DNA of 64,000 nucleotides from Candidatus Kapaibacterium sp. (lineage in GTDB: Bacteria > Bacteroidota > Ignavibacteria > Kapaibacteriales > HRBIN21), in the NCBI GenBank assembly GCA_938084565.1, contig CALKEU010000005.1, forward strand, positions 193,715-257,714. Reading direction: 5' to 3'. Shown here piece after piece: positions 1-64,000 of this stretch. Under the pieces are notes generated by a model. It worked only from the letters and a program-made list of their open reading frames with translations. It had not been told where the DNA came from and searched no databases. The number at the start of each line of letters is the position of its first letter. Positions within the stretch are counted from its first letter, which is position 1. The position numbers and the translations under genes were made by a program.

Positions 1-3000
1 CAACGGATGCCGATTCGGTGCTCGAGGTGGCTTTTGTCAATCGGGAGGAAAACAGTGGGCCTCCAGATTACTATACCCTGCCGCCCGGGGTGCGGCCGCC
101 GCGACAGGTGAGCAATCCCGATCCCACCCGCGACATTCGGCTCAATGAGCAGTCGCTTGTGCTGCGGGTCCGAAATCTCCGCTACGGCGATGAGCGCATG
201 GCTGTGCGCCTCTTCCCGCAGCGGCTCGATATGCTCTACTATCGGCAGCTCAAATTCTTCGTCCACGGCGATGGGAGCATGCCCGTTCGGCTCACTTCAG
301 CAGATGTGCCCATAGCAGAGGTCTTCCTGCGCTTTGGCATCGATTCGGCCAACTACTACGAGTACCGACGTCCGCTCCTTCAGGGGTGGCAGGACATTCA
401 AATCGACCTGCAACAGCTTTCTGCCCTCAAGGGGCTACGCGACTCGCTCTTGCAAGCGCGCCTTTTCGAGGTACAGTTGCCCGGCGATGAGCTCGGGCGG
501 GTACGCATTCGGGGCAATCCTACCCTGACGCAGGTACAGTTCATCGGGATTGGCATTGCCAATCCGGCCGATCGCTTCCCGAATTTCCTGACCACCACCG
601 TCTGGATAGATGAACTCCGGCTGGTCCAGCCCGATGCCCGCCCGGACTGGGCTGCTGTGGCAGCGCTCGATCTCAAGCTGGCCGATATAGGCACCCTGAA
701 CCTTAACGTGATGCGAACACAGCCGGACTTCCACCGCCTTGAAGAGCGTTTCGGAGATCGGATCCTGCGGAGTCTGTGGAATGCTAATCTCACGCTCGCT
801 CTGGAGAAGCTCTTTCCGAAAGCGTGGCGTGAGTTGCGCATTCCCCTCAGCTATACACACTCGGAAGTACTGGAGCGGCCACGCCTTTTCCCCAACAACG
901 ACATGTCGGTGGAGGCTACGGCAGAGGCCGTGCAGCGGCAACTGCTCCAGCAGGGAGCCACGCCGCAGGAGGCGGCACAGGCGGCCCAGCAGGTGCGTCT
1001 TCGTAGCCAAACCCTACGCGTCCAAGACAGTTGGGCGCTGACGGGACTGCGTCCGGGCATTCCCCTCGATCTCTGGTGGGTACGGGACATCATAAACCGC
1101 TTCACCATCGGCTACGCATATGCCCAAGAGTTCGAACGCTCTCCGCAAGTGGCCGAGCGCTTCCGCTGGCGGTGGAATCTCACCCTGCAGTATGCCGTGC
1201 AGATGCAGCCGCTCCTTACACTCCGCCCCTTAGGCTGGGGGACGAAGATCCCACTGGTACGGGAATTTGCTGCGTGGCAGCTAGCACCATGGCCGACCAG
1301 TTTTGGATTTGGGCTCACGCTAACCCGCGGACGGCAGACCGAGCAGCTCCGCGACGTTCCCTTCCCAAGCCCCGTTGTGCGAGAGTTTACGGCGCAGAAG
1401 CAGCTCCAGGCTGGCTGGCGGCTCAGCGAGGGGGGATTGCTCAACCCAACGCTCGATTACGCCCTGACAACGAATGCGACATTGGTCCCCATAGAGCTCG
1501 ATCCCGTCACTGGGCGCCAGCGCAGTGGGAGTGAAATTGTGCGCCATATGTTCTTTGCGGGCTCTACTCCGCTGTACTTGGGCGAGGAAACATCCCTCCG
1601 GCAGAATGTCACAATCAACTTCCGTCCTCGCCTGGCAGAGCTGCTCCGCGTGCAGCGCTTCGTGGATATGACGGGCTCATACACGGTGACCTATTCCTGG
1701 AACGATCCGCGACAGCCCGATCCGGCCATCCGCGATGCTGTCAAGCAGGCACAGTGGCAGAGCTCCTTCCGCTGGAATACGGCGCTCCGCCTCAAGCAAC
1801 TTGCTGAACAGCTCTTCGGTCGAGTCCCCACGGCTGATACACCCTCCATAGGAAGCCGCATCCTCCGGGCGCTGCGCGGCCTCCTGTTCGAGTACGACAA
1901 CTTCCAGATCAACCTGCAGCAGGAGAACAGTTCGCTCAACCCTGGGGTCTTGGGAGGCACAGGGTTGACGAATTTCTGGCTGCGCAGCCTGTTACTACGC
2001 TCTGAAAGTCCGCTCTATGGCCCCTCGATGGGCTATCAGCTAGGGCTCCTGGCTGCACCGCATGGCAGCATCCGTGTGCATGCCCGCCCGCACTTTCCCT
2101 TCTTCGGGTTTGCAACAACGCTCGGACCACGCCCACCGAATGCTGTCCTGCAGGAGAACTTTGCTCAGAAGACCGTGCTGGACATGCGCACCTCACGCCC
2201 GCTCTGGGAAGGTGCTACACTAACGCTCAGCTGGAAGAGCGAAGTCGCTTATAACCGCAATTGGACGCTCCAGACCGATGCAAACGGGGTCCCGACACCA
2301 ACCTCTGTGGTGGTGACCAATTCGTACAGCCGCACGGCGCTCTTTTTGCCGCCATTCCTGTTTTTCGCCGTCTTCCGCAATACGCCTGAGCGGGTGTTGG
2401 AGCTCTACGCCCAACAACGGCAGACTATTCTGGCTAGCACTCCCGATACGACTGAGCAGCACGTTCGGCTCCAAACCGCTCTAGCCGATGCTTTTCGCCG
2501 TGGGGTGGAGAGCTTCCGCTGGTATCCCGGAGCCCTGGCACTCGTGATGCCGCGCGTCAACTGGATGCTCCGGTGGGATGGGCTGGAGAAGTGGGAACCG
2601 TTGCGCTCTATAGGGGCTCGGCGGGTGTCGCTCGAGCACGCATACAGTTCCACTTATCGGGAGAACACCCGGCTGACGGACCGTGGACGCCTCATCGATA
2701 TGCAGCAGGTAGAGGCCAACTTTCAGCCCTTCCTGGGGGTAACGGTCAATTTCGACGAGAAGCTCTTCCGCGGGCCGGCTACGGGGAGCGTGCGCTACAA
2801 TCTACGCTACAGCTACCAGCTTGGAGCGGCAGCCCGGTCAATCCAGCGCCAGGTTTCGCACGAATTCTCGCTGCAGCTCAACCATACTCGGCGTGGCTTG
2901 GTGCTGCCGTTCATTGGGGCGCAGCTGCAGAACGATGTGGAGTTTTCTCTGTTGGCTTCGGTTCGGCGGAACCTGACGGCCTCGCATGATGTGTTTGGTT

Positions 3001-3203
3001 CAGGCGGCAGTAGCGGCCTTCGCGTCGATGGGAGCACGCAGATTACGGTTGAGCCACGGGCTCGCTATACCATCAGCCAGCGTCTGACGGCGGCTCTCTT
3101 CATGCGCTACGATGGGGTCTTCAACGAGGGTGCAGCGCAACCGGGCTACAGCACCTTCCAGATCGGCATGGATATTCGCCTGGGCATTTCTGGTGGGCGA
3201 TGA
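1..3203 (+). CDS. sprA: SprA/Sov-type type IX secretion translocon, C-terminal part (5' end outside window)
   Basis: The reading frame is already open at the left edge, so this is the last ~1066 residues of a longer protein; SprA proteins are commonly above 2000 residues. SprA forms the giant outer-membrane beta-barrel through which the type IX secretion system exports proteins. The visible part shows long alternating hydrophobic/polar stretches rich in Tyr, Trp, Arg and Gln, typical of barrel strands, and segments such as LRPGIPLDLWWVRDIINRF followed by barrel-like repeats, as in SprA C-termini. It ends with a strand-like tail (FQIGMDIRLGISGGR) as expected for an outer-membrane barrel. The next gene begins 4 bases after the stop, so the two are probably co-transcribed. 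Assignment is from overall resemblance; the N-terminal part cannot be seen. Confidence 0.72.
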   Translation, partial: TDADSVLEVAFVNREENSGPPDYYTLPPGVRPPRQVSNPDPTRDIRLNEQSLVLRVRNLRYGDERMAVRLFPQRLDMLYYRQLKFFVHGDGSMPVRLTSADVPIAEVFLRFGIDSANYYEYRRPLLQGWQDIQIDLQQLSALKGLRDSLLQARLFEVQLPGDELGRVRIRGNPTLTQVQFIGIGIANPADRFPNFLTTTVWIDELRLVQPDARPDWAAVAALDLKLADIGTLNLNVMRTQPDFHRLEERFGDRILRSLWNANLTLALEKLFPKAWRELRIPLSYTHSEVLERPRLFPNNDMSVEATAEAVQRQLLQQGATPQEAAQAAQQVRLRSQTLRVQDSWALTGLRPGIPLDLWWVRDIINRFTIGYAYAQEFERSPQVAERFRWRWNLTLQYAVQMQPLLTLRPLGWGTKIPLVREFAAWQLAPWPTSFGFGLTLTRGRQTEQLRDVPFPSPVVREFTAQKQLQAGWRLSEGGLLNPTLDYALTTNATLVPIELDPVTGRQRSGSEIVRHMFFAGSTPLYLGEETSLRQNVTINFRPRLAELLRVQRFVDMTGSYTVTYSWNDPRQPDPAIRDAVKQAQWQSSFRWNTALRLKQLAEQLFGRVPTADTPSIGSRILRALRGLLFEYDNFQINLQQENSSLNPGVLGGTGLTNFWLRSLLLRSESPLYGPSMGYQLGLLAAPHGSIRVHARPHFPFFGFATTLGPRPPNAVLQENFAQKTVLDMRTSRPLWEGATLTLSWKSEVAYNRNWTLQTDANGVPTPTSVVVTNSYSRTALFLPPFLFFAVFRNTPERVLELYAQQRQTILASTPDTTEQHVRLQTALADAFRRGVESFRWYPGALALVMPRVNWMLRWDGLEKWEPLRSIGARRVSLEHAYSSTYRENTRLTDRGRLIDMQQVEANFQPFLGVTVNFDEKLFRGPATGSVRYNLRYSYQLGAAARSIQRQVSHEFSLQLNHTRRGLVLPFIGAQLQNDVEFSLLASVRRNLTASHDVFGSGGSSGLRVDGSTQITVEPRARYTISQRLTAALFMRYDGVFNEGAAQPGYSTFQIGMDIRLGISGGR

Positions 3204-3207
3204 AGTC

Positions 3208-4611
3208 ATGGAGATGGATGAGAAAGCGTGGGAGTGCCTTGAGGAAGCCGAGCAGGTAGAGCAACGCATTGGAGCGCTGCAGCAGCGGGGACGTTCGTTT
3301 GTCCTGTTACCGTGGGCACATCCGGCGTGTATTCCGAGCTTCCGCCCTCCGTTCGAGTGGGGGCAGCCTCCGCGGCGAGCTGTTTCGTGGGGGAGGCGTC
3401 TGCTCTTCGGCATGCTTCAGAGCGCACCGCGGTGGGATTCCAGTAGCCCAATCCCGGGCGAGCACGTACGCTCTGTACTGGTGTTCCGCTACGATGGTAT
3501 TGGGGACTACATCGTGACGACCCCGCTCTTGCGCTACCTCCGGCAGGGATTGCCACAGGCGCAAATAACTCTGCTGACCTCCACACGCAACGATATGCTT
3601 GCCGCAAGGGACCCTCATGTCGATAGGCATTGGCCAATCCATCCCCAACACGGCTTTCACCCCTCGTGGCTGACGGCGGCGGCTCGGCTGCGTGGACCAT
3701 ACGAGGTAGTCTTTGCGCTGGTTTTCCCCCACATGAGTAAAGCAGCCTTTCTGGCTCGGATTCTTGCGCCGGGCGCAGAGTATGTGGCACCCTACCATGC
3801 GGAGCGGGCAGCTGTCTACGGGAGGGTCTTTCATCGGCAGCCCGTCATACGCCACTGGCGGCAGCATTGGGCGCAGTTGTTGTTAGAGATAGGAGTCCAG
3901 ACACTTGAGCCAGTCTGCTCGGTTGAGCCCGAACAACGGCCGTATGTGCCCATCTCTCCACGGGCTTGCCAGCGAGTCTGGGAATGGATCGAACGGCGGG
4001 GGCTTGGTACTACTGCGCCTCGAGCCCCTCTCGTGTGGGAGCGTGGATGTGAGGGGGGAGGGTGGGAAGAGCTCTCCGGGACCCCGTACGTGGTGGTGAA
4101 TCTCTCCGCGTACACCGAGAACCGATCGTGGCTTCCGCACCATGCGCTCTTAGTCTGCCGCGAGCTCCTGCGGCGGCTACCAGAGATAGAGTTGCTTGTG
4201 ATTGCCTCGCCACGGCAGCAGCGCTGGGCCGAAAGCCTTGTGCAGTTAGTGTCTCACCCTCGCTGCCGGGCCTTTCGGGGAAGCTTTGCCGATATTGCGG
4301 CTCTCATGGCAGGAGCAGCATGGGTCATCACGCCCGATACGGCCATCGTGCACATAGCAGCGGCATTGGGCAAGCCGGTGGTGGGATTGTACGGCGAACT
4401 GATCAAGGTGGCAGAGTGGTATCCCTTTGGTGTTCCCTTCGTGCTTGCGGTCAGCTCAGCGCTTGAGGGGATCTCATTCCTTCCGCCCGGTGCGGTCGTA
4501 GAGGCTGTAGAACGTCTGCTGCAGCAGGTTATTCCGTCGGGTTTTGTGGTGCCGCCAGACCAACAGCCCAGACGAGTAGCGAACTCAGCGACCGCCACCG
4601 CAGCCCGGTGA
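3208..4611 (+). CDS. Glycosyltransferase family 9 (heptosyltransferase-like)
   Basis: This 467-residue protein resembles GT9 enzymes, which add heptose or related sugars from ADP-activated donors to the LPS core on the cytoplasmic face of the inner membrane. An N-terminal Rossmann half carries VLVFRYDGIGDYIVTTPLL (GT9 proteins start with a similar R-x-GDxxxTTP pattern), and the C-terminal half carries the donor-binding signature WVITPDTAIVHIAAALGKP followed by VVGLYG. About 90 N-terminal residues precede the first GT9 motif, longer than usual. I chose the ATG 4 bases after sprA rather than the upstream in-frame start at 3112, which lies inside sprA. The last 83 bases overlap the convergent oxidoreductase gene. 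The sugar and acceptor cannot be told from sequence. Confidence 0.82.
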   Translation: MEMDEKAWECLEEAEQVEQRIGALQQRGRSFVLLPWAHPACIPSFRPPFEWGQPPRRAVSWGRRLLFGMLQSAPRWDSSSPIPGEHVRSVLVFRYDGIGDYIVTTPLLRYLRQGLPQAQITLLTSTRNDMLAARDPHVDRHWPIHPQHGFHPSWLTAAARLRGPYEVVFALVFPHMSKAAFLARILAPGAEYVAPYHAERAAVYGRVFHRQPVIRHWRQHWAQLLLEIGVQTLEPVCSVEPEQRPYVPISPRACQRVWEWIERRGLGTTAPRAPLVWERGCEGGGWEELSGTPYVVVNLSAYTENRSWLPHHALLVCRELLRRLPEIELLVIASPRQQRWAESLVQLVSHPRCRAFRGSFADIAALMAGAAWVITPDTAIVHIAAALGKPVVGLYGELIKVAEWYPFGVPFVLAVSSALEGISFLPPGAVVEAVERLLQQVIPSGFVVPPDQQPRRVANSATATAAR

Positions 4612-7294
4612 AGCATTCGAGAGCCATTTCACAGGGGGGATTGCTGCTGTAGCCTTCGGGAGGCAGGTCTGCAGACAGGCTACGCCATGCTTGTACGATG
4701 TGCTGAATTGCCGATTGGGCCAATTCGGGGAGGAACAGCCACCGGTCTCCAGCTGCCCCGCAGCACTCAGCTGTCGAGGCACTCAAGACCTGCTCAGCGC
4801 AGGCATGGGCAAGCCTACGTAGGTGCTCTGTCGTGCCCATCAGTCGGGCCGAACAAGGGATATGGAGGAGAATGGCAGGCCGCCGATGTGGGAGAGAAAG
4901 GTGGGGCAGAAGCTGCACTAGAAACTCAGTGCTGTCGACAATGGTGGGGGTTCCTGCCGCAGTATGGCTTTTGAGCCACTGGGTACACGAGCTACCCTCG
5001 ACCACGAGCGTCTGCGGTCGGAGGCGGGTGAGCGCGTCCTGGAAGTGCTTCAGGGCGATAGCAGCAGCTTGGGGCAAGCCTTTGGAAGCAAACAGCAGGC
5101 CACAGCAGAAGCGCTCGGCAGCGGGAAACCACTGGAGCTCGAGTCCAGCGCGCCGGGCCACTTCGGGCAAGAGGAGAAGCTCGGGGCTCCCTGCCCAACG
5201 GCTAGGGCAGCTCGGGAAGAGTACCGTTGAGGCGCCTTCCGTAGCGAGTCCAGCGGACCACCGAGGCAGGGGAGAGCGTAGAGTTGGCTGCCATAGCGGG
5301 AGTCGGCCGTTGCTCCACCGGTGGAGCCGAGCGCTGATTGTCTGGAGGCGCTCAGCGCCTACAAGGCGTGCCGCAGACCGTCCGGTGAGGAGGAGCAGCC
5401 GTACGGCTGTGTCTACAGCAGCAAAGTGCTGAGCGAGAAAGCCCGCTCCGCGATGGATTACGGTAGGTTGGAGCTGCCTCCGAAGGGTTCGCACGACCTC
5501 TCCTGTATCGATGCCAATCGGGCAGTGGAGGTGGCAGAGACTGTCGGTAGCGCACGTGTCCAGCAGGGCGTATCGCCAGAGGTGGTGGGAGAGGGTACTT
5601 GCACGGCGCAGCAGGACAAGCCGCTGCCGCGGGGTCAGAGTCAGGCTCCGGCTGGGGCAGACAGGTTCGCAGAAGCCACATTCCATGCAGCGATCAACCT
5701 CTGAGCCGGTAATGGGGAGCTGCTTGAGCTGCTGTATGTGGATGCGCTCGCGACGGCTGAGGATGACGTCAGGGTTCAGGATGCCATCGGGATCGATGAG
5801 CTGCTTGAGCTGCCACATCAGCTCGTAGGCTTCGTCGCCCCATTCCGTACGGACAAAGGGCGCCATATTTCGTCCCGTGCCGTGCTCGGCTTTGAGCGAG
5901 CCACCATGGCTGAGCACCAGTGCGACAATCTCGTCTATGAAAGCAGCGTAGCGCTCCGTATCCTCGGGGCCCATGAGGGGTTGGGGCAGCACGAAGTGGA
6001 GGTTTCCGTCTTTTGCGTGGCCGAAAATGACAGCGTCAGCGTAGCCGTGGCGCTGTAGAAGATGGCGGAGCTGGGTGAGGGTTTCGGCCAGGGCTTCCAG
6101 GGGTACGGCGATATCTTCGCTGATGGGTGTAGTTCCCGGTGGGCGGCGGGCGGCCACGGCCGGATACAGGCTCCGCCGAGCTTCCCACAACTGGGGAGCA
6201 CCTTCGGAGGTGAGCAGGAGGGGCTGCAGCAGGGGCACGGAGCGGAGGGCAATAGTTGTTTCCCGCTGGCATTCCTGGAGTTCACTCCAGGCAAAGCGCT
6301 GGTACTCAAAGAGGAGGGCCGTCGCCGTAGGCGGTAGTGGGGGGAGCTCCATATTTGCGCTGCTGCAGAAGGAGCGGAGAGAAGCGGCATCGAGAATTTC
6401 GACAGCATCAGCGCCGAGTTCCCGGAGCTGGATGACTGTCTGGCAGGCTGCTTCCGGTGTGGGGAAGAGGGCAAATCCGGTCACGCGCAGTGGGGGATCC
6501 GGGACCGTCCGGAGCACGATCTCGGCCAAGAAGCCCAGGGTTCCCTCCGAGCCAACCATCAGGTGAGCGAGAATCTGTGCCGGGGCGTCGTAGTCGAGGA
6601 AGGCGTTTAAACTGTAGCCGACCGTGTTTTTGAGCTGGTACTTGCGGCGAATGCGTTCGGAGAGTCCTGGTGAGCTGAGGATGTGCTGCCGTATTCTGAG
6701 CAGTCCCTCAGCCAATTCGGGGGAGTGCTCCCAGAGCAGACGGTCAGCCTCCGGGAGAGCTGTGTCGAGCACTAGCCCGTTGGGGAGCACAAGCACGAGA
6801 GAATCCAGCGTGCGATAGGCCGTCTGGCGTGTCCCGCAGCACATGCCGCTGGCATTGTTCGCAACAATGCCGCCAATAGTGCACACGGCCACGGAGGCAG
6901 GGTCTGGTCCGAGGCGGCGCCAGTAAGGGCGTAAATGCTCATTGAGTACACCGGCACGTACCCCGGGTTGTGAGCGGATACGGCGTCCGCCATCCAGAAT
7001 CTCCCACCGCTGCCAGTACCGACGTACCTCCACCAGCACGCCTTCCGTAACAGCTTGCCCCGAAAGGCTCGTGCCAGCGGCGCGAAAGGTGAGGGGCACT
7101 CTATAGGAGCGACTCCATGCGAATAGATGTAGCACATCAGCGATGGTACGGGGGAAAACGACAGCTTGCGGTACGTACCAGTAGAGGCTCGCATCGGATG
7201 CAAAGGCATAGCGTGTCAGAACCTCCGTGTGTACCTGCTCAGGCAGGAGGCCAGCCCGCAGCGCCTGTTCCGCCTGCGGCGAAAGCTCCTCCAT
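4529..7294 (-). CDS. FAD-binding and Fe-S-binding dehydrogenase (D-lactate / D-2-hydroxyacid dehydrogenase family)
   Basis: A 921-residue fusion of a GlcD-like flavin half and a GlcF-like iron-sulfur half, the layout of Dld-II and YdiJ-type D-2-hydroxyacid dehydrogenases that pass electrons to the respiratory chain. The N-terminal PCMH-type FAD domain (about residues 35-210) contains FRAAGTSLSGQAV and GGIVANNASGM. The FAD-oxidase C domain follows, with HAKDGNLHFVLPQP and KAEHGTGRNMAPF. A 4Fe-4S segment has CMECGFCEPVCP and CATDSLCHLHCP. The last third carries two CCG motifs (FCCG and ECCG) of the heterodisulfide-reductase-like cysteine-rich domains. It starts 3 bases after the CADD-like gene, so the two are translationally coupled. 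Its 3' end lies 83 bases inside the convergent glycosyltransferase gene. The substrate (D-lactate, glycolate or 2-hydroxyglutarate) is not resolved. Confidence 0.88.
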   Translation of the reverse strand: MEELSPQAEQALRAGLLPEQVHTEVLTRYAFASDASLYWYVPQAVVFPRTIADVLHLFAWSRSYRVPLTFRAAGTSLSGQAVTEGVLVEVRRYWQRWEILDGGRRIRSQPGVRAGVLNEHLRPYWRRLGPDPASVAVCTIGGIVANNASGMCCGTRQTAYRTLDSLVLVLPNGLVLDTALPEADRLLWEHSPELAEGLLRIRQHILSSPGLSERIRRKYQLKNTVGYSLNAFLDYDAPAQILAHLMVGSEGTLGFLAEIVLRTVPDPPLRVTGFALFPTPEAACQTVIQLRELGADAVEILDAASLRSFCSSANMELPPLPPTATALLFEYQRFAWSELQECQRETTIALRSVPLLQPLLLTSEGAPQLWEARRSLYPAVAARRPPGTTPISEDIAVPLEALAETLTQLRHLLQRHGYADAVIFGHAKDGNLHFVLPQPLMGPEDTERYAAFIDEIVALVLSHGGSLKAEHGTGRNMAPFVRTEWGDEAYELMWQLKQLIDPDGILNPDVILSRRERIHIQQLKQLPITGSEVDRCMECGFCEPVCPSRSLTLTPRQRLVLLRRASTLSHHLWRYALLDTCATDSLCHLHCPIGIDTGEVVRTLRRQLQPTVIHRGAGFLAQHFAAVDTAVRLLLLTGRSAARLVGAERLQTISARLHRWSNGRLPLWQPTLRSPLPRWSAGLATEGASTVLFPSCPSRWAGSPELLLLPEVARRAGLELQWFPAAERFCCGLLFASKGLPQAAAIALKHFQDALTRLRPQTLVVEGSSCTQWLKSHTAAGTPTIVDSTEFLVQLLPHLSLPHRRPAILLHIPCSARLMGTTEHLRRLAHACAEQVLSASTAECCGAAGDRWLFLPELAQSAIQHIVQAWRSLSADLPPEGYSSNPPCEMALECFTGLRWRSLSSLLVWAVGLAAPQNPTE

Positions 7295-7297
7295 GGC

Positions 7298-7990
7298 CTA
7301 TACAACAGCTGTCGGACGGAGGCAGTAGGTCTGGTAGATGCCGTCTAAGAGAAAGTTGAGGGCATCGGCAGCTTCGGAGGCTGCCTCGAGCACGCGTTCT
7401 TGCTCCTGTGGGGTGCCACATACTTTGGCCAGCGCTTCCCGGAGAACTGCTCGATGGAGCAGATCAGCCTCTATGTGAACGGTGAAGAAAGCCAGCCCGC
7501 GTTCGTCCGTGATACCGTAGTAACGACGTAATCCCTCGAGCTTGACGGCGGCTACCTCGGGGAACTGAGATTCGTAGGCGTAGAGCGCAGCCAGCCCCTC
7601 GGCCGGGTGTGCACGGCAAGCAAGCTCATACAAGAGCTCGACGGCCAGCCGGGTCTGCGGCAAATAGGAATGTGTCAGCAGTTCTTCGCGAGGAACCCCC
7701 AGAGCTTCAGCAAAGCGTATCCAGAGCTCAGGGTGGTTGTCTGGACCTCTCTCTTCTTCGAGGAGGTTTTCCAGCAGCATCTGTCGGAGTTCAAGATCGG
7801 TGCATCGCGAGTGCGTAGCGCTGAGATAGGTTGGGAATCTGTGGACGTGCAGATAGTACTCCTTGGCGTACTCCCGCAACACCGGGAGTGTGAGAGCTCC
7901 CTCATTCCACAGCTGGTAGAAGGGATGCTGGAGCAAGTGCCGCTCAGCAATCAGTGCATCCAGCGCCTGCAGAAACTCCTGTGCCGACAT
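7298..7990 (-). CDS. CADD-family self-sacrificing p-aminobenzoate synthase
   Basis: This 230-residue heme-oxygenase-fold protein is very close to chlamydial CADD, which makes the folate precursor p-aminobenzoate by cutting it out of one of its own tyrosines in an oxygen- and metal-dependent reaction. Recognisable blocks include HPFYQLW, YAKEYYLH, FPTYLSATHSRC and ALYAYESQ. Every catalytic residue known from chlamydial CADD appears here shifted by exactly two positions: Tyr25 (sacrificed Tyr27), Lys150 (Lys152), and metal ligands Glu79, His86, Glu140, His172, Asp176 and His179. The gene heads a two-gene unit with the flavin/Fe-S dehydrogenase, 3 bases apart, and is read from a TATTTTCG box at 8034-8041. 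A PqqC/TenA enzyme with another substrate is the alternative, but the residue match argues against it. Confidence 0.87.
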   Translation of the reverse strand: MSAQEFLQALDALIAERHLLQHPFYQLWNEGALTLPVLREYAKEYYLHVHRFPTYLSATHSRCTDLELRQMLLENLLEEERGPDNHPELWIRFAEALGVPREELLTHSYLPQTRLAVELLYELACRAHPAEGLAALYAYESQFPEVAAVKLEGLRRYYGITDERGLAFFTVHIEADLLHRAVLREALAKVCGTPQEQERVLEAASEAADALNFLLDGIYQTYCLRPTAVV

Positions 7991-8033
7991 GACAAGAGCT
8001 CCAAAGAGGACTTCCCTAGTCTGCTTTTGAGCA

Positions 8034-8041
8034 CGAAAATA
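8034..8041 (-). promoter_or_regulatory. Putative -7 promoter box for the CADD-type gene
   Basis: On the minus strand this reads TATTTTCG, one base off the Bacteroidetes sigma-A -7 element TAnnTTTG, 43 bases before the CADD gene start. A 13-base identity around it (CGTATTTTCGTGC) recurs upstream of the S1 gene at the same kind of distance. No clear -33 TTTG is visible. Confidence 0.4.
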
Positions 8042-8051
8042 CGGTGTTGGC

Positions 8052-8059
8052 TAATTTTG
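8052..8059 (+). promoter_or_regulatory. Putative -7 promoter box for clpS
   Basis: The sequence TAATTTTG matches the Bacteroidetes -7 consensus TAnnTTTG exactly, 43 bases before the clpS ATG. A TTTG at 8026-8029 lies 22 bases upstream, close to the -33 spacing expected for that promoter class. It sits only 10 bases from the divergent box for the CADD gene, so the two promoters overlap. Confidence 0.5.
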
Positions 8060-8102
8060 CTTACGATGAGCGGAAGTGTTCCCTGGGTTGGTGTTGTTCC
8101 TC

Positions 8103-8399
8103 ATGGTTGCCGATACGCTCGTTCGGCCGCTGGGCGAGCCTGAGATTATCGAGGAAGAGAGCACCGGGGCTGATTTGCCGGCAAAGGTAATTCTCTTCAA
8201 CGACGATTGGCACACATTCGAGGAAGTGATCGTGCAGCTCATGAAGGCCACCGGCTGCGGGCGGGAGCGTGCGGAAGCCTTGACGTGGGAGGTACACACC
8301 CGGGGTAAAGCAGCAGTGTATGAGGGGACGCTCACGGAATGCCTGCAAGTGAGCAGCATTCTGGAGGAAATTGCGCTCCACACGCAGATTGAGTACTAA
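8103..8399 (+). CDS. clpS: ATP-dependent Clp protease adaptor ClpS
   Basis: A 98-residue protein matching ClpS, the adaptor that binds N-end-rule substrates and delivers them to the ClpA/ClpC-ClpP protease in the cytoplasm. The core motif [16 protein letters not shown] is the ClpS signature that builds the pocket for the substrate N-terminal residue. It is followed by the helix [22 protein letters not shown] and the closing strand region usual in the family. The N-terminal ~25 residues are variable, as expected for the flexible extension. I chose the ATG at 8103; the open frame reaches 8076 without an obvious ribosome site. The gene stands alone, divergent from the CADD gene and convergent with PBP1A with only 6 bases between stops. 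No clp ATPase gene is nearby. Confidence 0.93.
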
Positions 8400-8405
8400 C
8401 GCCCG

Positions 8406-10559
8406 TCACTGCGCCGGTGGCGGTGAAGGGAGGAAGTCTGGCGGTGGGTTCAGGAGCAGCTCCGGCCGCAAGGTATCAGACGTTGACGGTAGCAGGGAAT
8501 CGGGCACGGCAAAGGGGCGCCGGCGGTAGGGGAGGAGGGGATCGGCATAGACTTTGCCCATGAAGCGCCCCCATATAGGGGCAGCAGCACGTCCCCCCTG
8601 GCCGTACCAGTCGGTGAAGGTAATGCGCCGGTCATCAAATCCGACCCAGACCCCGGCGACAAGGTCTGGGGTAAAGCCCACAAACCATGCATCGGCAAAG
8701 TCATTGGTCGTGCCCGTCTTCCCAGCGGCTGGTCCGGTGTACCACCGCCGGATAGCACTCCCTGTACCCCCATCGACAACGCTTGCGAGCATAGCGATAA
8801 GCTGCTGTGCGACGGTTGCTGGGAGGGCGTCGGAGACCGTACGCGTAGTCGTCTCATCGATGAGCACATTGCCATGGCGGTCTTCCACGCGCAGGATGAA
8901 GCGGGGCTTGATCCAGATACCTTGTCGGGCAATGGTAGCAAAGGCATTGGTCAAATCCAGCGGGATGACCTCTGAGGCACCCAGTGCGAGAGCAGGAACG
9001 GGTCGCAAGGGGGAGGTAATCCCCATGCGCCGGGCCAGCGCCGCTACTTCCTGCGGCGAGCTATACTCTACGATCAACCGAGCAGCCACGGAGTTAATCG
9101 AGTACTGCAGTGCGGTGCGCAAAGAGACAAACTCCCCGAATCGTTCGCCTGAGCCCTTCGGTTCCCAGATGGAGCCATCGGCCAGGACGTAACGGAAGGG
9201 CCCACTCGGGAGGGTGAAATCAGGGGAGAGGCCGCGTTGGAGGACGGCTGCATACACGAAAGGCTTAAAAGCAGAGCCGGCTTGGCGTTGGATCTGCGTG
9301 ACGTGGTTCAGGAAAGAACGTACCCTATAAGGGGCCCCAGCCATCTCCGGGGCAGCTCCGACCAGGGCTACAATGTCTCCCGTTGAGATATCGAGCACGA
9401 CGAAACCCACCTGGATGCGCGTGGCAGCGTAGCGCACAGAGTCAATAAAACGCTCATCACGGCGCAGTTGGGCTGCAATACGGTCACGCTCTTCCGAGGG
9501 GGCCGAAAGGTAGCGCAGATCGCGCTGCACGGCATAGTCGACCAGCTGTGCGGTCAGCTTAGGGGTCCACCGCCAAAGGCGATCGAAGAGGCGTTGATAC
9601 TCCAGCAGGTGTTCGCGAACGGCTGCGAGGGCATGCCGTTGGAGGCGGGCATTGAGGGTGGTGTAAATTGTCAATCCATCGCGGTAGAGGTCGTATCCTT
9701 GGAGGCGCCAGTCCCGACTGATTTCCTGGCGCACCATCTCCACAAAATGGGGGGCTAACCCCAGCATTGTTCGCAAGCTCGATTCCTCAGCTAGCCGAAG
9801 AGGTTCTCGCATCGCTGCGCGAGCTTGTGCTTCCGTCAGGAAGCCATTTTCCCACATAAGGCGCAGAACGAGGTTGCGACGTTGGAGGGCGTTTTCAGGG
9901 AACTGGCGCGCATCGTAGAGCTCGGGCGCTTTCAGGAGAGCTACTAAGTAAGCGCATTCGGCGACACTGAGCTCAGAGGGGGAGCGATCGAAGTATACCT
10001 GTGCAGCAACAGCGAGACCATAGGCGCCGCGACCGAAGTAGACCGTGTTCGTGTAAAGCTCCAGGATCTCCCGCTTGCTGTAGGTGCGCTCGAGCTGGAC
10101 GGCTGTGATAGCTTCACGGAGTTTGCGCCACAGCGTGAGCTCGCGTCCAAAGTAGAGATTGCGCGCCAATTGCTGCGTGATGGTGGAGGCCCCTTCCCGG
10201 GTAAGATCGCCAGCGAGCACATTCTTGACCAGAGCTTTCACGATCCGGAACAGGTGGATGCCCCAGTGGCGGTAGAAAGCACGGTCCTCCGTGGCAATGA
10301 GGGCCTGGAGAAAGGCTGGCGGGATGCTGTCGAAGGGCAGGTAGGAGCGGCGCTTGATGAAAAACTGCCCAATGATTTCGCCGTCAGCGCTGAGGACTCG
10401 GGTCGCTAATTCGTTTGGGGGGTTTTCCAGTTGTTCCAGCGATGGGAGGCCATGGACGACCCGAAAGGCCACGTAGGCGCATCCTCCAGCCCAAACCAGT
10501 AGGGCTGCCACGAGGACAGGAATCCATCGGCGGTGAGGGCGTGTCGGTAGAGAAGTCAT
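8406..10559 (-). CDS. Penicillin-binding protein 1A (bifunctional peptidoglycan glycosyltransferase/transpeptidase)
   Basis: This 717-residue class A PBP polymerises lipid II and cross-links the glycan strands at the outer face of the inner membrane. One membrane segment lies near residues 12-32. The GT51 domain shows catalytic Glu91 in EDRAFYRHWG and the ASTITQQLARNLYF block. The transpeptidase domain shows the serine nucleophile Ser429 in GSAFKPF, the SxN box in YSINSVAARL and the KTG box in AGKTGTTNDFADAWF. The ATG at 10559 overlaps the stop of the upstream OmpA-family gene by 4 bases (ATGA), which favours it over the in-frame start at 10598. It is the last gene of a pcrA - PorE-like - PBP1A unit, giving a link between wall synthesis and wall-binding lipoprotein. 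Confidence 0.95.
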   Translation of the reverse strand: MTSLPTRPHRRWIPVLVAALLVWAGGCAYVAFRVVHGLPSLEQLENPPNELATRVLSADGEIIGQFFIKRRSYLPFDSIPPAFLQALIATEDRAFYRHWGIHLFRIVKALVKNVLAGDLTREGASTITQQLARNLYFGRELTLWRKLREAITAVQLERTYSKREILELYTNTVYFGRGAYGLAVAAQVYFDRSPSELSVAECAYLVALLKAPELYDARQFPENALQRRNLVLRLMWENGFLTEAQARAAMREPLRLAEESSLRTMLGLAPHFVEMVRQEISRDWRLQGYDLYRDGLTIYTTLNARLQRHALAAVREHLLEYQRLFDRLWRWTPKLTAQLVDYAVQRDLRYLSAPSEERDRIAAQLRRDERFIDSVRYAATRIQVGFVVLDISTGDIVALVGAAPEMAGAPYRVRSFLNHVTQIQRQAGSAFKPFVYAAVLQRGLSPDFTLPSGPFRYVLADGSIWEPKGSGERFGEFVSLRTALQYSINSVAARLIVEYSSPQEVAALARRMGITSPLRPVPALALGASEVIPLDLTNAFATIARQGIWIKPRFILRVEDRHGNVLIDETTTRTVSDALPATVAQQLIAMLASVVDGGTGSAIRRWYTGPAAGKTGTTNDFADAWFVGFTPDLVAGVWVGFDDRRITFTDWYGQGGRAAAPIWGRFMGKVYADPLLPYRRRPFAVPDSLLPSTSDTLRPELLLNPPPDFLPSPPPAQ

Positions 10560-12286
10560 GGTGTCCGCAGGACTTTGCTCAGTTCCACCCGGCGGCACCG
10601 TTTACGCCACTGCTCGATCGGTTCGTTCGGCAGGCGGAGTAAGAGCTGCGATTGTCCTGCCGATTCCCCGCGCAGCAGCTCCCGCGGAACTCCACGCCGC
10701 CAGAGCTGCTCAATGATGAAGTTCACTCGCTTGTGCCCAAGCCATCGATTGTATTCAGCCGAACCTATGTCATCGGTGTGTCCGACGAGCACAAGCTGTT
10801 GGAGGCGATCGCGGTAGCGCAGGATATTGTCGGCCAGCTGATCGAGCACTTGCTCCCACCGCAGGGAGGTCTCTCGGCCGTTGGTGTCCAGCACCAGTGG
10901 GTATGGAGTGTCATAGCGGTCGAAGGGGAAGTTGATGCGGAGGAAGAAACGGGCTGGCAGTTCCAGGGGCGGCAGTGTAGTATCGGTAGAGGGCGTGGTA
11001 ATGCGCTGGATTTGGAAGAACACTTCTCCGGCCTGGGCAATGAGCTCTAGCTCTGTGTTTGCCGGAACGCGCAGCCGATAGCGGCCCGCTTCATCCGTTG
11101 TCGTTTCGGCAATGGGGGTACGCTCTCCGGGGCGGTGGGCACGTACCTCAGCCCCAGGGATTGGTTTCCGAGTTTCCTGATGGTGAACAGAGCCCCGGAT
11201 TTCTATCGTCTGCAGAGAGGATGCCGGCCCAAGAGGGCTGGCAAGCGCCTCGTGCCGGCGTAGGACGTAGAGGTCGAAGTCCCCCCGGCGGTTGGAGCTC
11301 CAGTAGAGCAGAGAGTCAGGTTCCCCAAAGGCCACCGGTGCCAGCTCGTCGGCACTTGTATTGATGGGGATGCCGAGATTGTGCGCTTCGCCGAACCAGG
11401 GCTGAAGGAGCGGTACGTCAGAGGGGAGGGGAGGCATTCCGCGGGCAATCCACTCCCAGAAACCGGGGTGAATGGGAGCAGCAAACACGTCATAGCCTCC
11501 CACGCTGGTATGCCCATTGGAGGCAAAGAGAATCCAGCGGCCATCCGGGGTAATCCAGGGGGTGAGTTCGTGGCAGGCAGAGTTAATCTGTGGACCGCAG
11601 TTGTAAGGCCCAGCCCATGTGCCATCGGAACGACGGACGGCAAAGTAGATGTCCGTTCCGCCGTAACTCTCTGCCAGATCAGCGGCAAAGAAGACCACAG
11701 ATCCCTGTGGCGAAAGCGCTGGCTGTGATGCCCATACGGGGGCAAGCTCTGTCCAGTGCACGGCCGATCCTTTCCGAAGCACATTGCCGTGGAGCTGTGC
11801 CGTGAAGATCCCCACACCGGAAGTCCCGAATGCTTCCCCGGCCAGCAGGAGCTGCTCGGGCTTGCCGGCCGGAAAGCCGATGCATGTGAATTCATCAAAC
11901 TGCCACTCGGTCTCGATGCGAGCATGAGCCTCATCCAGCAGCGTCGCCGAGGCGACCCACTGGCGGTGGTCCTGCGCCAGCGTAACCCACAACCGGTGGT
12001 CAGGAAGTGGAGTAAGGGCGAGCTCATCGATTCCTACTCTCGAGAGCCCCTCGACGGCTCTCAGCGTCCAGTAGGGTCTGTCAGTTCGTGGAACTGTATC
12101 CCTTGGAGCTCCCCGCCATGGAGAGGCAGTGCAGCGGGGATACTCCGGCGGGGGACAGGCCAGATGGGCCAGCGGAAGCGAAGAACGACAGCCTAGAAGA
12201 AGGGCTACTCCTAGGAGTAGAGCCTGGCCACTGAGGGCATGCCGCAGTGCCGTGTGGGGAAACCCAGAGTGCTGAATGTCGACCAT
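10556..12286 (-). CDS. PorE-like OmpA-family lipoprotein with PD40 propeller and carboxypeptidase-regulatory domain
   Basis: The 576-residue protein starts with a lipoprotein signal (LLLGVALLLGC, lipid-modified Cys near residue 33). A WD40-like PD40 propeller follows (GSVVFFAADLAESYGGTDIYF and GRWILFASNGHTSVGGYDVF), then a carboxypeptidase-regulatory-like fold (IRGSVHHQETRKPIPGAEV), and finally a C-terminal OmpA peptidoglycan-binding domain (LVLVGHTDDIGSAEYNRWLG). PorE of the type IX secretion system has this order, with an extra TPR at the front that is missing here. The presence of sprA in the same window supports a secretion-system role, but that is inference; a general wall-anchoring lipoprotein is the alternative. 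The ATG at 12286 lies 4 bases after pcrA and gives the clean signal peptide; the stop overlaps the PBP1A start. Confidence 0.8.
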   Translation of the reverse strand: MVDIQHSGFPHTALRHALSGQALLLGVALLLGCRSSLPLAHLACPPPEYPRCTASPWRGAPRDTVPRTDRPYWTLRAVEGLSRVGIDELALTPLPDHRLWVTLAQDHRQWVASATLLDEAHARIETEWQFDEFTCIGFPAGKPEQLLLAGEAFGTSGVGIFTAQLHGNVLRKGSAVHWTELAPVWASQPALSPQGSVVFFAADLAESYGGTDIYFAVRRSDGTWAGPYNCGPQINSACHELTPWITPDGRWILFASNGHTSVGGYDVFAAPIHPGFWEWIARGMPPLPSDVPLLQPWFGEAHNLGIPINTSADELAPVAFGEPDSLLYWSSNRRGDFDLYVLRRHEALASPLGPASSLQTIEIRGSVHHQETRKPIPGAEVRAHRPGERTPIAETTTDEAGRYRLRVPANTELELIAQAGEVFFQIQRITTPSTDTTLPPLELPARFFLRINFPFDRYDTPYPLVLDTNGRETSLRWEQVLDQLADNILRYRDRLQQLVLVGHTDDIGSAEYNRWLGHKRVNFIIEQLWRRGVPRELLRGESAGQSQLLLRLPNEPIEQWRKRCRRVELSKVLRTP

Positions 12287-12290
12287 GGCC

Positions 12291-14432
12291 TCATTCGAGA
12301 GGTTGAAGCCGAGCATAGCGGAGGAGCAAAAGTTTGCGCCCAACACTGGAGAAGCGGACGACGGCCCGGGTGTCGAGCCCCTTGCCGGAGAGCGTTTCTA
12401 TGACCCCGATGCCGAAGACTGGATGGCGTACGCGAAGCCCCGGGCGCAGCAAGCCTTCGGCTGGACCGTCAGTCGGGCTCTCGGTCGGCAAGAGGGATGG
12501 GATGGCGCTAGGACTGTACTCGATGTGGAGCAGTTCAGAGGGCAGTTCGGAGAGAAAGCGTGAAGGTTGGCTGGGCAGGATCCCTTCCCAACGCCGACGG
12601 TACTGGGCATAGCTCAGGTAGAGTTTCTGCCGCGCTCGTGTGATGCCCACGTACAGGAGGCGACGCTCTTCCTCGAGTTCCTCCGGTATAGCGAGGGCAT
12701 GGGCGATGGGGAGAAGCCCATCCTCGAGACCTGCGATGAAGACGACGGGAAATTCCAATCCCTTGGCAGAATGCAGGGTCATCAGAGTGACTGCATTGGC
12801 GTTCTCGGGCAGAGTCTCGGACTCGCTCAGGAGAGCAATGCTCTGGAGGTAGTCGTGGAGGGTTGGTGAGGGACTCTGTTCGACGTACTCGGACAGCGTT
12901 GCAATGAGGCGCTCGAGATTCCGATACCGTTCCTCTCCCTCATCGGCATTGCGATAGTAAGCCAGCAGTCCGGTGGCTTCCAGGTACTCGAGTACGACCA
13001 GATCCAGCGGTTGGGTGTCGAGGGCTGTGCGGAAGTGGTGGAGAAGGGCTATCAAGTGTTGGAGGGTCTCCTGGGCCGAGCGGCGGAGCTGCGGGATCTG
13101 CTCACAGCGTTGGAGAGCTTCCCAGAAGGAGCAGTGCCACTGTTGAGCCGCAGTGCGCAGGTGTTCGAGCGTCACCGCTCCGATTCCCCGTGGAGGGACA
13201 TTGAGAATACGTAACCAGCTGACGCTATCGGCCGGATTGAGAAGGAGCCGGATGTAGGCGAGCGCGTCTTTGACTTCTCTGCGTTGGTAGAAGGAAATGC
13301 TGCCCACCAGCACATACGGTATACCGGCCTGCCGACAGGCTTCTTCGAGGGCCTGGGATTGGGCATTGGTGCGATAGAGAATGGCTATATCCCGGTAGCA
13401 GTATCCGCGGTCGAGTTCGTGCCGGATGCGGCTGACGATCTGTGCGGCTTCATCACGTTCGTTAGCGCAGACGAGCAGTATCGGCTGATCCCCTTCCGGA
13501 TTCTCTGTCCAGAGCCGTTTGGGGATTTGGTGGCGATTGTGGCGGATGAGGGCATCGGCCAGTGCAAGAATGCGTTTCGTGGAGCGGTAGTTCTGCTCGA
13601 GGCGGATCAGGGTCGAGTTGGGGTAGTCGCGTTCGAACTCGAGAATGTTGCGGATGTCAGCCCCACGCCAGCGGTAGATGCTCTGGGCATCATCGCCGAC
13701 GACACAGAGGTTGCCATGGCGTTGGCCGAGTAGGCGGAGCGCTACGTACTGGGCGCGGTTGGTGTCCTGGTATTCGTCCACGAAGATGTAGCGGAAGCGC
13801 TCCTGGTAGCGTTCGAGCACATCTGAATGAGTGCGGAAGAGGCGGATGGTATTGAGCAGGAGGTCGTCAAAATCCATGGCGTTGTTGATATGGAGCTGGC
13901 GGTCGTATTCGGCGTACACTTGGGCAATGAGGCGGTCGCGTGGGGTAGTGGCGGCAGCAGCGGCTTCTTGCCAGGAGATCATCTGGTTTTTGAGGCGGGA
14001 GATAGCATGGCGAACGGCTGCAGGCTCGAGCACATGGGCTCCAATCCCCATGTTACGGAGAATGAGGCGGAGCAGGGCTGTGGAATCGTCGGTGTCATAG
14101 ATGGTATAGTCGGCCGTATAGCCCAATCGCTCCGCTTCTGCTCGCAGGATACGGGCGAAGATGCTGTGGAAGGTCCCCATCCAGAGGCGGTGGGCGTAGG
14201 TGGGTCCGACGAGCTCTCTGATGCGCTGGCGCATCTCGTCGGCGGCTTTATTCGTAAAGGTGAGCGCCAGGATAGCTTCTGCCGGGATGCCGCGCCAGAG
14301 CAGATAGGCGATGCGGTAGGTGAGCACACGCGTTTTCCCGCTGCCGGCTCCAGCAATGATGAGCAGAGGCCCATCACCGTGGATGACAGCTTGGCGCTGG
14401 GCTGCGTTGAGGCTGTGCAGAAACGCTTCCAT
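12291..14432 (-). CDS. pcrA: UvrD/PcrA-family 3'-5' DNA helicase
   Basis: A 713-residue superfamily 1A helicase that unwinds DNA in excision and mismatch repair and removes recombinase filaments. The motifs run in order: Walker A LLIIAGAGSGKTRVLTYR, Walker B with VDEYQDTNRAQ, LEQNYRSTKRIL, and near the end TLHSAKGLEFPVVFIAGLED and LLYVGITRARQKLYLS. The C-terminal stretch (LRPGLRVRHPVFGIGVIE) resembles the Tudor-like tail that PcrA uses to bind RNA polymerase. I chose the ATG at 14432 (MEAFLHSLNAAQRQAV); the longer frame begins with TTG at 14459. A TAACTTTG box at 14457-14464 suggests an internal promoter between priA and this gene. Confidence 0.95.
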   Translation of the reverse strand: MEAFLHSLNAAQRQAVIHGDGPLLIIAGAGSGKTRVLTYRIAYLLWRGIPAEAILALTFTNKAADEMRQRIRELVGPTYAHRLWMGTFHSIFARILRAEAERLGYTADYTIYDTDDSTALLRLILRNMGIGAHVLEPAAVRHAISRLKNQMISWQEAAAAATTPRDRLIAQVYAEYDRQLHINNAMDFDDLLLNTIRLFRTHSDVLERYQERFRYIFVDEYQDTNRAQYVALRLLGQRHGNLCVVGDDAQSIYRWRGADIRNILEFERDYPNSTLIRLEQNYRSTKRILALADALIRHNRHQIPKRLWTENPEGDQPILLVCANERDEAAQIVSRIRHELDRGYCYRDIAILYRTNAQSQALEEACRQAGIPYVLVGSISFYQRREVKDALAYIRLLLNPADSVSWLRILNVPPRGIGAVTLEHLRTAAQQWHCSFWEALQRCEQIPQLRRSAQETLQHLIALLHHFRTALDTQPLDLVVLEYLEATGLLAYYRNADEGEERYRNLERLIATLSEYVEQSPSPTLHDYLQSIALLSESETLPENANAVTLMTLHSAKGLEFPVVFIAGLEDGLLPIAHALAIPEELEEERRLLYVGITRARQKLYLSYAQYRRRWEGILPSQPSRFLSELPSELLHIEYSPSAIPSLLPTESPTDGPAEGLLRPGLRVRHPVFGIGVIETLSGKGLDTRAVVRFSSVGRKLLLLRYARLQPLE

Positions 14433-14456
14433 GGCGGGAGGCCCATAGCTGAGATG

Positions 14457-14464
14457 CAAAGTTA
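14457..14464 (-). promoter_or_regulatory. Putative -7 promoter box for pcrA
   Basis: On the minus strand this reads TAACTTTG, an exact match to TAnnTTTG, 24 bases before the pcrA ATG and inside the 63-base gap after priA. The surrounding GTAACTTTGCA is shared with the box upstream of rfbA. No -33 TTTG is evident. Confidence 0.45.
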
Positions 14465-14495
14465 CAGAGCCGTGCCATTGGGAAAGTAGAGGGCC

Positions 14496-17000
14496 TCAGA
14501 GCATCCCATGGGCATCGACGTCGATGGTGAGCCGGATGCTGCTCACAGCATAGCGACGGCGGTAGAGTGTGTATGCTGTGCGGAGGACGCTGCGCAAGTG
14601 GTGGGCAGCTGGATCGAGCTGCTTGATGCTCTTGAGGATGACGACTCGGCGGTAGCGATTCCGGATGCGGACAATAGTCGGAATGGCCGGACCGAGCTTG
14701 AGGACGGCTGGGTGGGTGGGGATGCAGCTGGCAAAGTGGTGAGCATGTTGGTGCACCTTTTCCTCATCAAGGCCGGAGAGCTCGACGACGACGAAGCGGG
14801 TGAAGGGCGGGTAGAGAGCGGCCTTGCGATGCTGGAGTTCGTCGTGGTAGAAGAGCTCTTCATTGCCTGTCTGGACGGCAACGATGACAGGATGGTCAGG
14901 ATGGGCCGTCTGGACAATGACCTCGCCGGGGGTCTCGCTACGGCGGCCGGCGCGCCCGGCAACTTGTGTCAAGAGTTGGAAGGCCCGTTCGGAGGCGCGG
15001 AAATCGGGCAAGAAGAGTTGCAAGTCAGCATTGACAATCCCAACCAGGGTCACGTGGGGAAGATCGAGCCCCTTGGCCACCATTTGTGTGCCGACGAGGA
15101 TGTGGGTTTCCTTGCGCATGAAGCGGTGGAGGATACGGCGATGGGCACCACGGCGGGCGGTCGTATCGGTATCCATCCGTTCAATGCGAATGCCAGGGAT
15201 GGTGGGCTGCAGGAGATGGGAGAGTTCTTCCTCGATGCGCTGGGTGCCGGAGCCGATTTCTTCGAAGTTCGGGCTCCCGCACTGTGGGCATTCCTCTGGC
15301 ACAGGGATGGCATAGCCACAGTAGTGGCAGCGGAGGAGTTTGGGAAGCTTGTGGTAGGTCAGCGAGACACTACAGTGGGCACAGCTTGGGACATAGCCGC
15401 AATCAGGACACTGGAGCCAGCGGGCAAAGCCGCGGCGATTGTGGAAGAGGATAACCCCGTGGCCAGCTTCTACCTGCGTGTGTATGGCCTGCAGAAGCTC
15501 TGTGGAGAAGCTCCCGCGCATCTGATGGGAGTGGCGCTGGTGGCGCAGATCGATCACGCGCATGGTCGGCAGACGTGCTCTATCGGCCCGCTGCTTCAGC
15601 TCCAGCAGGTGGTACTTGCCCAGCTGGGCATTGAACATGCTCTCAAGCGATGGGGTTGCAGAGCCTAGGATGACGACGGCTCCTTCCATATGGGCACGCA
15701 TCACGGCGCAGTCGCGAGCGTGGTAGCGGGGGGCTGGATCGTCCTGCTTGTATGAAGGCTCGTGCTCTTCGTCGACGATGATCAGTCGGAGGCGAGGGAT
15801 TGGCGCAAATACAGCAGAGCGTGGACCGAGGACGATGGGGGAGTGCCCGTTGTGAATGGAGCGCCAGGCGTAGAAGCGCTCGCTGGGGCTCATGCGGCTG
15901 TGCAGTACGGCGATCCGTTCCGAGAACGCGGCCCGGAAGCGATCGATGAGCTGCGGAGTGAGGGCAATTTCCGGTACGAGGACGAGCACCCCTCCCTGCT
16001 GCTGAAGCACATGCCGGATCGCATGCAGGTATACAAGGGTCTTCCCACTGCCTGTAACGCCCCGCAGGAGGAAGACCTTGGGGACGGCTGCCTGGAGAGC
16101 TTCGCTGATGCGGCGGATGGCGTACTGCTGCTCGAGGGTGGGTTGGAGCTGTAGTTCGTTGCGCTCAGCCAGGGACTCCGCTTCTTCCGCAGGCGGGATT
16201 TCGCATGTTGTTTCCCGAATGTAGCCCTGCTGGCGCAGGTGGGCCACAGTGGTAGAGGAAGCACGGCTGTGACGGAGCGCCTCGCGCAGCGGCATAGGGG
16301 CCGAGTGTTGGAGTGCATAAGCGTAGAGGACGCTGAGGAGGCGTGCCTGGGCGGGCGAGCGGCTCTGCAGTTCCTCAAGCACAGCCTGAAAGCGCTCCGG
16401 ACGGGCCTGGAGTTCGGCATCCAGCTCGAGGGCCTTCCGCAAGCGTGGGCGCGGTGTGCTGATGGGCTGGTAGTCCAGAGCAATGAAGCCCTGCTGTTCG
16501 AGGGCTTGGAGTTGGGCCGAGAGGCTCTCGCTGCGGAGTTGGCGCAGCAGGTATCCCAGAGTGAGTGGTGCTGCATGGTGTTGGAGCATGCGCAGCACTG
16601 CAGCGCGCTTTGGCGCTCGACGCTCCAGCGCAGCCAGCTCCTCTTCCGTCGGGGAGCGCAGGAGCCGTATGGTGACTTCGCGCTGAGGTACCATCCCGGG
16701 AGGCAGAGCTGCCTTGAGTACCTCGCCCCAGGAGCAGAAGTAATACTCTGCCACCCAACGCGTGAAGCGGAGCAGGGACTCGGAGAAGATGGGAGTCTCA
16801 TCGAGCAGTTCGAGAATAGGCTTTGTCGGGGTCTGCGGTGCCGAAGCGAGCTCTTCGACGATGACGCCCGTCAGCTCTCGCCGTCCAAAGGGGACAACTG
16901 CGCGCATCCCCGCCAGCGGCCCCCCCACATCGTCGGGGAGGTGGTACGTGAAGAGCTTTCCAGCCGGGATGGGCAGTGCAATATTGACGTAGCGTGGCAT
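14496..17000 (-). CDS. priA: Primosomal protein N' (PriA), replication-restart helicase
   Basis: The 834-residue PriA recognises stalled replication forks and reloads the replicative helicase. The N-terminal 3'-DNA-binding domain starts at MPRYVNIALPIPAGKLFTYH, and a winged-helix region follows. The helicase core has Walker A LLRGVTGSGKTLVYLHAI, the DEEH box in LIIVDEEHEPSYKQDDPAPR, and the family-specific zinc site made of CPDCGYVPSCAHC and CHYCGYAIPVPEECPQCGS. The C-terminal helicase lobe includes ILVGTQMVAKGLDLPHVTLV. I chose the ATG at 17000, which aligns with PriA N-termini, rather than the open frame up to 17084. It is the first gene of a minus-strand repair/envelope run and is divergent from the RRM gene across about 210 bases. 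Confidence 0.96.
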   Translation of the reverse strand: MPRYVNIALPIPAGKLFTYHLPDDVGGPLAGMRAVVPFGRRELTGVIVEELASAPQTPTKPILELLDETPIFSESLLRFTRWVAEYYFCSWGEVLKAALPPGMVPQREVTIRLLRSPTEEELAALERRAPKRAAVLRMLQHHAAPLTLGYLLRQLRSESLSAQLQALEQQGFIALDYQPISTPRPRLRKALELDAELQARPERFQAVLEELQSRSPAQARLLSVLYAYALQHSAPMPLREALRHSRASSTTVAHLRQQGYIRETTCEIPPAEEAESLAERNELQLQPTLEQQYAIRRISEALQAAVPKVFLLRGVTGSGKTLVYLHAIRHVLQQQGGVLVLVPEIALTPQLIDRFRAAFSERIAVLHSRMSPSERFYAWRSIHNGHSPIVLGPRSAVFAPIPRLRLIIVDEEHEPSYKQDDPAPRYHARDCAVMRAHMEGAVVILGSATPSLESMFNAQLGKYHLLELKQRADRARLPTMRVIDLRHQRHSHQMRGSFSTELLQAIHTQVEAGHGVILFHNRRGFARWLQCPDCGYVPSCAHCSVSLTYHKLPKLLRCHYCGYAIPVPEECPQCGSPNFEEIGSGTQRIEEELSHLLQPTIPGIRIERMDTDTTARRGAHRRILHRFMRKETHILVGTQMVAKGLDLPHVTLVGIVNADLQLFLPDFRASERAFQLLTQVAGRAGRRSETPGEVIVQTAHPDHPVIVAVQTGNEELFYHDELQHRKAALYPPFTRFVVVELSGLDEEKVHQHAHHFASCIPTHPAVLKLGPAIPTIVRIRNRYRRVVILKSIKQLDPAAHHLRSVLRTAYTLYRRRYAVSSIRLTIDVDAHGML

Positions 17001-17100
17001 CTTCAGTTCAGCGGCTCCATAGCACTCCTGTAGACGAACAGAGGGCGGCTGCAGAGAATGGCAGGAACACCGGTACAGCTGCATTTGTCCGGTTTTGCCG

Positions 17101-17108
17101 TATATTTG
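17101..17108 (+). promoter_or_regulatory. Putative -7 promoter box for the RRM gene
   Basis: TATATTTG matches TAnnTTTG exactly on the plus strand, 102 bases before the RRM start codon, which would give a 5' leader of roughly 95 bases. Long leaders are common in cold-regulated RNA-binding protein genes, but nothing here proves that. The rest of the 210-base priA/RRM gap shows no ORF or clear hairpin. Confidence 0.42.
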
Positions 17109-17210
17109 TACGCCTTGCTGCTTTGAAGGCGGAGCCGGCAGTGGAGGTCTGCTATCGCAGGCAACGGTGTGCGAGGGCAGGGAACGAGGCTCTGCAGGGA
17201 AGGAACGGTC

Positions 17211-17510
17211 ATGAACATCTACGTTGGGAACTTACCGTACTCGGTCGACGAGCACCAATTGCGCTCGTGGTTTGAGGAGTACGGTGCTGTGGAGCGGGCA
17301 ACTGTTGTGACGGACCGCTTTACGGGGCGCTCGCGCGGTTTCGGCTTCGTCGAGATGCCGAACGAGGAGGAGGCCCGCCGGGCCATCGATGCGCTCAACG
17401 GGAGCGAGATCGAAGGGCGGACCTTGGTGGTCAATCCTGCGCGGCAGCGCACCGAGCAGGCTCCTCGCAGCGGGCGGGCACCCTCTCACCGGGGTGGACG
17501 GCGCTGGTAA
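17211..17510 (+). CDS. RRM-domain RNA-binding protein
   Basis: This 99-residue protein is a single RNA recognition motif with a short basic tail. RNP-2 is seen as MNIYVGNLPYSV at the very start and RNP-1 as SRGFGFVEM around residues 39-47, with the usual aromatic residues for RNA stacking. The last ~25 residues are rich in Arg, Gly, Ser and Pro (APRSGRAPSHRGGRRW). Such small RRM proteins in bacteria bind single-stranded RNA, and in cyanobacteria many are cold-induced; the role here is not known. The ATG at 17211 is preceded by GGGAAGGAACGG, a fair ribosome site, and fits the domain start. The gene is monocistronic and ends 1 base from the convergent rfbA stop. Confidence 0.92.
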   Translation: MNIYVGNLPYSVDEHQLRSWFEEYGAVERATVVTDRFTGRSRGFGFVEMPNEEEARRAIDALNGSEIEGRTLVVNPARQRTEQAPRSGRAPSHRGGRRW

Positions 17511-17511
17511 A

Positions 17512-18405
17512 TCACTGCTGAGACGCAAGGAGGAGCTGTTCGTACTCAGCGCCAACCCGCAGGCAGTAGCTCTTGTAGGGACTGGGCGGGAGGCGTTCGA
17601 CTGTCCGATAGAACTCCTCGAGCGTAATGTAGCCCTGGTGGAGGGCAATCTCCTCCAAGCAGGCAATTTTCGTGCCCTGCCGTTTCTCAATGGCATGGAT
17701 GAAGATACTCGCCTCCACGAGGGCTTCCGGTGTGCCGGTGTCGAGCCAGGCAATACCGCGGCCGAGTAGACGCACCTGAAGCCGTCCCTGGGCAAGGTAG
17801 GCGCGGTGGATGTCGACAATCTCGAGCTCTCCCCGAGGGCTCGGGGAGAGGTGGCGAGCAATGTCGACCACGTCGGCCGTGTAAACGTACAATCCCGGAA
17901 TGGCGTACGGGGAACGGGGATGGTGGGGTTTTTCCTCAATGCTCAGCACCGTCCCATCGGGGGCAAGCTCGACAACGCCGTATCGGTGCGGATCCTGCAC
18001 CGGATAGCCGAAAATTGTCCCGCCCGTATTCGTCCGCAGAGCTTCGCGGAGAAAGTCCAGCTTGCCGTAGAAGAGATTGTCTCCCAGGATGAGGCAGACT
18101 TGGTCGTGGCCGATGAACTCGCTGCCGTAGATGAAGGCTTCGGCAATCCCGCGCGGTTTTGGCTGAACGGCATATTGGAGGGCGATACCCCACTGCGAGC
18201 CGTCGCCGAGCAGGCGTTGGAAGGCGGGGAGGTCGCGGGGTGTGGAAATGAGCAGAATGTGGCGAATTCCGGTCAGCATGAGCGTCGCTAGCGGGTAGTA
18301 GATCATGGGCTTGTCGTAGATGGGCTGGAGCTGCTTGCTTGCTACAGCCGTCATCGGGTAGAGCCGTGTGCCGCTGCCCCCCGCTAGGATGATTCCCTTG
18401 GTCAT
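17512..18405 (-). CDS. rfbA: Glucose-1-phosphate thymidylyltransferase
   Basis: The 297-residue enzyme makes dTDP-glucose from glucose-1-phosphate and dTTP, the first step to dTDP-rhamnose and other deoxysugars of surface polysaccharides. The nucleotide-binding signature GIILAGGSGTRLYPMT is at the N-terminus, followed by KQLQPIYDKPMIYYPLATLM with the KP motif, GDNLFYG, and IVEIVDIHRAYL-like blocks typical of RmlA (here ELEIVDIHRAYLAQG). Length fits the family. I start at the ATG at 18405; a GTG directly before it (18408) is an alternative, with AAGGAG just upstream. A TAACTTTG promoter box lies at 18435-18442. The other rml genes (rfbB, C, D) are not adjacent. Confidence 0.96.
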   Translation of the reverse strand: MTKGIILAGGSGTRLYPMTAVASKQLQPIYDKPMIYYPLATLMLTGIRHILLISTPRDLPAFQRLLGDGSQWGIALQYAVQPKPRGIAEAFIYGSEFIGHDQVCLILGDNLFYGKLDFLREALRTNTGGTIFGYPVQDPHRYGVVELAPDGTVLSIEEKPHHPRSPYAIPGLYVYTADVVDIARHLSPSPRGELEIVDIHRAYLAQGRLQVRLLGRGIAWLDTGTPEALVEASIFIHAIEKRQGTKIACLEEIALHQGYITLEEFYRTVERLPPSPYKSYCLRVGAEYEQLLLASQQ

Positions 18406-18434
18406 CACTCCTTGCCCGGAGCACGGTGCCGGTG

Positions 18435-18442
18435 CAAAGTTA
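18435..18442 (-). promoter_or_regulatory. Putative -7 promoter box for rfbA
   Basis: The minus strand reads TAACTTTG, an exact TAnnTTTG match, 29 bases before the rfbA ATG. It shares the 11-base string GTAACTTTGCA with the pcrA box. Confidence 0.45.
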
Positions 18443-18504
18443 CGCGTGCTTCCTTTACACTGACTCCATCCCGCCAGACGTCTTGCCCCCGACAGAGGGA
18501 GGGC

Positions 18505-20613
18505 ATGCCGATGGTCCCATCACCAGAGCAGCTGCGGCAGATTCTACGGGAGGTGTTCGGCTATGTGGATTTCCGGCCGGGGCAGCAGGAGATCGTGCAG
18601 AGCATCATGGCGGGGGAAGATGTGCTAGCGGTGCTACCGACCGGCAGTGGGAAGTCATTGTGCTACCAACTACCGGCGGTCATCTTGCCGGGCATGGTGG
18701 TGGTCGTGGCACCTCTGATCGCGTTGATGGAGGATCAGGTTCGTGCACTCCAGCAGCGTGGCATTGCCGCAACGTGTATCCACAGTGGGTTGCCTCCGGC
18801 CGAGGTTACTCAGCGTCTGGAAGGATGTCTGCAGGGTGCCTACAAGCTGCTCTACGTGGCTCCCGAGCGTTTACAGCAGCCTGGGTTCATACAGCACCTG
18901 CGGAGGTGCCCGATTGCCTTCGTGACGGTGGATGAGGCTCATTGCGTCTGGCAGTGGGGGTACGACTTCCGTCCGGCCTACCTCTCAATTGCTGCAGCTA
19001 TACAGCAGCTGGGGCGTCGGCCGATTCTGGCTTTAACGGCGACGGCTACACCAGAGGTGCAACAGGAGATCATCGAGCGCTTACGCCTCCGGTCGCCGCG
19101 GGTATTTGTGCTGGATACAGATCGGACGAACCTGGTATGGCGGGTGGAGCAGGGGGCGGGGAAGCGAGAGCGTCTGGTGGCTGCATGCACTCGCTGGGCG
19201 GGCAAGGCAATTTTGATCTATGCAGCGTCGCGGCGCCGTGTGGAAGCACTCGCAGAGTTTCTCTGCCGTCGGGCAATTTCGGCAGCCGCCTATCATGCTG
19301 GATTGCCGGCTGAGGAGCGCCAGCGCGTGCAAGAGCGCTTTCTCAGCGGACAGCTGCCGGTTCTGGTGGCCACATCGGCATTTGGGTTGGGCATTGACAA
19401 GCCAGATATTCGAGCCGTTGTCCACTACGATCCGCCGCTGACACTTGAGGCCTATTACCAGGAAGCCGGACGTGCCGGACGCGACGGCCAGCTGGCTGAG
19501 TGTTTGCTGCTCTACGATCCGCAGGATTGTACCGTGCAACAGCGGCTCATCGAGCTCAGCCATCCGAGCTGGGAGACGGCCGTGCGCTTCTACGAGGCCT
19601 TTCGTGCTCTGGTGGGCAGGGAGACTGTCTTACCGATGCAGCCCGTTGAGATAGCTAGCCGTGTGCACTTGCCAGAGCCTACCGTCGAGGTCCTCCTCCG
19701 GCTCCTCGAGTATCAGGGACTCCTGCAACCGATGGTACCAACTGGCCAGATCACGCTGCGGCTTCGGGCAAGCCGGGAGGAGTTGTGGGAGTACTGGAGC
19801 CGGAGTACTGTCCCCGAACGGCGGCAGATGGTGGAGCTGCTCATGCGTAGCGTGGGGGCCGAAGGATACCACCAGCCGGTCTCACTCTCGGTGGCCGAAC
19901 TCAGCCGGCGATACGGCCTCAGCGCAGAGGAGATCGAGCGCGGATTGCGAGCACTCCTCTATGCCCGGCTCATCGAGTGCGAAACCTTGTGGCTGCAGAC
20001 AGGATTGGCTGTGCAGCAGCCACTGCCGGAGTCTCTACCGCTCGATCCAGAGCTACTCACTGCACGGCGGCAGTGGGCCATGGAGCAATTTCGGCAGGTG
20101 CTGCATTATGCGACGACGGCGCAATGTAAGCAGCTCTTCCTGCGCCATTTCTTCTATCGGAGTAGCGCCGGACAGCCCTGTGGGCGCTGTAGCAGTTGTA
20201 CGAACCAACAAGCTCCAGTGGCGTTGTCCCAGCAGCATCGACGTCGCAGGGTCCCTCCCACTGCTGGGCGTCGTGCCGATGCGCTCGAGGAGCGACATCG
20301 GCTCGTCTACGAGCTAGCTCGCCACGGAGCCTCCTTGCAGGCCATCTGCACGCAGACGGGACTGACTGCGGCGACGGTAGCGCGTCTGGTGCAGGAATTG
20401 CTCGAAAGCGGGCGAGAGCTCCCGCGGAGGTCGCTCGTTCCGGATGAGAGCTTCTACAGGGCTGTCTGCATTGCTGTCGGCCGGCTTGGAGCCGCTCCGC
20501 TACGGGATATTGCGGCTGCTTTGGGTGGGGTGACGGATTACCCGTTACTGCGCATTGCCGTGGCTTTTGCCCGCCGCGAAGGCGCTACATGCGGAAGGTC
20601 TTCCGCCGGTTGA
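18505..20613 (+). CDS. recQ: ATP-dependent DNA helicase RecQ
   Basis: The 702-residue RecQ unwinds forked and recombination DNA 3' to 5'. Motif I is LPTGSGKSLCYQLPA. The DEAH box reads DEAHCVWQWGYDFRPAY, where most RecQs have DEAHCISQWGHDFRP. Motifs V and VI are SAFGLGIDKPDIRAVVHYD and QEAGRAGRDGQLAECLLLY. The RecQ zinc site follows as Cys (AQCKQLF) and CGRCSSC. Instead of a C-terminal HRDC domain the end looks like a helix-turn-helix module (ICTQTGLTAATVARLVQEL). The ATG at 18505 sits behind GAGGGAGG; the frame is open upstream from 18412. The last 29 bases overlap the convergent VWA gene. Confidence 0.94.
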   Translation: MPMVPSPEQLRQILREVFGYVDFRPGQQEIVQSIMAGEDVLAVLPTGSGKSLCYQLPAVILPGMVVVVAPLIALMEDQVRALQQRGIAATCIHSGLPPAEVTQRLEGCLQGAYKLLYVAPERLQQPGFIQHLRRCPIAFVTVDEAHCVWQWGYDFRPAYLSIAAAIQQLGRRPILALTATATPEVQQEIIERLRLRSPRVFVLDTDRTNLVWRVEQGAGKRERLVAACTRWAGKAILIYAASRRRVEALAEFLCRRAISAAAYHAGLPAEERQRVQERFLSGQLPVLVATSAFGLGIDKPDIRAVVHYDPPLTLEAYYQEAGRAGRDGQLAECLLLYDPQDCTVQQRLIELSHPSWETAVRFYEAFRALVGRETVLPMQPVEIASRVHLPEPTVEVLLRLLEYQGLLQPMVPTGQITLRLRASREELWEYWSRSTVPERRQMVELLMRSVGAEGYHQPVSLSVAELSRRYGLSAEEIERGLRALLYARLIECETLWLQTGLAVQQPLPESLPLDPELLTARRQWAMEQFRQVLHYATTAQCKQLFLRHFFYRSSAGQPCGRCSSCTNQQAPVALSQQHRRRRVPPTAGRRADALEERHRLVYELARHGASLQAICTQTGLTAATVARLVQELLESGRELPRRSLVPDESFYRAVCIAVGRLGAAPLRDIAAALGGVTDYPLLRIAVAFARREGATCGRSSAG

Positions 20614-21685
20614 GAATGTAGTCGACGAAGACTGTTTCCCCGAGCCGGCGCAAGCCGCAATAGAAAGCGCGCCCACGATTGACTCGGGTCAGCTCTTCGA
20701 CGAAATTCACCAGGTACGGATCGCGGGCCAGCATGAAAGTGGAGATGACAATCCCATCTCGGCGGCAGGCAACAGCTTCATCGAGCGTTTTCGCTACGAT
20801 GCGAGGGTCCAAGCCGAAGGCGTTCTTGTAGAGGCGACCGGCTTCATCGAAGATAGCCGAGGGTTTCCCATCGGTGAGCATGAAGATTTGCTTGTTCGCA
20901 TCCTGGCAGCGCCGCAGAATGGCGCGTGCCAGGCGGAGTCCATCGCGAGTGTTCGTGTGGAAAGGCCCTGCTGTGACGAAAGGGATATCGGCAACGCTGA
21001 TGCGCCGGGCCTCATCGCCGAAGATGACTACCTCGAGGGTATCCTTCGGGTACCGCGTGCGAATCAGTTCGGCCAGCGCAAGAGCAACGAGCTTGGCCGG
21101 TGTCATGCGATCTTCGCCGTAGAGCACCATCGAGTGCGACACATCGAGCAGCACTACCGTTGCGCACGAGGTGAGATGCTCGGTTTCATGCACGCGGACG
21201 TCGTCATAGTGCAGCTGAAACGTAGCAATGTCGGGGGTACGGAGGAGAGCGTTTGTGAGGGTTTCTGTGGCATCGATCAGTGACGGCTGGTCGCCGAAGC
21301 TGTACGGGCGAGTTTCCGGAAGCCACTCCACCCCCTGCCCGCTGTGGACGGTTTCGTGCAGACCGAGATCGGATTTGCGGAGGGAGCGGAAGATTTCTTC
21401 CAGAGCCTGCATACGGAGGAGTTGGAGTGCTTTCGCTGTCGGCTCAAGCTGGCCCTGAGCATTCTGCTGAAGGTAGCCTTGAGCGCGCACGAAGTCGATG
21501 AACTGGTCCATTGTGAGAGTTGTGGCTGCAGGGGAATTCTGCCACGTTATGCGTAGCAGCTCGAGCGCTTCTTCGGCATCTCCATTGGTCTGCAAGAGTA
21601 AGAAGGCGAAGGAGCGGAGCAGGCGGCGGAGATGGTGCTCGGCGGTTTCGGCATGCTCAGTCCATCGACTGTACCGGATCCGCAT
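20585..21685 (-). CDS. VWA-domain protein with intact MIDAS motif
   Basis: The 366-residue protein has an alpha-helical N-terminal ~170 residues and a C-terminal von Willebrand factor A domain with the metal-ion-dependent adhesion site DVSHS (Asp181, Ser183, Ser185), a downstream Thr in MTPAK, and IFMLTDGKPSA. It carries no signal peptide, so it is probably cytoplasmic. Similar cytosolic VWA proteins act with MoxR-type AAA ATPases in metal insertion or complex assembly, but no such ATPase is adjacent here. I chose the ATG at 21685, which leaves a 29-base overlap with the upstream FAD-enzyme gene; the frame extends to 21847 but that part reads like antisense. The 3' end overlaps recQ by 29 bases. 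The function is unknown. Confidence 0.78.
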   Translation of the reverse strand: MRIRYSRWTEHAETAEHHLRRLLRSFAFLLLQTNGDAEEALELLRITWQNSPAATTLTMDQFIDFVRAQGYLQQNAQGQLEPTAKALQLLRMQALEEIFRSLRKSDLGLHETVHSGQGVEWLPETRPYSFGDQPSLIDATETLTNALLRTPDIATFQLHYDDVRVHETEHLTSCATVVLLDVSHSMVLYGEDRMTPAKLVALALAELIRTRYPKDTLEVVIFGDEARRISVADIPFVTAGPFHTNTRDGLRLARAILRRCQDANKQIFMLTDGKPSAIFDEAGRLYKNAFGLDPRIVAKTLDEAVACRRDGIVISTFMLARDPYLVNFVEELTRVNRGRAFYCGLRRLGETVFVDYILNRRKTFRM

Positions 21686-23099
21686 GACCTGGAATTGGCG
21701 CAGTGAGCATCTGTGGTGCAGGACGCATAGTCCCTCCCTTTGAGTGTGCACGGAGCAGAGAATGGGCAAGTTCGGCCGCGCGCACGGCATGTTCGATGGC
21801 GTTCTCGAGAGCTGGGGCAGCTTCGTTATCCGTATTGGCAAAGACAATGCGTCCGACGGGACGCCGTGCCTGCTGAGCTACTCCGCAGAAGGCTTCAGGA
21901 GTGGGGATGACTAAGCCATGTCCCCAGACAAAGGCAGCAAGCTCGGTGATCGAGTGTAAGGCATCGGGGGCTAATAGCTGGAGTGCTTCCCGAGCAATCG
22001 CTGTGACCAGATGGTGCACGTGCTCTTCCTCCAGCAGGAGTGCTCGCTGCCGGGGCGAGAGGGGGGCATAGATGCAGTAGAGGAAGCCATCCGTAGGCTG
22101 GGCTTGCAACAGCCCCACATCCGTGATATCAGTGAAGAGCCTGGCCTCAGGCACCCATAGGTCGAAGGAGTTCTCTGGCAGGAGGCGAAAAGGGGTATGG
22201 AGGTAGACAAGAACGTACGGGGCATAGCGCAAGCGGAGGAGAGCCTGCTGTTGGGCTGGCGGAAGTTCCGGCAGAAGGTGTTTCGCCACATATTTGGGCC
22301 CTGCAAAGATCACCACGGACGATTCGATTGCTCCCACCGTTCCTTCCTCGGTCAGGCACAGTGTGCGCACGCGTGTGGCTCGGATGTGTTCGCTACGAAA
22401 CGCCAACCACCCAGAGCGGATATACTCGGTGCCAATTCGGTCGCAGAGAGATTCGCAGAAGCGGGCTATACCGCCGCGCAGGGAATAGCGCGTTCGGTGG
22501 AAGGCCTGGCCCAGCTCGCTAGCGTAGAACTCCTGCAGGCAGAGAGCGCTGACCTCTGCTAGCGATCCCCCGAGTACGGAACGGGCATAGGCATTGAGGA
22601 GGCGCTCCAGGTGGGCGGAGCCGTAAGCCTTGACGACCGCTTCGGCAGGGCAGGCTGCCAGCCTCTGCCAAAAGGCTGGCAGAGACTCCGGTAATGGCCA
22701 CGGGAACGGGGGAGCCGCAAGGAGGTCTGTACGAAAGCGGTAGAAAGCACGGCGTTCCTCCTGCGGTATGGGGAGTTCATTCAACACCTCATCCTGCCAG
22801 AAGCTCCGATAGGCTGTCCCGGCAAGCCAGAGCGCATCGTCGGGAAGGGGGAGTGGGCGAAGTGCAAGGCAGGAGAGTACCTCAGCGAGTACCCCTGAGA
22901 GATCGGCAAAGTAGACCGCCCCACAGGGTATGTGGACATTGTGCCAGACGAACTGCCGCGCTGCACCACCGACGAGCGTTTCATTGTCAACCACAATGAC
23001 CTCGTAGCCTTCCTGCTGCATGAGCCATGCACTCGTCAGGCCTGCTGGCCCGGCTCCGATAACGAGCACGTCGCAGTGGAGTGTCCGTACCGGCTCCAT
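21657..23099 (-). CDS. FAD-dependent amine-oxidase-like oxidoreductase
   Basis: This 480-residue protein begins with a classical dinucleotide-binding fold (DVLVIGAGPAGLTSAWLMQQ, then VIVVDNETLVGG) and ends with the NAD/FAD C-terminal block GRIVFANTDNEAAPALENAI, as in protoporphyrinogen-oxidase, desaturase and amine-oxidase relatives. The middle (SLRGGIARFCESLCDRIG) matches the second half of the flavin fold in that superfamily. Substrate is not deducible. I chose the ATG at 23099, which places the Rossmann motif about 10 residues in; an ATG at 23186 is possible, and the open frame to 23573 overlaps the phosphatase gene and is rejected. It overlaps the downstream VWA gene by 29 bases, so the two are likely co-expressed. 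Confidence 0.8.
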   Translation of the reverse strand: MEPVRTLHCDVLVIGAGPAGLTSAWLMQQEGYEVIVVDNETLVGGAARQFVWHNVHIPCGAVYFADLSGVLAEVLSCLALRPLPLPDDALWLAGTAYRSFWQDEVLNELPIPQEERRAFYRFRTDLLAAPPFPWPLPESLPAFWQRLAACPAEAVVKAYGSAHLERLLNAYARSVLGGSLAEVSALCLQEFYASELGQAFHRTRYSLRGGIARFCESLCDRIGTEYIRSGWLAFRSEHIRATRVRTLCLTEEGTVGAIESSVVIFAGPKYVAKHLLPELPPAQQQALLRLRYAPYVLVYLHTPFRLLPENSFDLWVPEARLFTDITDVGLLQAQPTDGFLYCIYAPLSPRQRALLLEEEHVHHLVTAIAREALQLLAPDALHSITELAAFVWGHGLVIPTPEAFCGVAQQARRPVGRIVFANTDNEAAPALENAIEHAVRAAELAHSLLRAHSKGGTMRPAPQMLTAPIPGHADPVQSMD

Positions 23100-23235
23100 T
23101 TCGGTAGTTCCCCGCCAGAAGAGCTGGTGAGCAACCTGGCGGCGCTGCGAGGAGAGGAGCGTAACCGTGGCAGTACCGTCTTCCATGGCTGGACACGGCT
23201 GTGCCGGTCTGACACACCCGACAGACTCGAGCCCT

Positions 23236-23778
23236 TTAGGCTGAGCGAGGGCCGTTGCGGTGGAGCGCAATGATGGCGAGCGCGGCTTCAAGGGTAGGAA
23301 CGTGAAAGTCTGCTTCTGGGGCAATTTCTGCCCCGACCAGGATGGTGCGTATGCCGGCTCGTCGTCCAGCAAGGACATCACTAGCAGTATCGCCGACCAT
23401 CCAGCATGCTTCTGGGGAAAGCTGCCACTTGTGGAGAGCTTCCCAGAGCATTCCAGGTTGTGGCTTACGGCGCCAGCTGGCACTCTCGGCGGGGTCGGTA
23501 CAGACGAAGATGTCGTCGAGAGCAAAGCCGAGTTGGCGGAGGAGCTCTCGCTGCATGTAGTCGTGGAGTGCATTCAGTTGCTCGTAGCTCATGAGGCCCT
23601 TTGCAATCCCCTGTTGGTTAGTGACGACGATAGTGAGCAATCCCAGCCGACGCACACCGCAGAGGAAGGGGAAGACATCGGGCAGAAAGTGGAACTCCTC
23701 GGGTGTGCGGACATATCCTCCTGCGATGCGCCAATTGATGATGCCATCGCGGTCGAGAAAGACAGCGCCGCAAGCCAT
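23236..23778 (-). CDS. gmhB: HAD-family D,D-heptose 1,7-bisphosphate phosphatase-like protein
   Basis: The 180-residue protein belongs to the GmhB/HisB-N group of HAD phosphatases, which remove the 7-phosphate during ADP-heptose synthesis for LPS core. The nucleophile motif AVFLDRDGIIN holds the two catalytic Asp residues. The second motif is LTIVVTNQQGIAKGLMS, and the late acidic motif is WMVGDTASDVLAGRRAG. The Cys/His zinc loop of many GmhB proteins appears reduced here (CTDPAESASWRRKPQPGML), with one Cys visible, so a zinc-less variant or a related phosphatase is possible. It pairs in theme with the heptosyltransferase-like gene at the start of the window. The gene is divergent from mfd across 90 bases. 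Confidence 0.82.
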   Translation of the reverse strand: MACGAVFLDRDGIINWRIAGGYVRTPEEFHFLPDVFPFLCGVRRLGLLTIVVTNQQGIAKGLMSYEQLNALHDYMQRELLRQLGFALDDIFVCTDPAESASWRRKPQPGMLWEALHKWQLSPEACWMVGDTASDVLAGRRAGIRTILVGAEIAPEADFHVPTLEAALAIIALHRNGPRSA

Positions 23779-23868
23779 GGCTGCAATCCGTAGCTAGCCG
23801 TAGCGACGTTCCTGGCGCAGGTTTCAGTGTACCAAGGTGCGCCCAAGGGGTAGGAGCCTCTTCGTCTT

Positions 23869-26800
23869 ATGGAGCGGTGCTGTAGCGCGGGAGCCATGGA
23901 GAGAGCGTCGTTGAGCTGGCTTATCGAACGGCTCGGGGAGCGTATGGAGAGGTACCTTTCGTTGCATGCGGGGTTCGCCGAGGGGCCGTATACTGTCTCG
24001 GGGGCGGCTGGTTCCTTGGCTGCGCTTGTGGTAGCTCGGTTATGGCAGGAGCGACAGATACCGGCCCTTGTGCTCAGCTCCACTGCCGAGGAGGTGCAAG
24101 AGTGGGCTTACGACATCCTGCAGCTCTGTCCGGGGGCACATATCCTGGTGTGGGATACGCAGCCACATCGGCTCTGGGCCCAGCTTCGCCATATTGATGC
24201 GGTGCAGGTACAGGGGGTGGAATGTGCAGTAGCGTTGCAGCAGTTTCAAGCTCCGATCCTGCTCTGTCCACCGGAAGCCTTTGCAGTTCCGCTACCGAAA
24301 CCGGAGGAGCTGATACGCCACCGCTGGCGTGTGGCTGTGGGCATGGAGCTTGCCCCGGAGGAATTTGTGCAGCGTCTGCTCCGCGGAGGCTTCCAGCGGC
24401 AGGAGAGTGTCTCAGCTGTTGGGGATATTGCCCGTCGCGGGGGTATTGTGGATTTCTTCCCCATCGGCTGGAGGGAGCCTCTCCGGGTGGAGTTCTGGGG
24501 CAATACGGTGGAATCGATCCGCTGCTTCGATTTAGAGACGCAGCGCAGCACGAGCCGTTTCGAGCAGGTGGAATTTCTCGGGGCTCTCGTCTGGGAGGAA
24601 ACCACGGCCTCGTTAGAAGCCTTCATGCCGGAGGAGCTCCTTTTGGTGGTAGATTGCCCGGAACGTGTTCGGGCGCGATGGCAGCAAGTGTGTCCAGAAC
24701 GCGCATGGGACACGCTTCAGCGCCGGGTGAGGTTGTGGTTGAATCCTCTCGGTGGCGGGGGCAAGGCGCTTGGAGCCATAGCCCAGCCTCCGGTTGGACG
24801 GTCGGTGCGACGTTTGGTACATGAGCTCCAGCAGCTCGCCGCCGAGGGGTATGAGCTCTACCTCTGCGCTGCGGATGCCATCCAGCTGAAGCGTTTCCAG
24901 CAGCTTGTCACTGCCGCTGTCCAAGCCGAGGTGGCTGACCCAGAGGAGCAGGAGCGCACTCTGCAGCGGTGTGCGTGGGTGGAAGGGAGCCCGGCTGCGG
25001 GATTTCTCTGGAGCTCCGAGCGAGTGGCTGTATGGACAGAGCACGAGGTTTTCGGGCGGGCACATCGGCGGCAGCCCGGGCGCCGTCGGGTCTCTGCCGG
25101 CTTGACCATGCGGGAGCTCAGGCAGCTCAAGCCGGGGGACTACATCGTGCATGTCGATCATGGGATTGGCATCTTCGATGGCCTCCAGGTGCTCACCCTC
25201 GGGGATAGCCGTCAGGAGTGCCTCCGTATCGTGTACGCTGGGGGGGACGTACTCTACGTGCCGCTGGACTACTTGCACAAACTGCAGCGCTACGAGGGCT
25301 ACGACGGCGCGCAGCCCAAGCTCTCCCGCCTGGGCAGTCGGGAGTGGGAGTACCTCAAACGGCGTGCGCGGCGTCGTCTCAAAGAAATCGCCCGCGAGCT
25401 CATGCGGCTCTATGCTCAGCGCAAGCTCCAGCGTGGTATTGCCTTCCCGCCAGACACCCTCTGGCAGAAGGAAATGGAGGCGGCATTTCCGTATGAGGAG
25501 ACACCCGACCAGGTACGGGCAACGGCCGAAGTCAAAGCCGATATGGAATCTCCCGTGCCCATGGACCGGCTCATCTGTGGCGATGTCGGGTTTGGCAAGA
25601 CCGAAATTGCTCTCCGCGCCGCCTTCAAGGCTGTGCAGGCGGGTAAGCAGGTTGCGGTCTTGGTCCCGACAACAATTCTGGCCGAGCAGCATTACGTGAC
25701 TTTCTCAACTCGCCTGCAGTCCTATCCAGTAACGATTGCTGTGCTCTCGCGCTTTCGCAGCCGCCGCGAGCAGCAGGCCATTGTGCGCGATCTTGCGCTC
25801 GGCCGCATCGATATCATCATCGGAACCCATCGCCTCTTGAGTGCCGATGTCCGCTTCCGAGACTTGGGGTTGCTCATCATCGATGAAGAGCATCGCTTCG
25901 GCGTAATGGCCAAGGAGCGGCTGCGGCAGCTGCAGCTCAATGTCGATACACTGCTCTTGACAGCCACACCGATTCCTCGGACCCTCCACATGGCGTTGAT
26001 TGGCGTACGGGATATGAGCCTGATAGAGACCCCGCCGCACAATCGACTGCCCGTGCGGACCTACGTTGTGCAGTGGGATGATGAGCTCATCCGGTGTGCT
26101 ATCGAGGCGGAGTTAGAACGGGGAGGACAAGTCTTCTTCGTGACCAACCATATCGAGGGCATTGAACAGCTGCGGGATCATCTGCAGAGTCTCCTGCCGC
26201 AGCTCCGTATTGGCGTAGCGCACGGGCGTCTTCAGAGTCGGCAGCTGGAGGCCGTCATGCGGGATTTTCTCCATCGGCGGCTCGATATGCTGCTGTGTAC
26301 GAAAATTGTGGAGGCAGGGCTGGATTTCCCGCAGGCCAACACGATTTTCATCCACCATGCAGAGGACTTCGGGATGGCTGAGCTCTATCAATTGCGCGGC
26401 CGAGTCGGGCGCAGCAATGTGCAAGCGTACTGCTACCTCATCGTTCCCCCGCTGGAGCAGTTGAGCATGGCAGCGCTGCGCCGTCTGCAGGCTCTGGAAG
26501 AATTCACAGAGCTCGGCAGCGGCTTCCGTTTGGCTCTGCGTGACTTAGAGATTCGGGGGGCAGGCAATCTCTTCGGCCCGGAGCAGAGTGGCTTTATTGC
26601 GCAGATGGGCTTTGAGCTCTACCACCAGATCCTCGAGCGCGTCATCGAGGAGTTACGCTCCGAGGAGAATTTCCCGCAAGCACCGCCGCGGCGAATAGCT
26701 GTCCTGCAGGTACTCAAGAACCCGGGGATGTCCCTGGATGTGCCGGGGGAGGTACTGTTGCCGGCTACCTATGTGCCCAGCGACGGGGAACGTTTTTCCT

Positions 26801-27237
26801 TCTACAAGCGCCTCTACCGTGCTGAGTCAGAGCTCGAGGTTGATGAGATAGCGGCTGAGCTTTGCGATCGCTTTGGTGCGCTCCCGCCGCCTGCGGAGCG
26901 GCTGTTGATGGCGGTACGCTTGCGAGTATATTTAATGCAGACGGGCTGTACCCGAGCCATCGTGCGTCCGGATGTGGTGCAGCTGGAACTGCCATCACGG
27001 CGGCATGAACTCTTCTACCGCTATGCCTTCCCCGTGTGGGTAGAGGCGGTCACCACCTGGAAGGGGGCACAGTTTGTCCAGGAGCGCCATCGGACGCTGG
27101 CATGCTTTCCGCTGGTACGGGGTGAGGAAGCACTGTCTCTGGCTCGTTTTCTGTGGGAGGAGATGGTTGCGGCGCTCAATGGAGTTGAGGTGGAAGCGGT
27201 ACCCTCCACCAGTGACATAGCAGAGGAAGCGCTGTGA
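23869..27237 (+). CDS. mfd: Transcription-repair coupling factor Mfd
   Basis: The 1122-residue Mfd dislodges RNA polymerase stalled at lesions and recruits UvrA. A UvrB-like N-terminal region (about residues 20-330) includes DIARRGGIVDFFPIGW. The CarD-like polymerase-interaction domain reads LKPGDYIVHVDHGIGIFDGL near residue 420. A RecG-like translocase follows with Walker A CGDVGFGKTEIALRAAFKA, LLIIDEEHRFGVMAKERL, TATPIPRTLHMALIG, EAGLDFPQANTIFIH and QLRGRVGRSNVQAYCYL. A TRCF C-terminal domain closes the protein. TAGGAG lies about 12 bases before the ATG at 23869; a second ATG at 23896 is the alternative start. The stop overlaps ychF (GTGA), so the two are coupled. Confidence 0.96.
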   Translation: MERCCSAGAMERASLSWLIERLGERMERYLSLHAGFAEGPYTVSGAAGSLAALVVARLWQERQIPALVLSSTAEEVQEWAYDILQLCPGAHILVWDTQPHRLWAQLRHIDAVQVQGVECAVALQQFQAPILLCPPEAFAVPLPKPEELIRHRWRVAVGMELAPEEFVQRLLRGGFQRQESVSAVGDIARRGGIVDFFPIGWREPLRVEFWGNTVESIRCFDLETQRSTSRFEQVEFLGALVWEETTASLEAFMPEELLLVVDCPERVRARWQQVCPERAWDTLQRRVRLWLNPLGGGGKALGAIAQPPVGRSVRRLVHELQQLAAEGYELYLCAADAIQLKRFQQLVTAAVQAEVADPEEQERTLQRCAWVEGSPAAGFLWSSERVAVWTEHEVFGRAHRRQPGRRRVSAGLTMRELRQLKPGDYIVHVDHGIGIFDGLQVLTLGDSRQECLRIVYAGGDVLYVPLDYLHKLQRYEGYDGAQPKLSRLGSREWEYLKRRARRRLKEIARELMRLYAQRKLQRGIAFPPDTLWQKEMEAAFPYEETPDQVRATAEVKADMESPVPMDRLICGDVGFGKTEIALRAAFKAVQAGKQVAVLVPTTILAEQHYVTFSTRLQSYPVTIAVLSRFRSRREQQAIVRDLALGRIDIIIGTHRLLSADVRFRDLGLLIIDEEHRFGVMAKERLRQLQLNVDTLLLTATPIPRTLHMALIGVRDMSLIETPPHNRLPVRTYVVQWDDELIRCAIEAELERGGQVFFVTNHIEGIEQLRDHLQSLLPQLRIGVAHGRLQSRQLEAVMRDFLHRRLDMLLCTKIVEAGLDFPQANTIFIHHAEDFGMAELYQLRGRVGRSNVQAYCYLIVPPLEQLSMAALRRLQALEEFTELGSGFRLALRDLEIRGAGNLFGPEQSGFIAQMGFELYHQILERVIEELRSEENFPQAPPRRIAVLQVLKNPGMSLDVPGEVLLPATYVPSDGERFSFYKRLYRAESELEVDEIAAELCDRFGALPPPAERLLMAVRLRVYLMQTGCTRAIVRPDVVQLELPSRRHELFYRYAFPVWVEAVTTWKGAQFVQERHRTLACFPLVRGEEALSLARFLWEEMVAALNGVEVEAVPSTSDIAEEAL

Positions 27238-28328
27238 GCTGGAGTTGCGGCATTGTGGGCCTGCCGAATGTGGGGAAGTCGTTGCTATACAACACCCTCA
27301 CCGGGGGAAGTGCCGCTGTTGCGAACTATCCCTTCTGCACTATCGAACCGCATGTGGGAGTTGTGGCTGTACCGGATGAGCGCTTAGAGCTTTTGGCCCG
27401 ACTCTACCGTCCGCAGCGCATCGTGCCGGCCACACTTCAAGTGGTCGATATTGCTGGCTTAGTGCGAGGTGCTGCTCACGGTGAGGGGCTCGGCAATCAG
27501 TTTCTGGCTCACATCCGTGAGGTGGATGTGCTCTGGCATCTGGTGCGCTGCTTCGAACATCCTGAGGTGGCGCACATCTACGGCGAAAACGACCCCTGCC
27601 GGGATGTAGAGATTGTGGAGCTTGAGCTTTTGCTGAAGGACATCGAGACAGTGGAACGGCGCTGGCAGGCTCTGCAGAAGCGCTTCCGTGGCAGGGCTTC
27701 TGAACAGGAGCAGCGTGAAGTCGAGCTTTTGGCTCAACTCCGGGAGCATCTTGCGCAGGGTCGGCCTGTCTGGCAATTTCCGAAGCCCGAGGGGAGCCAG
27801 CCAATTTTCCGTAGCTGGCATCTCTTGACGGACAAACCGGTGCTCTATGTGGCCAATCTCGATGAGTCAGCAAGGGCACAAAATTGGTACGAGCAGCTCT
27901 GCCGGTGGGCCCAGCAGCGTCAGGCGCCCGTTGTGCCGATTGCTTTAGCGTGGGAAGCTGAGCTGCTGGCTCTCCCGGACAACGAGCGTGAAGAGTTCCT
28001 TCGCGCACTGGGCCTGGCCGAGCTGGGCAGCCGAACCCTCATACGGGAGACGCTGCGCCTATTGCGCTTGGTGACCTTCTTTACCGTTGTAGGCGGACGG
28101 GAGGTGCGAGCCTGGCTCGTCCCTGAAGGGACCCCAGCACCTCAGGCAGCTGGGATGGTTCACAGCGACTTCGAGCGCTATTTCGTGGCCGTGGAGGTCA
28201 TGACCGTAGGCGATTTGGAGCACTATGGCACCGAGGAGGGGGTCCGTCGCGCTGGCCGCTATCGCCGAGAGGGGCGGGACTATAGGGTTGCCGAGGGAGA
28301 CATTCTGTATTTTCGAGCCGCCGTATAG
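27234..28328 (+). CDS. ychF: Redox-regulated ribosome-binding ATPase YchF (Obg family)
   Basis: The 364-residue YchF binds the ribosome and hydrolyses ATP rather than GTP. The P-loop is GIVGLPNVGKSLLYNTLTGG. The switch region has ANYPFCTIEPHVGVV and DIAGLVRGAAHGEGLGNQFL. The nucleotide-base motif reads NLDE instead of NKxD, as expected for an ATP-specific YchF. A coiled region around residues 130-170 and a C-terminal TGS domain (VRAWLVPEGTPAPQAAG, then YRVAEGDILYFRAAV) complete the family layout. Translation begins at a GTG overlapping the mfd stop by 3 bases. It is followed after 15 bases by the HAD gene. The family is near-universal and the call is secure. Confidence 0.96.
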   Translation: MSWSCGIVGLPNVGKSLLYNTLTGGSAAVANYPFCTIEPHVGVVAVPDERLELLARLYRPQRIVPATLQVVDIAGLVRGAAHGEGLGNQFLAHIREVDVLWHLVRCFEHPEVAHIYGENDPCRDVEIVELELLLKDIETVERRWQALQKRFRGRASEQEQREVELLAQLREHLAQGRPVWQFPKPEGSQPIFRSWHLLTDKPVLYVANLDESARAQNWYEQLCRWAQQRQAPVVPIALAWEAELLALPDNEREEFLRALGLAELGSRTLIRETLRLLRLVTFFTVVGGREVRAWLVPEGTPAPQAAGMVHSDFERYFVAVEVMTVGDLEHYGTEEGVRRAGRYRREGRDYRVAEGDILYFRAAV

Positions 28329-28343
28329 GGCACCCCTGCTCGG

Positions 28344-29039
28344 ATGTGGCTTCTCCTCTTTGACCTGGATGGGACGGTGCTGCGCCTACGCCGTGAGGCC
28401 GTGCGGGCAGCCCTCCATGAGGCGCTCAGTCTGGTGTGCCGTCGTCCTATCCCAGCGGAATGGCTCGAGGATATGGCGGGCAAGACGGACTGGGGGATTT
28501 TTGCCGATGTTGCAACCCTTTGTGGCTGGTCGGCCGAGCGCATCGAGGAGGCCTTCGAGCTCTTCGCCCGGATCTACATACGAGCTTTTAGCCGGTGGGT
28601 GCGGCCGAGCGATCTGCAGCTCTTGCCCGGTGTTGTGCTGTTGCTCAAGCACCTCAATATGGTGCCGACGGTGACATTGGGAGTGCTGACGGGGAATCTC
28701 CGTCCGATTGCTCTCTGGAAATTGCGGCACGGTGGCATAGCGCCCTTCTTTGCTGCGGGTGCCTTTGGTTCAGACCATTGGGAGCGGTGGCGTCTTGTCT
28801 CAATTGCTTGGCGCCGAGTACAGGCCAAGGGTATTCCAATCCAGCCTGAACGGACGGTGCTCATAGGGGATTCGCCTCGCGATGTTTTCTGCGCTCGCCG
28901 CTGGGGGCTGCCCTGTATTGCGGTTGCAACGGGGCCGGCAGAGGCAACGCTGCTGCACGCTGCCGGAGCAACGGTCGTCTTGCCAACACTGGAGGAATCA
29001 ACACTGTTTCTGCGCGCCCTCTATGAGCTGCACGCATAA
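28344..29039 (+). CDS. HAD-superfamily hydrolase (phosphoglycolate-phosphatase-like)
   Basis: A 231-residue haloacid-dehalogenase hydrolase. The catalytic motif LLFDLDGTVLRL is at residues 4-15, the second motif Thr is in LGVLTGNLRP, and the late motifs appear in RTVLIGDSPRDVFCARRWG. The helical cap between residues 18 and 90 puts it with Gph/beta-phosphoglucomutase-like enzymes. Its substrate is not resolved; phosphoglycolate or another small phosphate ester is possible. It begins 15 bases after ychF and ends 17 bases inside cmk, so it belongs to the mfd-ychF-HAD-cmk-ispH transcription unit. Confidence 0.85.
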   Translation: MWLLLFDLDGTVLRLRREAVRAALHEALSLVCRRPIPAEWLEDMAGKTDWGIFADVATLCGWSAERIEEAFELFARIYIRAFSRWVRPSDLQLLPGVVLLLKHLNMVPTVTLGVLTGNLRPIALWKLRHGGIAPFFAAGAFGSDHWERWRLVSIAWRRVQAKGIPIQPERTVLIGDSPRDVFCARRWGLPCIAVATGPAEATLLHAAGATVVLPTLEESTLFLRALYELHA

Positions 29040-29715
29040 GGCTATCATTGCCATCGACGGCCCAGCCGGAGCCGGCAAGAGTACGACTGCCCGTCGTGTT
29101 GCCGAGCGCTTGGGCTATCTCTACATCGACACGGGTGCCATGTATCGGGCCGTCACTCTGGCTGCTCTCCGTGCGGGCATTCCTCTCGACGAGGAGCACA
29201 TTGCCCAACTGTTGCCCCAAGTGCGGATCGAGCTACGGCCCTCCCCGCACGGACAGCGGACATTCCTCAATGGGGAGGATGTGACCGACGCACTCCGTCT
29301 GCCGGAGGTGACGCGATGGGTCAGTTTGGTAAGCTCTTTCCGGCGGGTGCGCTCCTTCTTGGTTGAGGAGCAGCGCCGCTTGGGGCGCCAGGGAGGGGTC
29401 GTCATGGATGGACGTGATATCGGTACGGTTGTCTTCCCCGAGGCTGATGTGAAGATCTTCCTGACGGCGTCTCTGGCCGTCCGAGCCCGGCGCCGCCTGC
29501 AGGAATTGCGCTCCTATGGCGTTACGGACATTACTGAGCACGAGCTGGCGGCGGAACTTCAGCGGCGCGATGAGCTGGATTCCCAACGTGCGGAGAGCCC
29601 CCTCCGGTGTGCCCCTGACGCCATTGTCATCGATACCACAGAGTTAACCATCGAGGAGCAAACCGAGCGCGTGCTGCAGTTTGTGCGGCAGAAGCTGTGC
29701 AATAGAATGCCGTAG
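29023..29715 (+). CDS. cmk: Cytidylate kinase
   Basis: The 230-residue enzyme phosphorylates CMP and dCMP for nucleotide pools. The P-loop is IAIDGPAGAGKSTTARRVAE, and TGAMYRAVTLAAL is the CMP-site motif. GRDIGTVVFPEADVKIFLTA and the lid RRDELDSQRAESPL with conserved Arg/Asp follow. The ATG at 29023 is inside the 3' end of the HAD gene (17-base overlap) and gives the normal family N-terminus; the open frame to 28882 is not used. ispH begins 40 bases later; cmk next to ispH is a known arrangement in several bacterial groups. Confidence 0.96.
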   Translation: MSCTHKAIIAIDGPAGAGKSTTARRVAERLGYLYIDTGAMYRAVTLAALRAGIPLDEEHIAQLLPQVRIELRPSPHGQRTFLNGEDVTDALRLPEVTRWVSLVSSFRRVRSFLVEEQRRLGRQGGVVMDGRDIGTVVFPEADVKIFLTASLAVRARRRLQELRSYGVTDITEHELAAELQRRDELDSQRAESPLRCAPDAIVIDTTELTIEEQTERVLQFVRQKLCNRMP

Positions 29716-29755
29716 AGGAGCGTCTGCCTGCGTTGACAACGAGCACGAGTGCTCC

Positions 29756-30634
29756 ATGCAGGTGCACGTCGATCCGCATGCAGGCTTCTGCTGGGGGGTT
29801 ATACGGACAATTCAGATTGCCGAGGAGAGCCTCCAACAAGGGCAGCCCGTCTACGTGCTTGGCCAGATCATCCATAACCCACGGGAGGTCGAGCGCCTCG
29901 AGCGTTTAGGTTTGCGAACGATCACGCACGAGCAATTACCCGAAGCAGCTCAGCACGGAGCTCGAGTGCTCATCCGTGCCCACGGAGAGCCGCCGAGTAC
30001 ATACCAGCAGGCGTGGCAGCTCGGCATCGAGCTCGTCGATGCTACCTGCCCGATTGTGGCCAAGCTGCAGGAGCGAGTCCGTAAGTTCCACCTGTTAGGC
30101 TACCAGATTGTCATCTTCGGCAAGCCCGAACATCCGGAGATGGTTGGCGTCCGCGGGGTCTGTGACGATCGCTGTTTGATTGTCCGCTCAGTTGAGGAAG
30201 CGCTGCAGCGGGTCGACTGTACCCGTCCGACGGTGCTCTTCTCGCAGACGACCATGGATAAGAAGGCCTTTGCCGAGCTGGCCGGGGCGCTCCGGCAGCG
30301 GATACGTCAGCTCGTCGTTGAGGATCCCGAGGGGCTGCTTCAGGTGAAGGATACCATCTGCGGACAAGTTGCCGGCCGTGAGGAGCATTTACGTGCTTTT
30401 GCTGCCGCGCACGAAGTGGTCATCTTCGTGGCTGGCCGGGCTTCTTCGAACGGGCGAGTCCTCTACGAAATTTGCCGGTCGGTCAACCCACGCACGTACT
30501 TTGTTGAGGCAGCTGACGAGCTCCAGGCGGAATGGTTCGAGGGGGTTTCCTCCGTCGGTATTACGGGGGCGACCAGTACGCCGCAGTGGTATATGCACGA
30601 AGTGGCTCGGTATATCCGGCAGCGATTTGCCTAG
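29756..30634 (+). CDS. ispH: 4-hydroxy-3-methylbut-2-enyl diphosphate reductase
   Basis: The 292-residue IspH performs the last step of the MEP pathway, reducing HMBPP to IPP and DMAPP with a 4Fe-4S cluster. The three cluster cysteines are in DPHAGFCWGVIRT (near residue 12), VDATCPIVAKLQERVR, and KDTICGQVAGREE. The substrate-binding tail RASSNGRVLYEI and GITGATSTPQWYMHEV matches the SxN and TAGASTP-type motifs of the family. I chose the ATG at 29756, which begins directly at the family N-terminus MQVHVDPHAGFCWG; the ORF is open from 29681. The products feed UppS, encoded 1 kb downstream. The gene is convergent with the GT2 gene (10 bases apart). Confidence 0.95.
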   Translation: MQVHVDPHAGFCWGVIRTIQIAEESLQQGQPVYVLGQIIHNPREVERLERLGLRTITHEQLPEAAQHGARVLIRAHGEPPSTYQQAWQLGIELVDATCPIVAKLQERVRKFHLLGYQIVIFGKPEHPEMVGVRGVCDDRCLIVRSVEEALQRVDCTRPTVLFSQTTMDKKAFAELAGALRQRIRQLVVEDPEGLLQVKDTICGQVAGREEHLRAFAAAHEVVIFVAGRASSNGRVLYEICRSVNPRTYFVEAADELQAEWFEGVSSVGITGATSTPQWYMHEVARYIRQRFA

Positions 30635-30644
30635 GCCGCCGTGG

Positions 30645-31535
30645 TCAATCGAGGAGGCGGAAGTTGCGGTATTCGCCGATGCGCCATCCGGTGTGCTCTT
30701 CCAGCCAATCGCTGATCCGCACGTGGAGAGGTGCTTTGGGGAGGCGGGAGGGATCGAAGAGGCGTGTCCACTCTTGTGCACGAGCGATGCGCTCGTGCAT
30801 GACTGCCGGATGCGTGCCCGTGAAGCGCTTGACGGCATAGGCTGAGCGATAATCGAACGCCTCACCGGCTGGCAAGTGCTGGCGGATCCACTCTTCGTCA
30901 TGCCAGAGCCGGTGCAAATGGCGTAGCTTTTGCATCATAACCTGCGGGGGCCGAACCCACCCGTAGTGGTAGACATAGACAGGGAGCTGGCGGGCTCGCA
31001 GCAGGCGAGTTTTCCCATGAGGGAGCCGTTTCCGGAAACCTTGGGCATCGACCCACGAGATGACATCGCCCGTATTGCGGACAATACGGATCTCGCGGCG
31101 GTACCACTGCCGTCCAGCTCCGACGTAGTCGTAACTGCCGTAGAAGTGGTAGTACTGAAGCACGAAAGCTTCCACGCGCTCGTCGTCGGCGGCTTCGTGG
31201 AGAGCACGGCGGAGGGTGTCGTAATCCTTCTCGTGGAGCACCTCATCGGCTTGTAGGTAGATGCACCACAGGCCGCGACAGGCGTCGAGAGCTTTTTGGG
31301 TCTGTTCGGCCAAGACGCGCCAACCTGGGTTAGTAGGCTCCCAGCGTGTCGGGAGGATGCGGAGCTTCGGGTCCCCAATGCGGGTTATTGCCTCGAGCGT
31401 GCCGTCATCAGAATCTCCGACGGCAACGACGACCTCATCACAGAGGGGCAAGAGAGACAGCAGAGCCTCCACGATGGGATAGTCGTACCGGATGGCATTG
31501 CGCACGAAGGAAAATCCGCTGATGGTTACGGCCAT
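30645..31535 (-). CDS. Glycosyltransferase family 2
   Basis: A 296-residue GT-A fold enzyme. It starts ITISGFSFVRNAIRYDYPI-like (AVTISGFSFVRNAIRYDYP), then EVVVAVGDSDDGTLEAI, where GDSDD is the nucleotide-sugar Asp region. YLQADEVLHEKDY carries the QADE acid motif, and a C-terminal part has Tyr/Trp-rich acceptor-side residues. Members of this branch transfer sugars to surface glycans. It has no membrane span, so it acts on the cytoplasmic face. The ATG at 31535 aligns with the domain start; the frame reaches 31595. It is divergent from uppS, with a TAAGTTCG box at 31562-31569. The sugar is unknown. Confidence 0.85.
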   Translation of the reverse strand: MAVTISGFSFVRNAIRYDYPIVEALLSLLPLCDEVVVAVGDSDDGTLEAITRIGDPKLRILPTRWEPTNPGWRVLAEQTQKALDACRGLWCIYLQADEVLHEKDYDTLRRALHEAADDERVEAFVLQYYHFYGSYDYVGAGRQWYRREIRIVRNTGDVISWVDAQGFRKRLPHGKTRLLRARQLPVYVYHYGWVRPPQVMMQKLRHLHRLWHDEEWIRQHLPAGEAFDYRSAYAVKRFTGTHPAVMHERIARAQEWTRLFDPSRLPKAPLHVRISDWLEEHTGWRIGEYRNFRLLD

Positions 31536-31561
31536 GGCTGGAATGGGCTTCGACCGGGCTG

Positions 31562-31569
31562 CGAACTTA
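31562..31569 (-). promoter_or_regulatory. Putative -7 promoter box for the GT2 gene
   Basis: The minus strand reads TAAGTTCG, one base from TAnnTTTG, 26 bases before the GT2 start. The same T-to-C variant occurs in the boxes for the CADD and S1 genes. Evidence is weaker than for the exact matches. Confidence 0.3.
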
Positions 31570-31614
31570 TTGCGCTGCCTCCATTCTCGGGGCAAGGCAA
31601 GGAGGTCTTTGCCG

Positions 31615-31622
31615 TAAGTTTG
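31615..31622 (+). promoter_or_regulatory. Putative -7 promoter box for the uppS-bamA-lpx operon
   Basis: TAAGTTTG is an exact TAnnTTTG match 35 bases before the uppS start, in the 122-base gap divergent with the GT2 gene. It would be the promoter of the whole envelope operon. No -33 TTTG is visible at the expected distance. Confidence 0.45.
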
Positions 31623-31657
31623 TGTCTTCTGTAGGTAGGCACGCTCGGGGAGTCTGG

Positions 31658-32503
31658 ATGATGGAGGGATGGGACGCAGTACAATCGGAGGCTGAACAAC
31701 GGCTCCAGGAGCTCTTGCGCCAATGTGGGCGGCTGCCGCGGCATGTTGCCATCATCATGGACGGCAATGGCCGGTGGGCACTCGAGCGAGGGCTCCCGCG
31801 TGTGGAAGGGCACCGACAGGGCATTCAGAGTGTGCGCGAGGTTGTCACAGTGGCTGTCTGTTTGGGCATTCCGTATGTGACGCTGTATGCCTTCTCGATG
31901 GAAAACTGGCGACGTCCGCAGGCAGAGATCCAGGCTCTTATGCGGCTGCTCCAGTACTACCTCTGGCGCGAGCTGCCAGAGCTGCAACGACGCAACATTC
32001 GTCTCCGGGCCATCGGGAAACTGACAGCACTCCCACGGCGAGTACAGCAAGCACTGCGTCGGGCCGTGGAAGCGACAGCCGCCAATACAGGGCTCACGCT
32101 GACACTGGCGCTCAGCTATAGCGGGCGCTGGGATATCCTCCGGGCTGTCCAACTGATTGCCATCGACGTCCGCCGTGGCAAACTCTCTCCAGAAGACATT
32201 ACCGAGGAGCGCTTTGCGTCCTACTTGCTGACCCATGATCTGCCGGAGCCGGATCTGATCATCCGGACAAGCGGCGAGATGCGTCTGAGTAACTTCCTGC
32301 TGTGGGAGAGTGCGTATGCGGAGATTTATGTCAGCAACCTGTACTGGCCGGATTTCCGGCGGCACGCCTTTTACCAGGCCTTGCTCGATTACCTGCGCCG
32401 AGAGCGGCGTTTTGGGATGACGGCTGAGCAACAGGTTCAACGATGCCTTGCTGAATCGCTCTGGGTGCAGTTGGAGGAGCTACTCCATGAGGTGGAGTCG
32501 TAG
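31658..32503 (+). CDS. uppS: Isoprenyl transferase (undecaprenyl diphosphate synthase)
   Basis: The 281-residue cis-prenyltransferase extends farnesyl diphosphate with IPP to make the C55 carrier for peptidoglycan and LPS. Motifs are HVAIIMDGNGRWAL with the catalytic Asp, TLYAFSMENWRRP, and the C-terminal DLIIRTSGEMRLSNFLLWES with the conserved Arg and Ser-Gly-Glu. About 35 extra residues precede the core, as in some Bacteroidetes proteins. Two adjacent ATGs at 31658 and 31661 follow GGGGAGTCTGG; I use the first. The 3' end overlaps bamA by 17 bases, placing carrier-lipid and outer-membrane assembly genes in one operon. Confidence 0.96.
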   Translation: MMEGWDAVQSEAEQRLQELLRQCGRLPRHVAIIMDGNGRWALERGLPRVEGHRQGIQSVREVVTVAVCLGIPYVTLYAFSMENWRRPQAEIQALMRLLQYYLWRELPELQRRNIRLRAIGKLTALPRRVQQALRRAVEATAANTGLTLTLALSYSGRWDILRAVQLIAIDVRRGKLSPEDITEERFASYLLTHDLPEPDLIIRTSGEMRLSNFLLWESAYAEIYVSNLYWPDFRRHAFYQALLDYLRRERRFGMTAEQQVQRCLAESLWVQLEELLHEVES

Positions 32504-34823
32504 CGTAGGGCTTCTCGTCGGATTGGCCGCAGCCTGGCTCAGTGCACAGACCCCCGGTAGCAGTGTGCGGATTCTCTCCATCCGCGTGGAGGGCACGCGC
32601 TTTGCCGACCCGCAGACGGTGATCATCCTCTCTGGCCTGCAGCCAGGGGAGGAATTGCAGCTGGGCGGGGAGAAGATTCAGCGGGCGCTCCGCCTCCTCA
32701 TGCAGCGGGGGCAGTTTGCCTCTGTGGACATTCTGGTCGAACGGGTAACCCCCCTTGGAGTGGCTCTCCTGATTCGGGTAGAGGAGTTCCCGCGACTGGA
32801 ACGCGTAGTGGTGGAGGGGGCAAGACAGCTTTCGGAGGAGCGGATTCGTGAGGCTATTGGCCTCGCTCGTGGGGACATTCTCTCATTGGCAGCGCTCCAT
32901 CGCGTCCGACGAGCCATCGAGCAGCTGTATCAGAAGGAGAAACGTACCCTTCGCTCAGTGGAACTCTTGCGGAGCCCCACCGATACAGCCGGATATGCCA
33001 ATTTACAGATCCGCCTCGAGGAAGGTCCAGAGCCGACGGTGGTGGCTCTGCGCTTTGTGGGAAACCAGAACCTCCCGGCTGACGAGCTCGAGGGTGCCTT
33101 CCAGAAGGTTCAGCCAAAGGCATGGTGGCAATTTTGGCGCTCGGCGCGCTTTGATGAGAAAGACTACGAAGAGGACAAGCAGCGCCTCCTGCAGCTCTAT
33201 CGCCGTCGCGGCTTTCTCGATGCCGAGATCGTCCGTGATAGTGTCTCCATCGACAGCGCTACGGGGCGCACAATCATTACTGTCTGGCTTTCTGAAGGCC
33301 CGCAGTACTATGTGCGCCACATCCGCATTACGGGCAATACTGTGTTCCCAGAGGAGCTGCTCCGAGAACGTCTGCAGTTTCAGCGGGGGGAGCTCTATGA
33401 TGCAGAGCGCTTTGAGAAGAACCTACGAGGCAACGAGGATCAGAGCGATGTAGCGGCTCTATACTTGGACAGGGGCTACTTGAGCGTGGAACTGCTCAAG
33501 GAAGAACGTCGAGTAGCACCGGACTCCGTCGATATCGACATCCGCATCTACGAACGGCACAGATATCGCATCCGCCGTGTCGACATTGTGGGCAATACGA
33601 AGACCAAAGACAAGGTCATCCGGCGCGAACTCTACACGTTCCCAGGTGACTACTTTAGCCGTGCCGCCATCATTCGCAGTATTCGGGCGCTCGGTGTACT
33701 CAACTACTTCAACCCCGAGGCGCTCCGGCCTGACATTCGCTGGGTCAGCGAGAGCGAGGTTGATCTCATCTATCGGGTAGAGGAACGCTCCACCGACGTG
33801 CTGAATGCCTCCATTGGGATTGCCCAAGGCCTCGGTGTCACCGGCTCTATTGGGCTTGCCTTCAATAACTTCTCGCTCACCGAACCGCTGCGCGGGGGCG
33901 CTGGGCAGGTGTTCACCTTCAACTGGGAGGCAGCTGCCGTCGGTTATATGCGGCAGCTATCATTGGGCTTTACCGAGCCCTGGCTCTTCGATGAACCTAC
34001 AACCGTGGGCTTCAACCTGTACGACACTCACTATCAGCTGGGCTACAATCTGCGGCAGACTGGGGTGGCCGTCAATGTGGGGCGTCGCTTCCGCTTTCCC
34101 GATGACTACTTCCGTGGCGATTGGCAACTGGTCTTACAACGCAATAACCAGCAGACAAGCGAAGGCTTCTACCGGAGGGGGATCACAACTGAACTGAGCC
34201 TCCGGCAGACGCTCAGCCGCCTGAGCTTCAACAGTCTTATTTTCCCCACGAGCGGTTCTCGCGTCAGCATGACAACGAAGTGGGCCTTAGGAGCGCTGGG
34301 CATTGGCACTACGGATTACCTCAAGGTGGGCTTTTCGGCCGAGTTTGCTGCTCCGCTCTGGGGGCCGGAGCTAGCTGAACGCTTGGTCGTGTATATGGCT
34401 ACAGAGCTTGGCTACTTACGGGGTTTGCGCTCGGATACGACCATCCCGGCTATTGAGTTCTATCGCATGGGTGGCAGTGGTTTGGGGGGATTCAATGTGA
34501 CCCCACTGCGGGGGTATCCGGACCAGAGTATCGGCCCACCTGGTGGGGGCACGGTTATGGCACGACATACGGCGGAGTTGCGCTTTGCGCTCACACTGAA
34601 TCCCATGCCCATCTACGTGCTCACTTTCGCTGAAGCTGGCAATGTATGGCCAAGGCTGCAGCGAGTGGACCCCTTCGAGCTCAAGCGCTCTGCCGGTATT
34701 GGGGTGCGTATCCTGTTGTTGCCGCTGGGACTACTCGGTTTCGACTATGGCTATGGCTTCGATCCGGCTCGCCCCGGGCTACCTCGGTCGGGATGGAACT
34801 TCCACTTCCAGTTAGGTCGGTGA
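32487..34823 (+). CDS. bamA: Outer membrane protein assembly factor BamA
   Basis: The 778-residue BamA inserts beta-barrel proteins into the outer membrane. A signal peptide (LLVGLAAAWLSAQ, cleavage near residue 21) is followed by tandem POTRA domains across about residues 25-400; repeated cores include VRHIRITGNTVFPEELLRE and RIRRVDIVGNTKTKDKVIRREL. A C-terminal 16-strand barrel of the bacterial surface antigen family ends in FHFQLGR. The barrel contains GGSGLGGFNVTPLRGYPDQ with the conserved RGYP-like loop motif (usually VRGF/Y). The ATG at 32487 lies after GGAGGAG within the uppS 3' end. Two Skp/OmpH genes follow. Confidence 0.94.
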   Translation: MRWSRSVGLLVGLAAAWLSAQTPGSSVRILSIRVEGTRFADPQTVIILSGLQPGEELQLGGEKIQRALRLLMQRGQFASVDILVERVTPLGVALLIRVEEFPRLERVVVEGARQLSEERIREAIGLARGDILSLAALHRVRRAIEQLYQKEKRTLRSVELLRSPTDTAGYANLQIRLEEGPEPTVVALRFVGNQNLPADELEGAFQKVQPKAWWQFWRSARFDEKDYEEDKQRLLQLYRRRGFLDAEIVRDSVSIDSATGRTIITVWLSEGPQYYVRHIRITGNTVFPEELLRERLQFQRGELYDAERFEKNLRGNEDQSDVAALYLDRGYLSVELLKEERRVAPDSVDIDIRIYERHRYRIRRVDIVGNTKTKDKVIRRELYTFPGDYFSRAAIIRSIRALGVLNYFNPEALRPDIRWVSESEVDLIYRVEERSTDVLNASIGIAQGLGVTGSIGLAFNNFSLTEPLRGGAGQVFTFNWEAAAVGYMRQLSLGFTEPWLFDEPTTVGFNLYDTHYQLGYNLRQTGVAVNVGRRFRFPDDYFRGDWQLVLQRNNQQTSEGFYRRGITTELSLRQTLSRLSFNSLIFPTSGSRVSMTTKWALGALGIGTTDYLKVGFSAEFAAPLWGPELAERLVVYMATELGYLRGLRSDTTIPAIEFYRMGGSGLGGFNVTPLRGYPDQSIGPPGGGTVMARHTAELRFALTLNPMPIYVLTFAEAGNVWPRLQRVDPFELKRSAGIGVRILLLPLGLLGFDYGYGFDPARPGLPRSGWNFHFQLGR

Positions 34824-34837
34824 AAGGAGGAGCGGAA

Positions 34838-35383
34838 ATGCGTTCGGGATGGTTCGTTCTCTGCTGTACTGCTCTGTGTCTGCTGACGCTCAATGCACAG
34901 CAACGCCGGGCCTCGCCGGCAGGAGAGGTGCGTGTGGCTGTGGTGGATTTGGAGACCCTGGTACGCCAATTGCCTGAGGCTGCTCAAATCGATCGGCAGC
35001 TGAACGAGACAGCACAGCGCTTTCGCGATACGCTCACACAGCTGCGCTCCGAGCTCGAGCGTCGACTCGACGAGTATCGCAAACGAGAGGGTATTCTGAC
35101 ACCAGATGCTAAGGCCAAGGAGGAGGAAGCACTACGGCAGCTCCAGGAGCGCTACCTGCAGTACCAAGAGGACAAGTTCGGGGTAACAGGAGAGTTGGCA
35201 CAATTACGCGAGCAACTCCTCCAGCCGCTGCGGACCCGCGTGCAAGAGGCCATCCGTACGGTGGCCCGGGAAGAGAACTTCCACGTTGTGCTCGATCGCT
35301 CTAGTCCGGCGGTTCTCTTTGCCGAGGATCGGTTCGATCTCACCTATCGGGTGTTGGACCGTCTCAAGCGGGGTCAACCATGA
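34838..35383 (+). CDS. OmpH/Skp-family periplasmic chaperone, first copy
   Basis: A 181-residue protein with a signal peptide (WFVLCCTALCLLTLNAQ) and a long helical coiled-coil arm from about residue 55 to 140, rich in Glu, Gln and Arg. The family start VAVVDLETLVRQLPEA and the closing strand FHVVLDRSSPAVLFAEDRFDLT are as in Skp. Skp holds unfolded outer-membrane proteins in the periplasm and hands them to BamA, encoded just upstream. A strong ribosome site AAAGGAGG stands about 10 bases before the ATG at 34838. The stop overlaps the start of a second OmpH gene (ATGA). Confidence 0.9.
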   Translation: MRSGWFVLCCTALCLLTLNAQQRRASPAGEVRVAVVDLETLVRQLPEAAQIDRQLNETAQRFRDTLTQLRSELERRLDEYRKREGILTPDAKAKEEEALRQLQERYLQYQEDKFGVTGELAQLREQLLQPLRTRVQEAIRTVAREENFHVVLDRSSPAVLFAEDRFDLTYRVLDRLKRGQP

Positions 35384-36102
35384 AGGGGCTGCTGAAACTG
35401 CTATCGGCTCTATGGCTTGGCACTTTCCCACTCTGGGGGCAATTGAAGCCACTTGAGCAGCTTTTAGGGACAGGGACGGCGCGGGTGGGCTTTATCAGCT
35501 CTGCAGAAGTACGCAAGCGCTTCTCGGAAGCGCAGCAGGCTGAGCAGCGCCTGCGCTCGCTCTCTGACGAATGGCAGCGGACATTGGAAGAGATGGGGGC
35601 ACAGATTGCGCGGCTGGAAGAGGAGATCCGCAAGAATCGTCTTCTTTGGACAGACGCAGAGCGCCAGCAGAAGGAAGCAGAATTAGACCGTCTGCGACGC
35701 CGGCGTGAGGAGTTCTTCCGGCAGTGCTTCGCTCCGGGAGGGCGCTACGACTCCGCAGCGGCAGCTATTTACCAGCCGGTGGAGGCCAAAATTTACGCTG
35801 CCGTACAGGAGGTGGCTCTGGCGGAAGGTTACGACTTCGTGTGGGATAAGAGCCGACATCCGCTCGTCTTTGCCAATCCCAAATTCGATCTGACCGTCAA
35901 GGTGCTCAAGCGCTTAGGGGTAGAGACCACGGAGCTTGAAGCACAGCAGCAGCAACAGATTGAGCAGTTGGACCGGCAGCGTCGGGCGGGTGCCTCTGGA
36001 GAGGAGCGCCGCCGTGCACCCCGCCGTCGCCCCGCAACTGGCCTAGAGTCGCCTTCCCAGACGCCAGACACTCCGGAGGAAGATCGTCCGATACCTCGGT
36101 AG
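35380..36102 (+). CDS. OmpH/Skp-family periplasmic chaperone, second copy
   Basis: A 240-residue paralogue of the preceding gene: signal peptide (LLSALWLGTFPLWGQ), start VGFISSAEVRKRF, long charged coiled-coil arm (about residues 70-125), and the closing strand YDFVWDKSRHPLVFANPKFDLT. It differs in a C-terminal extension of about 55 residues, first Gln/Glu-rich (QQQQIEQLDRQRR) and then Arg/Pro-rich, likely disordered. Tandem OmpH genes after bamA are usual in Bacteroidetes-type operons. Start and stop overlap with its twin by 4 bases shows translational coupling. lpxD begins 7 bases downstream. Confidence 0.9.
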   Translation: MKGLLKLLSALWLGTFPLWGQLKPLEQLLGTGTARVGFISSAEVRKRFSEAQQAEQRLRSLSDEWQRTLEEMGAQIARLEEEIRKNRLLWTDAERQQKEAELDRLRRRREEFFRQCFAPGGRYDSAAAAIYQPVEAKIYAAVQEVALAEGYDFVWDKSRHPLVFANPKFDLTVKVLKRLGVETTELEAQQQQQIEQLDRQRRAGASGEERRRAPRRRPATGLESPSQTPDTPEEDRPIPR

Positions 36103-36109
36103 AGACACC

Positions 36110-37192
36110 ATGGATGAGCGTAGCTATACCGTTGCCGAGCTTGCCCGCTATGTAGGGGGAGAAGTGCTGGGAGAAGCGACCTTGTGTATCTCAGGCCTCA
36201 ACCGGATTGAGTATGCTGCTCCCGGTGAGCTCACCTTCATCCACCATATCCGGTATGCTCGGTTTCTGCCCCATACTCGGGCCACCTGTATCCTGATCCC
36301 ACCCCAGCTTGAAGCTGTGCCTCGTGAGGGGCAGGCTTTCATTCGTGTTGCTGATCCATATCGGGCTTTCGTGGCGCTCATGCCGCTCTTTGTCCCCAAC
36401 AATGAACCGCCGTGGGGATTGCGCCATCCGACAGCTCTCATCGATCCGAGCGCTACCGTTGCCCCGACGGCTATTGTGAATGCTTACTGTGTCGTCGGGG
36501 CCCGCTGTGTCATTGAAGACCGGGTCATCCTTCATCCGTTCGTAGTGCTCTACGAAGATGTAACCGTGGGGGAGGGCTCGATCCTCCACGCCGGGGTTGT
36601 CTGCTATCCGCGTACGGTCATCGGCAAACGGTGCCTCATCCACGCTGGGGTTGTGCTTGGAGCGGACGGGTTTGGCTTCTGGGAAAGCCACGCAGGGCAG
36701 CTGGAGAAGATTCCGCATGTTGGGAATGTTGTCCTTGAAGATGAGGTTGAGCTCGGAGCCAATACGACCGTCGATCGCTCGCTTGCTGGAAGTACACGCA
36801 TTGGGCGGGGCAGCAAGCTGGACAACCTCGTCCATGTTGCCCATAATGTCACAATTGACGAGCATACAGCTATTGCGGCGCAGGTGGGTATCTCAGGCAG
36901 TGTGCGTTTGGGCAAGCGGAATCGGATCGGTGGACAGGTTGGTATGGTCGGACACATCACTACCGGAGACGATGTCATCGTCGAGGCCAAGTCTGGGGTC
37001 TCTAAGTCGCTTTCGGGGCCAGGGCGCTACTTTGGTATTCCGGCACAGGAGCATTACCGAGCACTCCGGCAAGAAGCGGCCGTACGGCAGCTTCCGGAAC
37101 TTCTCCGGGAAATTCACCAGCTGCGCCGGCAACTCGATGAACTGCGCCAGTATGTAGCATTGCTCGAGCACACCTGGAGGCAGCATGGTTGA
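36110..37192 (+). CDS. lpxD: UDP-3-O-acylglucosamine N-acyltransferase
   Basis: The 360-residue LpxD adds the second R-3-hydroxyacyl chain to UDP-3-O-acyl-glucosamine in lipid A synthesis. The N-terminal uridine-binding domain has SYTVAELARYVGGEVLGEA and a later ADPYRAFVALMPLF. A left-handed beta-helix of hexapeptide repeats runs from about residue 100 to 300, with LIHAGVVLGADGFGFW and the catalytic His in NLVHVAHNVTIDEHTAI. A C-terminal coiled helix (LPELLREIHQLRRQLDEL) closes the trimer. The ATG at 36110 is 7 bases after ompH2, and the 3' end overlaps lpxC-fabZ by 8 bases. Confidence 0.96.
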   Translation: MDERSYTVAELARYVGGEVLGEATLCISGLNRIEYAAPGELTFIHHIRYARFLPHTRATCILIPPQLEAVPREGQAFIRVADPYRAFVALMPLFVPNNEPPWGLRHPTALIDPSATVAPTAIVNAYCVVGARCVIEDRVILHPFVVLYEDVTVGEGSILHAGVVCYPRTVIGKRCLIHAGVVLGADGFGFWESHAGQLEKIPHVGNVVLEDEVELGANTTVDRSLAGSTRIGRGSKLDNLVHVAHNVTIDEHTAIAAQVGISGSVRLGKRNRIGGQVGMVGHITTGDDVIVEAKSGVSKSLSGPGRYFGIPAQEHYRALRQEAAVRQLPELLREIHQLRRQLDELRQYVALLEHTWRQHG

Positions 37193-38585
37193 GTACCAGC
37201 GAACACTGCGGGAGCCAGCTTCCGTTTCCGGGGTGGGTTTGCACACAGGAATTCCCTGCACGATCACCTTCTGTCCAGCACCGGAGAACTATGGCTATCG
37301 GTTTGTACGGTTGGATATGCCTGGTGCACCCGAGATCCCAGCGGTGGTCGATTACGTGGTCGACAGTACCCGGTGGACGACGCTCGGTCGAGAGGGAGTG
37401 ACGATCCATACGGTCGAGCACGTCCTGGCGGCTCTGGTGGGCCTACGGGTAGACAATTGCCGGATTGAGCTCGATGCCAGTGAACCCCCTGTTGGCGATG
37501 GCAGTGCTCTTCCCTTTGTGGAAGCCATCCTCAAATCGGGAGTGGTGGAGCAGAAGAGCCCGCGGGACTACCTCATCATCGACCAGCCTATTCACTACAC
37601 CGATGAACGGCGGGGAACGGACATTGTCGCCCTGCCTAATGAGGATTTCCGCGTCACCGTCATGATCGACTACCACAATCCAGCGCTCGGCAGCCAGTAT
37701 ACGGGACTCTTCAGTCTGGAGAAGGAGTTCGTCACGGAGTTTGCTCCTGCCCGGACGTTTTGTCTGCTTTCGGAGGTAGAGGATTTGGCTGCGCAGGGGC
37801 TTATCCGTGGGGGCAGTCTCGATAACGCTATTGTCATTGTCGATCGTCCGATGCAGGCGGAGGAGTTACGCACCCTAGGGCAGCGCCTGGGCATTGCCGA
37901 AGAGCTCTACTTGGGCAGCAATGGGATCCTCAACGATGTCCCTCTCCGCTACCGTAACGAGCCGGCACGCCACAAGCTCTTGGACCTGCTTGGGGATCTG
38001 GCTCTCGTGGGGGTACCCTTGCGTGCCCATATCCTTGCTGCCCGTCCTGGCCATGCGACGAATGTGGAGTTTGCTCGCCGTATCCGGCGCCTCTATGAGC
38101 AGAAGCAGCTGGTACGCCGCTACCAGGTGCGCCCCTCCGAGGGGGCAGTCTTCGATATTGAGGCCATCATGCGCATCATGCCCCATCGCTATCCCTTCCT
38201 CTTGGTTGACCGCATTGTACAGTACGACTTGGAGAACAACCGCATTCTGGGCTACAAGAATGTCACCTTCAACGAGCCCTTCTTCCAGGGCCACTTTCCT
38301 GGACGTCCTGTCATGCCCGGGGTGCTCATTGTTGAAGCTATGGCACAGACGGGGTGCTTGTTGCTCCTGAAGGACTTAGCCCTCGAACCTGACCGGGTTC
38401 TCGTCCTCTTCACCGGCATTGACAAGGCAAAGTTTCGGCGCCCAGTCGTGCCAGGTGATCAACTCTTCATGGAGGTGCGCCTCCTTCATCGCCGCTTCCG
38501 GACTGTACTGCTGGAGGGGAAGGCATTTGTCAACGGACAGTTAGTAGCCCAGGCAGAGTTACAGGCGGCCATTGTGGAGCGGTAG
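37185..38585 (+). CDS. lpxC-fabZ: Bifunctional UDP-3-O-acyl-GlcNAc deacetylase / 3-hydroxyacyl-ACP dehydratase
   Basis: A 466-residue fusion. Residues 1-300 are LpxC, the zinc deacetylase that commits to lipid [15 protein letters not shown], the zinc motif [28 protein letters not shown], and a later [14 protein letters not shown] with His and Asp. Residues from about 320 are FabZ, the dehydratase of fatty-acid elongation: [18 protein letters not shown] with the active His, and [20 protein letters not shown] with the active Glu. This fusion is a known feature of the Bacteroidetes/Chlorobi group and balances lipid A against phospholipid precursors. It lies between lpxD (8-base overlap) and lpxA (immediate). 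Confidence 0.97.
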
Positions 38586-39362
38586 ATGGTCAACTGCCAC
38601 CCGACGGCTATTGTCTCTCCGCGAGCGCGCATTGCTGACGGGGTCACCATCGGCCCCTACAGCATTGTGGAGGACGATGTGGAAATTGGCAGTGACTGCG
38701 AAATAGGCCCTTACGTAGTGCTAGCCAATGGGACACGTCTGGGACAGGGCTGTCGGATCTTTGCCGGCGCCGTCATCGGCAACCCTCCGCAAGACCTCAA
38801 ATACCAAGGGGAACCGACGGTGGTCTTCATTGGCGATCGGACTACAATACGGGAGTTCGTCACGATTAACCGTGGTACCCGTGCTTCAGGGAAAGTGGTC
38901 ATCGGGCGGGATTGCCTCATTATGGCTTACTGTCATATTGCACACGACTGCGTCATTGGGGATCATGCCATTCTGTCCAACGTAACACAGCTAGCCGGGC
39001 ATGTGACCGTAGGGGAGTGGGCTGTCCTAGGCGGGGTTGTGAAGGTACACCAATTCTGCTCCATCGGGAAGCATGCCATGGTGGGGGCTGATGCCAAGAT
39101 TGTCAAAGATGTCCCGCCGTATGCACTCGTTGCGCGAGAGCCGCCTCGCCTGGAAGGAATCAATCGCGTCGGGCTCCAGCGCCGCGGCTTTCCGCCAGAG
39201 ACTATCCGCGCCCTGGAGGAGTTCTACCGCACGGTCTTCTTTTCCGGGCTGAATCTCAGCGACGGTCTCGAGCGCTATCTGGCAGAGCACCCTGTAGTGC
39301 TGCCAGAAGTGCAGGAGTGTATTGACTTCATCCGCCGTTCACGACGAGGTGTGTATCGCTAG
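38586..39362 (+). CDS. lpxA: UDP-N-acetylglucosamine acyltransferase
   Basis: The 258-residue LpxA transfers R-3-hydroxyacyl from ACP to UDP-GlcNAc, the first step of lipid A synthesis. The hexapeptide-repeat helix starts at HPTAIVSPRARIADGVTIGP. The catalytic His is in IMAYCHIAHDCVIGDHAIL, and the substrate region GNPPQDLKYQGEP is characteristic of LpxA. The C-terminal helices (GLQRRGFPPETIRALEEFYR) match the family. It begins directly after the lpxC-fabZ stop with no gap, so translation is coupled. With lpxD and lpxC it completes the first three dedicated lipid A steps. Confidence 0.97.
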   Translation: MVNCHPTAIVSPRARIADGVTIGPYSIVEDDVEIGSDCEIGPYVVLANGTRLGQGCRIFAGAVIGNPPQDLKYQGEPTVVFIGDRTTIREFVTINRGTRASGKVVIGRDCLIMAYCHIAHDCVIGDHAILSNVTQLAGHVTVGEWAVLGGVVKVHQFCSIGKHAMVGADAKIVKDVPPYALVAREPPRLEGINRVGLQRRGFPPETIRALEEFYRTVFFSGLNLSDGLERYLAEHPVVLPEVQECIDFIRRSRRGVYR

Positions 39363-39377
39363 AGATTGGAGAGACTC

Positions 39378-40532
39378 ATGGACCTGTTTGGACAGCGCGA
39401 GTTGGCAGAGCTATTAGCCGTACAGGATGACCCACCGTATCTGTCGCTCTACCTTCCAATGGAGCGCATTACATCGGCGTCCCATCAGAATCCTGTACGT
39501 TTCCGCAATGCACTGCGGCGGGCTCACGAAGAGTTGGTGCGCTGGGGAGCATCGCCGGCGCAGCTCCATCACCTCCTTGCGCCACTTGAGGAATTGGCTG
39601 ACCGAGAGGTCTTCTGGCTCTATCAGAGCGATGGCTTAGCCGTCTTTGCAACGGCTACCTACACCTGTAGTTACCGCCTCCCGTGGCGTTTCCGGGAGGA
39701 GATCTACGTGGGGGATTCCTTCGTTGTTGCTCCGCTTGTCCCTCTCTTCCTGAGCAATCGACAGTTTCTGGTGCTGGCGCTCGAGAAGTACCGTGTTCGC
39801 CTCTATGGGGGTGGCCCCACGGGCTTGACGGAAGTGGAGCGGGAACGGCTCCCGTTGGATTTGTGGAAAGCGCTGCAGGTCGATGTTCCTGAGCCATTGG
39901 TTCAGTACCGAACAGGGTTGCGGCTGGGGCGAGGCCAGATTATGGCCACACACGGCCATACGTTCGAGCGCGAGGATATCAAGCGCCTGGTGGCTGAGTA
40001 TTACCGCATGGTCGACCGCGCCCTAGCGCCTCTGGGCCATGAGCGACAACTCCCGCTCGTGGTGGCTGGTGTGGAGTATCTGGTCGGCATCTATCGAGAA
40101 ATCAGCAGCTACCCGCTCCTTCTGCCCGAAGCTCTTCTAGGGAGCCCGGAGCAGTACAGTTTAACCGAGCTCCATGCTCAGGCTTCCGAGATCGTCATGC
40201 GCTGGTCTGATGCGGAACGGCGTCGTTGGCTCGAGCGCTTCTGGCAGCTGCGGGGTAGCAGTCCTAAGGCTGCCGAGGAGCTTACGACAGTGCTTCAGGC
40301 TCTCTATGAGGGGCGAGTGGAAACGCTCCTGGCGCGTCCGGATGCAGAGCTCTGGGGGAAGGTGGACCGTTTCACGGCCAGCCTGCAGTTGCTGCCCCCA
40401 CAGACTCCGGGAGCGGTCAACCTGGTCAATGAGGCCATAATCCACGCCTTTGCCACGCGCGTGCGCGTCTATGCTGCGACGGCAGAGGAGCTGCCACCCG
40501 ATACAGCTATGGTGGCCATCTTGCGCTATTGA
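39378..40532 (+). CDS. Bacterial archaeo-eukaryotic release-factor-like (baeRF) protein
   Basis: This 384-residue protein resembles baeRF families, bacterial relatives of eRF1/Pelota with predicted roles at the ribosome. Characteristic pieces are PPYLSLYLPMERI near the start, REVFWLYQSDGLAVFATA, FLVLALEKYRVRLYGGGPTG, LVVAGVEYLVGIYREIS with the conserved aromatic, and the end RVYAATAEELPPDTAMVAI. These fit the three-domain arrangement, but I cannot confirm the exact subfamily. ATG 39378 follows GGAGAG at about 5 bases; the ORF could also start at TTG 39366. It sits at the end of the lpx operon, 15 bases after lpxA. The last 7 bases overlap tsaD tail to tail. No biochemical function is established. 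Confidence 0.72.
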   Translation: MDLFGQRELAELLAVQDDPPYLSLYLPMERITSASHQNPVRFRNALRRAHEELVRWGASPAQLHHLLAPLEELADREVFWLYQSDGLAVFATATYTCSYRLPWRFREEIYVGDSFVVAPLVPLFLSNRQFLVLALEKYRVRLYGGGPTGLTEVERERLPLDLWKALQVDVPEPLVQYRTGLRLGRGQIMATHGHTFEREDIKRLVAEYYRMVDRALAPLGHERQLPLVVAGVEYLVGIYREISSYPLLLPEALLGSPEQYSLTELHAQASEIVMRWSDAERRRWLERFWQLRGSSPKAAEELTTVLQALYEGRVETLLARPDAELWGKVDRFTASLQLLPPQTPGAVNLVNEAIIHAFATRVRVYAATAEELPPDTAMVAILRY

Positions 40533-41608
40533 GCCGAATGGCTTGGCGCGAGAGTGTGCGGTCGGCTTCGGGCTGCTGCCGGTTTCGCGCGTAGCGGGGT
40601 GGGCGATGCTGTAATTGTCAGGCAGCGGAAGGCAGCTGGGCCGAGCCGGCGTAGCTTCTCATGGGCCACCAGCCCAATCATAGCGGCGTTGTCCAGGCAG
40701 TAGTGGAGCCGCGGCAGTATGAGACGAATCCCGAGCTGCCCGGCAGCCTCCTGCATATGGCGCCGCAATGCCGAGTTAGCGGCAACACCCCCGGCTACAA
40801 CAAGCCTCTGAGCCCGATAGAGCCGAGCTGCCCGGATGGTCTTGTGGACCAGCACCTCTACAATGGCCGCCTGAACAGAAGCACAGAGGTCGGGGAGGAG
40901 TTCCGCCGGGACTCCGTGGGGGAAGCGCTGCTGGAGTAAGCCGCGTAGGGCCGTCTTTAAGCCGCTAAAGCTGAAATCAAAGCTGCTCTCGTGCAGGAGC
41001 GCTCGCGGGAGCCGAAACGCCTGGGGATTGCCGTGTGCGGCTAATCGATCAATGGCGGGACCGCCCGGATAGCCCAGTCCAAGAAGCGAAGCGCTCTTGT
41101 CGAAGGCCTCCCCAGCGGCATCGTCGCGCGTGGACCCAATGAGCCGAATCCGGTCTAGGTCCTCGACCCAGAAGAGTGCCGTATGCCCACCGCTGACCAC
41201 AAGGGCGAGGAAGGGAAAGGAAAGCTCGGGATCTTCGAGGAAGCCGGAGAAGATGTGCCCTTCGAGATGGTTGACCGGTATGAGCGGCCGTCGGAGCCGT
41301 AGAGCAAGTCCTTTGGCGAAGTTTACCCCCACCAAGAGTGAGCCTATCAGCCCCGGATGAGTCGTAACGGCGATGGCGTCCACGGCTTCAATCTCAACGC
41401 CTGCCTGTGCAAGGGCTTGTCGAACGATGGGGACAATGTGCTGCAGATGTGCTCGGGAGGCTAACTCGGGCACAACCCCACCGTAGCGATGGTGCAGGGT
41501 TTGCGAGTGCAAAACGCTGCTCAGCACGCGCTGCTCTCGGATGAGAGCGGCGGCAGTCTCGTCGCACGAAGTCTCGAGGGCAAGCACCGTGTAGGAAGTC
41601 TGCCCCAT
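40526..41608 (-). CDS. tsaD: tRNA N6-adenosine threonylcarbamoyltransferase TsaD
   Basis: The 360-residue TsaD transfers threonylcarbamoyl to A37 of tRNAs that read ANN codons. The ASKHA-fold signature VLALETSCDETAAALI opens the protein. The metal-binding HxxxH is in NHLEGHIFSG, and LALVVSGGHTALFWVED and VVAGGVAANSALRRHMQEA follow. The C-terminus carries a short Ala/Arg-rich tail beyond the core. It starts 1 base before the cinA stop region; the two genes are adjacent on the minus strand (stop and start separated by 1 base), so likely co-transcribed. It overlaps the convergent baeRF gene by 7 bases. tsaB and tsaE are not in the window. Confidence 0.96.
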   Translation of the reverse strand: MGQTSYTVLALETSCDETAAALIREQRVLSSVLHSQTLHHRYGGVVPELASRAHLQHIVPIVRQALAQAGVEIEAVDAIAVTTHPGLIGSLLVGVNFAKGLALRLRRPLIPVNHLEGHIFSGFLEDPELSFPFLALVVSGGHTALFWVEDLDRIRLIGSTRDDAAGEAFDKSASLLGLGYPGGPAIDRLAAHGNPQAFRLPRALLHESSFDFSFSGLKTALRGLLQQRFPHGVPAELLPDLCASVQAAIVEVLVHKTIRAARLYRAQRLVVAGGVAANSALRRHMQEAAGQLGIRLILPRLHYCLDNAAMIGLVAHEKLRRLGPAAFRCLTITASPTPLRAKPAAARSRPHTLAPSHSAQ

Positions 41609-41609
41609 C

Positions 41610-42872
41610 TTATAGCTCGGGGAGTCCCTTGAGCAGACGGTACAGCCACGTCAGGGCCGCGGCAACGGCTCGTTGACGATTGCTGGTGCGCTCAGCTCCG
41701 AAGTGGAAGCGCTGTGCCTGCACTGTTTCCGGCGTGGCAAGCCCAATCCAGACGGTGCCAACGGGTTTGGACGGTGTACCCCCTCCTGGGCCGGCAATGC
41801 CCGTGATGCCAATCCCGTAGGTTGCTCCAAAAGCTCGGCGCACATTGGCTGCCAATACTTCAGCAACTTCTGCGCTCACAGCTCCTACGCGCTGGAGCAG
41901 CTCGTCTGGAACACCCAGCAGGGCCACCTTGGCTGCGTTGCTGTAGACGATATGGCCGCCGAGGAAGTAATCCGAACTTCCGGGAATATCGGTCAGCGAA
42001 GCACCGAGTAGCCCACCTGTACAGGATTCGGCCACGGCAAGGGTTTCCTTGCGCTGCCGCAGGAGCTCTCCGACAGCCTGCGCGAGGCTCGTCTCACCTT
42101 CTCCGATGACATAGGGGCCGATGCGCTGTAGGAGGCGCTGGCGCGCCTCTGCAAGGAGATGCTCACCTTCGGCCGCCGAACGGGCGGAGACACTCAAGCG
42201 CAGACGCACCCCCCAGAAGGAGGGCAGAAAGGCAAGCTCCACACCGTCGGGCAAGAGGGCTGTCGGTTCGCCGATGAGATCGGCAAGCCGCGCTTCGGCA
42301 ATCCCGGCTGTGACGAGCGTGTGAAACCGGAGAATGCGCCCGCCAAGCCGTTCCCGAAAGGCTCGTAGATGCTCGATCGCCGACATGTCTACAATGGCGC
42401 GCATTTCGGCCGGCACACCTGGCAGCGCCAGGAGTGCCTTGCCATCACGCTCAACCCAGATGCCTGGAGCATAGCCCACGGGATTCCGCAGCGGCAGGGC
42501 TGCCTCCGGGAGGAGAGCCTGCCGGAGAGCACGCTCGCTCAGGTGCTGCCCACGCTGCTGGCTCGTCTCTTCGAGCCACTTCCGCACGGTTGGATGTTCA
42601 TGCAGAGGGCTCCCCAAAAACTCTGCCAGAGCTGCAACGGTGACATCGTCATGGGTGGGACCCAGGCCCCCCGTGGTAATGATGAGTTCGACCCGTTCCC
42701 ACAACCGGCGCAGTTCCTCAAGGATTTCCTCGGTCCGATCTCCTACGACGACATGCCGTACCGGCCAAAAGCCAAGCTCAGTGCAGCGCTGGGCAAGCCA
42801 CGCAGCATTCGTGTTGACCACTGTGCCAATGCAGAGTTCGTCGCCAATGCCGATGAGGGCAACTTGTGCCAT
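41610..42872 (-). CDS. cinA: CinA-family nicotinamide-nucleotide amidase / competence-damage protein
   Basis: The 420-residue CinA has an N-terminal MoaB/MogA-like domain (ALIGIGDELCIGTVVNTN, then LIITTGGLGPTHDDVTV) and a C-terminal NMN deamidase domain (AVAESCTGGLLGASLTDIPG, then GITGIAGPGGGTPSKPVG). Full-length CinA may act as an ADP-ribose pyrophosphatase and nicotinamide-nucleotide amidase in pyridine-nucleotide salvage. I chose the ATG at 42872, where the family N-terminus begins; the frame open to 43052 runs into the divergent small gene's region. The gene is followed by tsaD with 1 base between. The 107-base gap to the small gene at 42979 has no clear promoter box. Confidence 0.94.
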   Translation of the reverse strand: MAQVALIGIGDELCIGTVVNTNAAWLAQRCTELGFWPVRHVVVGDRTEEILEELRRLWERVELIITTGGLGPTHDDVTVAALAEFLGSPLHEHPTVRKWLEETSQQRGQHLSERALRQALLPEAALPLRNPVGYAPGIWVERDGKALLALPGVPAEMRAIVDMSAIEHLRAFRERLGGRILRFHTLVTAGIAEARLADLIGEPTALLPDGVELAFLPSFWGVRLRLSVSARSAAEGEHLLAEARQRLLQRIGPYVIGEGETSLAQAVGELLRQRKETLAVAESCTGGLLGASLTDIPGSSDYFLGGHIVYSNAAKVALLGVPDELLQRVGAVSAEVAEVLAANVRRAFGATYGIGITGIAGPGGGTPSKPVGTVWIGLATPETVQAQRFHFGAERTSNRQRAVAAALTWLYRLLKGLPEL

Positions 42873-42978
42873 GGTATCCACCCGAAGCGAACCGACAGGG
42901 ATATCGACGATTCGGAGCGCTGCTCGGTGCGGACACGACACTACAGGGAAAGGTTGGCTCGTCTTGAGAGGCCGCCTT

Positions 42979-43281
42979 ATGGGCAGGCAGATTATGGGCT
43001 GGCGTCGCTTCGTGTGGGCCGGTGTCGGGCTCTGGTTGCTGGGGGTAATCACCTTCCAGACAGGGCATTACCACAGTCAAGAAGCAGCTGCTGTGGAGGC
43101 ACCCTGCTGGGTGTGCCAATTGCCCGGGCTCACCGTGCCGACAGTGCCTGAGGCTGTACAGCTTGCTGAACCCACGTCTGCGTGGCTTCCATCTCCGCAT
43201 AAGCCGTCGGCGGGAACCCTTTGGAATTTTGGGTGCTGTACTTTCACCGTCCGAGCTCCGCCGCAGCTGTCAGCCGTGTGA
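42979..43281 (+). CDS. Small exported protein with CxxC and HxH, upstream of TonB receptor
   Basis: A 100-residue protein with one membrane segment or signal at residues 10-27 (FVWAGVGLWLLGVITF) followed by His30-Tyr-His32, Cys43-x-x-Cys46, His74 and the pair Cys86-Cys87, and ending ...RAPPQLSAV. The Cys/His pattern and the end RAPP recall small proteins that sit in front of metal-related TonB receptors, such as the DUF2946 type, but I cannot confirm the family. It is 69 bases upstream of the TonB receptor in the same direction. A start at the second ATG (42994) would also keep the membrane segment. A metal-handling role is inference from residues and context only; the ORF could be non-coding, although hydrophobicity and context argue for it. 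Confidence 0.55.
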   Translation: MGRQIMGWRRFVWAGVGLWLLGVITFQTGHYHSQEAAAVEAPCWVCQLPGLTVPTVPEAVQLAEPTSAWLPSPHKPSAGTLWNFGCCTFTVRAPPQLSAV

Positions 43282-43350
43282 GAGCCTTCAACGAGTCTGC
43301 ACAGCTGAGCACAGCGCCTTCCGGGTGCGTGGAACTGAGCGGAGCTCATT

Positions 43351-45612
43351 ATGCGGATCCTCTGTGTCGTGTGTCTGAGTGTAGGCGTAGCCTGGGCCCT
43401 ACCGCGGGTAGAGCTGGTAGTCCGCGACAGTGCTGGGCAACCCATACCGGGAGCTCGGGTCCTGCTGGACCGACTCCGCCAGGGATATGTCACGGATGCC
43501 TCCGGGCGAGTGGTCTGGCAGAACCTGCCTGCGGGGCGATATCGCTTCGTGGTGAGCCATCTTGGCTTTCGCACATACGAGCTCGAGGCAACCATCTGGC
43601 GCGATACAACCCTTACGTGCGTGCTGGTTGCTGAGGCTGTTGCACTGCCTGAGCTGACGGTGGAGGGGGAGCGCGAATCACCCCTATCGGTAAGCTCAGT
43701 GCCGATCCTGAGGATTGGCCCTCGGGAGCTCGATGTCCACCGCGGACAGAGTGTGGGGGAGCTCCTCTGGATGATTCCAGGGGCTGGAAGCATTGCAACG
43801 GGGCCGGCTATAGCCAAGCCCACCTTGCGCGGGATGACAGGAGAGCGACTCGTCGTGCTCAGCGACAGGCTCCCCCTCCAAGGGCAGAACTGGGGGATTG
43901 AACATGCCCCCGAGCTGGATCCGCTGCTGGTCGGGTCGGTAGAAGTGCTCCGCGGTACGGCTGCAGTGCAGTATGGGACGGAGGCTCTAGCAGGGGTGAT
44001 CCGTTTCGTTCCGGCATCACTCCGTGTTGAATCTGGGCTGCGGTGGCAAGTACGCCTGGAAGGTTTCTCGGTCAATCGTCAAGGGGCTGCTGCACTGTGG
44101 ACGGAGGGGGCGCATGGTCCGGTAGGGTGGCAGATGTTGTTGAGTGCCCGTAGAGCAGCTGATGCACGCACGCCGCACTATTGGCTTGCCAATACTGCCT
44201 TCGAACAGTACAACGGGGCAGCAACGGTGCACTACCGGCTGCGCGAGCATACATCTGTGCGGGGGCGCTTGCAGCTCTATACAGGACGACTCGGGGTCTT
44301 TGCGGGCATGCATTTGGGGAATCTATCCGATCTGGAGCGGGCCCTGCAGGCGGGACGACCACTCGTTGAGCGCCCGCCCAGCTACGAGATTAGCCCTCCC
44401 TTCCAGCGTATTGAGCATCTGCTCGGCGAACTTGTGGCAGAGAGTGAGGGAAGCTCCGCCGGACGGTGGATGCTGCTCTTTGCATGGCAGCAGAATCGGC
44501 GTCGTGAATACGATGCTCACCGGCTCTGGGGCGATGAATCCTCTGGGCGGCGTGCAGCCTACGATGTGACGCAGACGACGTGGAATATGCGTGCGGAGCT
44601 GCAGCGCTCATGGCTTGCTGGATTGAGCTCTCTGGCACTCGATGTGCGCCGCCAGGGGAATGTCTCTGAAGGACGTGACCGCTTCGTGCCCAATTCACTC
44701 AGCCATCTGTTAGGGGTAGGGGTCTGGCAGCAGTGGGTTTGGGGAACTTGGCATGCCTTCGTTGGAGTCCGAGCGGATATGGTTTGGCTCAGTGTCTGGC
44801 AGTTTCGGGGAGGAAGTCGGGACGAGCGTCCCCATCGCTGGGAAGGGACTGCCTTGAGTGCGGCACTGCGGAAGAGCTGGCGGCAGTGGGAGCTCCGAGG
44901 CAGTATTGCTACGGGTTGGCGTTCGCCCAACGCAGTGGAACTCTACGCTCATGGCGTCCACCACGGCGCGGCTATCCTCGAAATCGGCGATACTACGCTT
45001 GCGTCCGAGCGGCTGTGGATGGGGGAATTAGCGGGAGCTTACCGTGCAAGATCGTGGCAGGCCGAGGTAACCGCCTTCCTCTACTGGTTCCCCCGCTATA
45101 TCGGGGCTATGCCTACTGGACAGACGGCCTTGACCATCCGCGGTGCCTTCCCTGTGTTTAGCTATCGTGCGCTTCCGGCCTTCATTGCTGGAATTGAGGT
45201 ACAACTCCAGGCAGAACTCACAACCTGGCTCCGCCTCGAGCTACAAGGCGCCTCTCTCCGGGGATGGCGCCGTGATGATGGAAGTGCACTCTACGGTATC
45301 CCGCCGGCGCGTCTTGCTGGACGTCTGCATGCCCATGTGCCTTCAGCAGAGGAAACCTTCGTGGAGCTTGGCTGTAGCGTCGTCGGACGGGCACAGAGTT
45401 CCCCGCTCGACTTTGCTCCAGCACCCCCGGGATATGTCCTCTGGGAAGCGGCAACGGGCCTGCAGTATCGCTTGCGTGCCGGCCTTCTCAGCCTCAGCGT
45501 GCATGTCCGGAATCTCCTCAATCGGGCATACCGGGATTACATGAGTCGGCTACGCTACTTTGCCGAGGAACCAGGACGGACGCTTGCCCTTCGGGTGGAG
45601 TGGCAATGGTGA
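43351..45612 (+). CDS. TonB-dependent outer-membrane receptor, probably metal-related
   Basis: A 753-residue receptor with a signal peptide (LCVVCLSVGVAWA), an N-terminal carboxypeptidase-regulatory-like domain (about residues 20-95; VVRDSAGQPIPGARVLLD), a plug domain (VGELLWMIPGAGSIATG, KPTLRGMTGERLVVLSD, VEVLRGTAAVQYGTEALAG), and a C-terminal barrel ending in LRVEW. The plug block resembles receptors of the ZnuD/CirA-like set; AVELYAHGVHHGAAILEIGD is the usual barrel motif. GGAG lies 7 bases before the ATG at 43351. Flanking genes are a small Cys/His protein before and a His-rich lipoprotein after, which together suggest metal import. The substrate is inferred, not shown. Confidence 0.9.
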   Translation: MRILCVVCLSVGVAWALPRVELVVRDSAGQPIPGARVLLDRLRQGYVTDASGRVVWQNLPAGRYRFVVSHLGFRTYELEATIWRDTTLTCVLVAEAVALPELTVEGERESPLSVSSVPILRIGPRELDVHRGQSVGELLWMIPGAGSIATGPAIAKPTLRGMTGERLVVLSDRLPLQGQNWGIEHAPELDPLLVGSVEVLRGTAAVQYGTEALAGVIRFVPASLRVESGLRWQVRLEGFSVNRQGAAALWTEGAHGPVGWQMLLSARRAADARTPHYWLANTAFEQYNGAATVHYRLREHTSVRGRLQLYTGRLGVFAGMHLGNLSDLERALQAGRPLVERPPSYEISPPFQRIEHLLGELVAESEGSSAGRWMLLFAWQQNRRREYDAHRLWGDESSGRRAAYDVTQTTWNMRAELQRSWLAGLSSLALDVRRQGNVSEGRDRFVPNSLSHLLGVGVWQQWVWGTWHAFVGVRADMVWLSVWQFRGGSRDERPHRWEGTALSAALRKSWRQWELRGSIATGWRSPNAVELYAHGVHHGAAILEIGDTTLASERLWMGELAGAYRARSWQAEVTAFLYWFPRYIGAMPTGQTALTIRGAFPVFSYRALPAFIAGIEVQLQAELTTWLRLELQGASLRGWRRDDGSALYGIPPARLAGRLHAHVPSAEETFVELGCSVVGRAQSSPLDFAPAPPGYVLWEAATGLQYRLRAGLLSLSVHVRNLLNRAYRDYMSRLRYFAEEPGRTLALRVEWQW

Positions 45613-45639
45613 GTGTGTGTCACAATCCGAGGTATCCCA

Positions 45640-46218
45640 ATGCGCTCTCTGCAGCTTCAGCGTGGTCTGGTGTTCTGCCTTGCCTGCGCACTCCCGTGGT
45701 TGACCGGGTGCGAGAAACATCCGGCGCACTCGCACGATCACGAGCCCCAAGAGCTCATCACTACCGTTCTCGTGCACGTCTGGGACGAACCCGATTCGGT
45801 GCACACCCATCTGTTTGCCTTCCGTGACCTGGATGGCCCTGGTGGTGCAGAGCCTACGGTCGATACAATCCACCTGCACAGTGACAAGCAGCGGTGGCGC
45901 CTACGGTTGGACTTCCTCAATGAAGCCGTTGAGCCGCCGGACACCATAACGGCAGAGATCCGTGCTAAGGGCACGTATCACCAGGTCTTCTACGAGCTCT
46001 CGCCCGAGCTCCAGTCCATGCTGGAACTCGAGCGGCTCGATGTAGATGCCAACGGGATGCCGCTTGGGCTGGAGGCGCGCATGACCGTGCGGCAGCAGAA
46101 AGAAGCTCGGGGATACTTACGCATACGGCTCTTCCATTACGAAGGGCGTAAAACGCTCGAACCTGGCGGGGAAACGGATGTGGATGTGCGCTTCCCCGTG
46201 CATGTAATGTCTGACTGA
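45640..46218 (+). CDS. His-rich outer-membrane lipoprotein linked to TonB receptor
   Basis: The 192-residue protein has a lipoprotein signal ending in the lipobox LTGC (Cys24) and then the metal-binding-like stretch HPAHSHDHEP. The body reads ELITTVLVHVWD, TFRDLDGPGG-like (AFRDLDGPGGAEPTVDTI), LDFLNEAVEPPDTITAEI, HQVFYELSP, GMPLGLEARMTV and GGETDVDVRFPVHV. These blocks match a lipoprotein family found beside TonB receptors in Bacteroidetes that I know only from such neighbourhoods. ATG 45640 follows GAGG at a good spacing; a GTG at 45613 is in frame but would displace the signal. It begins 27 bases after the receptor. A role in delivering metal to the receptor is inference. Confidence 0.8.
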   Translation: MRSLQLQRGLVFCLACALPWLTGCEKHPAHSHDHEPQELITTVLVHVWDEPDSVHTHLFAFRDLDGPGGAEPTVDTIHLHSDKQRWRLRLDFLNEAVEPPDTITAEIRAKGTYHQVFYELSPELQSMLELERLDVDANGMPLGLEARMTVRQQKEARGYLRIRLFHYEGRKTLEPGGETDVDVRFPVHVMSD

Positions 46219-46265
46219 TTCCCTTTGGCACGTCCTCACCCTGGTGCGGCAGAGCACGGGGTAGG

Positions 46266-47450
46266 ATGAGGACAGTGCCGACTACATGCCCGCACTTTGG
46301 GATCTGTGGGGGCTGCCAGTGGCAGGATATCCCCTACGAGGAGCAGCTGCAGCGCAAGGAGAGCAGCGTCGCGGAGCTCTTTGCGCAGGCTGGGATCGAG
46401 GTCCCCCAGTGGTATCCAATTCTGGCCTCGCCACAGCCGTTTCACTATCGCAACAAGATGGAGTTTACGGCCGTCCCGGATCAGCTCCAGGGACTACGCC
46501 TCGGGCTCCATCGCCGAGGTCGGTTCGACGAGGTGGTCGATATAACCGAATGCTGGCTTCCGCCACCGATGGCGAATGCACTGTGCGAGGTGGTACGCTC
46601 GACAGCACGGCGATATGGCATCCGGGCCTACGACTACCAGCGACACAGCGGGTTTTTGCGCAATCTGGTGCTCCGCTATGCCATGCCACCGCCCCAGTGG
46701 ATGGTGCTGCTGGTGACGACGACGCCGACCCTGCCCGAAGAAGAGGCTTTTCTAGCTGAAGTGGCCCAGCTCCTTCCGCAGAGCTTTCCCGAGGTTCGAA
46801 CCGTCGGGCATGTGCTCAATGACACCTGGTCCCCTGTCTCGATGGGGCAGCTGCGGCTGCTAGCTGGCGATGGGATATTAGAGCAGCAGCTCTGTGGGCT
46901 CCGCTTTCGCATCTCGCCTTTTGCGTTCTTCCAGGTCAATTGGGTGCAGTTGGAACGCTTCTTCGGGCGTATCCGAGAGCTTGCGCAGCCACAGCCAGAT
47001 GAGGTTGTCTGGGATCTCTACTGCGGGGTGGGTAGCATAGCGCTCCTCCTGGCTCCGCATGTCCGGTGGGTCTACGGCTTTGAGCTCATCGAGACAGCTA
47101 TTGCTGATGCCCAGGTCAATGCTGCGCTCAATGGATTGGACAACCTCAGCTGGTACGCCCTCGATCTTCACCGTCCGGCGGCCAGAGCTGTACTGGCTGA
47201 GCTTGCTCTTCCCGATCTCGTCATCGTCGATCCACCGCGAGCTGGCATCCACTGGCGTCTACTGCAGCTGCTCTGTGAGCGCCCGGCAGCTCGTTTGCTC
47301 TACGTCAGCTGTAATCCTGTCACGCAGGTCCGCGATCTCAAGCGGCTCCTGACGGTCTACCACCTCGAGTGCCTCCAGCCGGTGGATCTGTTCCCTCAGA
47401 CCCCGCATGTGGAGTGCCTTGCGCTGCTCCGCCGTCGGGATCACGTCTGA
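46266..47450 (+). CDS. rlmD: 23S rRNA (uracil-C5)-methyltransferase RlmD-like
   Basis: The 394-residue enzyme of the RumA/TrmA group methylates uridine in 23S rRNA using SAM. Iron-sulfur cysteines appear at the very start as Cys8, Cys14 and Cys17 (CPHFGICGGC), with a further Cys expected in the family near TECW. The middle has FHYRNKMEFTA, SPFAFFQVNW, and the SAM site DLYCGVGSIALLLAP. The catalytic region is LYVSCNPVTQVRDL. The TRAM RNA-binding domain present in many RumA proteins is missing, as the cluster motif begins within 10 residues of the start. The last 10 bases overlap the convergent carboxyltransferase gene. Whether it is RlmC, RlmD or RlmCD type is not decided. Confidence 0.9.
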   Translation: MRTVPTTCPHFGICGGCQWQDIPYEEQLQRKESSVAELFAQAGIEVPQWYPILASPQPFHYRNKMEFTAVPDQLQGLRLGLHRRGRFDEVVDITECWLPPPMANALCEVVRSTARRYGIRAYDYQRHSGFLRNLVLRYAMPPPQWMVLLVTTTPTLPEEEAFLAEVAQLLPQSFPEVRTVGHVLNDTWSPVSMGQLRLLAGDGILEQQLCGLRFRISPFAFFQVNWVQLERFFGRIRELAQPQPDEVVWDLYCGVGSIALLLAPHVRWVYGFELIETAIADAQVNAALNGLDNLSWYALDLHRPAARAVLAELALPDLVIVDPPRAGIHWRLLQLLCERPAARLLYVSCNPVTQVRDLKRLLTVYHLECLQPVDLFPQTPHVECLALLRRRDHV

Positions 47451-49102
47451 AGCACCCCGACACTCCATGCAGGGAGGGTCTCGGCATGAGCTGCGCAGGC
47501 CAGTATGCGTGAGACATACTCCCGTGTCTGCAGCGGAGAGATGAGCTCATCGACCCAGAGGCGGGCTGCGGCGTAATAGGGGGAGAGCTGTTCCTCGTAG
47601 CGCTGCTCGATCTGGCGCAGGAGGGCCTGTTGTTCCTCTGCCGAGAGGGATTTCCCCTCGCGCTTGAGGTTTTCCAGACGCAGTGTCAGGAGCGTTCGTG
47701 AGGCCTGTACGCCACCCATGACGCCGATGCGTGCGGTCGGATAGGCCAGGATAAGGCGTGGATCATAAGCACGGCCACACATGGCGTAGTTGCCCGCCCC
47801 GAAGCTATTGCCCACGATGATGGTAATTTTCGGCACGACGGAGTTCGCCACGGCATTGACCATTTTCGCCCCATCCTTGATAATGCCCCCCTGTTCGGCT
47901 CGGGTGCCTACCATGAAGCCGGTGACGTCTTGGAAGAAAACAAGCGGGATGCCGCGTTGGTTGCAGTTCATGATGAAGCGAGCGGCTTTGTCGGCGCTGT
48001 CGGAGTAGATGACCCCGCCGATTTGGAGCTCTCCTCTGCCCGAACGGACAATAGCCCGTTGATTGGCCACAATGCCAACGGCCCAGCCATCGATGCGGCC
48101 ATAGCCACAGATGAGCGTTTTGCCGTACTCGGCCTTGTATTCGTCGAGCTCGGAGTCGTCCAGAATCCGTGCCAGTAGCTGGTAGGTGTCGTACGGCTTC
48201 GTGCGGTCTGCAGGGAGAATGCCGAGCAGCTCGTCCGGGTCGAACGCTGGAGGACGGGGTGTATCCCGGTCGAAGAGAGGTTTTGCCCCTTTGCGCGGTG
48301 AAAGCTTTGCCATCAGGGAGCGGATCAGTGCGAGGGCCTCTTCATCGCTGCGGACGCGGTAGTCGACAACACCGCTAATGCTGGCATGCATACGGGCTCC
48401 ACCGAGCTCTTCGATATCGGCCTTCTCTCCAATGGCTGCTTCAACCAGTGCTGGACCTGCCAGAAAGAGGCTGCCGGTGCCTTCAACGATGATAGCTTCA
48501 TCGCTCATGATGGGCAAATAAGCCCCGCCGGCCACACAGGGACCCATGATGGCGGCAATTTGAGGGACGCCCAGGGAGGAGAGCCGGGCATTGTTGTAGA
48601 AGATTCGGCCGAAGTGTTCCTTGTCTGGGAACACTTCATCCTGCAGCGGGAGGAAGACCCCAGCGGAATCGACCAGATAGATGATCGGGGTACGGTTTTC
48701 CAGTGCCAGCTCCTGCGCACGGAGGTTTTTCTTGGTCGTCATGGGGAACCATGCCCCTGCTTTGACACTGGCATCGTTTGCCACGATGATGCATTCTCGG
48801 CCGCTCACGATGCCAATGCCAATGATGACGCCAGCAGCAGGGCAGCCACCGTAGTCGGTATACATGTCGTAGGCAGCAAACAGGCCAAGTTCGAGGAAGG
48901 TTGTACCTGGGTCGATGAGGCGCTGGATGCGTTCCCGTGCAGGCAATTTGCCCCGGGCGCGGAGCCGTTCTTGGGCGGCGGCTCCACCTCCCTGACGGAG
49001 GCGCTCTGCACGAGCCTGGAGAATGCGGAGCTGCTCACGGTTGTAGTCGTAATTACGCTCGTAGGCGGCATCGTGGGGGATCTCTGAACCAATCCGTGCC
49101 AT
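47441..49102 (-). CDS. Acyl-CoA carboxylase carboxyltransferase (beta subunit), methylcrotonyl-CoA type
   Basis: A 553-residue carboxyltransferase that moves CO2 from carboxybiotin to an acyl-CoA. Residues near the start (LRARGKLPARERIQRLIDPG) and the first crotonase-like half (FPMTTKKNLRAQELALEN, LVDSAGVFLPLQDEVFPDKE, MGPCVAGGAYLPIMSDE) are nearer to 3-methylcrotonyl-CoA carboxylase beta than to AccD or PccB. The second half has GFMVGTRAEQGGIIKDGAKM and NSFGAGNYAMCGRAYDPR. Partners would be a biotin carboxylase and a biotin carrier; accB is at 60866 but no carboxylase is nearby. The ATG at 49102 is preferred to GTG 49138. It follows the ABC-class ATPase gene with 48 bases between and ends 10 bases inside rlmD. 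Confidence 0.9.
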   Translation of the reverse strand: MARIGSEIPHDAAYERNYDYNREQLRILQARAERLRQGGGAAAQERLRARGKLPARERIQRLIDPGTTFLELGLFAAYDMYTDYGGCPAAGVIIGIGIVSGRECIIVANDASVKAGAWFPMTTKKNLRAQELALENRTPIIYLVDSAGVFLPLQDEVFPDKEHFGRIFYNNARLSSLGVPQIAAIMGPCVAGGAYLPIMSDEAIIVEGTGSLFLAGPALVEAAIGEKADIEELGGARMHASISGVVDYRVRSDEEALALIRSLMAKLSPRKGAKPLFDRDTPRPPAFDPDELLGILPADRTKPYDTYQLLARILDDSELDEYKAEYGKTLICGYGRIDGWAVGIVANQRAIVRSGRGELQIGGVIYSDSADKAARFIMNCNQRGIPLVFFQDVTGFMVGTRAEQGGIIKDGAKMVNAVANSVVPKITIIVGNSFGAGNYAMCGRAYDPRLILAYPTARIGVMGGVQASRTLLTLRLENLKREGKSLSAEEQQALLRQIEQRYEEQLSPYYAAARLWVDELISPLQTREYVSRILACAAHAETLPAWSVGVLQT

Positions 49103-49150
49103 CGGCGACACTGAAGCTGTGGGACGTAGAAGACGCACAAGGGCTCCTTC

Positions 49151-50908
49151 TCATCGACACTGCCGCATGCGCACGGTACGGAGGCGGTTGAGTGCGGCAG
49201 CAATTTCGTACCGGCGCGGGCGTGCAAGATTCCCCGGAGGAGAGCCGCTGTGTGCAAAGGGCCAGAGCGCTTCGAGCCCGTCGGTGTTGAGGAGCTGCTC
49301 GAGGGCATCCAGGAGATCAGCAATGCGGGTACGCCCATCGGCATAGCGGGAGGCCAGCAGATGCAAGGCATATCCAATAGCCCGTGTCTGGCTGATGTCG
49401 ACGAGCTGCTCCACGGCCCAGAGTTCAACAGCGGTAGTCCCAATGAGCAGCAAGTCGACAGCTTTAGCCTCAATGCTCACCGCACGGTGCCCACGTGCAG
49501 GGTCGATACTCTCAGGGATGAGGGCCCGTTCGGTCAGTCGTTCCAAGGGGGTTGGAGATTCGGGCTGGCGGCCTGTGGGTAGCGCTGCTGCAACGGCACG
49601 GGCTCGTTCGGTGATCTCCTCTGCCCGGTACTCCCGCATGGCAATGACGGTATCGGCTACGTCGAGATAATCTCCACAGCCCCCCATGACCACAATGGTG
49701 CTCACCCCGAAGCGCTGCCAGAGCTCACGGACACGGTCGATAAAGGGGGTAATCGGTTCATCGGGCTTAGCGATGAGGGCTTGCATACGAGCGTCGCGGA
49801 TCATGAAGTTTGTCGCAGAGGTGTCCTCATCGAGGAGGAGAAGCCGTGAGCCGGCTTCGAGAGCTTCGATAATATTGGCTGCTTGGCTGGTGCTCCCGCT
49901 GGCATTGTCGGTACAGAAGCTGTGTGTGCTCTGTCCATACGGCAGCGTGCCGATGAAGGGGCTCAGATCCACCTGCTCGATGCGGCGTCCATCCTCGGCG
50001 CGGATTTTGACGGCGTCTTCCCGTGTGACGACGTACTCCCGGCCATCGCCGGGAATATGTGGGTAAACACCTCGCTCGAGAGCCCGCAGAAGGGTGGATT
50101 TGCCGTGGTACCCACCTCCGACAATGAGCGTTACGCCCTCGGGAATCCCCATGCCGGTAATGCTTTCGGAGAGCTGGCCATTGTGCCAGACGGGATTCGG
50201 AGGAGTGAAGCTCACCCGAAGCGTAGGCGGGGAGCGGAAGGGAATGGCGGTGGGAAGCGGCAGCTGACTGATGCCGCTACGGCGGGGGAGGAGGGCTCCA
50301 TCGGCTACGAAGGCCACCAGGTTGCGAGCTCGAAGCTGTCGGCGGAGAAATTCCTGATTTTCCACGCATTCCACGAAGCGGCGGCACTCCTCCTGGGGGG
50401 TCCGGTGCCACAAGAGGCTCTGTTGCACAATCTCAGAGAGCTCGTGGCGCAGCATAGCGTCAGCCTGGCGCCCAAGTACAGTGCGTCCAGCAGCAGGCAG
50501 CCCAATGGAGAGGCGTACTTCGATCCACTGCGGCGTAATGCGCACGGCTGTGCGTTCGAGAACTTCTTGTCCACCGGCGTCGATGACCCAGAGACCGCTC
50601 TTGCCCGAGCCGCGATGTTTCTGTGCAATGGCATCTATTGCGGCACGGACACGGCGTGCAAGGTAATCCTGGAGAGCGATGCGCCGGATACGCTCGCCGA
50701 AGAGCTCTTCGGGAAACTGCGCCACTGCCTGAGGAATCCGGATCCGTATGCGCGAGGGGGGAGCGAAGGGATCCGGTTGTACGTAGTCAATGGAGAGCTC
50801 CCACTGCGGGAAACGGTAGGAGCCTCGTAGCTCCTCGTATGCTTTGTATCCCCGGCCATCGATGCGGGCCAGGATGCGGCTCAGCTCCTCTGCTGTACGC
50901 AGGCCCAT
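49151..50908 (-). CDS. Predicted ATPase of the ABC class (DUF2791-like)
   Basis: A 585-residue protein resembling the ABC-ATPase (PF09818-type) family. The central domain has the P-loop VTLIVGGGYHGKSTLLRALER and the phrase VYPHIPGDGREYVVT that is typical of this family. ASGSTSQAANIIEALEAGS carries the signature-like element, and LLLLDEDTSATNFMIRDARM the Walker B and D-loop. VVMGGCGDYLDVADTVI follows. There is no membrane span, so it is cytoplasmic. The function of the family is not established. It is 40 bases after the S1 ribosomal protein gene on the same strand and 48 bases before the carboxyltransferase, so all three may share one transcript. The start is the ATG at 50908. Confidence 0.86.
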   Translation of the reverse strand: MGLRTAEELSRILARIDGRGYKAYEELRGSYRFPQWELSIDYVQPDPFAPPSRIRIRIPQAVAQFPEELFGERIRRIALQDYLARRVRAAIDAIAQKHRGSGKSGLWVIDAGGQEVLERTAVRITPQWIEVRLSIGLPAAGRTVLGRQADAMLRHELSEIVQQSLLWHRTPQEECRRFVECVENQEFLRRQLRARNLVAFVADGALLPRRSGISQLPLPTAIPFRSPPTLRVSFTPPNPVWHNGQLSESITGMGIPEGVTLIVGGGYHGKSTLLRALERGVYPHIPGDGREYVVTREDAVKIRAEDGRRIEQVDLSPFIGTLPYGQSTHSFCTDNASGSTSQAANIIEALEAGSRLLLLDEDTSATNFMIRDARMQALIAKPDEPITPFIDRVRELWQRFGVSTIVVMGGCGDYLDVADTVIAMREYRAEEITERARAVAAALPTGRQPESPTPLERLTERALIPESIDPARGHRAVSIEAKAVDLLLIGTTAVELWAVEQLVDISQTRAIGYALHLLASRYADGRTRIADLLDALEQLLNTDGLEALWPFAHSGSPPGNLARPRRYEIAAALNRLRTVRMRQCR

Positions 50909-50948
50909 TCCTCCGTGCTATCCCCCTAGCTGAGCACCCCTCGGGAAG

Positions 50949-52802
50949 CTACCGAGACTGCACAGTCTGGAGGAGCTTCTCCCGGACCTCTTCGGGCAAA
51001 AGGTCAGCCAAGGTTGTACCGGCTCGCTTCGGTGGCGGAGCGGCTTTCTTGGCTGCCGTTGCTGGCGATGCCGGTACTTGGGAACTGGGTGGCCGCACCG
51101 CTGTCGTCTTCGAAGAAGGTGGTGGCGTGGGACGCGCAGACCCCGCTTGCCCGAGAAGGGGTTCCACGATGACGGAGAACTCTTCGGGCTTGATTTCGAC
51201 AATGCGCACGCGTAGCGTATCGCCAGTTTTCCACGGATGCCGTGTCTTGCGGAGGAGCCCGGCAAAGGTGCTGCGGGGCATAAAGGCATCGAGCTCATTG
51301 GATAGCCGCACCACTGCTCCGGCCTGATGGAGTTCGAGTACAACGGCTTCCTGTTCGGAGCCGGGGGGATACTTCTCAGGCAGGGACTCCCAGGGATTGG
51401 GCTGTGCTTGCCGGAGGCTGAGCGCAAGACGCTGCTCAGCAGCAGAGACCTCTAGGACGACGCATTCAACTTCCTGGCCCGTGGAGAGGAGTTCCGCTGG
51501 ATGGTGGAGACGGCGTGTCCAGGAGAGCTCGCTCAGGGGGATGAAGCCTTCCAGACCGTCGGCTATTTCGACAATAGCCGAACGCGGCAGAAGGCGGCTC
51601 ACCCGGCCTCGGAGACGGCTGCCCACAGGGAAACGCTTTTCGGCTTCCTCCCATGGGTTCGGGTGCACCTGTCGGTAGCTCAGAATAAGCGTCTGCCGTG
51701 TTGGATCGACTTGCAAAACGACGGCTTCAATCTGCTGCCCAATACGGAGGAGTTCCGAGGGGTTGGGTTTCGCATGGGTCCACGAAAGTTCTCGGGCTGG
51801 AATAATGGCCGGCAGCCCGCTCTCCAGTTCGACGACGACAGCCGTCGGGGTCATGCGCTGGACCGTCGCCAAGACCCGGCTTCCAACCGGATACTGCTCC
51901 GATACCGTTTCCCAGGGATTGGGCTGCGTGCGGCGCAAGCTTAAGAGGATACGCTGCTGGGCAGCCGACACCTCCATCACGACAAACTCTGCCTCTTGTC
52001 CAGCGCTGAGCAGATGGGCGGGATGGACAAAACGGCGGGTCCAGGAAAGCTCCTCCACAGGCACAATGCCTTCAATGCCGGGCTCCAGCTGTACGATGGC
52101 CGCCCGTGGGGTCACACGCCGGACAATGCCTCGGATGCGGCTCCCTACGGGGTAGCGCTCTTCAGCCCCTTCCCAGGGCGAGGGAAGCAGAGCTTTCCGA
52201 CTCAACCGTACTTGGCGCTTGGCCACGTCGATACTGATGACTTGTACCCGTACCGTCTCCCCGATCGAGACTACCTTTGTCGGCGAGGTGACCGGAATGT
52301 GGTCCAGTTCCGCAAGCGGAATCAAGCCTTCAAAGCCGCCAATGTCGACAAAGGCTCCAAAAGTGGCCAACCGAGTGACTGGACCTTCCAGAACGTCGCC
52401 TACCTGGAGACGGGCCAATGCGAGATCTTCCAAGAAGTGGCGTCGGCTCACCACAAGCGTGGCAGGCTCTGCCTCGGGGCCCTTCCGTATTTCATGGCAG
52501 ACCACGTGGAGGCGTTGCCCGAGAAGCTGCCGCAGCTCAGCTTCACTCGGATAGCGCTTGGCGGTAGCCAGTGACGTTGGAAGAAAGACGATCAGGGAAC
52601 CATAACGGGCTCGCAAGCCTCCTCGGATGCGCTCGAGTACCTCTACCTCCACGATTGCACGCTCAGCCACGAGACGTTCGAGCTCTTCGGCGGAAAATTC
52701 GGGCGATGGTGAACTGTCGTGAATGCTCGCCGATAGCGGTGTATCGGCACCCGCAACGCCCGAGGCAGGCTGCTCAAGCTTTGTCGTCAGCGCTTCTTCC
52801 AT
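50949..52802 (-). CDS. rpsA: Ribosomal protein S1-like, six S1 domains
   Basis: The 617-residue protein holds six S1 RNA-binding repeats. The first is divergent (about residues 40-125), the second starts at GDVLEGPVTRLATFGAFVDIGG, and four follow with near-identical linkers ending in PWE (residues about 225-520). The last has KTGDTLRVRIVEI. S1 helps the 30S subunit bind and unfold mRNA. The final ~60 residues are Pro/Ala/Lys-rich (TPPPSSKTTAVRPPSSQVPA), then a short helix DLLPEEVREKLLQTVQ. The start is the ATG at 52802. A TATTTTCG box lies 47 bases upstream. It is divergent from rpsF. Some Bacteroidetes S1 proteins have this length, so rpsA is the likely identity. Confidence 0.9.
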   Translation of the reverse strand: MEEALTTKLEQPASGVAGADTPLSASIHDSSPSPEFSAEELERLVAERAIVEVEVLERIRGGLRARYGSLIVFLPTSLATAKRYPSEAELRQLLGQRLHVVCHEIRKGPEAEPATLVVSRRHFLEDLALARLQVGDVLEGPVTRLATFGAFVDIGGFEGLIPLAELDHIPVTSPTKVVSIGETVRVQVISIDVAKRQVRLSRKALLPSPWEGAEERYPVGSRIRGIVRRVTPRAAIVQLEPGIEGIVPVEELSWTRRFVHPAHLLSAGQEAEFVVMEVSAAQQRILLSLRRTQPNPWETVSEQYPVGSRVLATVQRMTPTAVVVELESGLPAIIPARELSWTHAKPNPSELLRIGQQIEAVVLQVDPTRQTLILSYRQVHPNPWEEAEKRFPVGSRLRGRVSRLLPRSAIVEIADGLEGFIPLSELSWTRRLHHPAELLSTGQEVECVVLEVSAAEQRLALSLRQAQPNPWESLPEKYPPGSEQEAVVLELHQAGAVVRLSNELDAFMPRSTFAGLLRKTRHPWKTGDTLRVRIVEIKPEEFSVIVEPLLGQAGSARPTPPPSSKTTAVRPPSSQVPASPATAAKKAAPPPKRAGTTLADLLPEEVREKLLQTVQSR

Positions 52803-52849
52803 TGCGTCTATGGGTTTAGCGGGACTGTCTCAGCAGAAGTGCAGGGGCA

Positions 52850-52857
52850 CGAAAATA
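52850..52857 (-). promoter_or_regulatory. Putative -7 promoter box for the S1 gene
   Basis: The minus strand reads TATTTTCG, 47 bases before the S1 start, inside the 13-base CGTATTTTCGTGC shared with the CADD promoter. It is one base off TAnnTTTG. No -33 box is clear. Confidence 0.38.
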
Positions 52858-52911
52858 CGAACTTCGGCACACGAGCACATATGGCGTGCTACACACGTGC
52901 GGCAGCACTGA

Positions 52912-52919
52912 TAATTTTG
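52912..52919 (+). promoter_or_regulatory. Putative -7 promoter box for rpsF-rplI
   Basis: TAATTTTG is an exact TAnnTTTG match on the plus strand, 59 bases before the rpsF ATG. It gives a leader that contains two candidate hairpins (52923-52948 and 52957-52968). Confidence 0.48.
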
Positions 52920-52922
52920 CAG

Positions 52923-52968
52923 TCCCCGTGACGCTCTCATGGAGGGGATGAACGAGTCGGTTAACCGG
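52923..52968 (+). promoter_or_regulatory. Two candidate hairpins in the rpsF leader
   Basis: TCCCC at 52923-52927 can pair with GGGGA at 52944-52948 around a 16-base loop. CGG TTAA CCG at 52958-52967 forms a short hairpin whose right arm includes the first two bases of the GGAG ribosome site (52967-52970). S6-S18 complexes bind leader hairpins of rpsF in many bacteria, so autoregulation is possible. The stems are short and no conservation could be tested. Confidence 0.25.
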
Positions 52969-52978
52969 AGAACAATTC

Positions 52979-53431
52979 ATGAGCAGCAGCATACCGTCGC
53001 GGCGGTTGTATGAGACGACCGTGATCATCAATGCGGCGCTGGAGGATGCCGATATTCGCGCCACCATCGATCGCTTCAAGGAGTACATTGAATCGCACGG
53101 CGGGGAGATCCTGCTCTTCTACGAGCTCGGCAAGCGCCGCTTAGCCTATCCGGTCAAGAAGCGCAACAACGGCTACTACGTGTACGCCGCCTATGAAGCA
53201 CATCCGACAGCGCTGCCATTACTGGAGCGGCTCTTCCTGCTGGAGGAAAATTTTCTGCGCCACTTGACACTGCAGATAGACCCGGAGATCCTGGCCTACC
53301 GGCGGCAGCATCCGCCGCAGAGTGGGCAACTGATCCCGGAGACTGTCAAGGCCGCGCCGGCTGAGGAAGAGCTTGAGGAGGTAGCCGAAGGCGAAGAAGC
53401 AAACGAGAGTGAAGAGGAAGAGGAAGTGTAA
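52979..53431 (+). CDS. rpsF: 30S ribosomal protein S6
   Basis: The 150-residue S6 binds 16S rRNA with S18 in the platform of the small subunit. Family blocks are RLYETTVIINAALED, GGEILLFYELGKRRLAYPVKK, GYYVYAAYEA and RHLTLQIDPEIL. An acidic tail of about 35 residues (EELEEVAEGEEANESEEEEEV) is longer than usual. The ATG at 52979 follows GGAG at 8 bases, where the leader hairpin may occlude part of the site. rplI begins 16 bases after the stop. The usual rpsR between rpsF and rplI is not there, and no ssb either. Confidence 0.96.
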   Translation: MSSSIPSRRLYETTVIINAALEDADIRATIDRFKEYIESHGGEILLFYELGKRRLAYPVKKRNNGYYVYAAYEAHPTALPLLERLFLLEENFLRHLTLQIDPEILAYRRQHPPQSGQLIPETVKAAPAEEELEEVAEGEEANESEEEEEV

Positions 53432-53447
53432 CGGATCGACGGCAGCC

Positions 53448-53897
53448 ATGAGGGTCATTCTGCGAAAGGACATCGAGACCTTGGGGCGAATGGGCGATAT
53501 TGTGGAGGTCAGCGATGGATATGCGCGCAACTATCTCATCCCACGAGGGCTGGCCTACTATGCGTCGGAGGCGGCGCTGCGGCGGCTCGAGGAGGAGAAG
53601 CGGCAATATCAGCGGCGGCTCGAGCGGGAGCGGCTCAGTGCCCAGGAGCTGGCCGAACGCTTGCGCGACGTTGTCGTTACCATCCCGATGCGCGTCGGGG
53701 AAGAGGGGCGCTTGTTCGGATCCGTTACCCCGCAGATGATTGCCGAGGAGCTGCAGCTGCTTGGCTTTACAGTAGATCGGCGGGCTATTCTCATCGACGA
53801 GCCAATTCGGTCGCTGGGGACCTTCGAAGTCAAGCTACGGCTGCACCCTGATGTTGTGGCAACAGTCAAGCTATGGGTTACCAGCGCTGAGGAGTAA
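53448..53897 (+). CDS. rplI: 50S ribosomal protein L9
   Basis: The 149-residue L9 binds 23S rRNA near the L1 stalk. The N-terminal domain has MRVILRKDIETLGRMGDIVE and GYARNYLIPRGLAYYAS. A long connecting helix (residues about 40-75) and a C-terminal domain follow, with GRLFGSVTPQMIAEELQ. Length and layout fit the family. The ATG at 53448 gives the normal N-terminus. It is 16 bases after rpsF and 2 bases before the GTG of the epimerase gene, so these three are one unit. Confidence 0.97.
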   Translation: MRVILRKDIETLGRMGDIVEVSDGYARNYLIPRGLAYYASEAALRRLEEEKRQYQRRLERERLSAQELAERLRDVVVTIPMRVGEEGRLFGSVTPQMIAEELQLLGFTVDRRAILIDEPIRSLGTFEVKLRLHPDVVATVKLWVTSAEE

Positions 53898-53899
53898 GC

Positions 53900-54829
53900 G
53901 TGGTCGGTGAGCAGGCGGCCGTACTCGTTGCGGGAGGGACGGGCTCTATTGGCCAGCGCTTGGTTCCAGAACTTGTGCGGCAGGGATACCGAGTTCGGCT
54001 CCTTGTGCGTGCGGTACAGAGAGCCCGGCAGCTCTTTCCTCATGGGGTTGAGCTCTATCGGTGGGACACACGGCAGACAATCCCTGGGGAGGCGCTGGCG
54101 GGGGTGTGGGGGGTTGTGAATCTGGTCGGGGTTCCCATTGCTCGGCGCTGGACGGCTGCATACCGGCGGGAGATTCTGCAGAGTCGGGTTGACGCAACGC
54201 GGGCGCTCGCGGAAGCGATCTGTCGCCTCCAGGATCCACGGCCAGCCGTCTTCCTCTCTGTCTCGGCTACGGGCTACTATGGCAATAAGGGTGAGGAGCT
54301 GTGTACGGAAGAGACCGCACCGGGGGAGGATTTTCTGGCGCAGGTATGTCAGCACTGGGAGGCAGCCGCACAGGAAGCAGCTCCGTGCACTCGTGTGGTT
54401 ATTCCGCGACTGGCAGCAGTATTGGACCGGCGGGCAGGGCTCCTTGCCCGCCTTTTGCCGACCTTTCGGAGCTTCCTCGGGGGAAGCATCGGTACGGGAC
54501 AACAGTGGGTGCCGTGGGTTCACTGGCACGATGTCGTGAGCTTCATGCTCTGGGCTCTCCAGAGCCCGACGGTGAAAGGTGTCTATAATCTCGCTGCCCC
54601 CGAGCCCGTTCGCTATCGGCAACTGTGTGAAGCACTGGGACGCCAGCTGCGGCGTCCCTGCTGGCTACGCATCCCCGTGTGGGCACTCCGTATCGCTTAC
54701 GGAGCATTAGCCGATGCCCTGTGTGCAAGTCAGCGCGTCGTTCCTCGGCGAGCCATAGCCGAAGGCTTCTCGTTTCGCTTTGCGAAGCTGCAGGAAGCTC
54801 TTCAATACGAACTTGCACAGGGGACGTGA
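53900..54829 (+). CDS. NAD-dependent epimerase/dehydratase of the TIGR01777 group
   Basis: A 309-residue SDR-fold protein. The dinucleotide site is VLVAGGTGSIGQRLVPELV, and the family motif region contains GVVNLVGVPIARRWTAAYR (N-x-x-G and RW). The catalytic-site part reads FLSVSATGYYGNKGEE with the conserved Ser and Tyr. GTGQQWVPWVHWHDVV, near the C-terminal domain, matches SDR39U1/YfcH proteins, whose physiological substrate is unknown. It begins at a GTG with AGGAG 5 bases before it, 2 bases after rplI. Why it follows ribosomal genes is unclear, though compact operons in this window are common. Confidence 0.88.
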   Translation: MVGEQAAVLVAGGTGSIGQRLVPELVRQGYRVRLLVRAVQRARQLFPHGVELYRWDTRQTIPGEALAGVWGVVNLVGVPIARRWTAAYRREILQSRVDATRALAEAICRLQDPRPAVFLSVSATGYYGNKGEELCTEETAPGEDFLAQVCQHWEAAAQEAAPCTRVVIPRLAAVLDRRAGLLARLLPTFRSFLGGSIGTGQQWVPWVHWHDVVSFMLWALQSPTVKGVYNLAAPEPVRYRQLCEALGRQLRRPCWLRIPVWALRIAYGALADALCASQRVVPRRAIAEGFSFRFAKLQEALQYELAQGT

Positions 54830-54889
54830 AATGCAGAGACCAAAGCCCGTTGTGATTCGTCAGAAGGGTCACCGTGCACGGTAGAAGCT

Positions 54890-55279
54890 ATGTTTCGGAC
54901 GATGCTCAAATCGAAGCTCCAGCGCCTGCGGGTCACTGGAGCCCATCTCCACTACGAAGGCAGCCTCGGACTCGATGAGGAGCTCATGGAGGCCGCCAGA
55001 TTGATGCCGTACGAGCAGGTGACAGTGCTCAACCTCAACAACGGGGAACGGCTCGAGACCTACGTCATTCCGGAATCCCGGGGCAGTGGGACAGTCTGTC
55101 TCAACGGACCGGCAGCACGCAAGGGGGTGGTCGGAGATGAGCTCATTGTGCTCTCCTATGTGCTCGTTCCTGATGCTGCAGTCGAACAGCATGTGCCAGT
55201 GGTCGTTTACGTAGACGCCCACAACCACCTCCTCCGGCAGGTGCCGTTGAGGCATGCGATCAGCCAGGCCCAAGGGTGA
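54890..55279 (+). CDS. panD: Aspartate 1-decarboxylase (pyruvoyl enzyme)
   Basis: The 129-residue proenzyme makes beta-alanine for pantothenate. It self-cleaves at Gly24-Ser25 to form the pyruvoyl cofactor, and the site is visible as YEGSLGLDEELM with Ser25. FRTMLKSKLQRLRVTGAHL opens the chain with the conserved Lys9, and YEQVTVLNLNNGERLETYVI and RKGVVGDELIVLSYV follow. The last base of its stop is shared with the next gene's ATG (TGATG), so they are coupled. The gene begins 60 bases after the epimerase gene. Other pantothenate genes are not in the window. Confidence 0.97.
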   Translation: MFRTMLKSKLQRLRVTGAHLHYEGSLGLDEELMEAARLMPYEQVTVLNLNNGERLETYVIPESRGSGTVCLNGPAARKGVVGDELIVLSYVLVPDAAVEQHVPVVVYVDAHNHLLRQVPLRHAISQAQG

Positions 55280-56043
55280 TGCACGCACTAGCAGCGGTAG
55301 TGCTGGCTGCGGGGAAGGGGAAGCGCATAGCGCATCCCACGATGCCTAAAGTATTGCTGCCACTGCAGGGACGCCCGCTGGTAGGATACGTGCTCGATGC
55401 TGTCTGCTCACTGCAGCCGGAGCGTCTCTTGGTTGTCGTGGGATTCCGCGGGGAACAGGTAGCCGCCTGGGTTCGAGAGAACTATCCACAGGCCGAGATC
55501 GTATGGCAGCGGGAGCAGCTCGGTACTGGGCATGCTGTCCTCCAGGCGGAACCTCTCTTGCGCGATTTTCCGGGGGATGTCCTCATCGTGACCGGTGATA
55601 CACCCCTTGTACGAGCTACAACACTGCGGGAATTCGTCGGCTGGCACCGCTGTGCAGGAGGTGTTCTGAGCGTCCTGAGCGCGTGGTGTCCGGAGCCGAC
55701 GGGCTATGGCCGCCTGCTACGGGATGAGCAGGGAGAGGTCGTGCGGATCGTTGAGGAAAGCGATGCAACACCGGCTGAGCGCCAGATCCGAGAAGTCAAT
55801 ACCGGTATTCTCCTTGCACAGGCTTCGGTACTGTTTGCCCTGTTGCCCCAGCTTTCGCGCCAGAATGCCCAACAGGAGTACTACGTGACCGATCTGCTCG
55901 CCCTCTGCCGGCAGCGCGGCTACCGTGTGGGGGCATGGTGTGCTCCTGACTGGGATGAGTTCCACGGGGTTAACACGTGGGAGGATCTGGAACGGGTAGA
56001 ACGCATACTGGAGCGGCTGTCAGTCAGTGCGGTAGGGAAGTGA
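55279..56043 (+). CDS. Nucleotidyltransferase, GlmU-type N-terminal domain only
   Basis: A 254-residue protein matching the uridylyltransferase half of GlmU: VVLAAGKGKRIAHPTMPKVL with the GKG and KVL motifs, EQLGTGHAVLQAEPLL with the base-binding GTGH, VTGDTPLV, VNTGILLAQ and YYVTDLLALCRQRG. The C-terminal left-handed helix (acetyltransferase) of GlmU is absent, as gpmA begins right after. It probably makes UDP-GlcNAc or another NDP-sugar; if it is the UDP-GlcNAc enzyme, acetylation must be done by another protein. The ATG at 55279 overlaps the panD stop; a GTG at 55276 is the alternative. The stop is 1 base before gpmA. Confidence 0.86.
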   Translation: MHALAAVVLAAGKGKRIAHPTMPKVLLPLQGRPLVGYVLDAVCSLQPERLLVVVGFRGEQVAAWVRENYPQAEIVWQREQLGTGHAVLQAEPLLRDFPGDVLIVTGDTPLVRATTLREFVGWHRCAGGVLSVLSAWCPEPTGYGRLLRDEQGEVVRIVEESDATPAERQIREVNTGILLAQASVLFALLPQLSRQNAQQEYYVTDLLALCRQRGYRVGAWCAPDWDEFHGVNTWEDLERVERILERLSVSAVGK

Positions 56044-56044
56044 C

Positions 56045-56686
56045 ATGCCGGTGCTTGTTCTGCTGCGCCATGGGGAGTCGGAGTGGAATCGGGAGAATCG
56101 CTTTACCGGCTGGGTCGATGTCGATCTCTCTGAGCGTGGTCGGGAGGAGGCATATCAGGCCGGGATGCTCCTGCGCACAGTGCCGATTGATTGTATCTTT
56201 ACCTCTGCATTGCGTCGTGCATGGCGCACGGCTGAGATTGTGCGTGAGGTCATTGGACGTCCGGAGCTTCCTCTCGAGCGGGCGGAAGCGCTCAATGAGC
56301 GTCACTACGGGGAGCTGCAAGGGCTGAACAAGGACGAGGTTCGGCAGCACTATGGCGAGGAGCAGTTTCGCCGCTGGCGCCGAAGTTATGATGTCGCACC
56401 GCCAGGCGGGGAATCCCTGGCCGATACGCGGCAACGTGTTGTCGCCTACTACCGCCAACGGATTGTGCCCGAGCTCCTGCAAGGGAAGAACGTGCTCATT
56501 GTCGCTCATGGCAACTCGCTGCGTGCTCTCCTGATGGAGCTCGAAGGGATCCCGCCGGAGGAGATCCCGCAGGTAGAAGTGCCAACGGGCGTTCCCTATC
56601 TCTACGAGCTGGAGCCGGGAACCTTGGCGGTGCGCAGGCGCCAGATTCTGCAATCGGTTCCAATTGAAGCAACAGCAGGCACATGA
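56045..56686 (+). CDS. gpmA: 2,3-bisphosphoglycerate-dependent phosphoglycerate mutase
   Basis: The 213-residue glycolytic enzyme interconverts 3- and 2-phosphoglycerate through a phosphohistidine. The catalytic His9 lies in LVLLRHGESEWNRENRFTGW, followed by SALRRAWRTAEIV, LNERHYGELQGLNKDEV and the second His in VLIVAHGNSLRALLMELEG. Length is slightly short of the 230-250 residues of most members but all motifs are there. The start is 1 base after the nucleotidyltransferase stop and the end overlaps the TldD-like gene by 4 bases (ATGA). All these suggest one long operon from rpsF or panD onwards. Confidence 0.95.
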   Translation: MPVLVLLRHGESEWNRENRFTGWVDVDLSERGREEAYQAGMLLRTVPIDCIFTSALRRAWRTAEIVREVIGRPELPLERAEALNERHYGELQGLNKDEVRQHYGEEQFRRWRRSYDVAPPGGESLADTRQRVVAYYRQRIVPELLQGKNVLIVAHGNSLRALLMELEGIPPEEIPQVEVPTGVPYLYELEPGTLAVRRRQILQSVPIEATAGT

Positions 56687-58347
56687 GAGTTTGCGTGGGC
56701 GTAGGGCTCCTCTGTCTCCTCGGAGGAGTAACGGCATCTGCTTCTCTGCTGCAGATACTGCGGAGGGAAATGGAGCGAAACGCAGCGGTGCTGCGTCAGC
56801 AATCGCAGCCGGCTTACTTTATCGCCTATGCGGTGACCGATTTGCACGTGGTCACATTGGAGGCGCAGGCGGGACGTCTACGGCGCAACCTTCAGCAGCG
56901 TTCCCGCTGGCTCGACGTAGACCTGCGAGTGGGAAGCTATGAGCTTGACAATACGCGGCCGCTTCAGGAAGCCAGTATTGGGGAGCCTTCGTCCCCGATA
57001 CAGCTGCCCATCAGTGAGGATGAACAAGCGCTTCGGCATCTCCTCTGGCAGGCAACAATGGAGGCCTACGAGCGGGCAAGCCGGGAGTATGCAAAGGTCT
57101 TGGCGGCTCAGGCTGTGCGTGTGCAGGAGTCTGACAATCTTCCGGACTTCTCTCGGGAGCGGCCGCAGCGAGCGCAGTCCGTGCGTGCTCATCCGGTGGT
57201 GGATACTGCCGGCTGGGCAGCTCGGCTTCGGCAACTGTCGGCTCTCTTTGTGGCGTATCCCTGGATTTACGTCCATCGGGTGAGTCTGCAGGTCACCTCT
57301 GCCCAGAAGTTCCTGGTTACAACTGAGGGAACCGAGCTTGCCTGGTCGGAGCAACAGGTGTTTCTAAACGTTGCGGCGCAGACCCGTGCAGACGATGGCA
57401 TGGAGCTTCCTCTGTATCGGAGTTACTTCGCCTTCGAGCTTCGGGAGTTGCCCCCTGTAGAGCAGCTTCGGCAGGATATCCTGCGCATGATAGCGCTGCT
57501 CGATAGCTTGCGGCGGGCACCCGTTCTGGAGACATACACTGGCCCTGCATTGCTCAGCGGGGAGGCTGCTAGTGTTTTCTTCCACGAGATCCTCGGACAT
57601 CGTCTAGAGGGGCACCGTCAGCGGGATCCACAGTCGGCGCAGATGCTCCGCGATCTGTTGCAGAAGCCCATTCTACCGCCATTTCTGGACGTGGTCTTCG
57701 ACCCCACCCAGCGCTATCGTGAGGGGAAGCCGTTGGCGGGAAGTTATGCTTACGACGACGAAGGGGTGCCGGGACAGCGCGTGGTGGCCGTCGAGCAGGG
57801 TGTGCTGCGGAATTTCCTCCTGAGTCGTATGCCGATTGCTGGATTTGCGCATTCCAATGGACATGGGCGACGGCAGCCAGGGATGCGGGTGGTGGCACGA
57901 CAGTCGAATCTACTCGTCTTTGCCCGCTCTGTGGTCTCACCGGCTGAGTTGCGGCAGCGGCTGCTCGAGGAGTGCCGTCGGCAGGGAAAGGAGTTCGGGC
58001 TCCTCTTCGACATCGTCGAAGGAGGCTTTACGTTTACGGCGCGGACAATCCCGAATGCGTTCAACGTCATGCCGCTGGTGGTCTACAAAGTCTACGTCGA
58101 TGGACGTCCAGACGAGCTCGTCCGCGGGGTGGATCTGATCGGAACCCCGCTGACGACATTTGCTCACATCGTGGCAGCGGGCTCGGATGTAGGGGTTTTC
58201 AACGGCATCTGCGGAGCCGAATCGGGCAATCTTCCCGTCTCGGCTAGTTCTCCGAGTCTGCTAGTCAGCCGAATTGAGGTGCAGAAGAAGGCCAAGTCTG
58301 ACGAACGGCTGCCGGTGTTACCCCCGCCGTTTGTACAAGCCGAGTGA
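56683..58347 (+). CDS. Exported TldD-type metalloprotease
   Basis: A 554-residue protein with a signal-like N-terminus (GVGLLCLLGGVTASA). It has the TldD/PmbA domain order and the zinc site HEILGHRLEG at residues 301-310 (His301, Glu302, His306), matching the HExxxH of TldD. A candidate third ligand is Cys510 in NGICGAESGNLP, the place of the TldD cysteine. Well-known TldD/TldE pairs are cytoplasmic and process peptides such as microcin B17; this one appears to be exported. It overlaps gpmA by 4 bases and precedes a related gene that lacks the metal site. Substrate is unknown. The ATG at 56683 gives the signal peptide. Confidence 0.86.
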   Translation: MRVCVGVGLLCLLGGVTASASLLQILRREMERNAAVLRQQSQPAYFIAYAVTDLHVVTLEAQAGRLRRNLQQRSRWLDVDLRVGSYELDNTRPLQEASIGEPSSPIQLPISEDEQALRHLLWQATMEAYERASREYAKVLAAQAVRVQESDNLPDFSRERPQRAQSVRAHPVVDTAGWAARLRQLSALFVAYPWIYVHRVSLQVTSAQKFLVTTEGTELAWSEQQVFLNVAAQTRADDGMELPLYRSYFAFELRELPPVEQLRQDILRMIALLDSLRRAPVLETYTGPALLSGEAASVFFHEILGHRLEGHRQRDPQSAQMLRDLLQKPILPPFLDVVFDPTQRYREGKPLAGSYAYDDEGVPGQRVVAVEQGVLRNFLLSRMPIAGFAHSNGHGRRQPGMRVVARQSNLLVFARSVVSPAELRQRLLEECRRQGKEFGLLFDIVEGGFTFTARTIPNAFNVMPLVVYKVYVDGRPDELVRGVDLIGTPLTTFAHIVAAGSDVGVFNGICGAESGNLPVSASSPSLLVSRIEVQKKAKSDERLPVLPPPFVQAE

Positions 58348-58355
58348 GGCTCCTC

Positions 58356-60110
58356 ATGCGTTGGTGCGTCTTTGGGATAGCCGTTGGGACTTTCTGCTCT
58401 GCGCAGGTCTGGTCTCCGCCACCTACGGAGATGGTCTTCCAAGCCATGCAGCAGGAGCTGCAACGGGCTTTACAGGGGCTACGCCTTGAAGGAGCCCCAG
58501 CCCCGTACTACATCGAGTATCGCCTCCAGTACCGTTCGGCTCTTGTGGCCCGGGCAGTCCTAGGGGAGCTGATCGAGCTGACGGAACATCCCCAAGTGAC
58601 GCTGACTGTCGGTGTGCGGATTGGCACGCCGGAGATGGACAACACAAATGTAGCCACGGGGTCTTTCTTGCTGTTCGGCGGGATGAGCTCTCGGGAAACA
58701 TACCGGCAGCGTTCTCTGCCGGTGGAGCTCAGCGATACCCTGCTCAGACGGGAGCTGTGGCTTGCCACAGACGCTGCATACAAAGATGCTGTCGAACAGT
58801 ATGGGCAGAAGCTCAATCTAGTGCGGGCACGCATGCGCCGTGATACAACGCCAGATTTCCAGCTCCTGAGCCCAGCCGTTCTTGCTGATACGGTCGCTGT
58901 GCCACGCTTTCCCCGAGTATATGCTGAGCGGCTCTGCCGGGAGCTCTCCGCTCTCTTCCGGCAGTACCCCGAGTTTACAGCTTCGGCGGTGGGCTTTGAG
59001 TACTTGCCGCTGCAGACCTGGTATATCAATACGGAGGGGCGTCGGGCGGTGAAGACGGAGCTCTTCACGGGGGTAGAAGTGGTGGCCTTTACGCAAGGGC
59101 TCGATGGGACCCCGCTGGCCGATTATTACTCTGTCTACGTTCGGACGCCGGCGGAGCTTCCGCCTCTGGATTCGCTCAAACGGGCCGTCGTAGCGCTGGC
59201 AGAACGGCTACGCCAGCAACAGGCTGCCTCGGCCTTGGAGGAAACCTACGTTGGCCCTGTTCTCTTCGAAGGGCGGGCGGCAGGGGAGCTCATTGCACAG
59301 CTACTTGTCCCTCAGCTGGTAGTATCGCGAGAGCCGTTGGCCGACCGGCCCTTCTTTACGCTGCGGAGCCAAGGGCTGGTACGTCGGTTAGGGACTCGGA
59401 TTCTGCCGGAATTTCTCACACTCCGCGCCGCTCCGTGCCAGCGCTTCTTTGAGTCAACCTCCCTGGTAGGATCTTACTGCGTCGATGACGAAGGGATGCC
59501 AGCGGAAACGGTGACCGTTGTCGAGCGTGGAGTACTCCGACAGCTGCTCTCGACGCGAGTTCCAACACGCTGGACAGCTGGCTCCAATGGACACAATCGG
59601 GCTGGTGCCCCAATGGCTGGCGTGCTAGAATTTCTGCCCGATACGGCCTCCGATGTTGTCGAGCGTGCCCGGCTCCGTCAAAGGCTGCTACAGATCCTCC
59701 AGCAGCGGGGCCTTCCGTATGCCCTGATTGTACGGAGCGTGATGAACCTCAATATCCTGCAGACTATCCTGGCCCGCACGACGCTGGGGAAGTATCCTCC
59801 CTTTGTCCGTGAGGGAACCCTCCCGCTTCTGGCCGTCTACCGTCTCTTTCCCGATGGGCGTGAGGAGTTGCTCCAACCCTGCGATGCTGTGGGGCTAACC
59901 GTACGATCGTTGCGGGACATTATGGCTATCTCCCGAGAGCGGCTAGCGTACAACTACTTAGCGCCGGCTGCGCGTCCTGGAAGCGAGCTGCCCTACTTGC
60001 CCGTCAGCCTCATCGTTCCCGACATGGTGGTCGATGAGGTCGAAGTGCGCCCTCGAGAGGGGGATGTCCCGCAGAGACCTCTTGTGCCTCCGCCGTTCTT
60101 CCAGCAGTAG
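58356..60110 (+). CDS. Exported TldE/PmbA-like partner with lost metal site
   Basis: A 584-residue relative of the preceding protein, also with an N-terminal signal (VFGIAVGTFCSA). Shared landmarks are GTPEMDNTN, YVGPVLFEGRAAGEL, SYCVDDEGMP, VVERGVLRQLLSTR, and SNGHNRAG, but the metal motif HEILGH is replaced by AQLLVP at the same spot, and no equivalent of Cys510 is seen. That agrees with the known TldD/TldE heterodimer, in which TldE lacks the site. The ATG at 58356 follows GAGG at 6 bases; the GTG at 58344 overlaps the upstream stop but has no ribosome site. Both proteins end in Pro-rich PLVPPPFF or PVLPPPFV tails, an unusual shared feature. Confidence 0.85.
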   Translation: MRWCVFGIAVGTFCSAQVWSPPPTEMVFQAMQQELQRALQGLRLEGAPAPYYIEYRLQYRSALVARAVLGELIELTEHPQVTLTVGVRIGTPEMDNTNVATGSFLLFGGMSSRETYRQRSLPVELSDTLLRRELWLATDAAYKDAVEQYGQKLNLVRARMRRDTTPDFQLLSPAVLADTVAVPRFPRVYAERLCRELSALFRQYPEFTASAVGFEYLPLQTWYINTEGRRAVKTELFTGVEVVAFTQGLDGTPLADYYSVYVRTPAELPPLDSLKRAVVALAERLRQQQAASALEETYVGPVLFEGRAAGELIAQLLVPQLVVSREPLADRPFFTLRSQGLVRRLGTRILPEFLTLRAAPCQRFFESTSLVGSYCVDDEGMPAETVTVVERGVLRQLLSTRVPTRWTAGSNGHNRAGAPMAGVLEFLPDTASDVVERARLRQRLLQILQQRGLPYALIVRSVMNLNILQTILARTTLGKYPPFVREGTLPLLAVYRLFPDGREELLQPCDAVGLTVRSLRDIMAISRERLAYNYLAPAARPGSELPYLPVSLIVPDMVVDEVEVRPREGDVPQRPLVPPPFFQQ

Positions 60111-60153
60111 GGGCTCCTACAGCACTTGTGCCCTGCGTCTGTCAGGCTCCCCG

Positions 60154-60161
60154 TAATTTTG
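60154..60161 (+). promoter_or_regulatory. Putative -7 promoter box for tRNA-Cys and efp
   Basis: TAATTTTG is an exact TAnnTTTG match 15 bases before the mature tRNA start, a spacing that fits a tRNA promoter. No -33 TTTG is visible at 20 bases. It may also serve efp, which starts 25 bases after the tRNA. Confidence 0.5.
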
Positions 60162-60176
60162 CCATTGGTCCGGCTC

Positions 60177-60247
60177 GGTCCCGTAGCCTAGTGGCCAGGC
60201 AGAGGTCTGCAAAACCTCGTACGGCGGTTCGAATCCGCCCGGGACCT
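60177..60247 (+). tRNA. tRNA-Cys (GCA)
   Basis: A 71-base cloverleaf. Acceptor GGTCCCG (60177-60183) pairs with CGGGACC (60240-60246). The D arm is GCCT with AGGC, and the anticodon arm is GAGGT/ACCTC with loop CTGCAAA and anticodon GCA. The T arm is GGCGG/CCGCC with loop TTCGAAT. The discriminator base is T, as expected for cysteine tRNA. The CCA end is not encoded (the next bases are CGC). No other tRNA lies nearby. Confidence 0.96.
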
Positions 60248-60272
60248 CGCGGAGAAGGTGTCCGAGGGAGAG

Positions 60273-60842
60273 ATGATTGGGACAACGTCGGATCTGCGTG
60301 TCGGGGCTGTGGTCAAGTACGAGGGCGAACTCTACGTTGTATTGGAGGTTGAGCATCGTACGCCTGGGAATAAACCGGGGTTTTACCAGGTGAAGATGCG
60401 CCATCTGACCACAGGGCGCTTGCTGGAGAACAAATTCTTGTCCGGCACCCCCATTGAATTTGCCCGCCTGGAGCGACGCCCCCATCAGTACCTCTACCGT
60501 GATGGGGAAGCGTTTGTGTTCATGGATTTGGAGAGCTACGAGCAATTGCCCATCGACGAACGGACCGTTGGCGAAAGCGCTCGTTTTCTGGCCGAGGGGC
60601 AGACGGCCGATCTTGTCTTTTACGAAGACCATGTTGTCATGGTTGAGCTGCCCCCGCATGTTAATCTGCGCGTTATACGGACCGAGCCGGCCGTGCGGGG
60701 CAATACGGTGACCACAGCACTCAAACCGGCAGTACTCGAGACTGGTGCAACCGTGCAGGTACCGTTGTTCATCGACGAAGGGGATATCGTCCGGATCGAT
60801 ACACGGACGGGCGAGTACGTCGAGCGCGTTAAGGAAGCGTAA
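60273..60842 (+). CDS. efp: Elongation factor P
   Basis: The 189-residue EF-P relieves ribosome stalling at consecutive prolines. The N-terminal KOW-like domain has [19 protein letters not shown] and the loop PGNKPGF; domains II and III follow ([20 protein letters not shown], then [20 protein letters not shown] and [18 protein letters not shown]). The loop residue aligned with the modified Lys34 of E. coli (PGKGQAF) is Asn33, with Lys34 the next residue, so the modification type is open. The ATG at 60273 follows GAGGGAGAG; the GTG at 60258 is an alternative. It starts 25 bases after tRNA-Cys and may be co-transcribed with it. accB follows 23 bases downstream. Confidence 0.96.
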
Positions 60843-60865
60843 ACCTCGAGCTGTGGGGGGGAGCG

Positions 60866-61393
60866 ATGGATTTAGCCTACTTGCGCAAGCTGTTGAGAAT
60901 TTTCGACGAGAGTTCGGCAAGCGAGCTCATCATTGAGGAAGAGGGGGTGAAGGTGCATATTGTCAAGCAACGACACAATACGCATGCGGCTGCAGTGGCA
61001 CCGTCATCCCTTGTGGTGCCAGTGCCGATGCCGTCGTACACTCCACCCCCTGAGGCTGTGCTTCCAGCCAGTACCCCTGCGGCAACTGCGCCGGCAGCTG
61101 CTGCCCCAGCAGAGCCTCCGCCAGCGCCGGTAGCGCCAGCGGAAGAGAAAAAGCTGCACGAGATTCGATCTCCTATTGTAGGCACCTTCTATCGGGCCCC
61201 TGCGCCGGATGCAGAGCCCTTTGTACATGTCGGCAGCCACGTGACCCCCGGAACGACGCTCTGCATTATTGAGGCGATGAAGCTCATGAACGAGATCCAA
61301 AGCGATGTTGCCGGTACAGTGGTCAAGATTGCCGTCGAAAATGGCCAGCCGGTCGAGTATAATCAGCTGCTCTTCCTGATAGAGCCTGACTGA
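60866..61393 (+). CDS. accB: Biotin carboxyl carrier protein of acetyl-CoA carboxylase
   Basis: The 175-residue AccB carries biotin between carboxylase and carboxyltransferase in fatty-acid synthesis. The N-terminal helix ([20 protein letters not shown]) precedes a Pro/Ala linker of about 55 residues. The biotinyl domain follows with the thumb [18 protein letters not shown] and the biotinylation motif [10 protein letters not shown], whose Lys is attached to biotin. The order efp-accB is common in bacteria; accC usually follows but here ftsY comes next, 8 bases later. accC must be elsewhere. The start is the ATG at 60866 after GGGGGGAG. Confidence 0.96.
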
Positions 61394-61401
61394 GCGGGTA
61401 G

Positions 61402-62325
61402 ATGGCGAAGGGGGAGAGCTTTTCACAGGTATTGCAGCGTACACGGGAACGCCTCAGCCGAGTGCTACAGGGAGTGCTTGGACGCAGTAGCAGCGTTGCT
61501 GAATTGTTGGAGGACGTCGAGGAAGGACTTTTACAAGCCGATGTAGGGGTGGAGGTAACCGAGATTGTGCTGCAACGGCTCCGGCATGCTCTGCGTCGTG
61601 GCGAGGTGCATCAGGGGGCTGAGGTGCTCGCACTACTCCGAGAAGTGTTACAGTCCCTACTGCCGGTTCCTCCGCCGGAGAGCTTTCCTGGGGATCCAAC
61701 CGTTGTAATGCTCGTCGGGGTCAATGGATTTGGCAAAACCACAACTGCTGCTAAACTGGCCTATCGATGGCAGCAGCAAGGGAAGAGGCCTCTCCTGGCA
61801 GCGGCGGATACTTTCCGTGCTGCAGCGATTGAGCAGCTCCAGCGCTGGGCGCAGACTCTCGGGATCCCCTGTATTCGACATCACTATGGCTCCGATCCGG
61901 CTGCTGTGGCTTACGATGCAGTCCATGCGGCCCGTGCTCGAGGGCTCGACGTTGTGCTCGTCGATACAGCAGGCCGTCTCCATACGAAGACAGCGTTGAT
62001 GGCAGAGCTGGAGAAGCTCGTGCGCGTCCTGCGCAGACTCGACCCTGTCGCCCCACACGAGACCTTCCTCGTCCTGGATGCCTCCATTGGGCATAATGCT
62101 CTGGCGCAGGCCCGGGAGTTCGTCCACCATCTACCCCTCAGTGGAGTTGTACTCACCAAACTCGATGGGAGCGCCCGTGGGGGCATGGCGCTGGCTATAG
62201 CTCACACCTATGGCCTCCCAATCCGCTACGTTGGAACAGGCGAAGGCCTTGGGGACCTTCTTCCCTTCGAGCCAGCTGCTTTTGTCGAGGGACTGCTCAG
62301 CGCCGTACCTACGGCAGCGCACTAG
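61402..62325 (+). CDS. ftsY: Signal recognition particle receptor FtsY
   Basis: The 307-residue GTPase docks SRP-ribosome complexes at the inner membrane. The N domain covers roughly residues 10-95 (LLEDVEEGLLQADVGVEV). The G domain has G1 GVNGFGKTTTAAKLAYRW, ADTFRAAAIEQLQRWA, the G3 DTAGRLHTKTALMAELEKL, the G4 TKLDGSARGGMAL and the closing GTGEGLGDLLPFEP. The acidic A domain seen in many FtsY is reduced to about ten residues. It follows accB at 8 bases and its stop overlaps the convergent polyprenol-kinase-like gene by 4 bases. Confidence 0.97.
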   Translation: MAKGESFSQVLQRTRERLSRVLQGVLGRSSSVAELLEDVEEGLLQADVGVEVTEIVLQRLRHALRRGEVHQGAEVLALLREVLQSLLPVPPPESFPGDPTVVMLVGVNGFGKTTTAAKLAYRWQQQGKRPLLAAADTFRAAAIEQLQRWAQTLGIPCIRHHYGSDPAAVAYDAVHAARARGLDVVLVDTAGRLHTKTALMAELEKLVRVLRRLDPVAPHETFLVLDASIGHNALAQAREFVHHLPLSGVVLTKLDGSARGGMALAIAHTYGLPIRYVGTGEGLGDLLPFEPAAFVEGLLSAVPTAAH

Positions 62326-62990
62326 GGCAGGATGTGCAGGAAGGGGCTCTGCCACCAGTGCTCGGCAATCCAGGCCAGTATCCACATGGTAGCACCGATA
62401 GAGAGCGGAATGGAGAGATTGTCATCCATTCGCAGCCGGATAGAGGCGGCTTCAGCCAGAGTGCCGCTGAACACGCCGAGCGTGCCAGCCAGGAAGTAGC
62501 TCCATGGAGCCTGGAAGGAGAGTCCTAGCACGGCCACAACGATACATCCGGTAAGGCAGAAGGCTGCAGAGCCTTCGGCGGATTTGTCCAAAAAAGCCGT
62601 GCGGCCCCATAACTTGCCAACAATTGCCGAGGCGATGTCGGAGAGAATCAACACAGCAAAGGCCGTAACGGCTATGACCTTGGGGAAGAGAGCAATGCAG
62701 AGGCAGGCCGAAATCAGGACATATGTTGCGCCATTGAGCAAGAGATGGTCGGTGGATAGCTCGTGGGGGCGGAGCAAGCGGCCGAAGAACCGGAGAAAGA
62801 TCCGCCGAACCGCAGGGATCGTGTGCATGCCGATGTCGACGGCCAGAAAGGCTGCCATCAAGGGAAGGAGAATGGCCAGAGCCGTATGGCGGGAGACAAA
62901 AATGTACCCGAGTGGGATGGAGAGCGATAGCAGATGGATTGCCTTCCGCACGAGCTCGATCTCGAAGGGGATGTCCCCAGCGTGTCTCAT
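62322..62990 (-). CDS. Polyprenol/dolichol kinase- or phosphatidate cytidylyltransferase-like membrane protein
   Basis: A 222-residue protein with about six hydrophobic segments (for example LLSLSIPLGYIFVS, TALAILLPLMAAFLA, VIAVTAFAVLILSDIASAIV and SIGATMWILAWI). The motif ILSDIASAIVGKLWG and the RKAIHLLSLSIP start resemble the diacylglycerol/polyprenol kinase family that includes SEC59 and VTE5-type phytol kinases, which phosphorylate isoprenoid alcohols with CTP. A lipid-phosphate role fits the neighbouring ispE and the uppS gene, but the substrate is not resolved. The start at 62990 is divergent from ispE with 17 bases between, and the stop overlaps ftsY by 4 bases. Confidence 0.78.
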   Translation of the reverse strand: MRHAGDIPFEIELVRKAIHLLSLSIPLGYIFVSRHTALAILLPLMAAFLAVDIGMHTIPAVRRIFLRFFGRLLRPHELSTDHLLLNGATYVLISACLCIALFPKVIAVTAFAVLILSDIASAIVGKLWGRTAFLDKSAEGSAAFCLTGCIVVAVLGLSFQAPWSYFLAGTLGVFSGTLAEAASIRLRMDDNLSIPLSIGATMWILAWIAEHWWQSPFLHILP

Positions 62991-63007
62991 GTTTCCCTCT
63001 GCCGCCT

Positions 63008-63862
63008 ATGTCCGTGACTGAGTTTGCCCCGGCCAAGCTCAATCTCGGGCTATGGATTCTCGGGCGCCGGGATGATGGTTACCATGAGCTCCTCAGCCTC
63101 ATTATCCCCATCACCCTCGGCGATGAACTCTCTGCCGAGCCTGCCGCGGAGCTCTCCGTCAGCTATGAACCTCCCCAAACTTTTGCCCCTGACTTGGCAT
63201 ATCGTGCTGCCGAGCAACTTCGGGCAGCAGTGGGGAGCACCGATGGTGCAAAAATACTGGTTCGTAAAGCTATCCCCGTGGGAGCGGGCCTGGGGGGCGG
63301 GAGTGCCGATGCTGCTGCTGTCCTCCGATTGTTGCCAGCCCTATGGCAGTGCATGGTGCCGGAGGCAGAGCTCTTCCGCTTGGCGCAACAGCTCGGGAGC
63401 GATGTGCCTGTATGTCTCATCCGGCATCCAGCATTGGTACGGGGGCGCGGGGATCTCGTACAGCCTGTGCCATTTGTTCTGCCGTATAGCTTCGTTGTGC
63501 TCTTCCCGGGGTTTTCCATCTCCACCGCGTGGGCATATGCCCATCTGCGATGCTCAGCCCGGCGAGCTGAGCCTCCGATTCCCTGGGACGAGGTGCTGCC
63601 CGGATTGGAACAGGAACCGGCTTTGTGGCAACAGTATTTGGCCAATGACTTCGAGCCATTGCTCTTTTCGCACTATCCGCAACTCCGGCAGCTCCGTGAC
63701 GAGCTGCTCCGGAAAGGTGCCTTCTATGCTGCGGTGACAGGGAGTGGATCGGCTGTTTTTGGCGTTTTCGCATCCGAAGAGCAGGCCCGAGCCGCCGCTC
63801 GGTGCTGGTATGGCAGCCAAGTGCAGAGCTTCGTGTGTGCAATGTATCGAGGAGAACCATGA
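63008..63862 (+). CDS. ispE: 4-diphosphocytidyl-2-C-methyl-D-erythritol kinase
   Basis: The 284-residue GHMP kinase phosphorylates CDP-ME in the MEP pathway, which ispH completes. The opening EFAPAKLNLGLWILGRRDDGYHEL is the IspE start with the conserved Lys and Asn; the ATP loop is IPVGAGLGGGSADAAAVLR, with LAQQLGSDVPVCL next. AVTGSGSAVFGVFASEEQA is the third GHMP motif. The ATG at 63008 is where family proteins start; the frame is open from 62912. The stop overlaps the glgA ATG (ATGA), an unexpected pairing of isoprenoid and glycogen genes. Confidence 0.95.
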   Translation: MSVTEFAPAKLNLGLWILGRRDDGYHELLSLIIPITLGDELSAEPAAELSVSYEPPQTFAPDLAYRAAEQLRAAVGSTDGAKILVRKAIPVGAGLGGGSADAAAVLRLLPALWQCMVPEAELFRLAQQLGSDVPVCLIRHPALVRGRGDLVQPVPFVLPYSFVVLFPGFSISTAWAYAHLRCSARRAEPPIPWDEVLPGLEQEPALWQQYLANDFEPLLFSHYPQLRQLRDELLRKGAFYAAVTGSGSAVFGVFASEEQARAAARCWYGSQVQSFVCAMYRGEP

Positions 63863-64000
63863 ACATCTTGGTTGCAGCCGCTGAATTAGCTCCGCTGGTG
63901 AAGGTCGGGGGATTGGCAGATGTGGTGGCAGCTCTTGTCCGACAGTGGAGCGCGCTGGGCCATCGCGTCTTGGTGGTTCTGCCTAAATACAGGGCCATTG
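63859..64000 (+). CDS. glgA: Glycogen synthase GlgA, N-terminal fragment (cut at right edge)
   Basis: Only 47 codons are in the window. They read MNILVAAAELAPLVKVGGLA followed by DVVAALVRQWSALGHRVLV and LPKYRAI. KVGGLADV is the ADP-glucose-binding KTGGLADV motif of bacterial glycogen/starch synthases. The gene starts at an ATG that overlaps the ispE stop by 4 bases. The rest lies outside. Confidence 0.9.
   Translation, partial: MNILVAAAELAPLVKVGGLADVVAALVRQWSALGHRVLVVLPKYRAI

Follow-up and report, generated by a model that had tools for sequence, protein, structure and literature searches.

The window analysed here is a stretch of 64,000 nucleotides from Candidatus Kapaibacterium sp. Positions 7298 to 7990 hold a gene on the minus strand encoding a protein of 230 amino acids, with its ATG at 7990 and its stop codon TAG at 7298-7300; the plus-strand reading of the same positions is interrupted by stops. 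The gene had originally been predicted to encode a self-sacrificing p-aminobenzoate (pABA) synthase of the CADD type, and this assignment is borne out by a family model, by a phmmer match to the chlamydial structure 1rcw (CT610) and by the active-site residues. Against the NCBIfam model TIGR04305 (fol_rel_CADD, "CADD family putative folate metabolism protein") the protein scores 275 bits (3.9e-82, cut-off 200) in a full-length match, and we found no difference that sets it apart from this family. The best three matches among PDB sequences are 9pj4 (1e-52), 1rcw (5.6e-52) and 8va9 (1.4e-51), of which 9pj4, a 4-aminobenzoate synthase, is taken for the Nitrosomonas enzyme, judged by its aligned peptides. 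An AlphaFold2 model of the window protein, built from 14 sequences, reached a mean pLDDT of 94.0 and predicts the seven-helix HDO fold. Upstream of the CADD gene, in divergent orientation, lies a small gene (8076-8399, plus strand), which by the look of its sequence we take to resemble a ClpS adaptor.

The HDO fold is common to PqqC, TenA, BesC and other proteins, and their metal ligands are partly those of the CADD family. A different HDO or an oxidase of the TenA/PqqC type, acting on another small-molecule substrate, would show the same fold, and weaker matches to the PqqC model (66.6 bits, cut-off 240) and the BesC model (38 bits only, cut-off 500) do exist; moreover, HDOs catalyse many reactions (PMC13108848). 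We regard such a function as very unlikely, since the CADD model is the only one passed and the Tyr/Lys pair is kept in 14/14 phylum members. Foldseek ranks CtCADD (8va9) first in the PDB for the predicted model (TMt 0.95, rmsd 1.4, 43% identity) as against 20-25% identity for PqqC and 14-25% across the structural alignments to PqqC, TenA and BesC, and in the phylum CADD and chorismate-binding enzymes are mutually exclusive (see below). On these values identities as PqqC, TenA or BesC were rejected.

By count, the window protein has Y25, E79, H86, E140, K150, H172, D176 and H179. Tyr25, Lys150 and six metal ligands had been named at exactly these positions, each two residues before its chlamydial CADD counterpart, and the alignment to 1rcw agrees: phmmer sets residues 5-107 of the query on 7-109 of the chain ungapped, the next block starts from 108/110, and because the first gap falls only after H179 the offset of two is valid for all eight residues. 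Tyr25, the predicted self-sacrificed tyrosine (codon 7916-7918, minus strand), corresponds to CADD Tyr27 and NePabS Tyr25, and Lys150, the predicted amine donor (codon 7541-7543, minus strand), to CADD Lys152 and NePabS Lys159. Tyr41, Tyr45 and Trp90 are also present as counterparts of NePabS Tyr41, Tyr45 and Trp99; in that enzyme the Tyr41 counterpart is essential and exchange of Tyr45 or Trp99 for Phe lowers activity (PMC11965152). All eight residues and the three aromatics are invariant in 14/14 aligned phylum members, in an alignment that derives from a profile search without motif bias and leaves out the below-cut-off loci L015-L017. A wider set of 96 sequences, biased because most of its loci were chosen by the motifs H[ML]L[QHE]HPFY and YESQIPE[IV], has Y25, Y41, Y45, H86, W90, E140, K150, H172 and H179 invariant in 96/96, E79 in 95/96 and D176 in 94/96; L015 and L016 are included here, and L017, which failed the E-value threshold, is absent from both alignments. 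The window protein combines the TIGR04305 match, the Tyr/Lys pair, six dimetal ligands (three His, three carboxylates), the supporting aromatics and the fold of the CADD/PabS family.

Two further positions concern the choice of metal. Chlamydial CADD, a Mn/Fe user, has Tyr141 and Tyr170, and NePabS, with Phe148 and Phe177, prefers Fe/Fe; the NePabS variant F148Y works about equally with Fe/Fe and Mn/Fe, and F177Y and the double variant prefer Mn/Fe (Stone et al., PMC11965152). The window protein has Tyr139 at the first position (codon 7574-7576, minus strand; equivalent to CADD Tyr141 and NePabS Phe148) and Phe168 at the second (codon 7487-7489, minus strand; equivalent to CADD Tyr170 and NePabS Phe177). 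It belongs neither to the chlamydial Mn/Fe subtype with Tyr at both positions, on account of Phe168, nor to the Nitrosomonas Fe/Fe subtype with Phe at both, on account of Tyr139, and is a hybrid of the two with the same pattern as NePabS F148Y. Because of this shared pattern, the enzyme is predicted by analogy to accept Fe/Fe as well as Mn/Fe. The Mn/Fe cofactor assumed in the original prediction does not follow, the second metal-selecting position being Phe instead of Tyr, and in view of the behaviour reported for NePabS F148Y (PMC11965152) we rejected Mn/Fe as a safe prediction. Within the same motif-biased set Tyr occupies the first position in 94/96 sequences and Phe the second in 90/96. 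The hybrid pair would accordingly seem to be a common natural form, of which we found no published account, and it offers a test of the published metal-choice rule without mutagenesis. Two diverged CADD-like genes with about 28-29% identity, L015 (1501-2037) and L016 (410-892), occur in genomes G109 and G160; they keep Tyr25, Lys150 and all ligand positions, with some Glu/Asp swaps, and carry the mirror metal pair Phe/Tyr.

Downstream of the CADD gene, separated from its stop codon by three bases (7295-7297, minus strand), begins the ATG of a 921-residue protein (4529-7294, minus strand) with FAD-binding, FAD-oxidase C-terminal, 4Fe-4S and CCG domains (PF01565, PF02913, Fer4, CCG). It is a dehydrogenase of the GlcD-GlcF or D-2-hydroxyglutarate dehydrogenase type; it scores below cut-off against both TIGR00387 and NF049975, and the solved structures closest to it are those of a D-lactate dehydrogenase and a glycolate oxidase. 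The dehydrogenase also follows CADD in L018, L019 and L020, which together with the window form a clade of four genomes with 100/100 support. The pairing, of which the original prediction said just that it does not belong to the known chlamydial system, is real here and is limited to these four genomes: the dehydrogenase was not found after CADD in the other 77 of 80 named loci, nor beside CADD in the other 13/13 carriers of the phylum, and a general CADD-dehydrogenase operon was rejected, adjacency being absent outside the one clade. Most relatives do have homologues that are more distant (32-50% identity), encoded at other places in the genome.

A different neighbour is more frequent. In 34/80 loci a class-II glutamine amidotransferase follows CADD on the same strand, 6-237 bases on (L021-L034, L036, L037, L041, L043, L045-L047, L056, L058-L060, L063, L064, L066, L067, L069-L071, L073, L074), and by the tree these make up 34 of the order's 44 named loci. 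Among curated models the amidotransferase comes closest to EgtC (185.9 bits, cut-off 218.65). Its place next to CADD may reflect a gene order passed on by descent; our search of open papers, mainly of listings, returned none that treats CADD together with such an amidotransferase, and we found no published account of the two kinds of downstream partner. Of the remaining 10/44 order loci three are those of the dehydrogenase clade. The other seven group together as a clade of their own, and in the three of them whose long contigs were inspected, L035, L039 and L044, CADD is followed by a different long gene. The next long frame after CADD in L057 is on the opposite strand.

Since several different genes lie downstream of CADD within one order, the dehydrogenase is unlikely to be an obligate partner. 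As an addition to the main explanation, one might nevertheless assign it a dedicated role beside CADD, such as supplying the electrons with which O2 is activated: the spacing is three bases, the order of genes is the same in 4/4 genomes of a fully supported clade, and in vitro both CADD and NePabS depend on a reductant (PMC11965152). We consider this role unlikely, given the missing adjacency in the other carriers and loci, the homologues placed elsewhere, the other genes found downstream of CADD instead, and the nearest solved relatives, which oxidise 2-hydroxy acids. Probably the dehydrogenase is simply co-transcribed with CADD in this clade.

The genome to which the window belongs (G000; 1.87 Mb, 16 contigs, rated 100% complete) was searched for the chorismate route to pABA. 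Neither pabB nor, by profile search, any member of Pfam PF00425, the chorismate-binding enzymes that span PabB, TrpE and isochorismate synthase, gave a match. Dihydropteroate synthase (DHPS), which uses pABA, is present with 322.7 bits. Judged by the pabB and PF00425 searches, the gene takes the place of the chorismate-based Pab route, and the missing enzymes together with the retained DHPS support the replacement originally proposed. The loss appears to exceed that first claim, for besides PabB a profile search for chorismate synthase gave no match in this genome, and AroA was not found over cut-off (76.7 bits, cut-off 287). A weak match to the AroA model is present in every member of the order; we take these matches to be MurA, from the known relation of AroA and MurA. 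FolK, over cut-off in 24/26 genomes searched and not seen in one (G199), is represented here by a C-terminal piece only, beside a run of N. CADD does not adjoin folK or folP in this genome: CADD lies on contig C5, folP on C11 and the folK piece on C3. These absences rest on profile searches in a genome that partly reads N; an N stretch could possibly hide a gene here, which is less likely to be so in all relatives.

Among 198 genomes of the phylum, CADD is found over cut-off in 14, namely 13 in the order of the window and a single genome, G164, in another part of the class, and in 14/14 the gene is intact with no internal stop. PF00425 is missing in 14/14 of these carriers as compared with 4/184 other genomes (Fisher p 3e-18, which like the further Fisher values overstates the number of independent events because the genomes have common ancestry). 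In the tree the order, G164 and the cyanobacteria represent at least three separate placings of CADD. Chorismate synthase is absent in 13/13 CADD carriers of the order and present in G164; AroA over cut-off is likewise absent in 13/13, and DHPS is present in 14/14 phylum carriers. Among 50 of the 80 named loci, and with L038 left out, a further 24/24 members of the order, counted by their place in the tree, lack PF00425. Of the 25 other genomes in this 50-locus set, 19 have at least one PF00425 match and six have none (L061, L075, L087, L091, L095, L096). L038 (G210, 4.9 Mb) is a counter-example with CADD, PabB and isochorismate synthase; the assembly may be a mixed bin, or CADD may have been gained recently. 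Judged by this gene content, the chorismate route by which pABA is normally made appears to be lost throughout the lineage. We could find no published account of an order that uses CADD while chorismate synthesis is undetectable in it; open papers, searched mainly as listings, included none that connects Kapabacteria with CADD, with chorismate or with shikimate.

The four non-carriers without PF00425 are G109 and G160, which have the diverged CADD-like genes, and G097 and G180. In G109 DHPS is present, and chorismate synthase and PF00425 are absent. G097 has chorismate synthase, AroA, FolK and DHPS and neither PF00425 nor CADD; because it has DHPS while lacking both, absence of PF00425 does not demand CADD. 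This genome could be cited in favour of an uptake of pABA or folate from neighbours, which would leave the CADD-like protein a relic or a protein with a second role. So could the report on the Kapabacteria-related 'Candidatus Thermonerobacter thiotrophicus', which may not make aromatic amino acids (2019, PMC6338057); the lineage lives in mats and is probably auxotrophic for them. We hold uptake to be highly improbable as the explanation, as the gene is intact and its active site invariant in all 14 carriers, which argues for selection on the reaction.

A comparable exchange is seen in a second phylum. In 100 genomes from the cyanobacterial order that includes Okeania hirsuta, the source of L048, CADD is over cut-off in 9. 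Exactly two PF00425 matches occur in 7/9 carriers versus 5/91 others (Fisher p 1.6e-6), and 86/91 non-carriers have three or more. The carrier G229 has four PF00425 rows, three of which are adjacent pieces on one contig; with these pieces joined the value becomes p 5.9e-8. G300, with CADD and three PF00425 matches, is an exception. Nine cyanobacterial carriers are in the 50-locus set, and in the five scanned the weaker PF00425 match was isochorismate synthase (5/5). CADD-bearing cyanobacteria tend to miss one chorismate enzyme, PabB by elimination.

Taken together, the window gene very probably encodes a self-sacrificing CADD/PabS pABA synthase, most simply the organism's source of pABA and folate. 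By analogy with CtCADD and NePabS, the dinuclear metal centre of three His and three carboxylates would react with O2, and the oxidising equivalent would pass to Tyr25 via aromatic residues, for which Tyr139, Tyr45, Trp90 and Tyr41 are candidates. The side chain of Tyr25 would then be cut off, leaving glycine behind; on the released ring piece the carboxylate would be made with O2, and Lys150 would supply the amine, so that each copy of the protein yields one pABA. For the studied enzymes, O2 activation, radical transfer, conversion of Tyr to Gly, the Lys amine and the origin of both carboxylate oxygens from O2 are described in PMC11965152 and PMC13108848. Because DHPS is kept and the chorismate enzymes are undetected, pABA and folate most simply derive from a tyrosine of the window protein. 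The lineage seemingly cannot make tyrosine, and Tyr25 would therefore come from scavenged tyrosine or peptides; the 2019 suggestion that a Kapabacteria-affiliated lineage may lack synthesis of aromatic amino acids (PMC6338057) fits this reading.

We infer that folate synthesis in the lineage is O2-dependent. Haem-copper oxidase-family genes in 22/22 genomes searched fit an O2-requiring reaction; as PF00115 also spans nitric oxide reductases, this count alone does not prove aerobic respiration. One may go further and suppose that the order makes folate free of chorismate and has recruited the amidotransferase and the dehydrogenase as partners that alter the chemistry. The amidotransferase could then spare Lys150 as amine source and the dehydrogenase could feed electrons to a centre that tolerates either Fe/Fe or Mn/Fe. 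The chorismate-free half is well supported by genome content and the partner half draws on gene order; jointly they make an unlikely proposal.

A CADD/PabS synthase as the source of pABA would extend self-sacrificing pABA synthesis beyond the few bacteria studied so far to an order that is free-living and in part thermophilic. There CADD appears to be the sole pABA route, each pABA would cost one protein molecule, and folate would hinge on O2 and scavenged tyrosine. Coming from a hot-spring bacterium, the homologue may also be more robust material for work on the mechanism, which is still unsolved.

The CADD/PabS family is already known, as are the reaction it catalyses and its scattered presence among environmental bacteria. 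Chlamydiae make chorismate, whereas chorismate synthase is not detectable in the lineage of the window, and chlamydial CADD adjoins a folate gene cluster, whereas folP and the folK piece of the window's genome are on other contigs. CADD (CT610) of Chlamydia trachomatis, a Mn/Fe enzyme, has Tyr170 where the window protein has Phe168; the two share the fold, the Tyr/Lys pair, the six ligands and the tyrosine at the Tyr141 position. NePabS (NE1434) of Nitrosomonas europaea, a Fe/Fe enzyme, has Phe148 in place of Tyr139, and the alignment to 9pj4 contains a short insert missing from the window protein. With NePabS the window protein has in common Tyr25, the lysine (Lys159), Tyr41, Tyr45 and the tryptophan, as well as phenylalanine at the second metal-selecting position.
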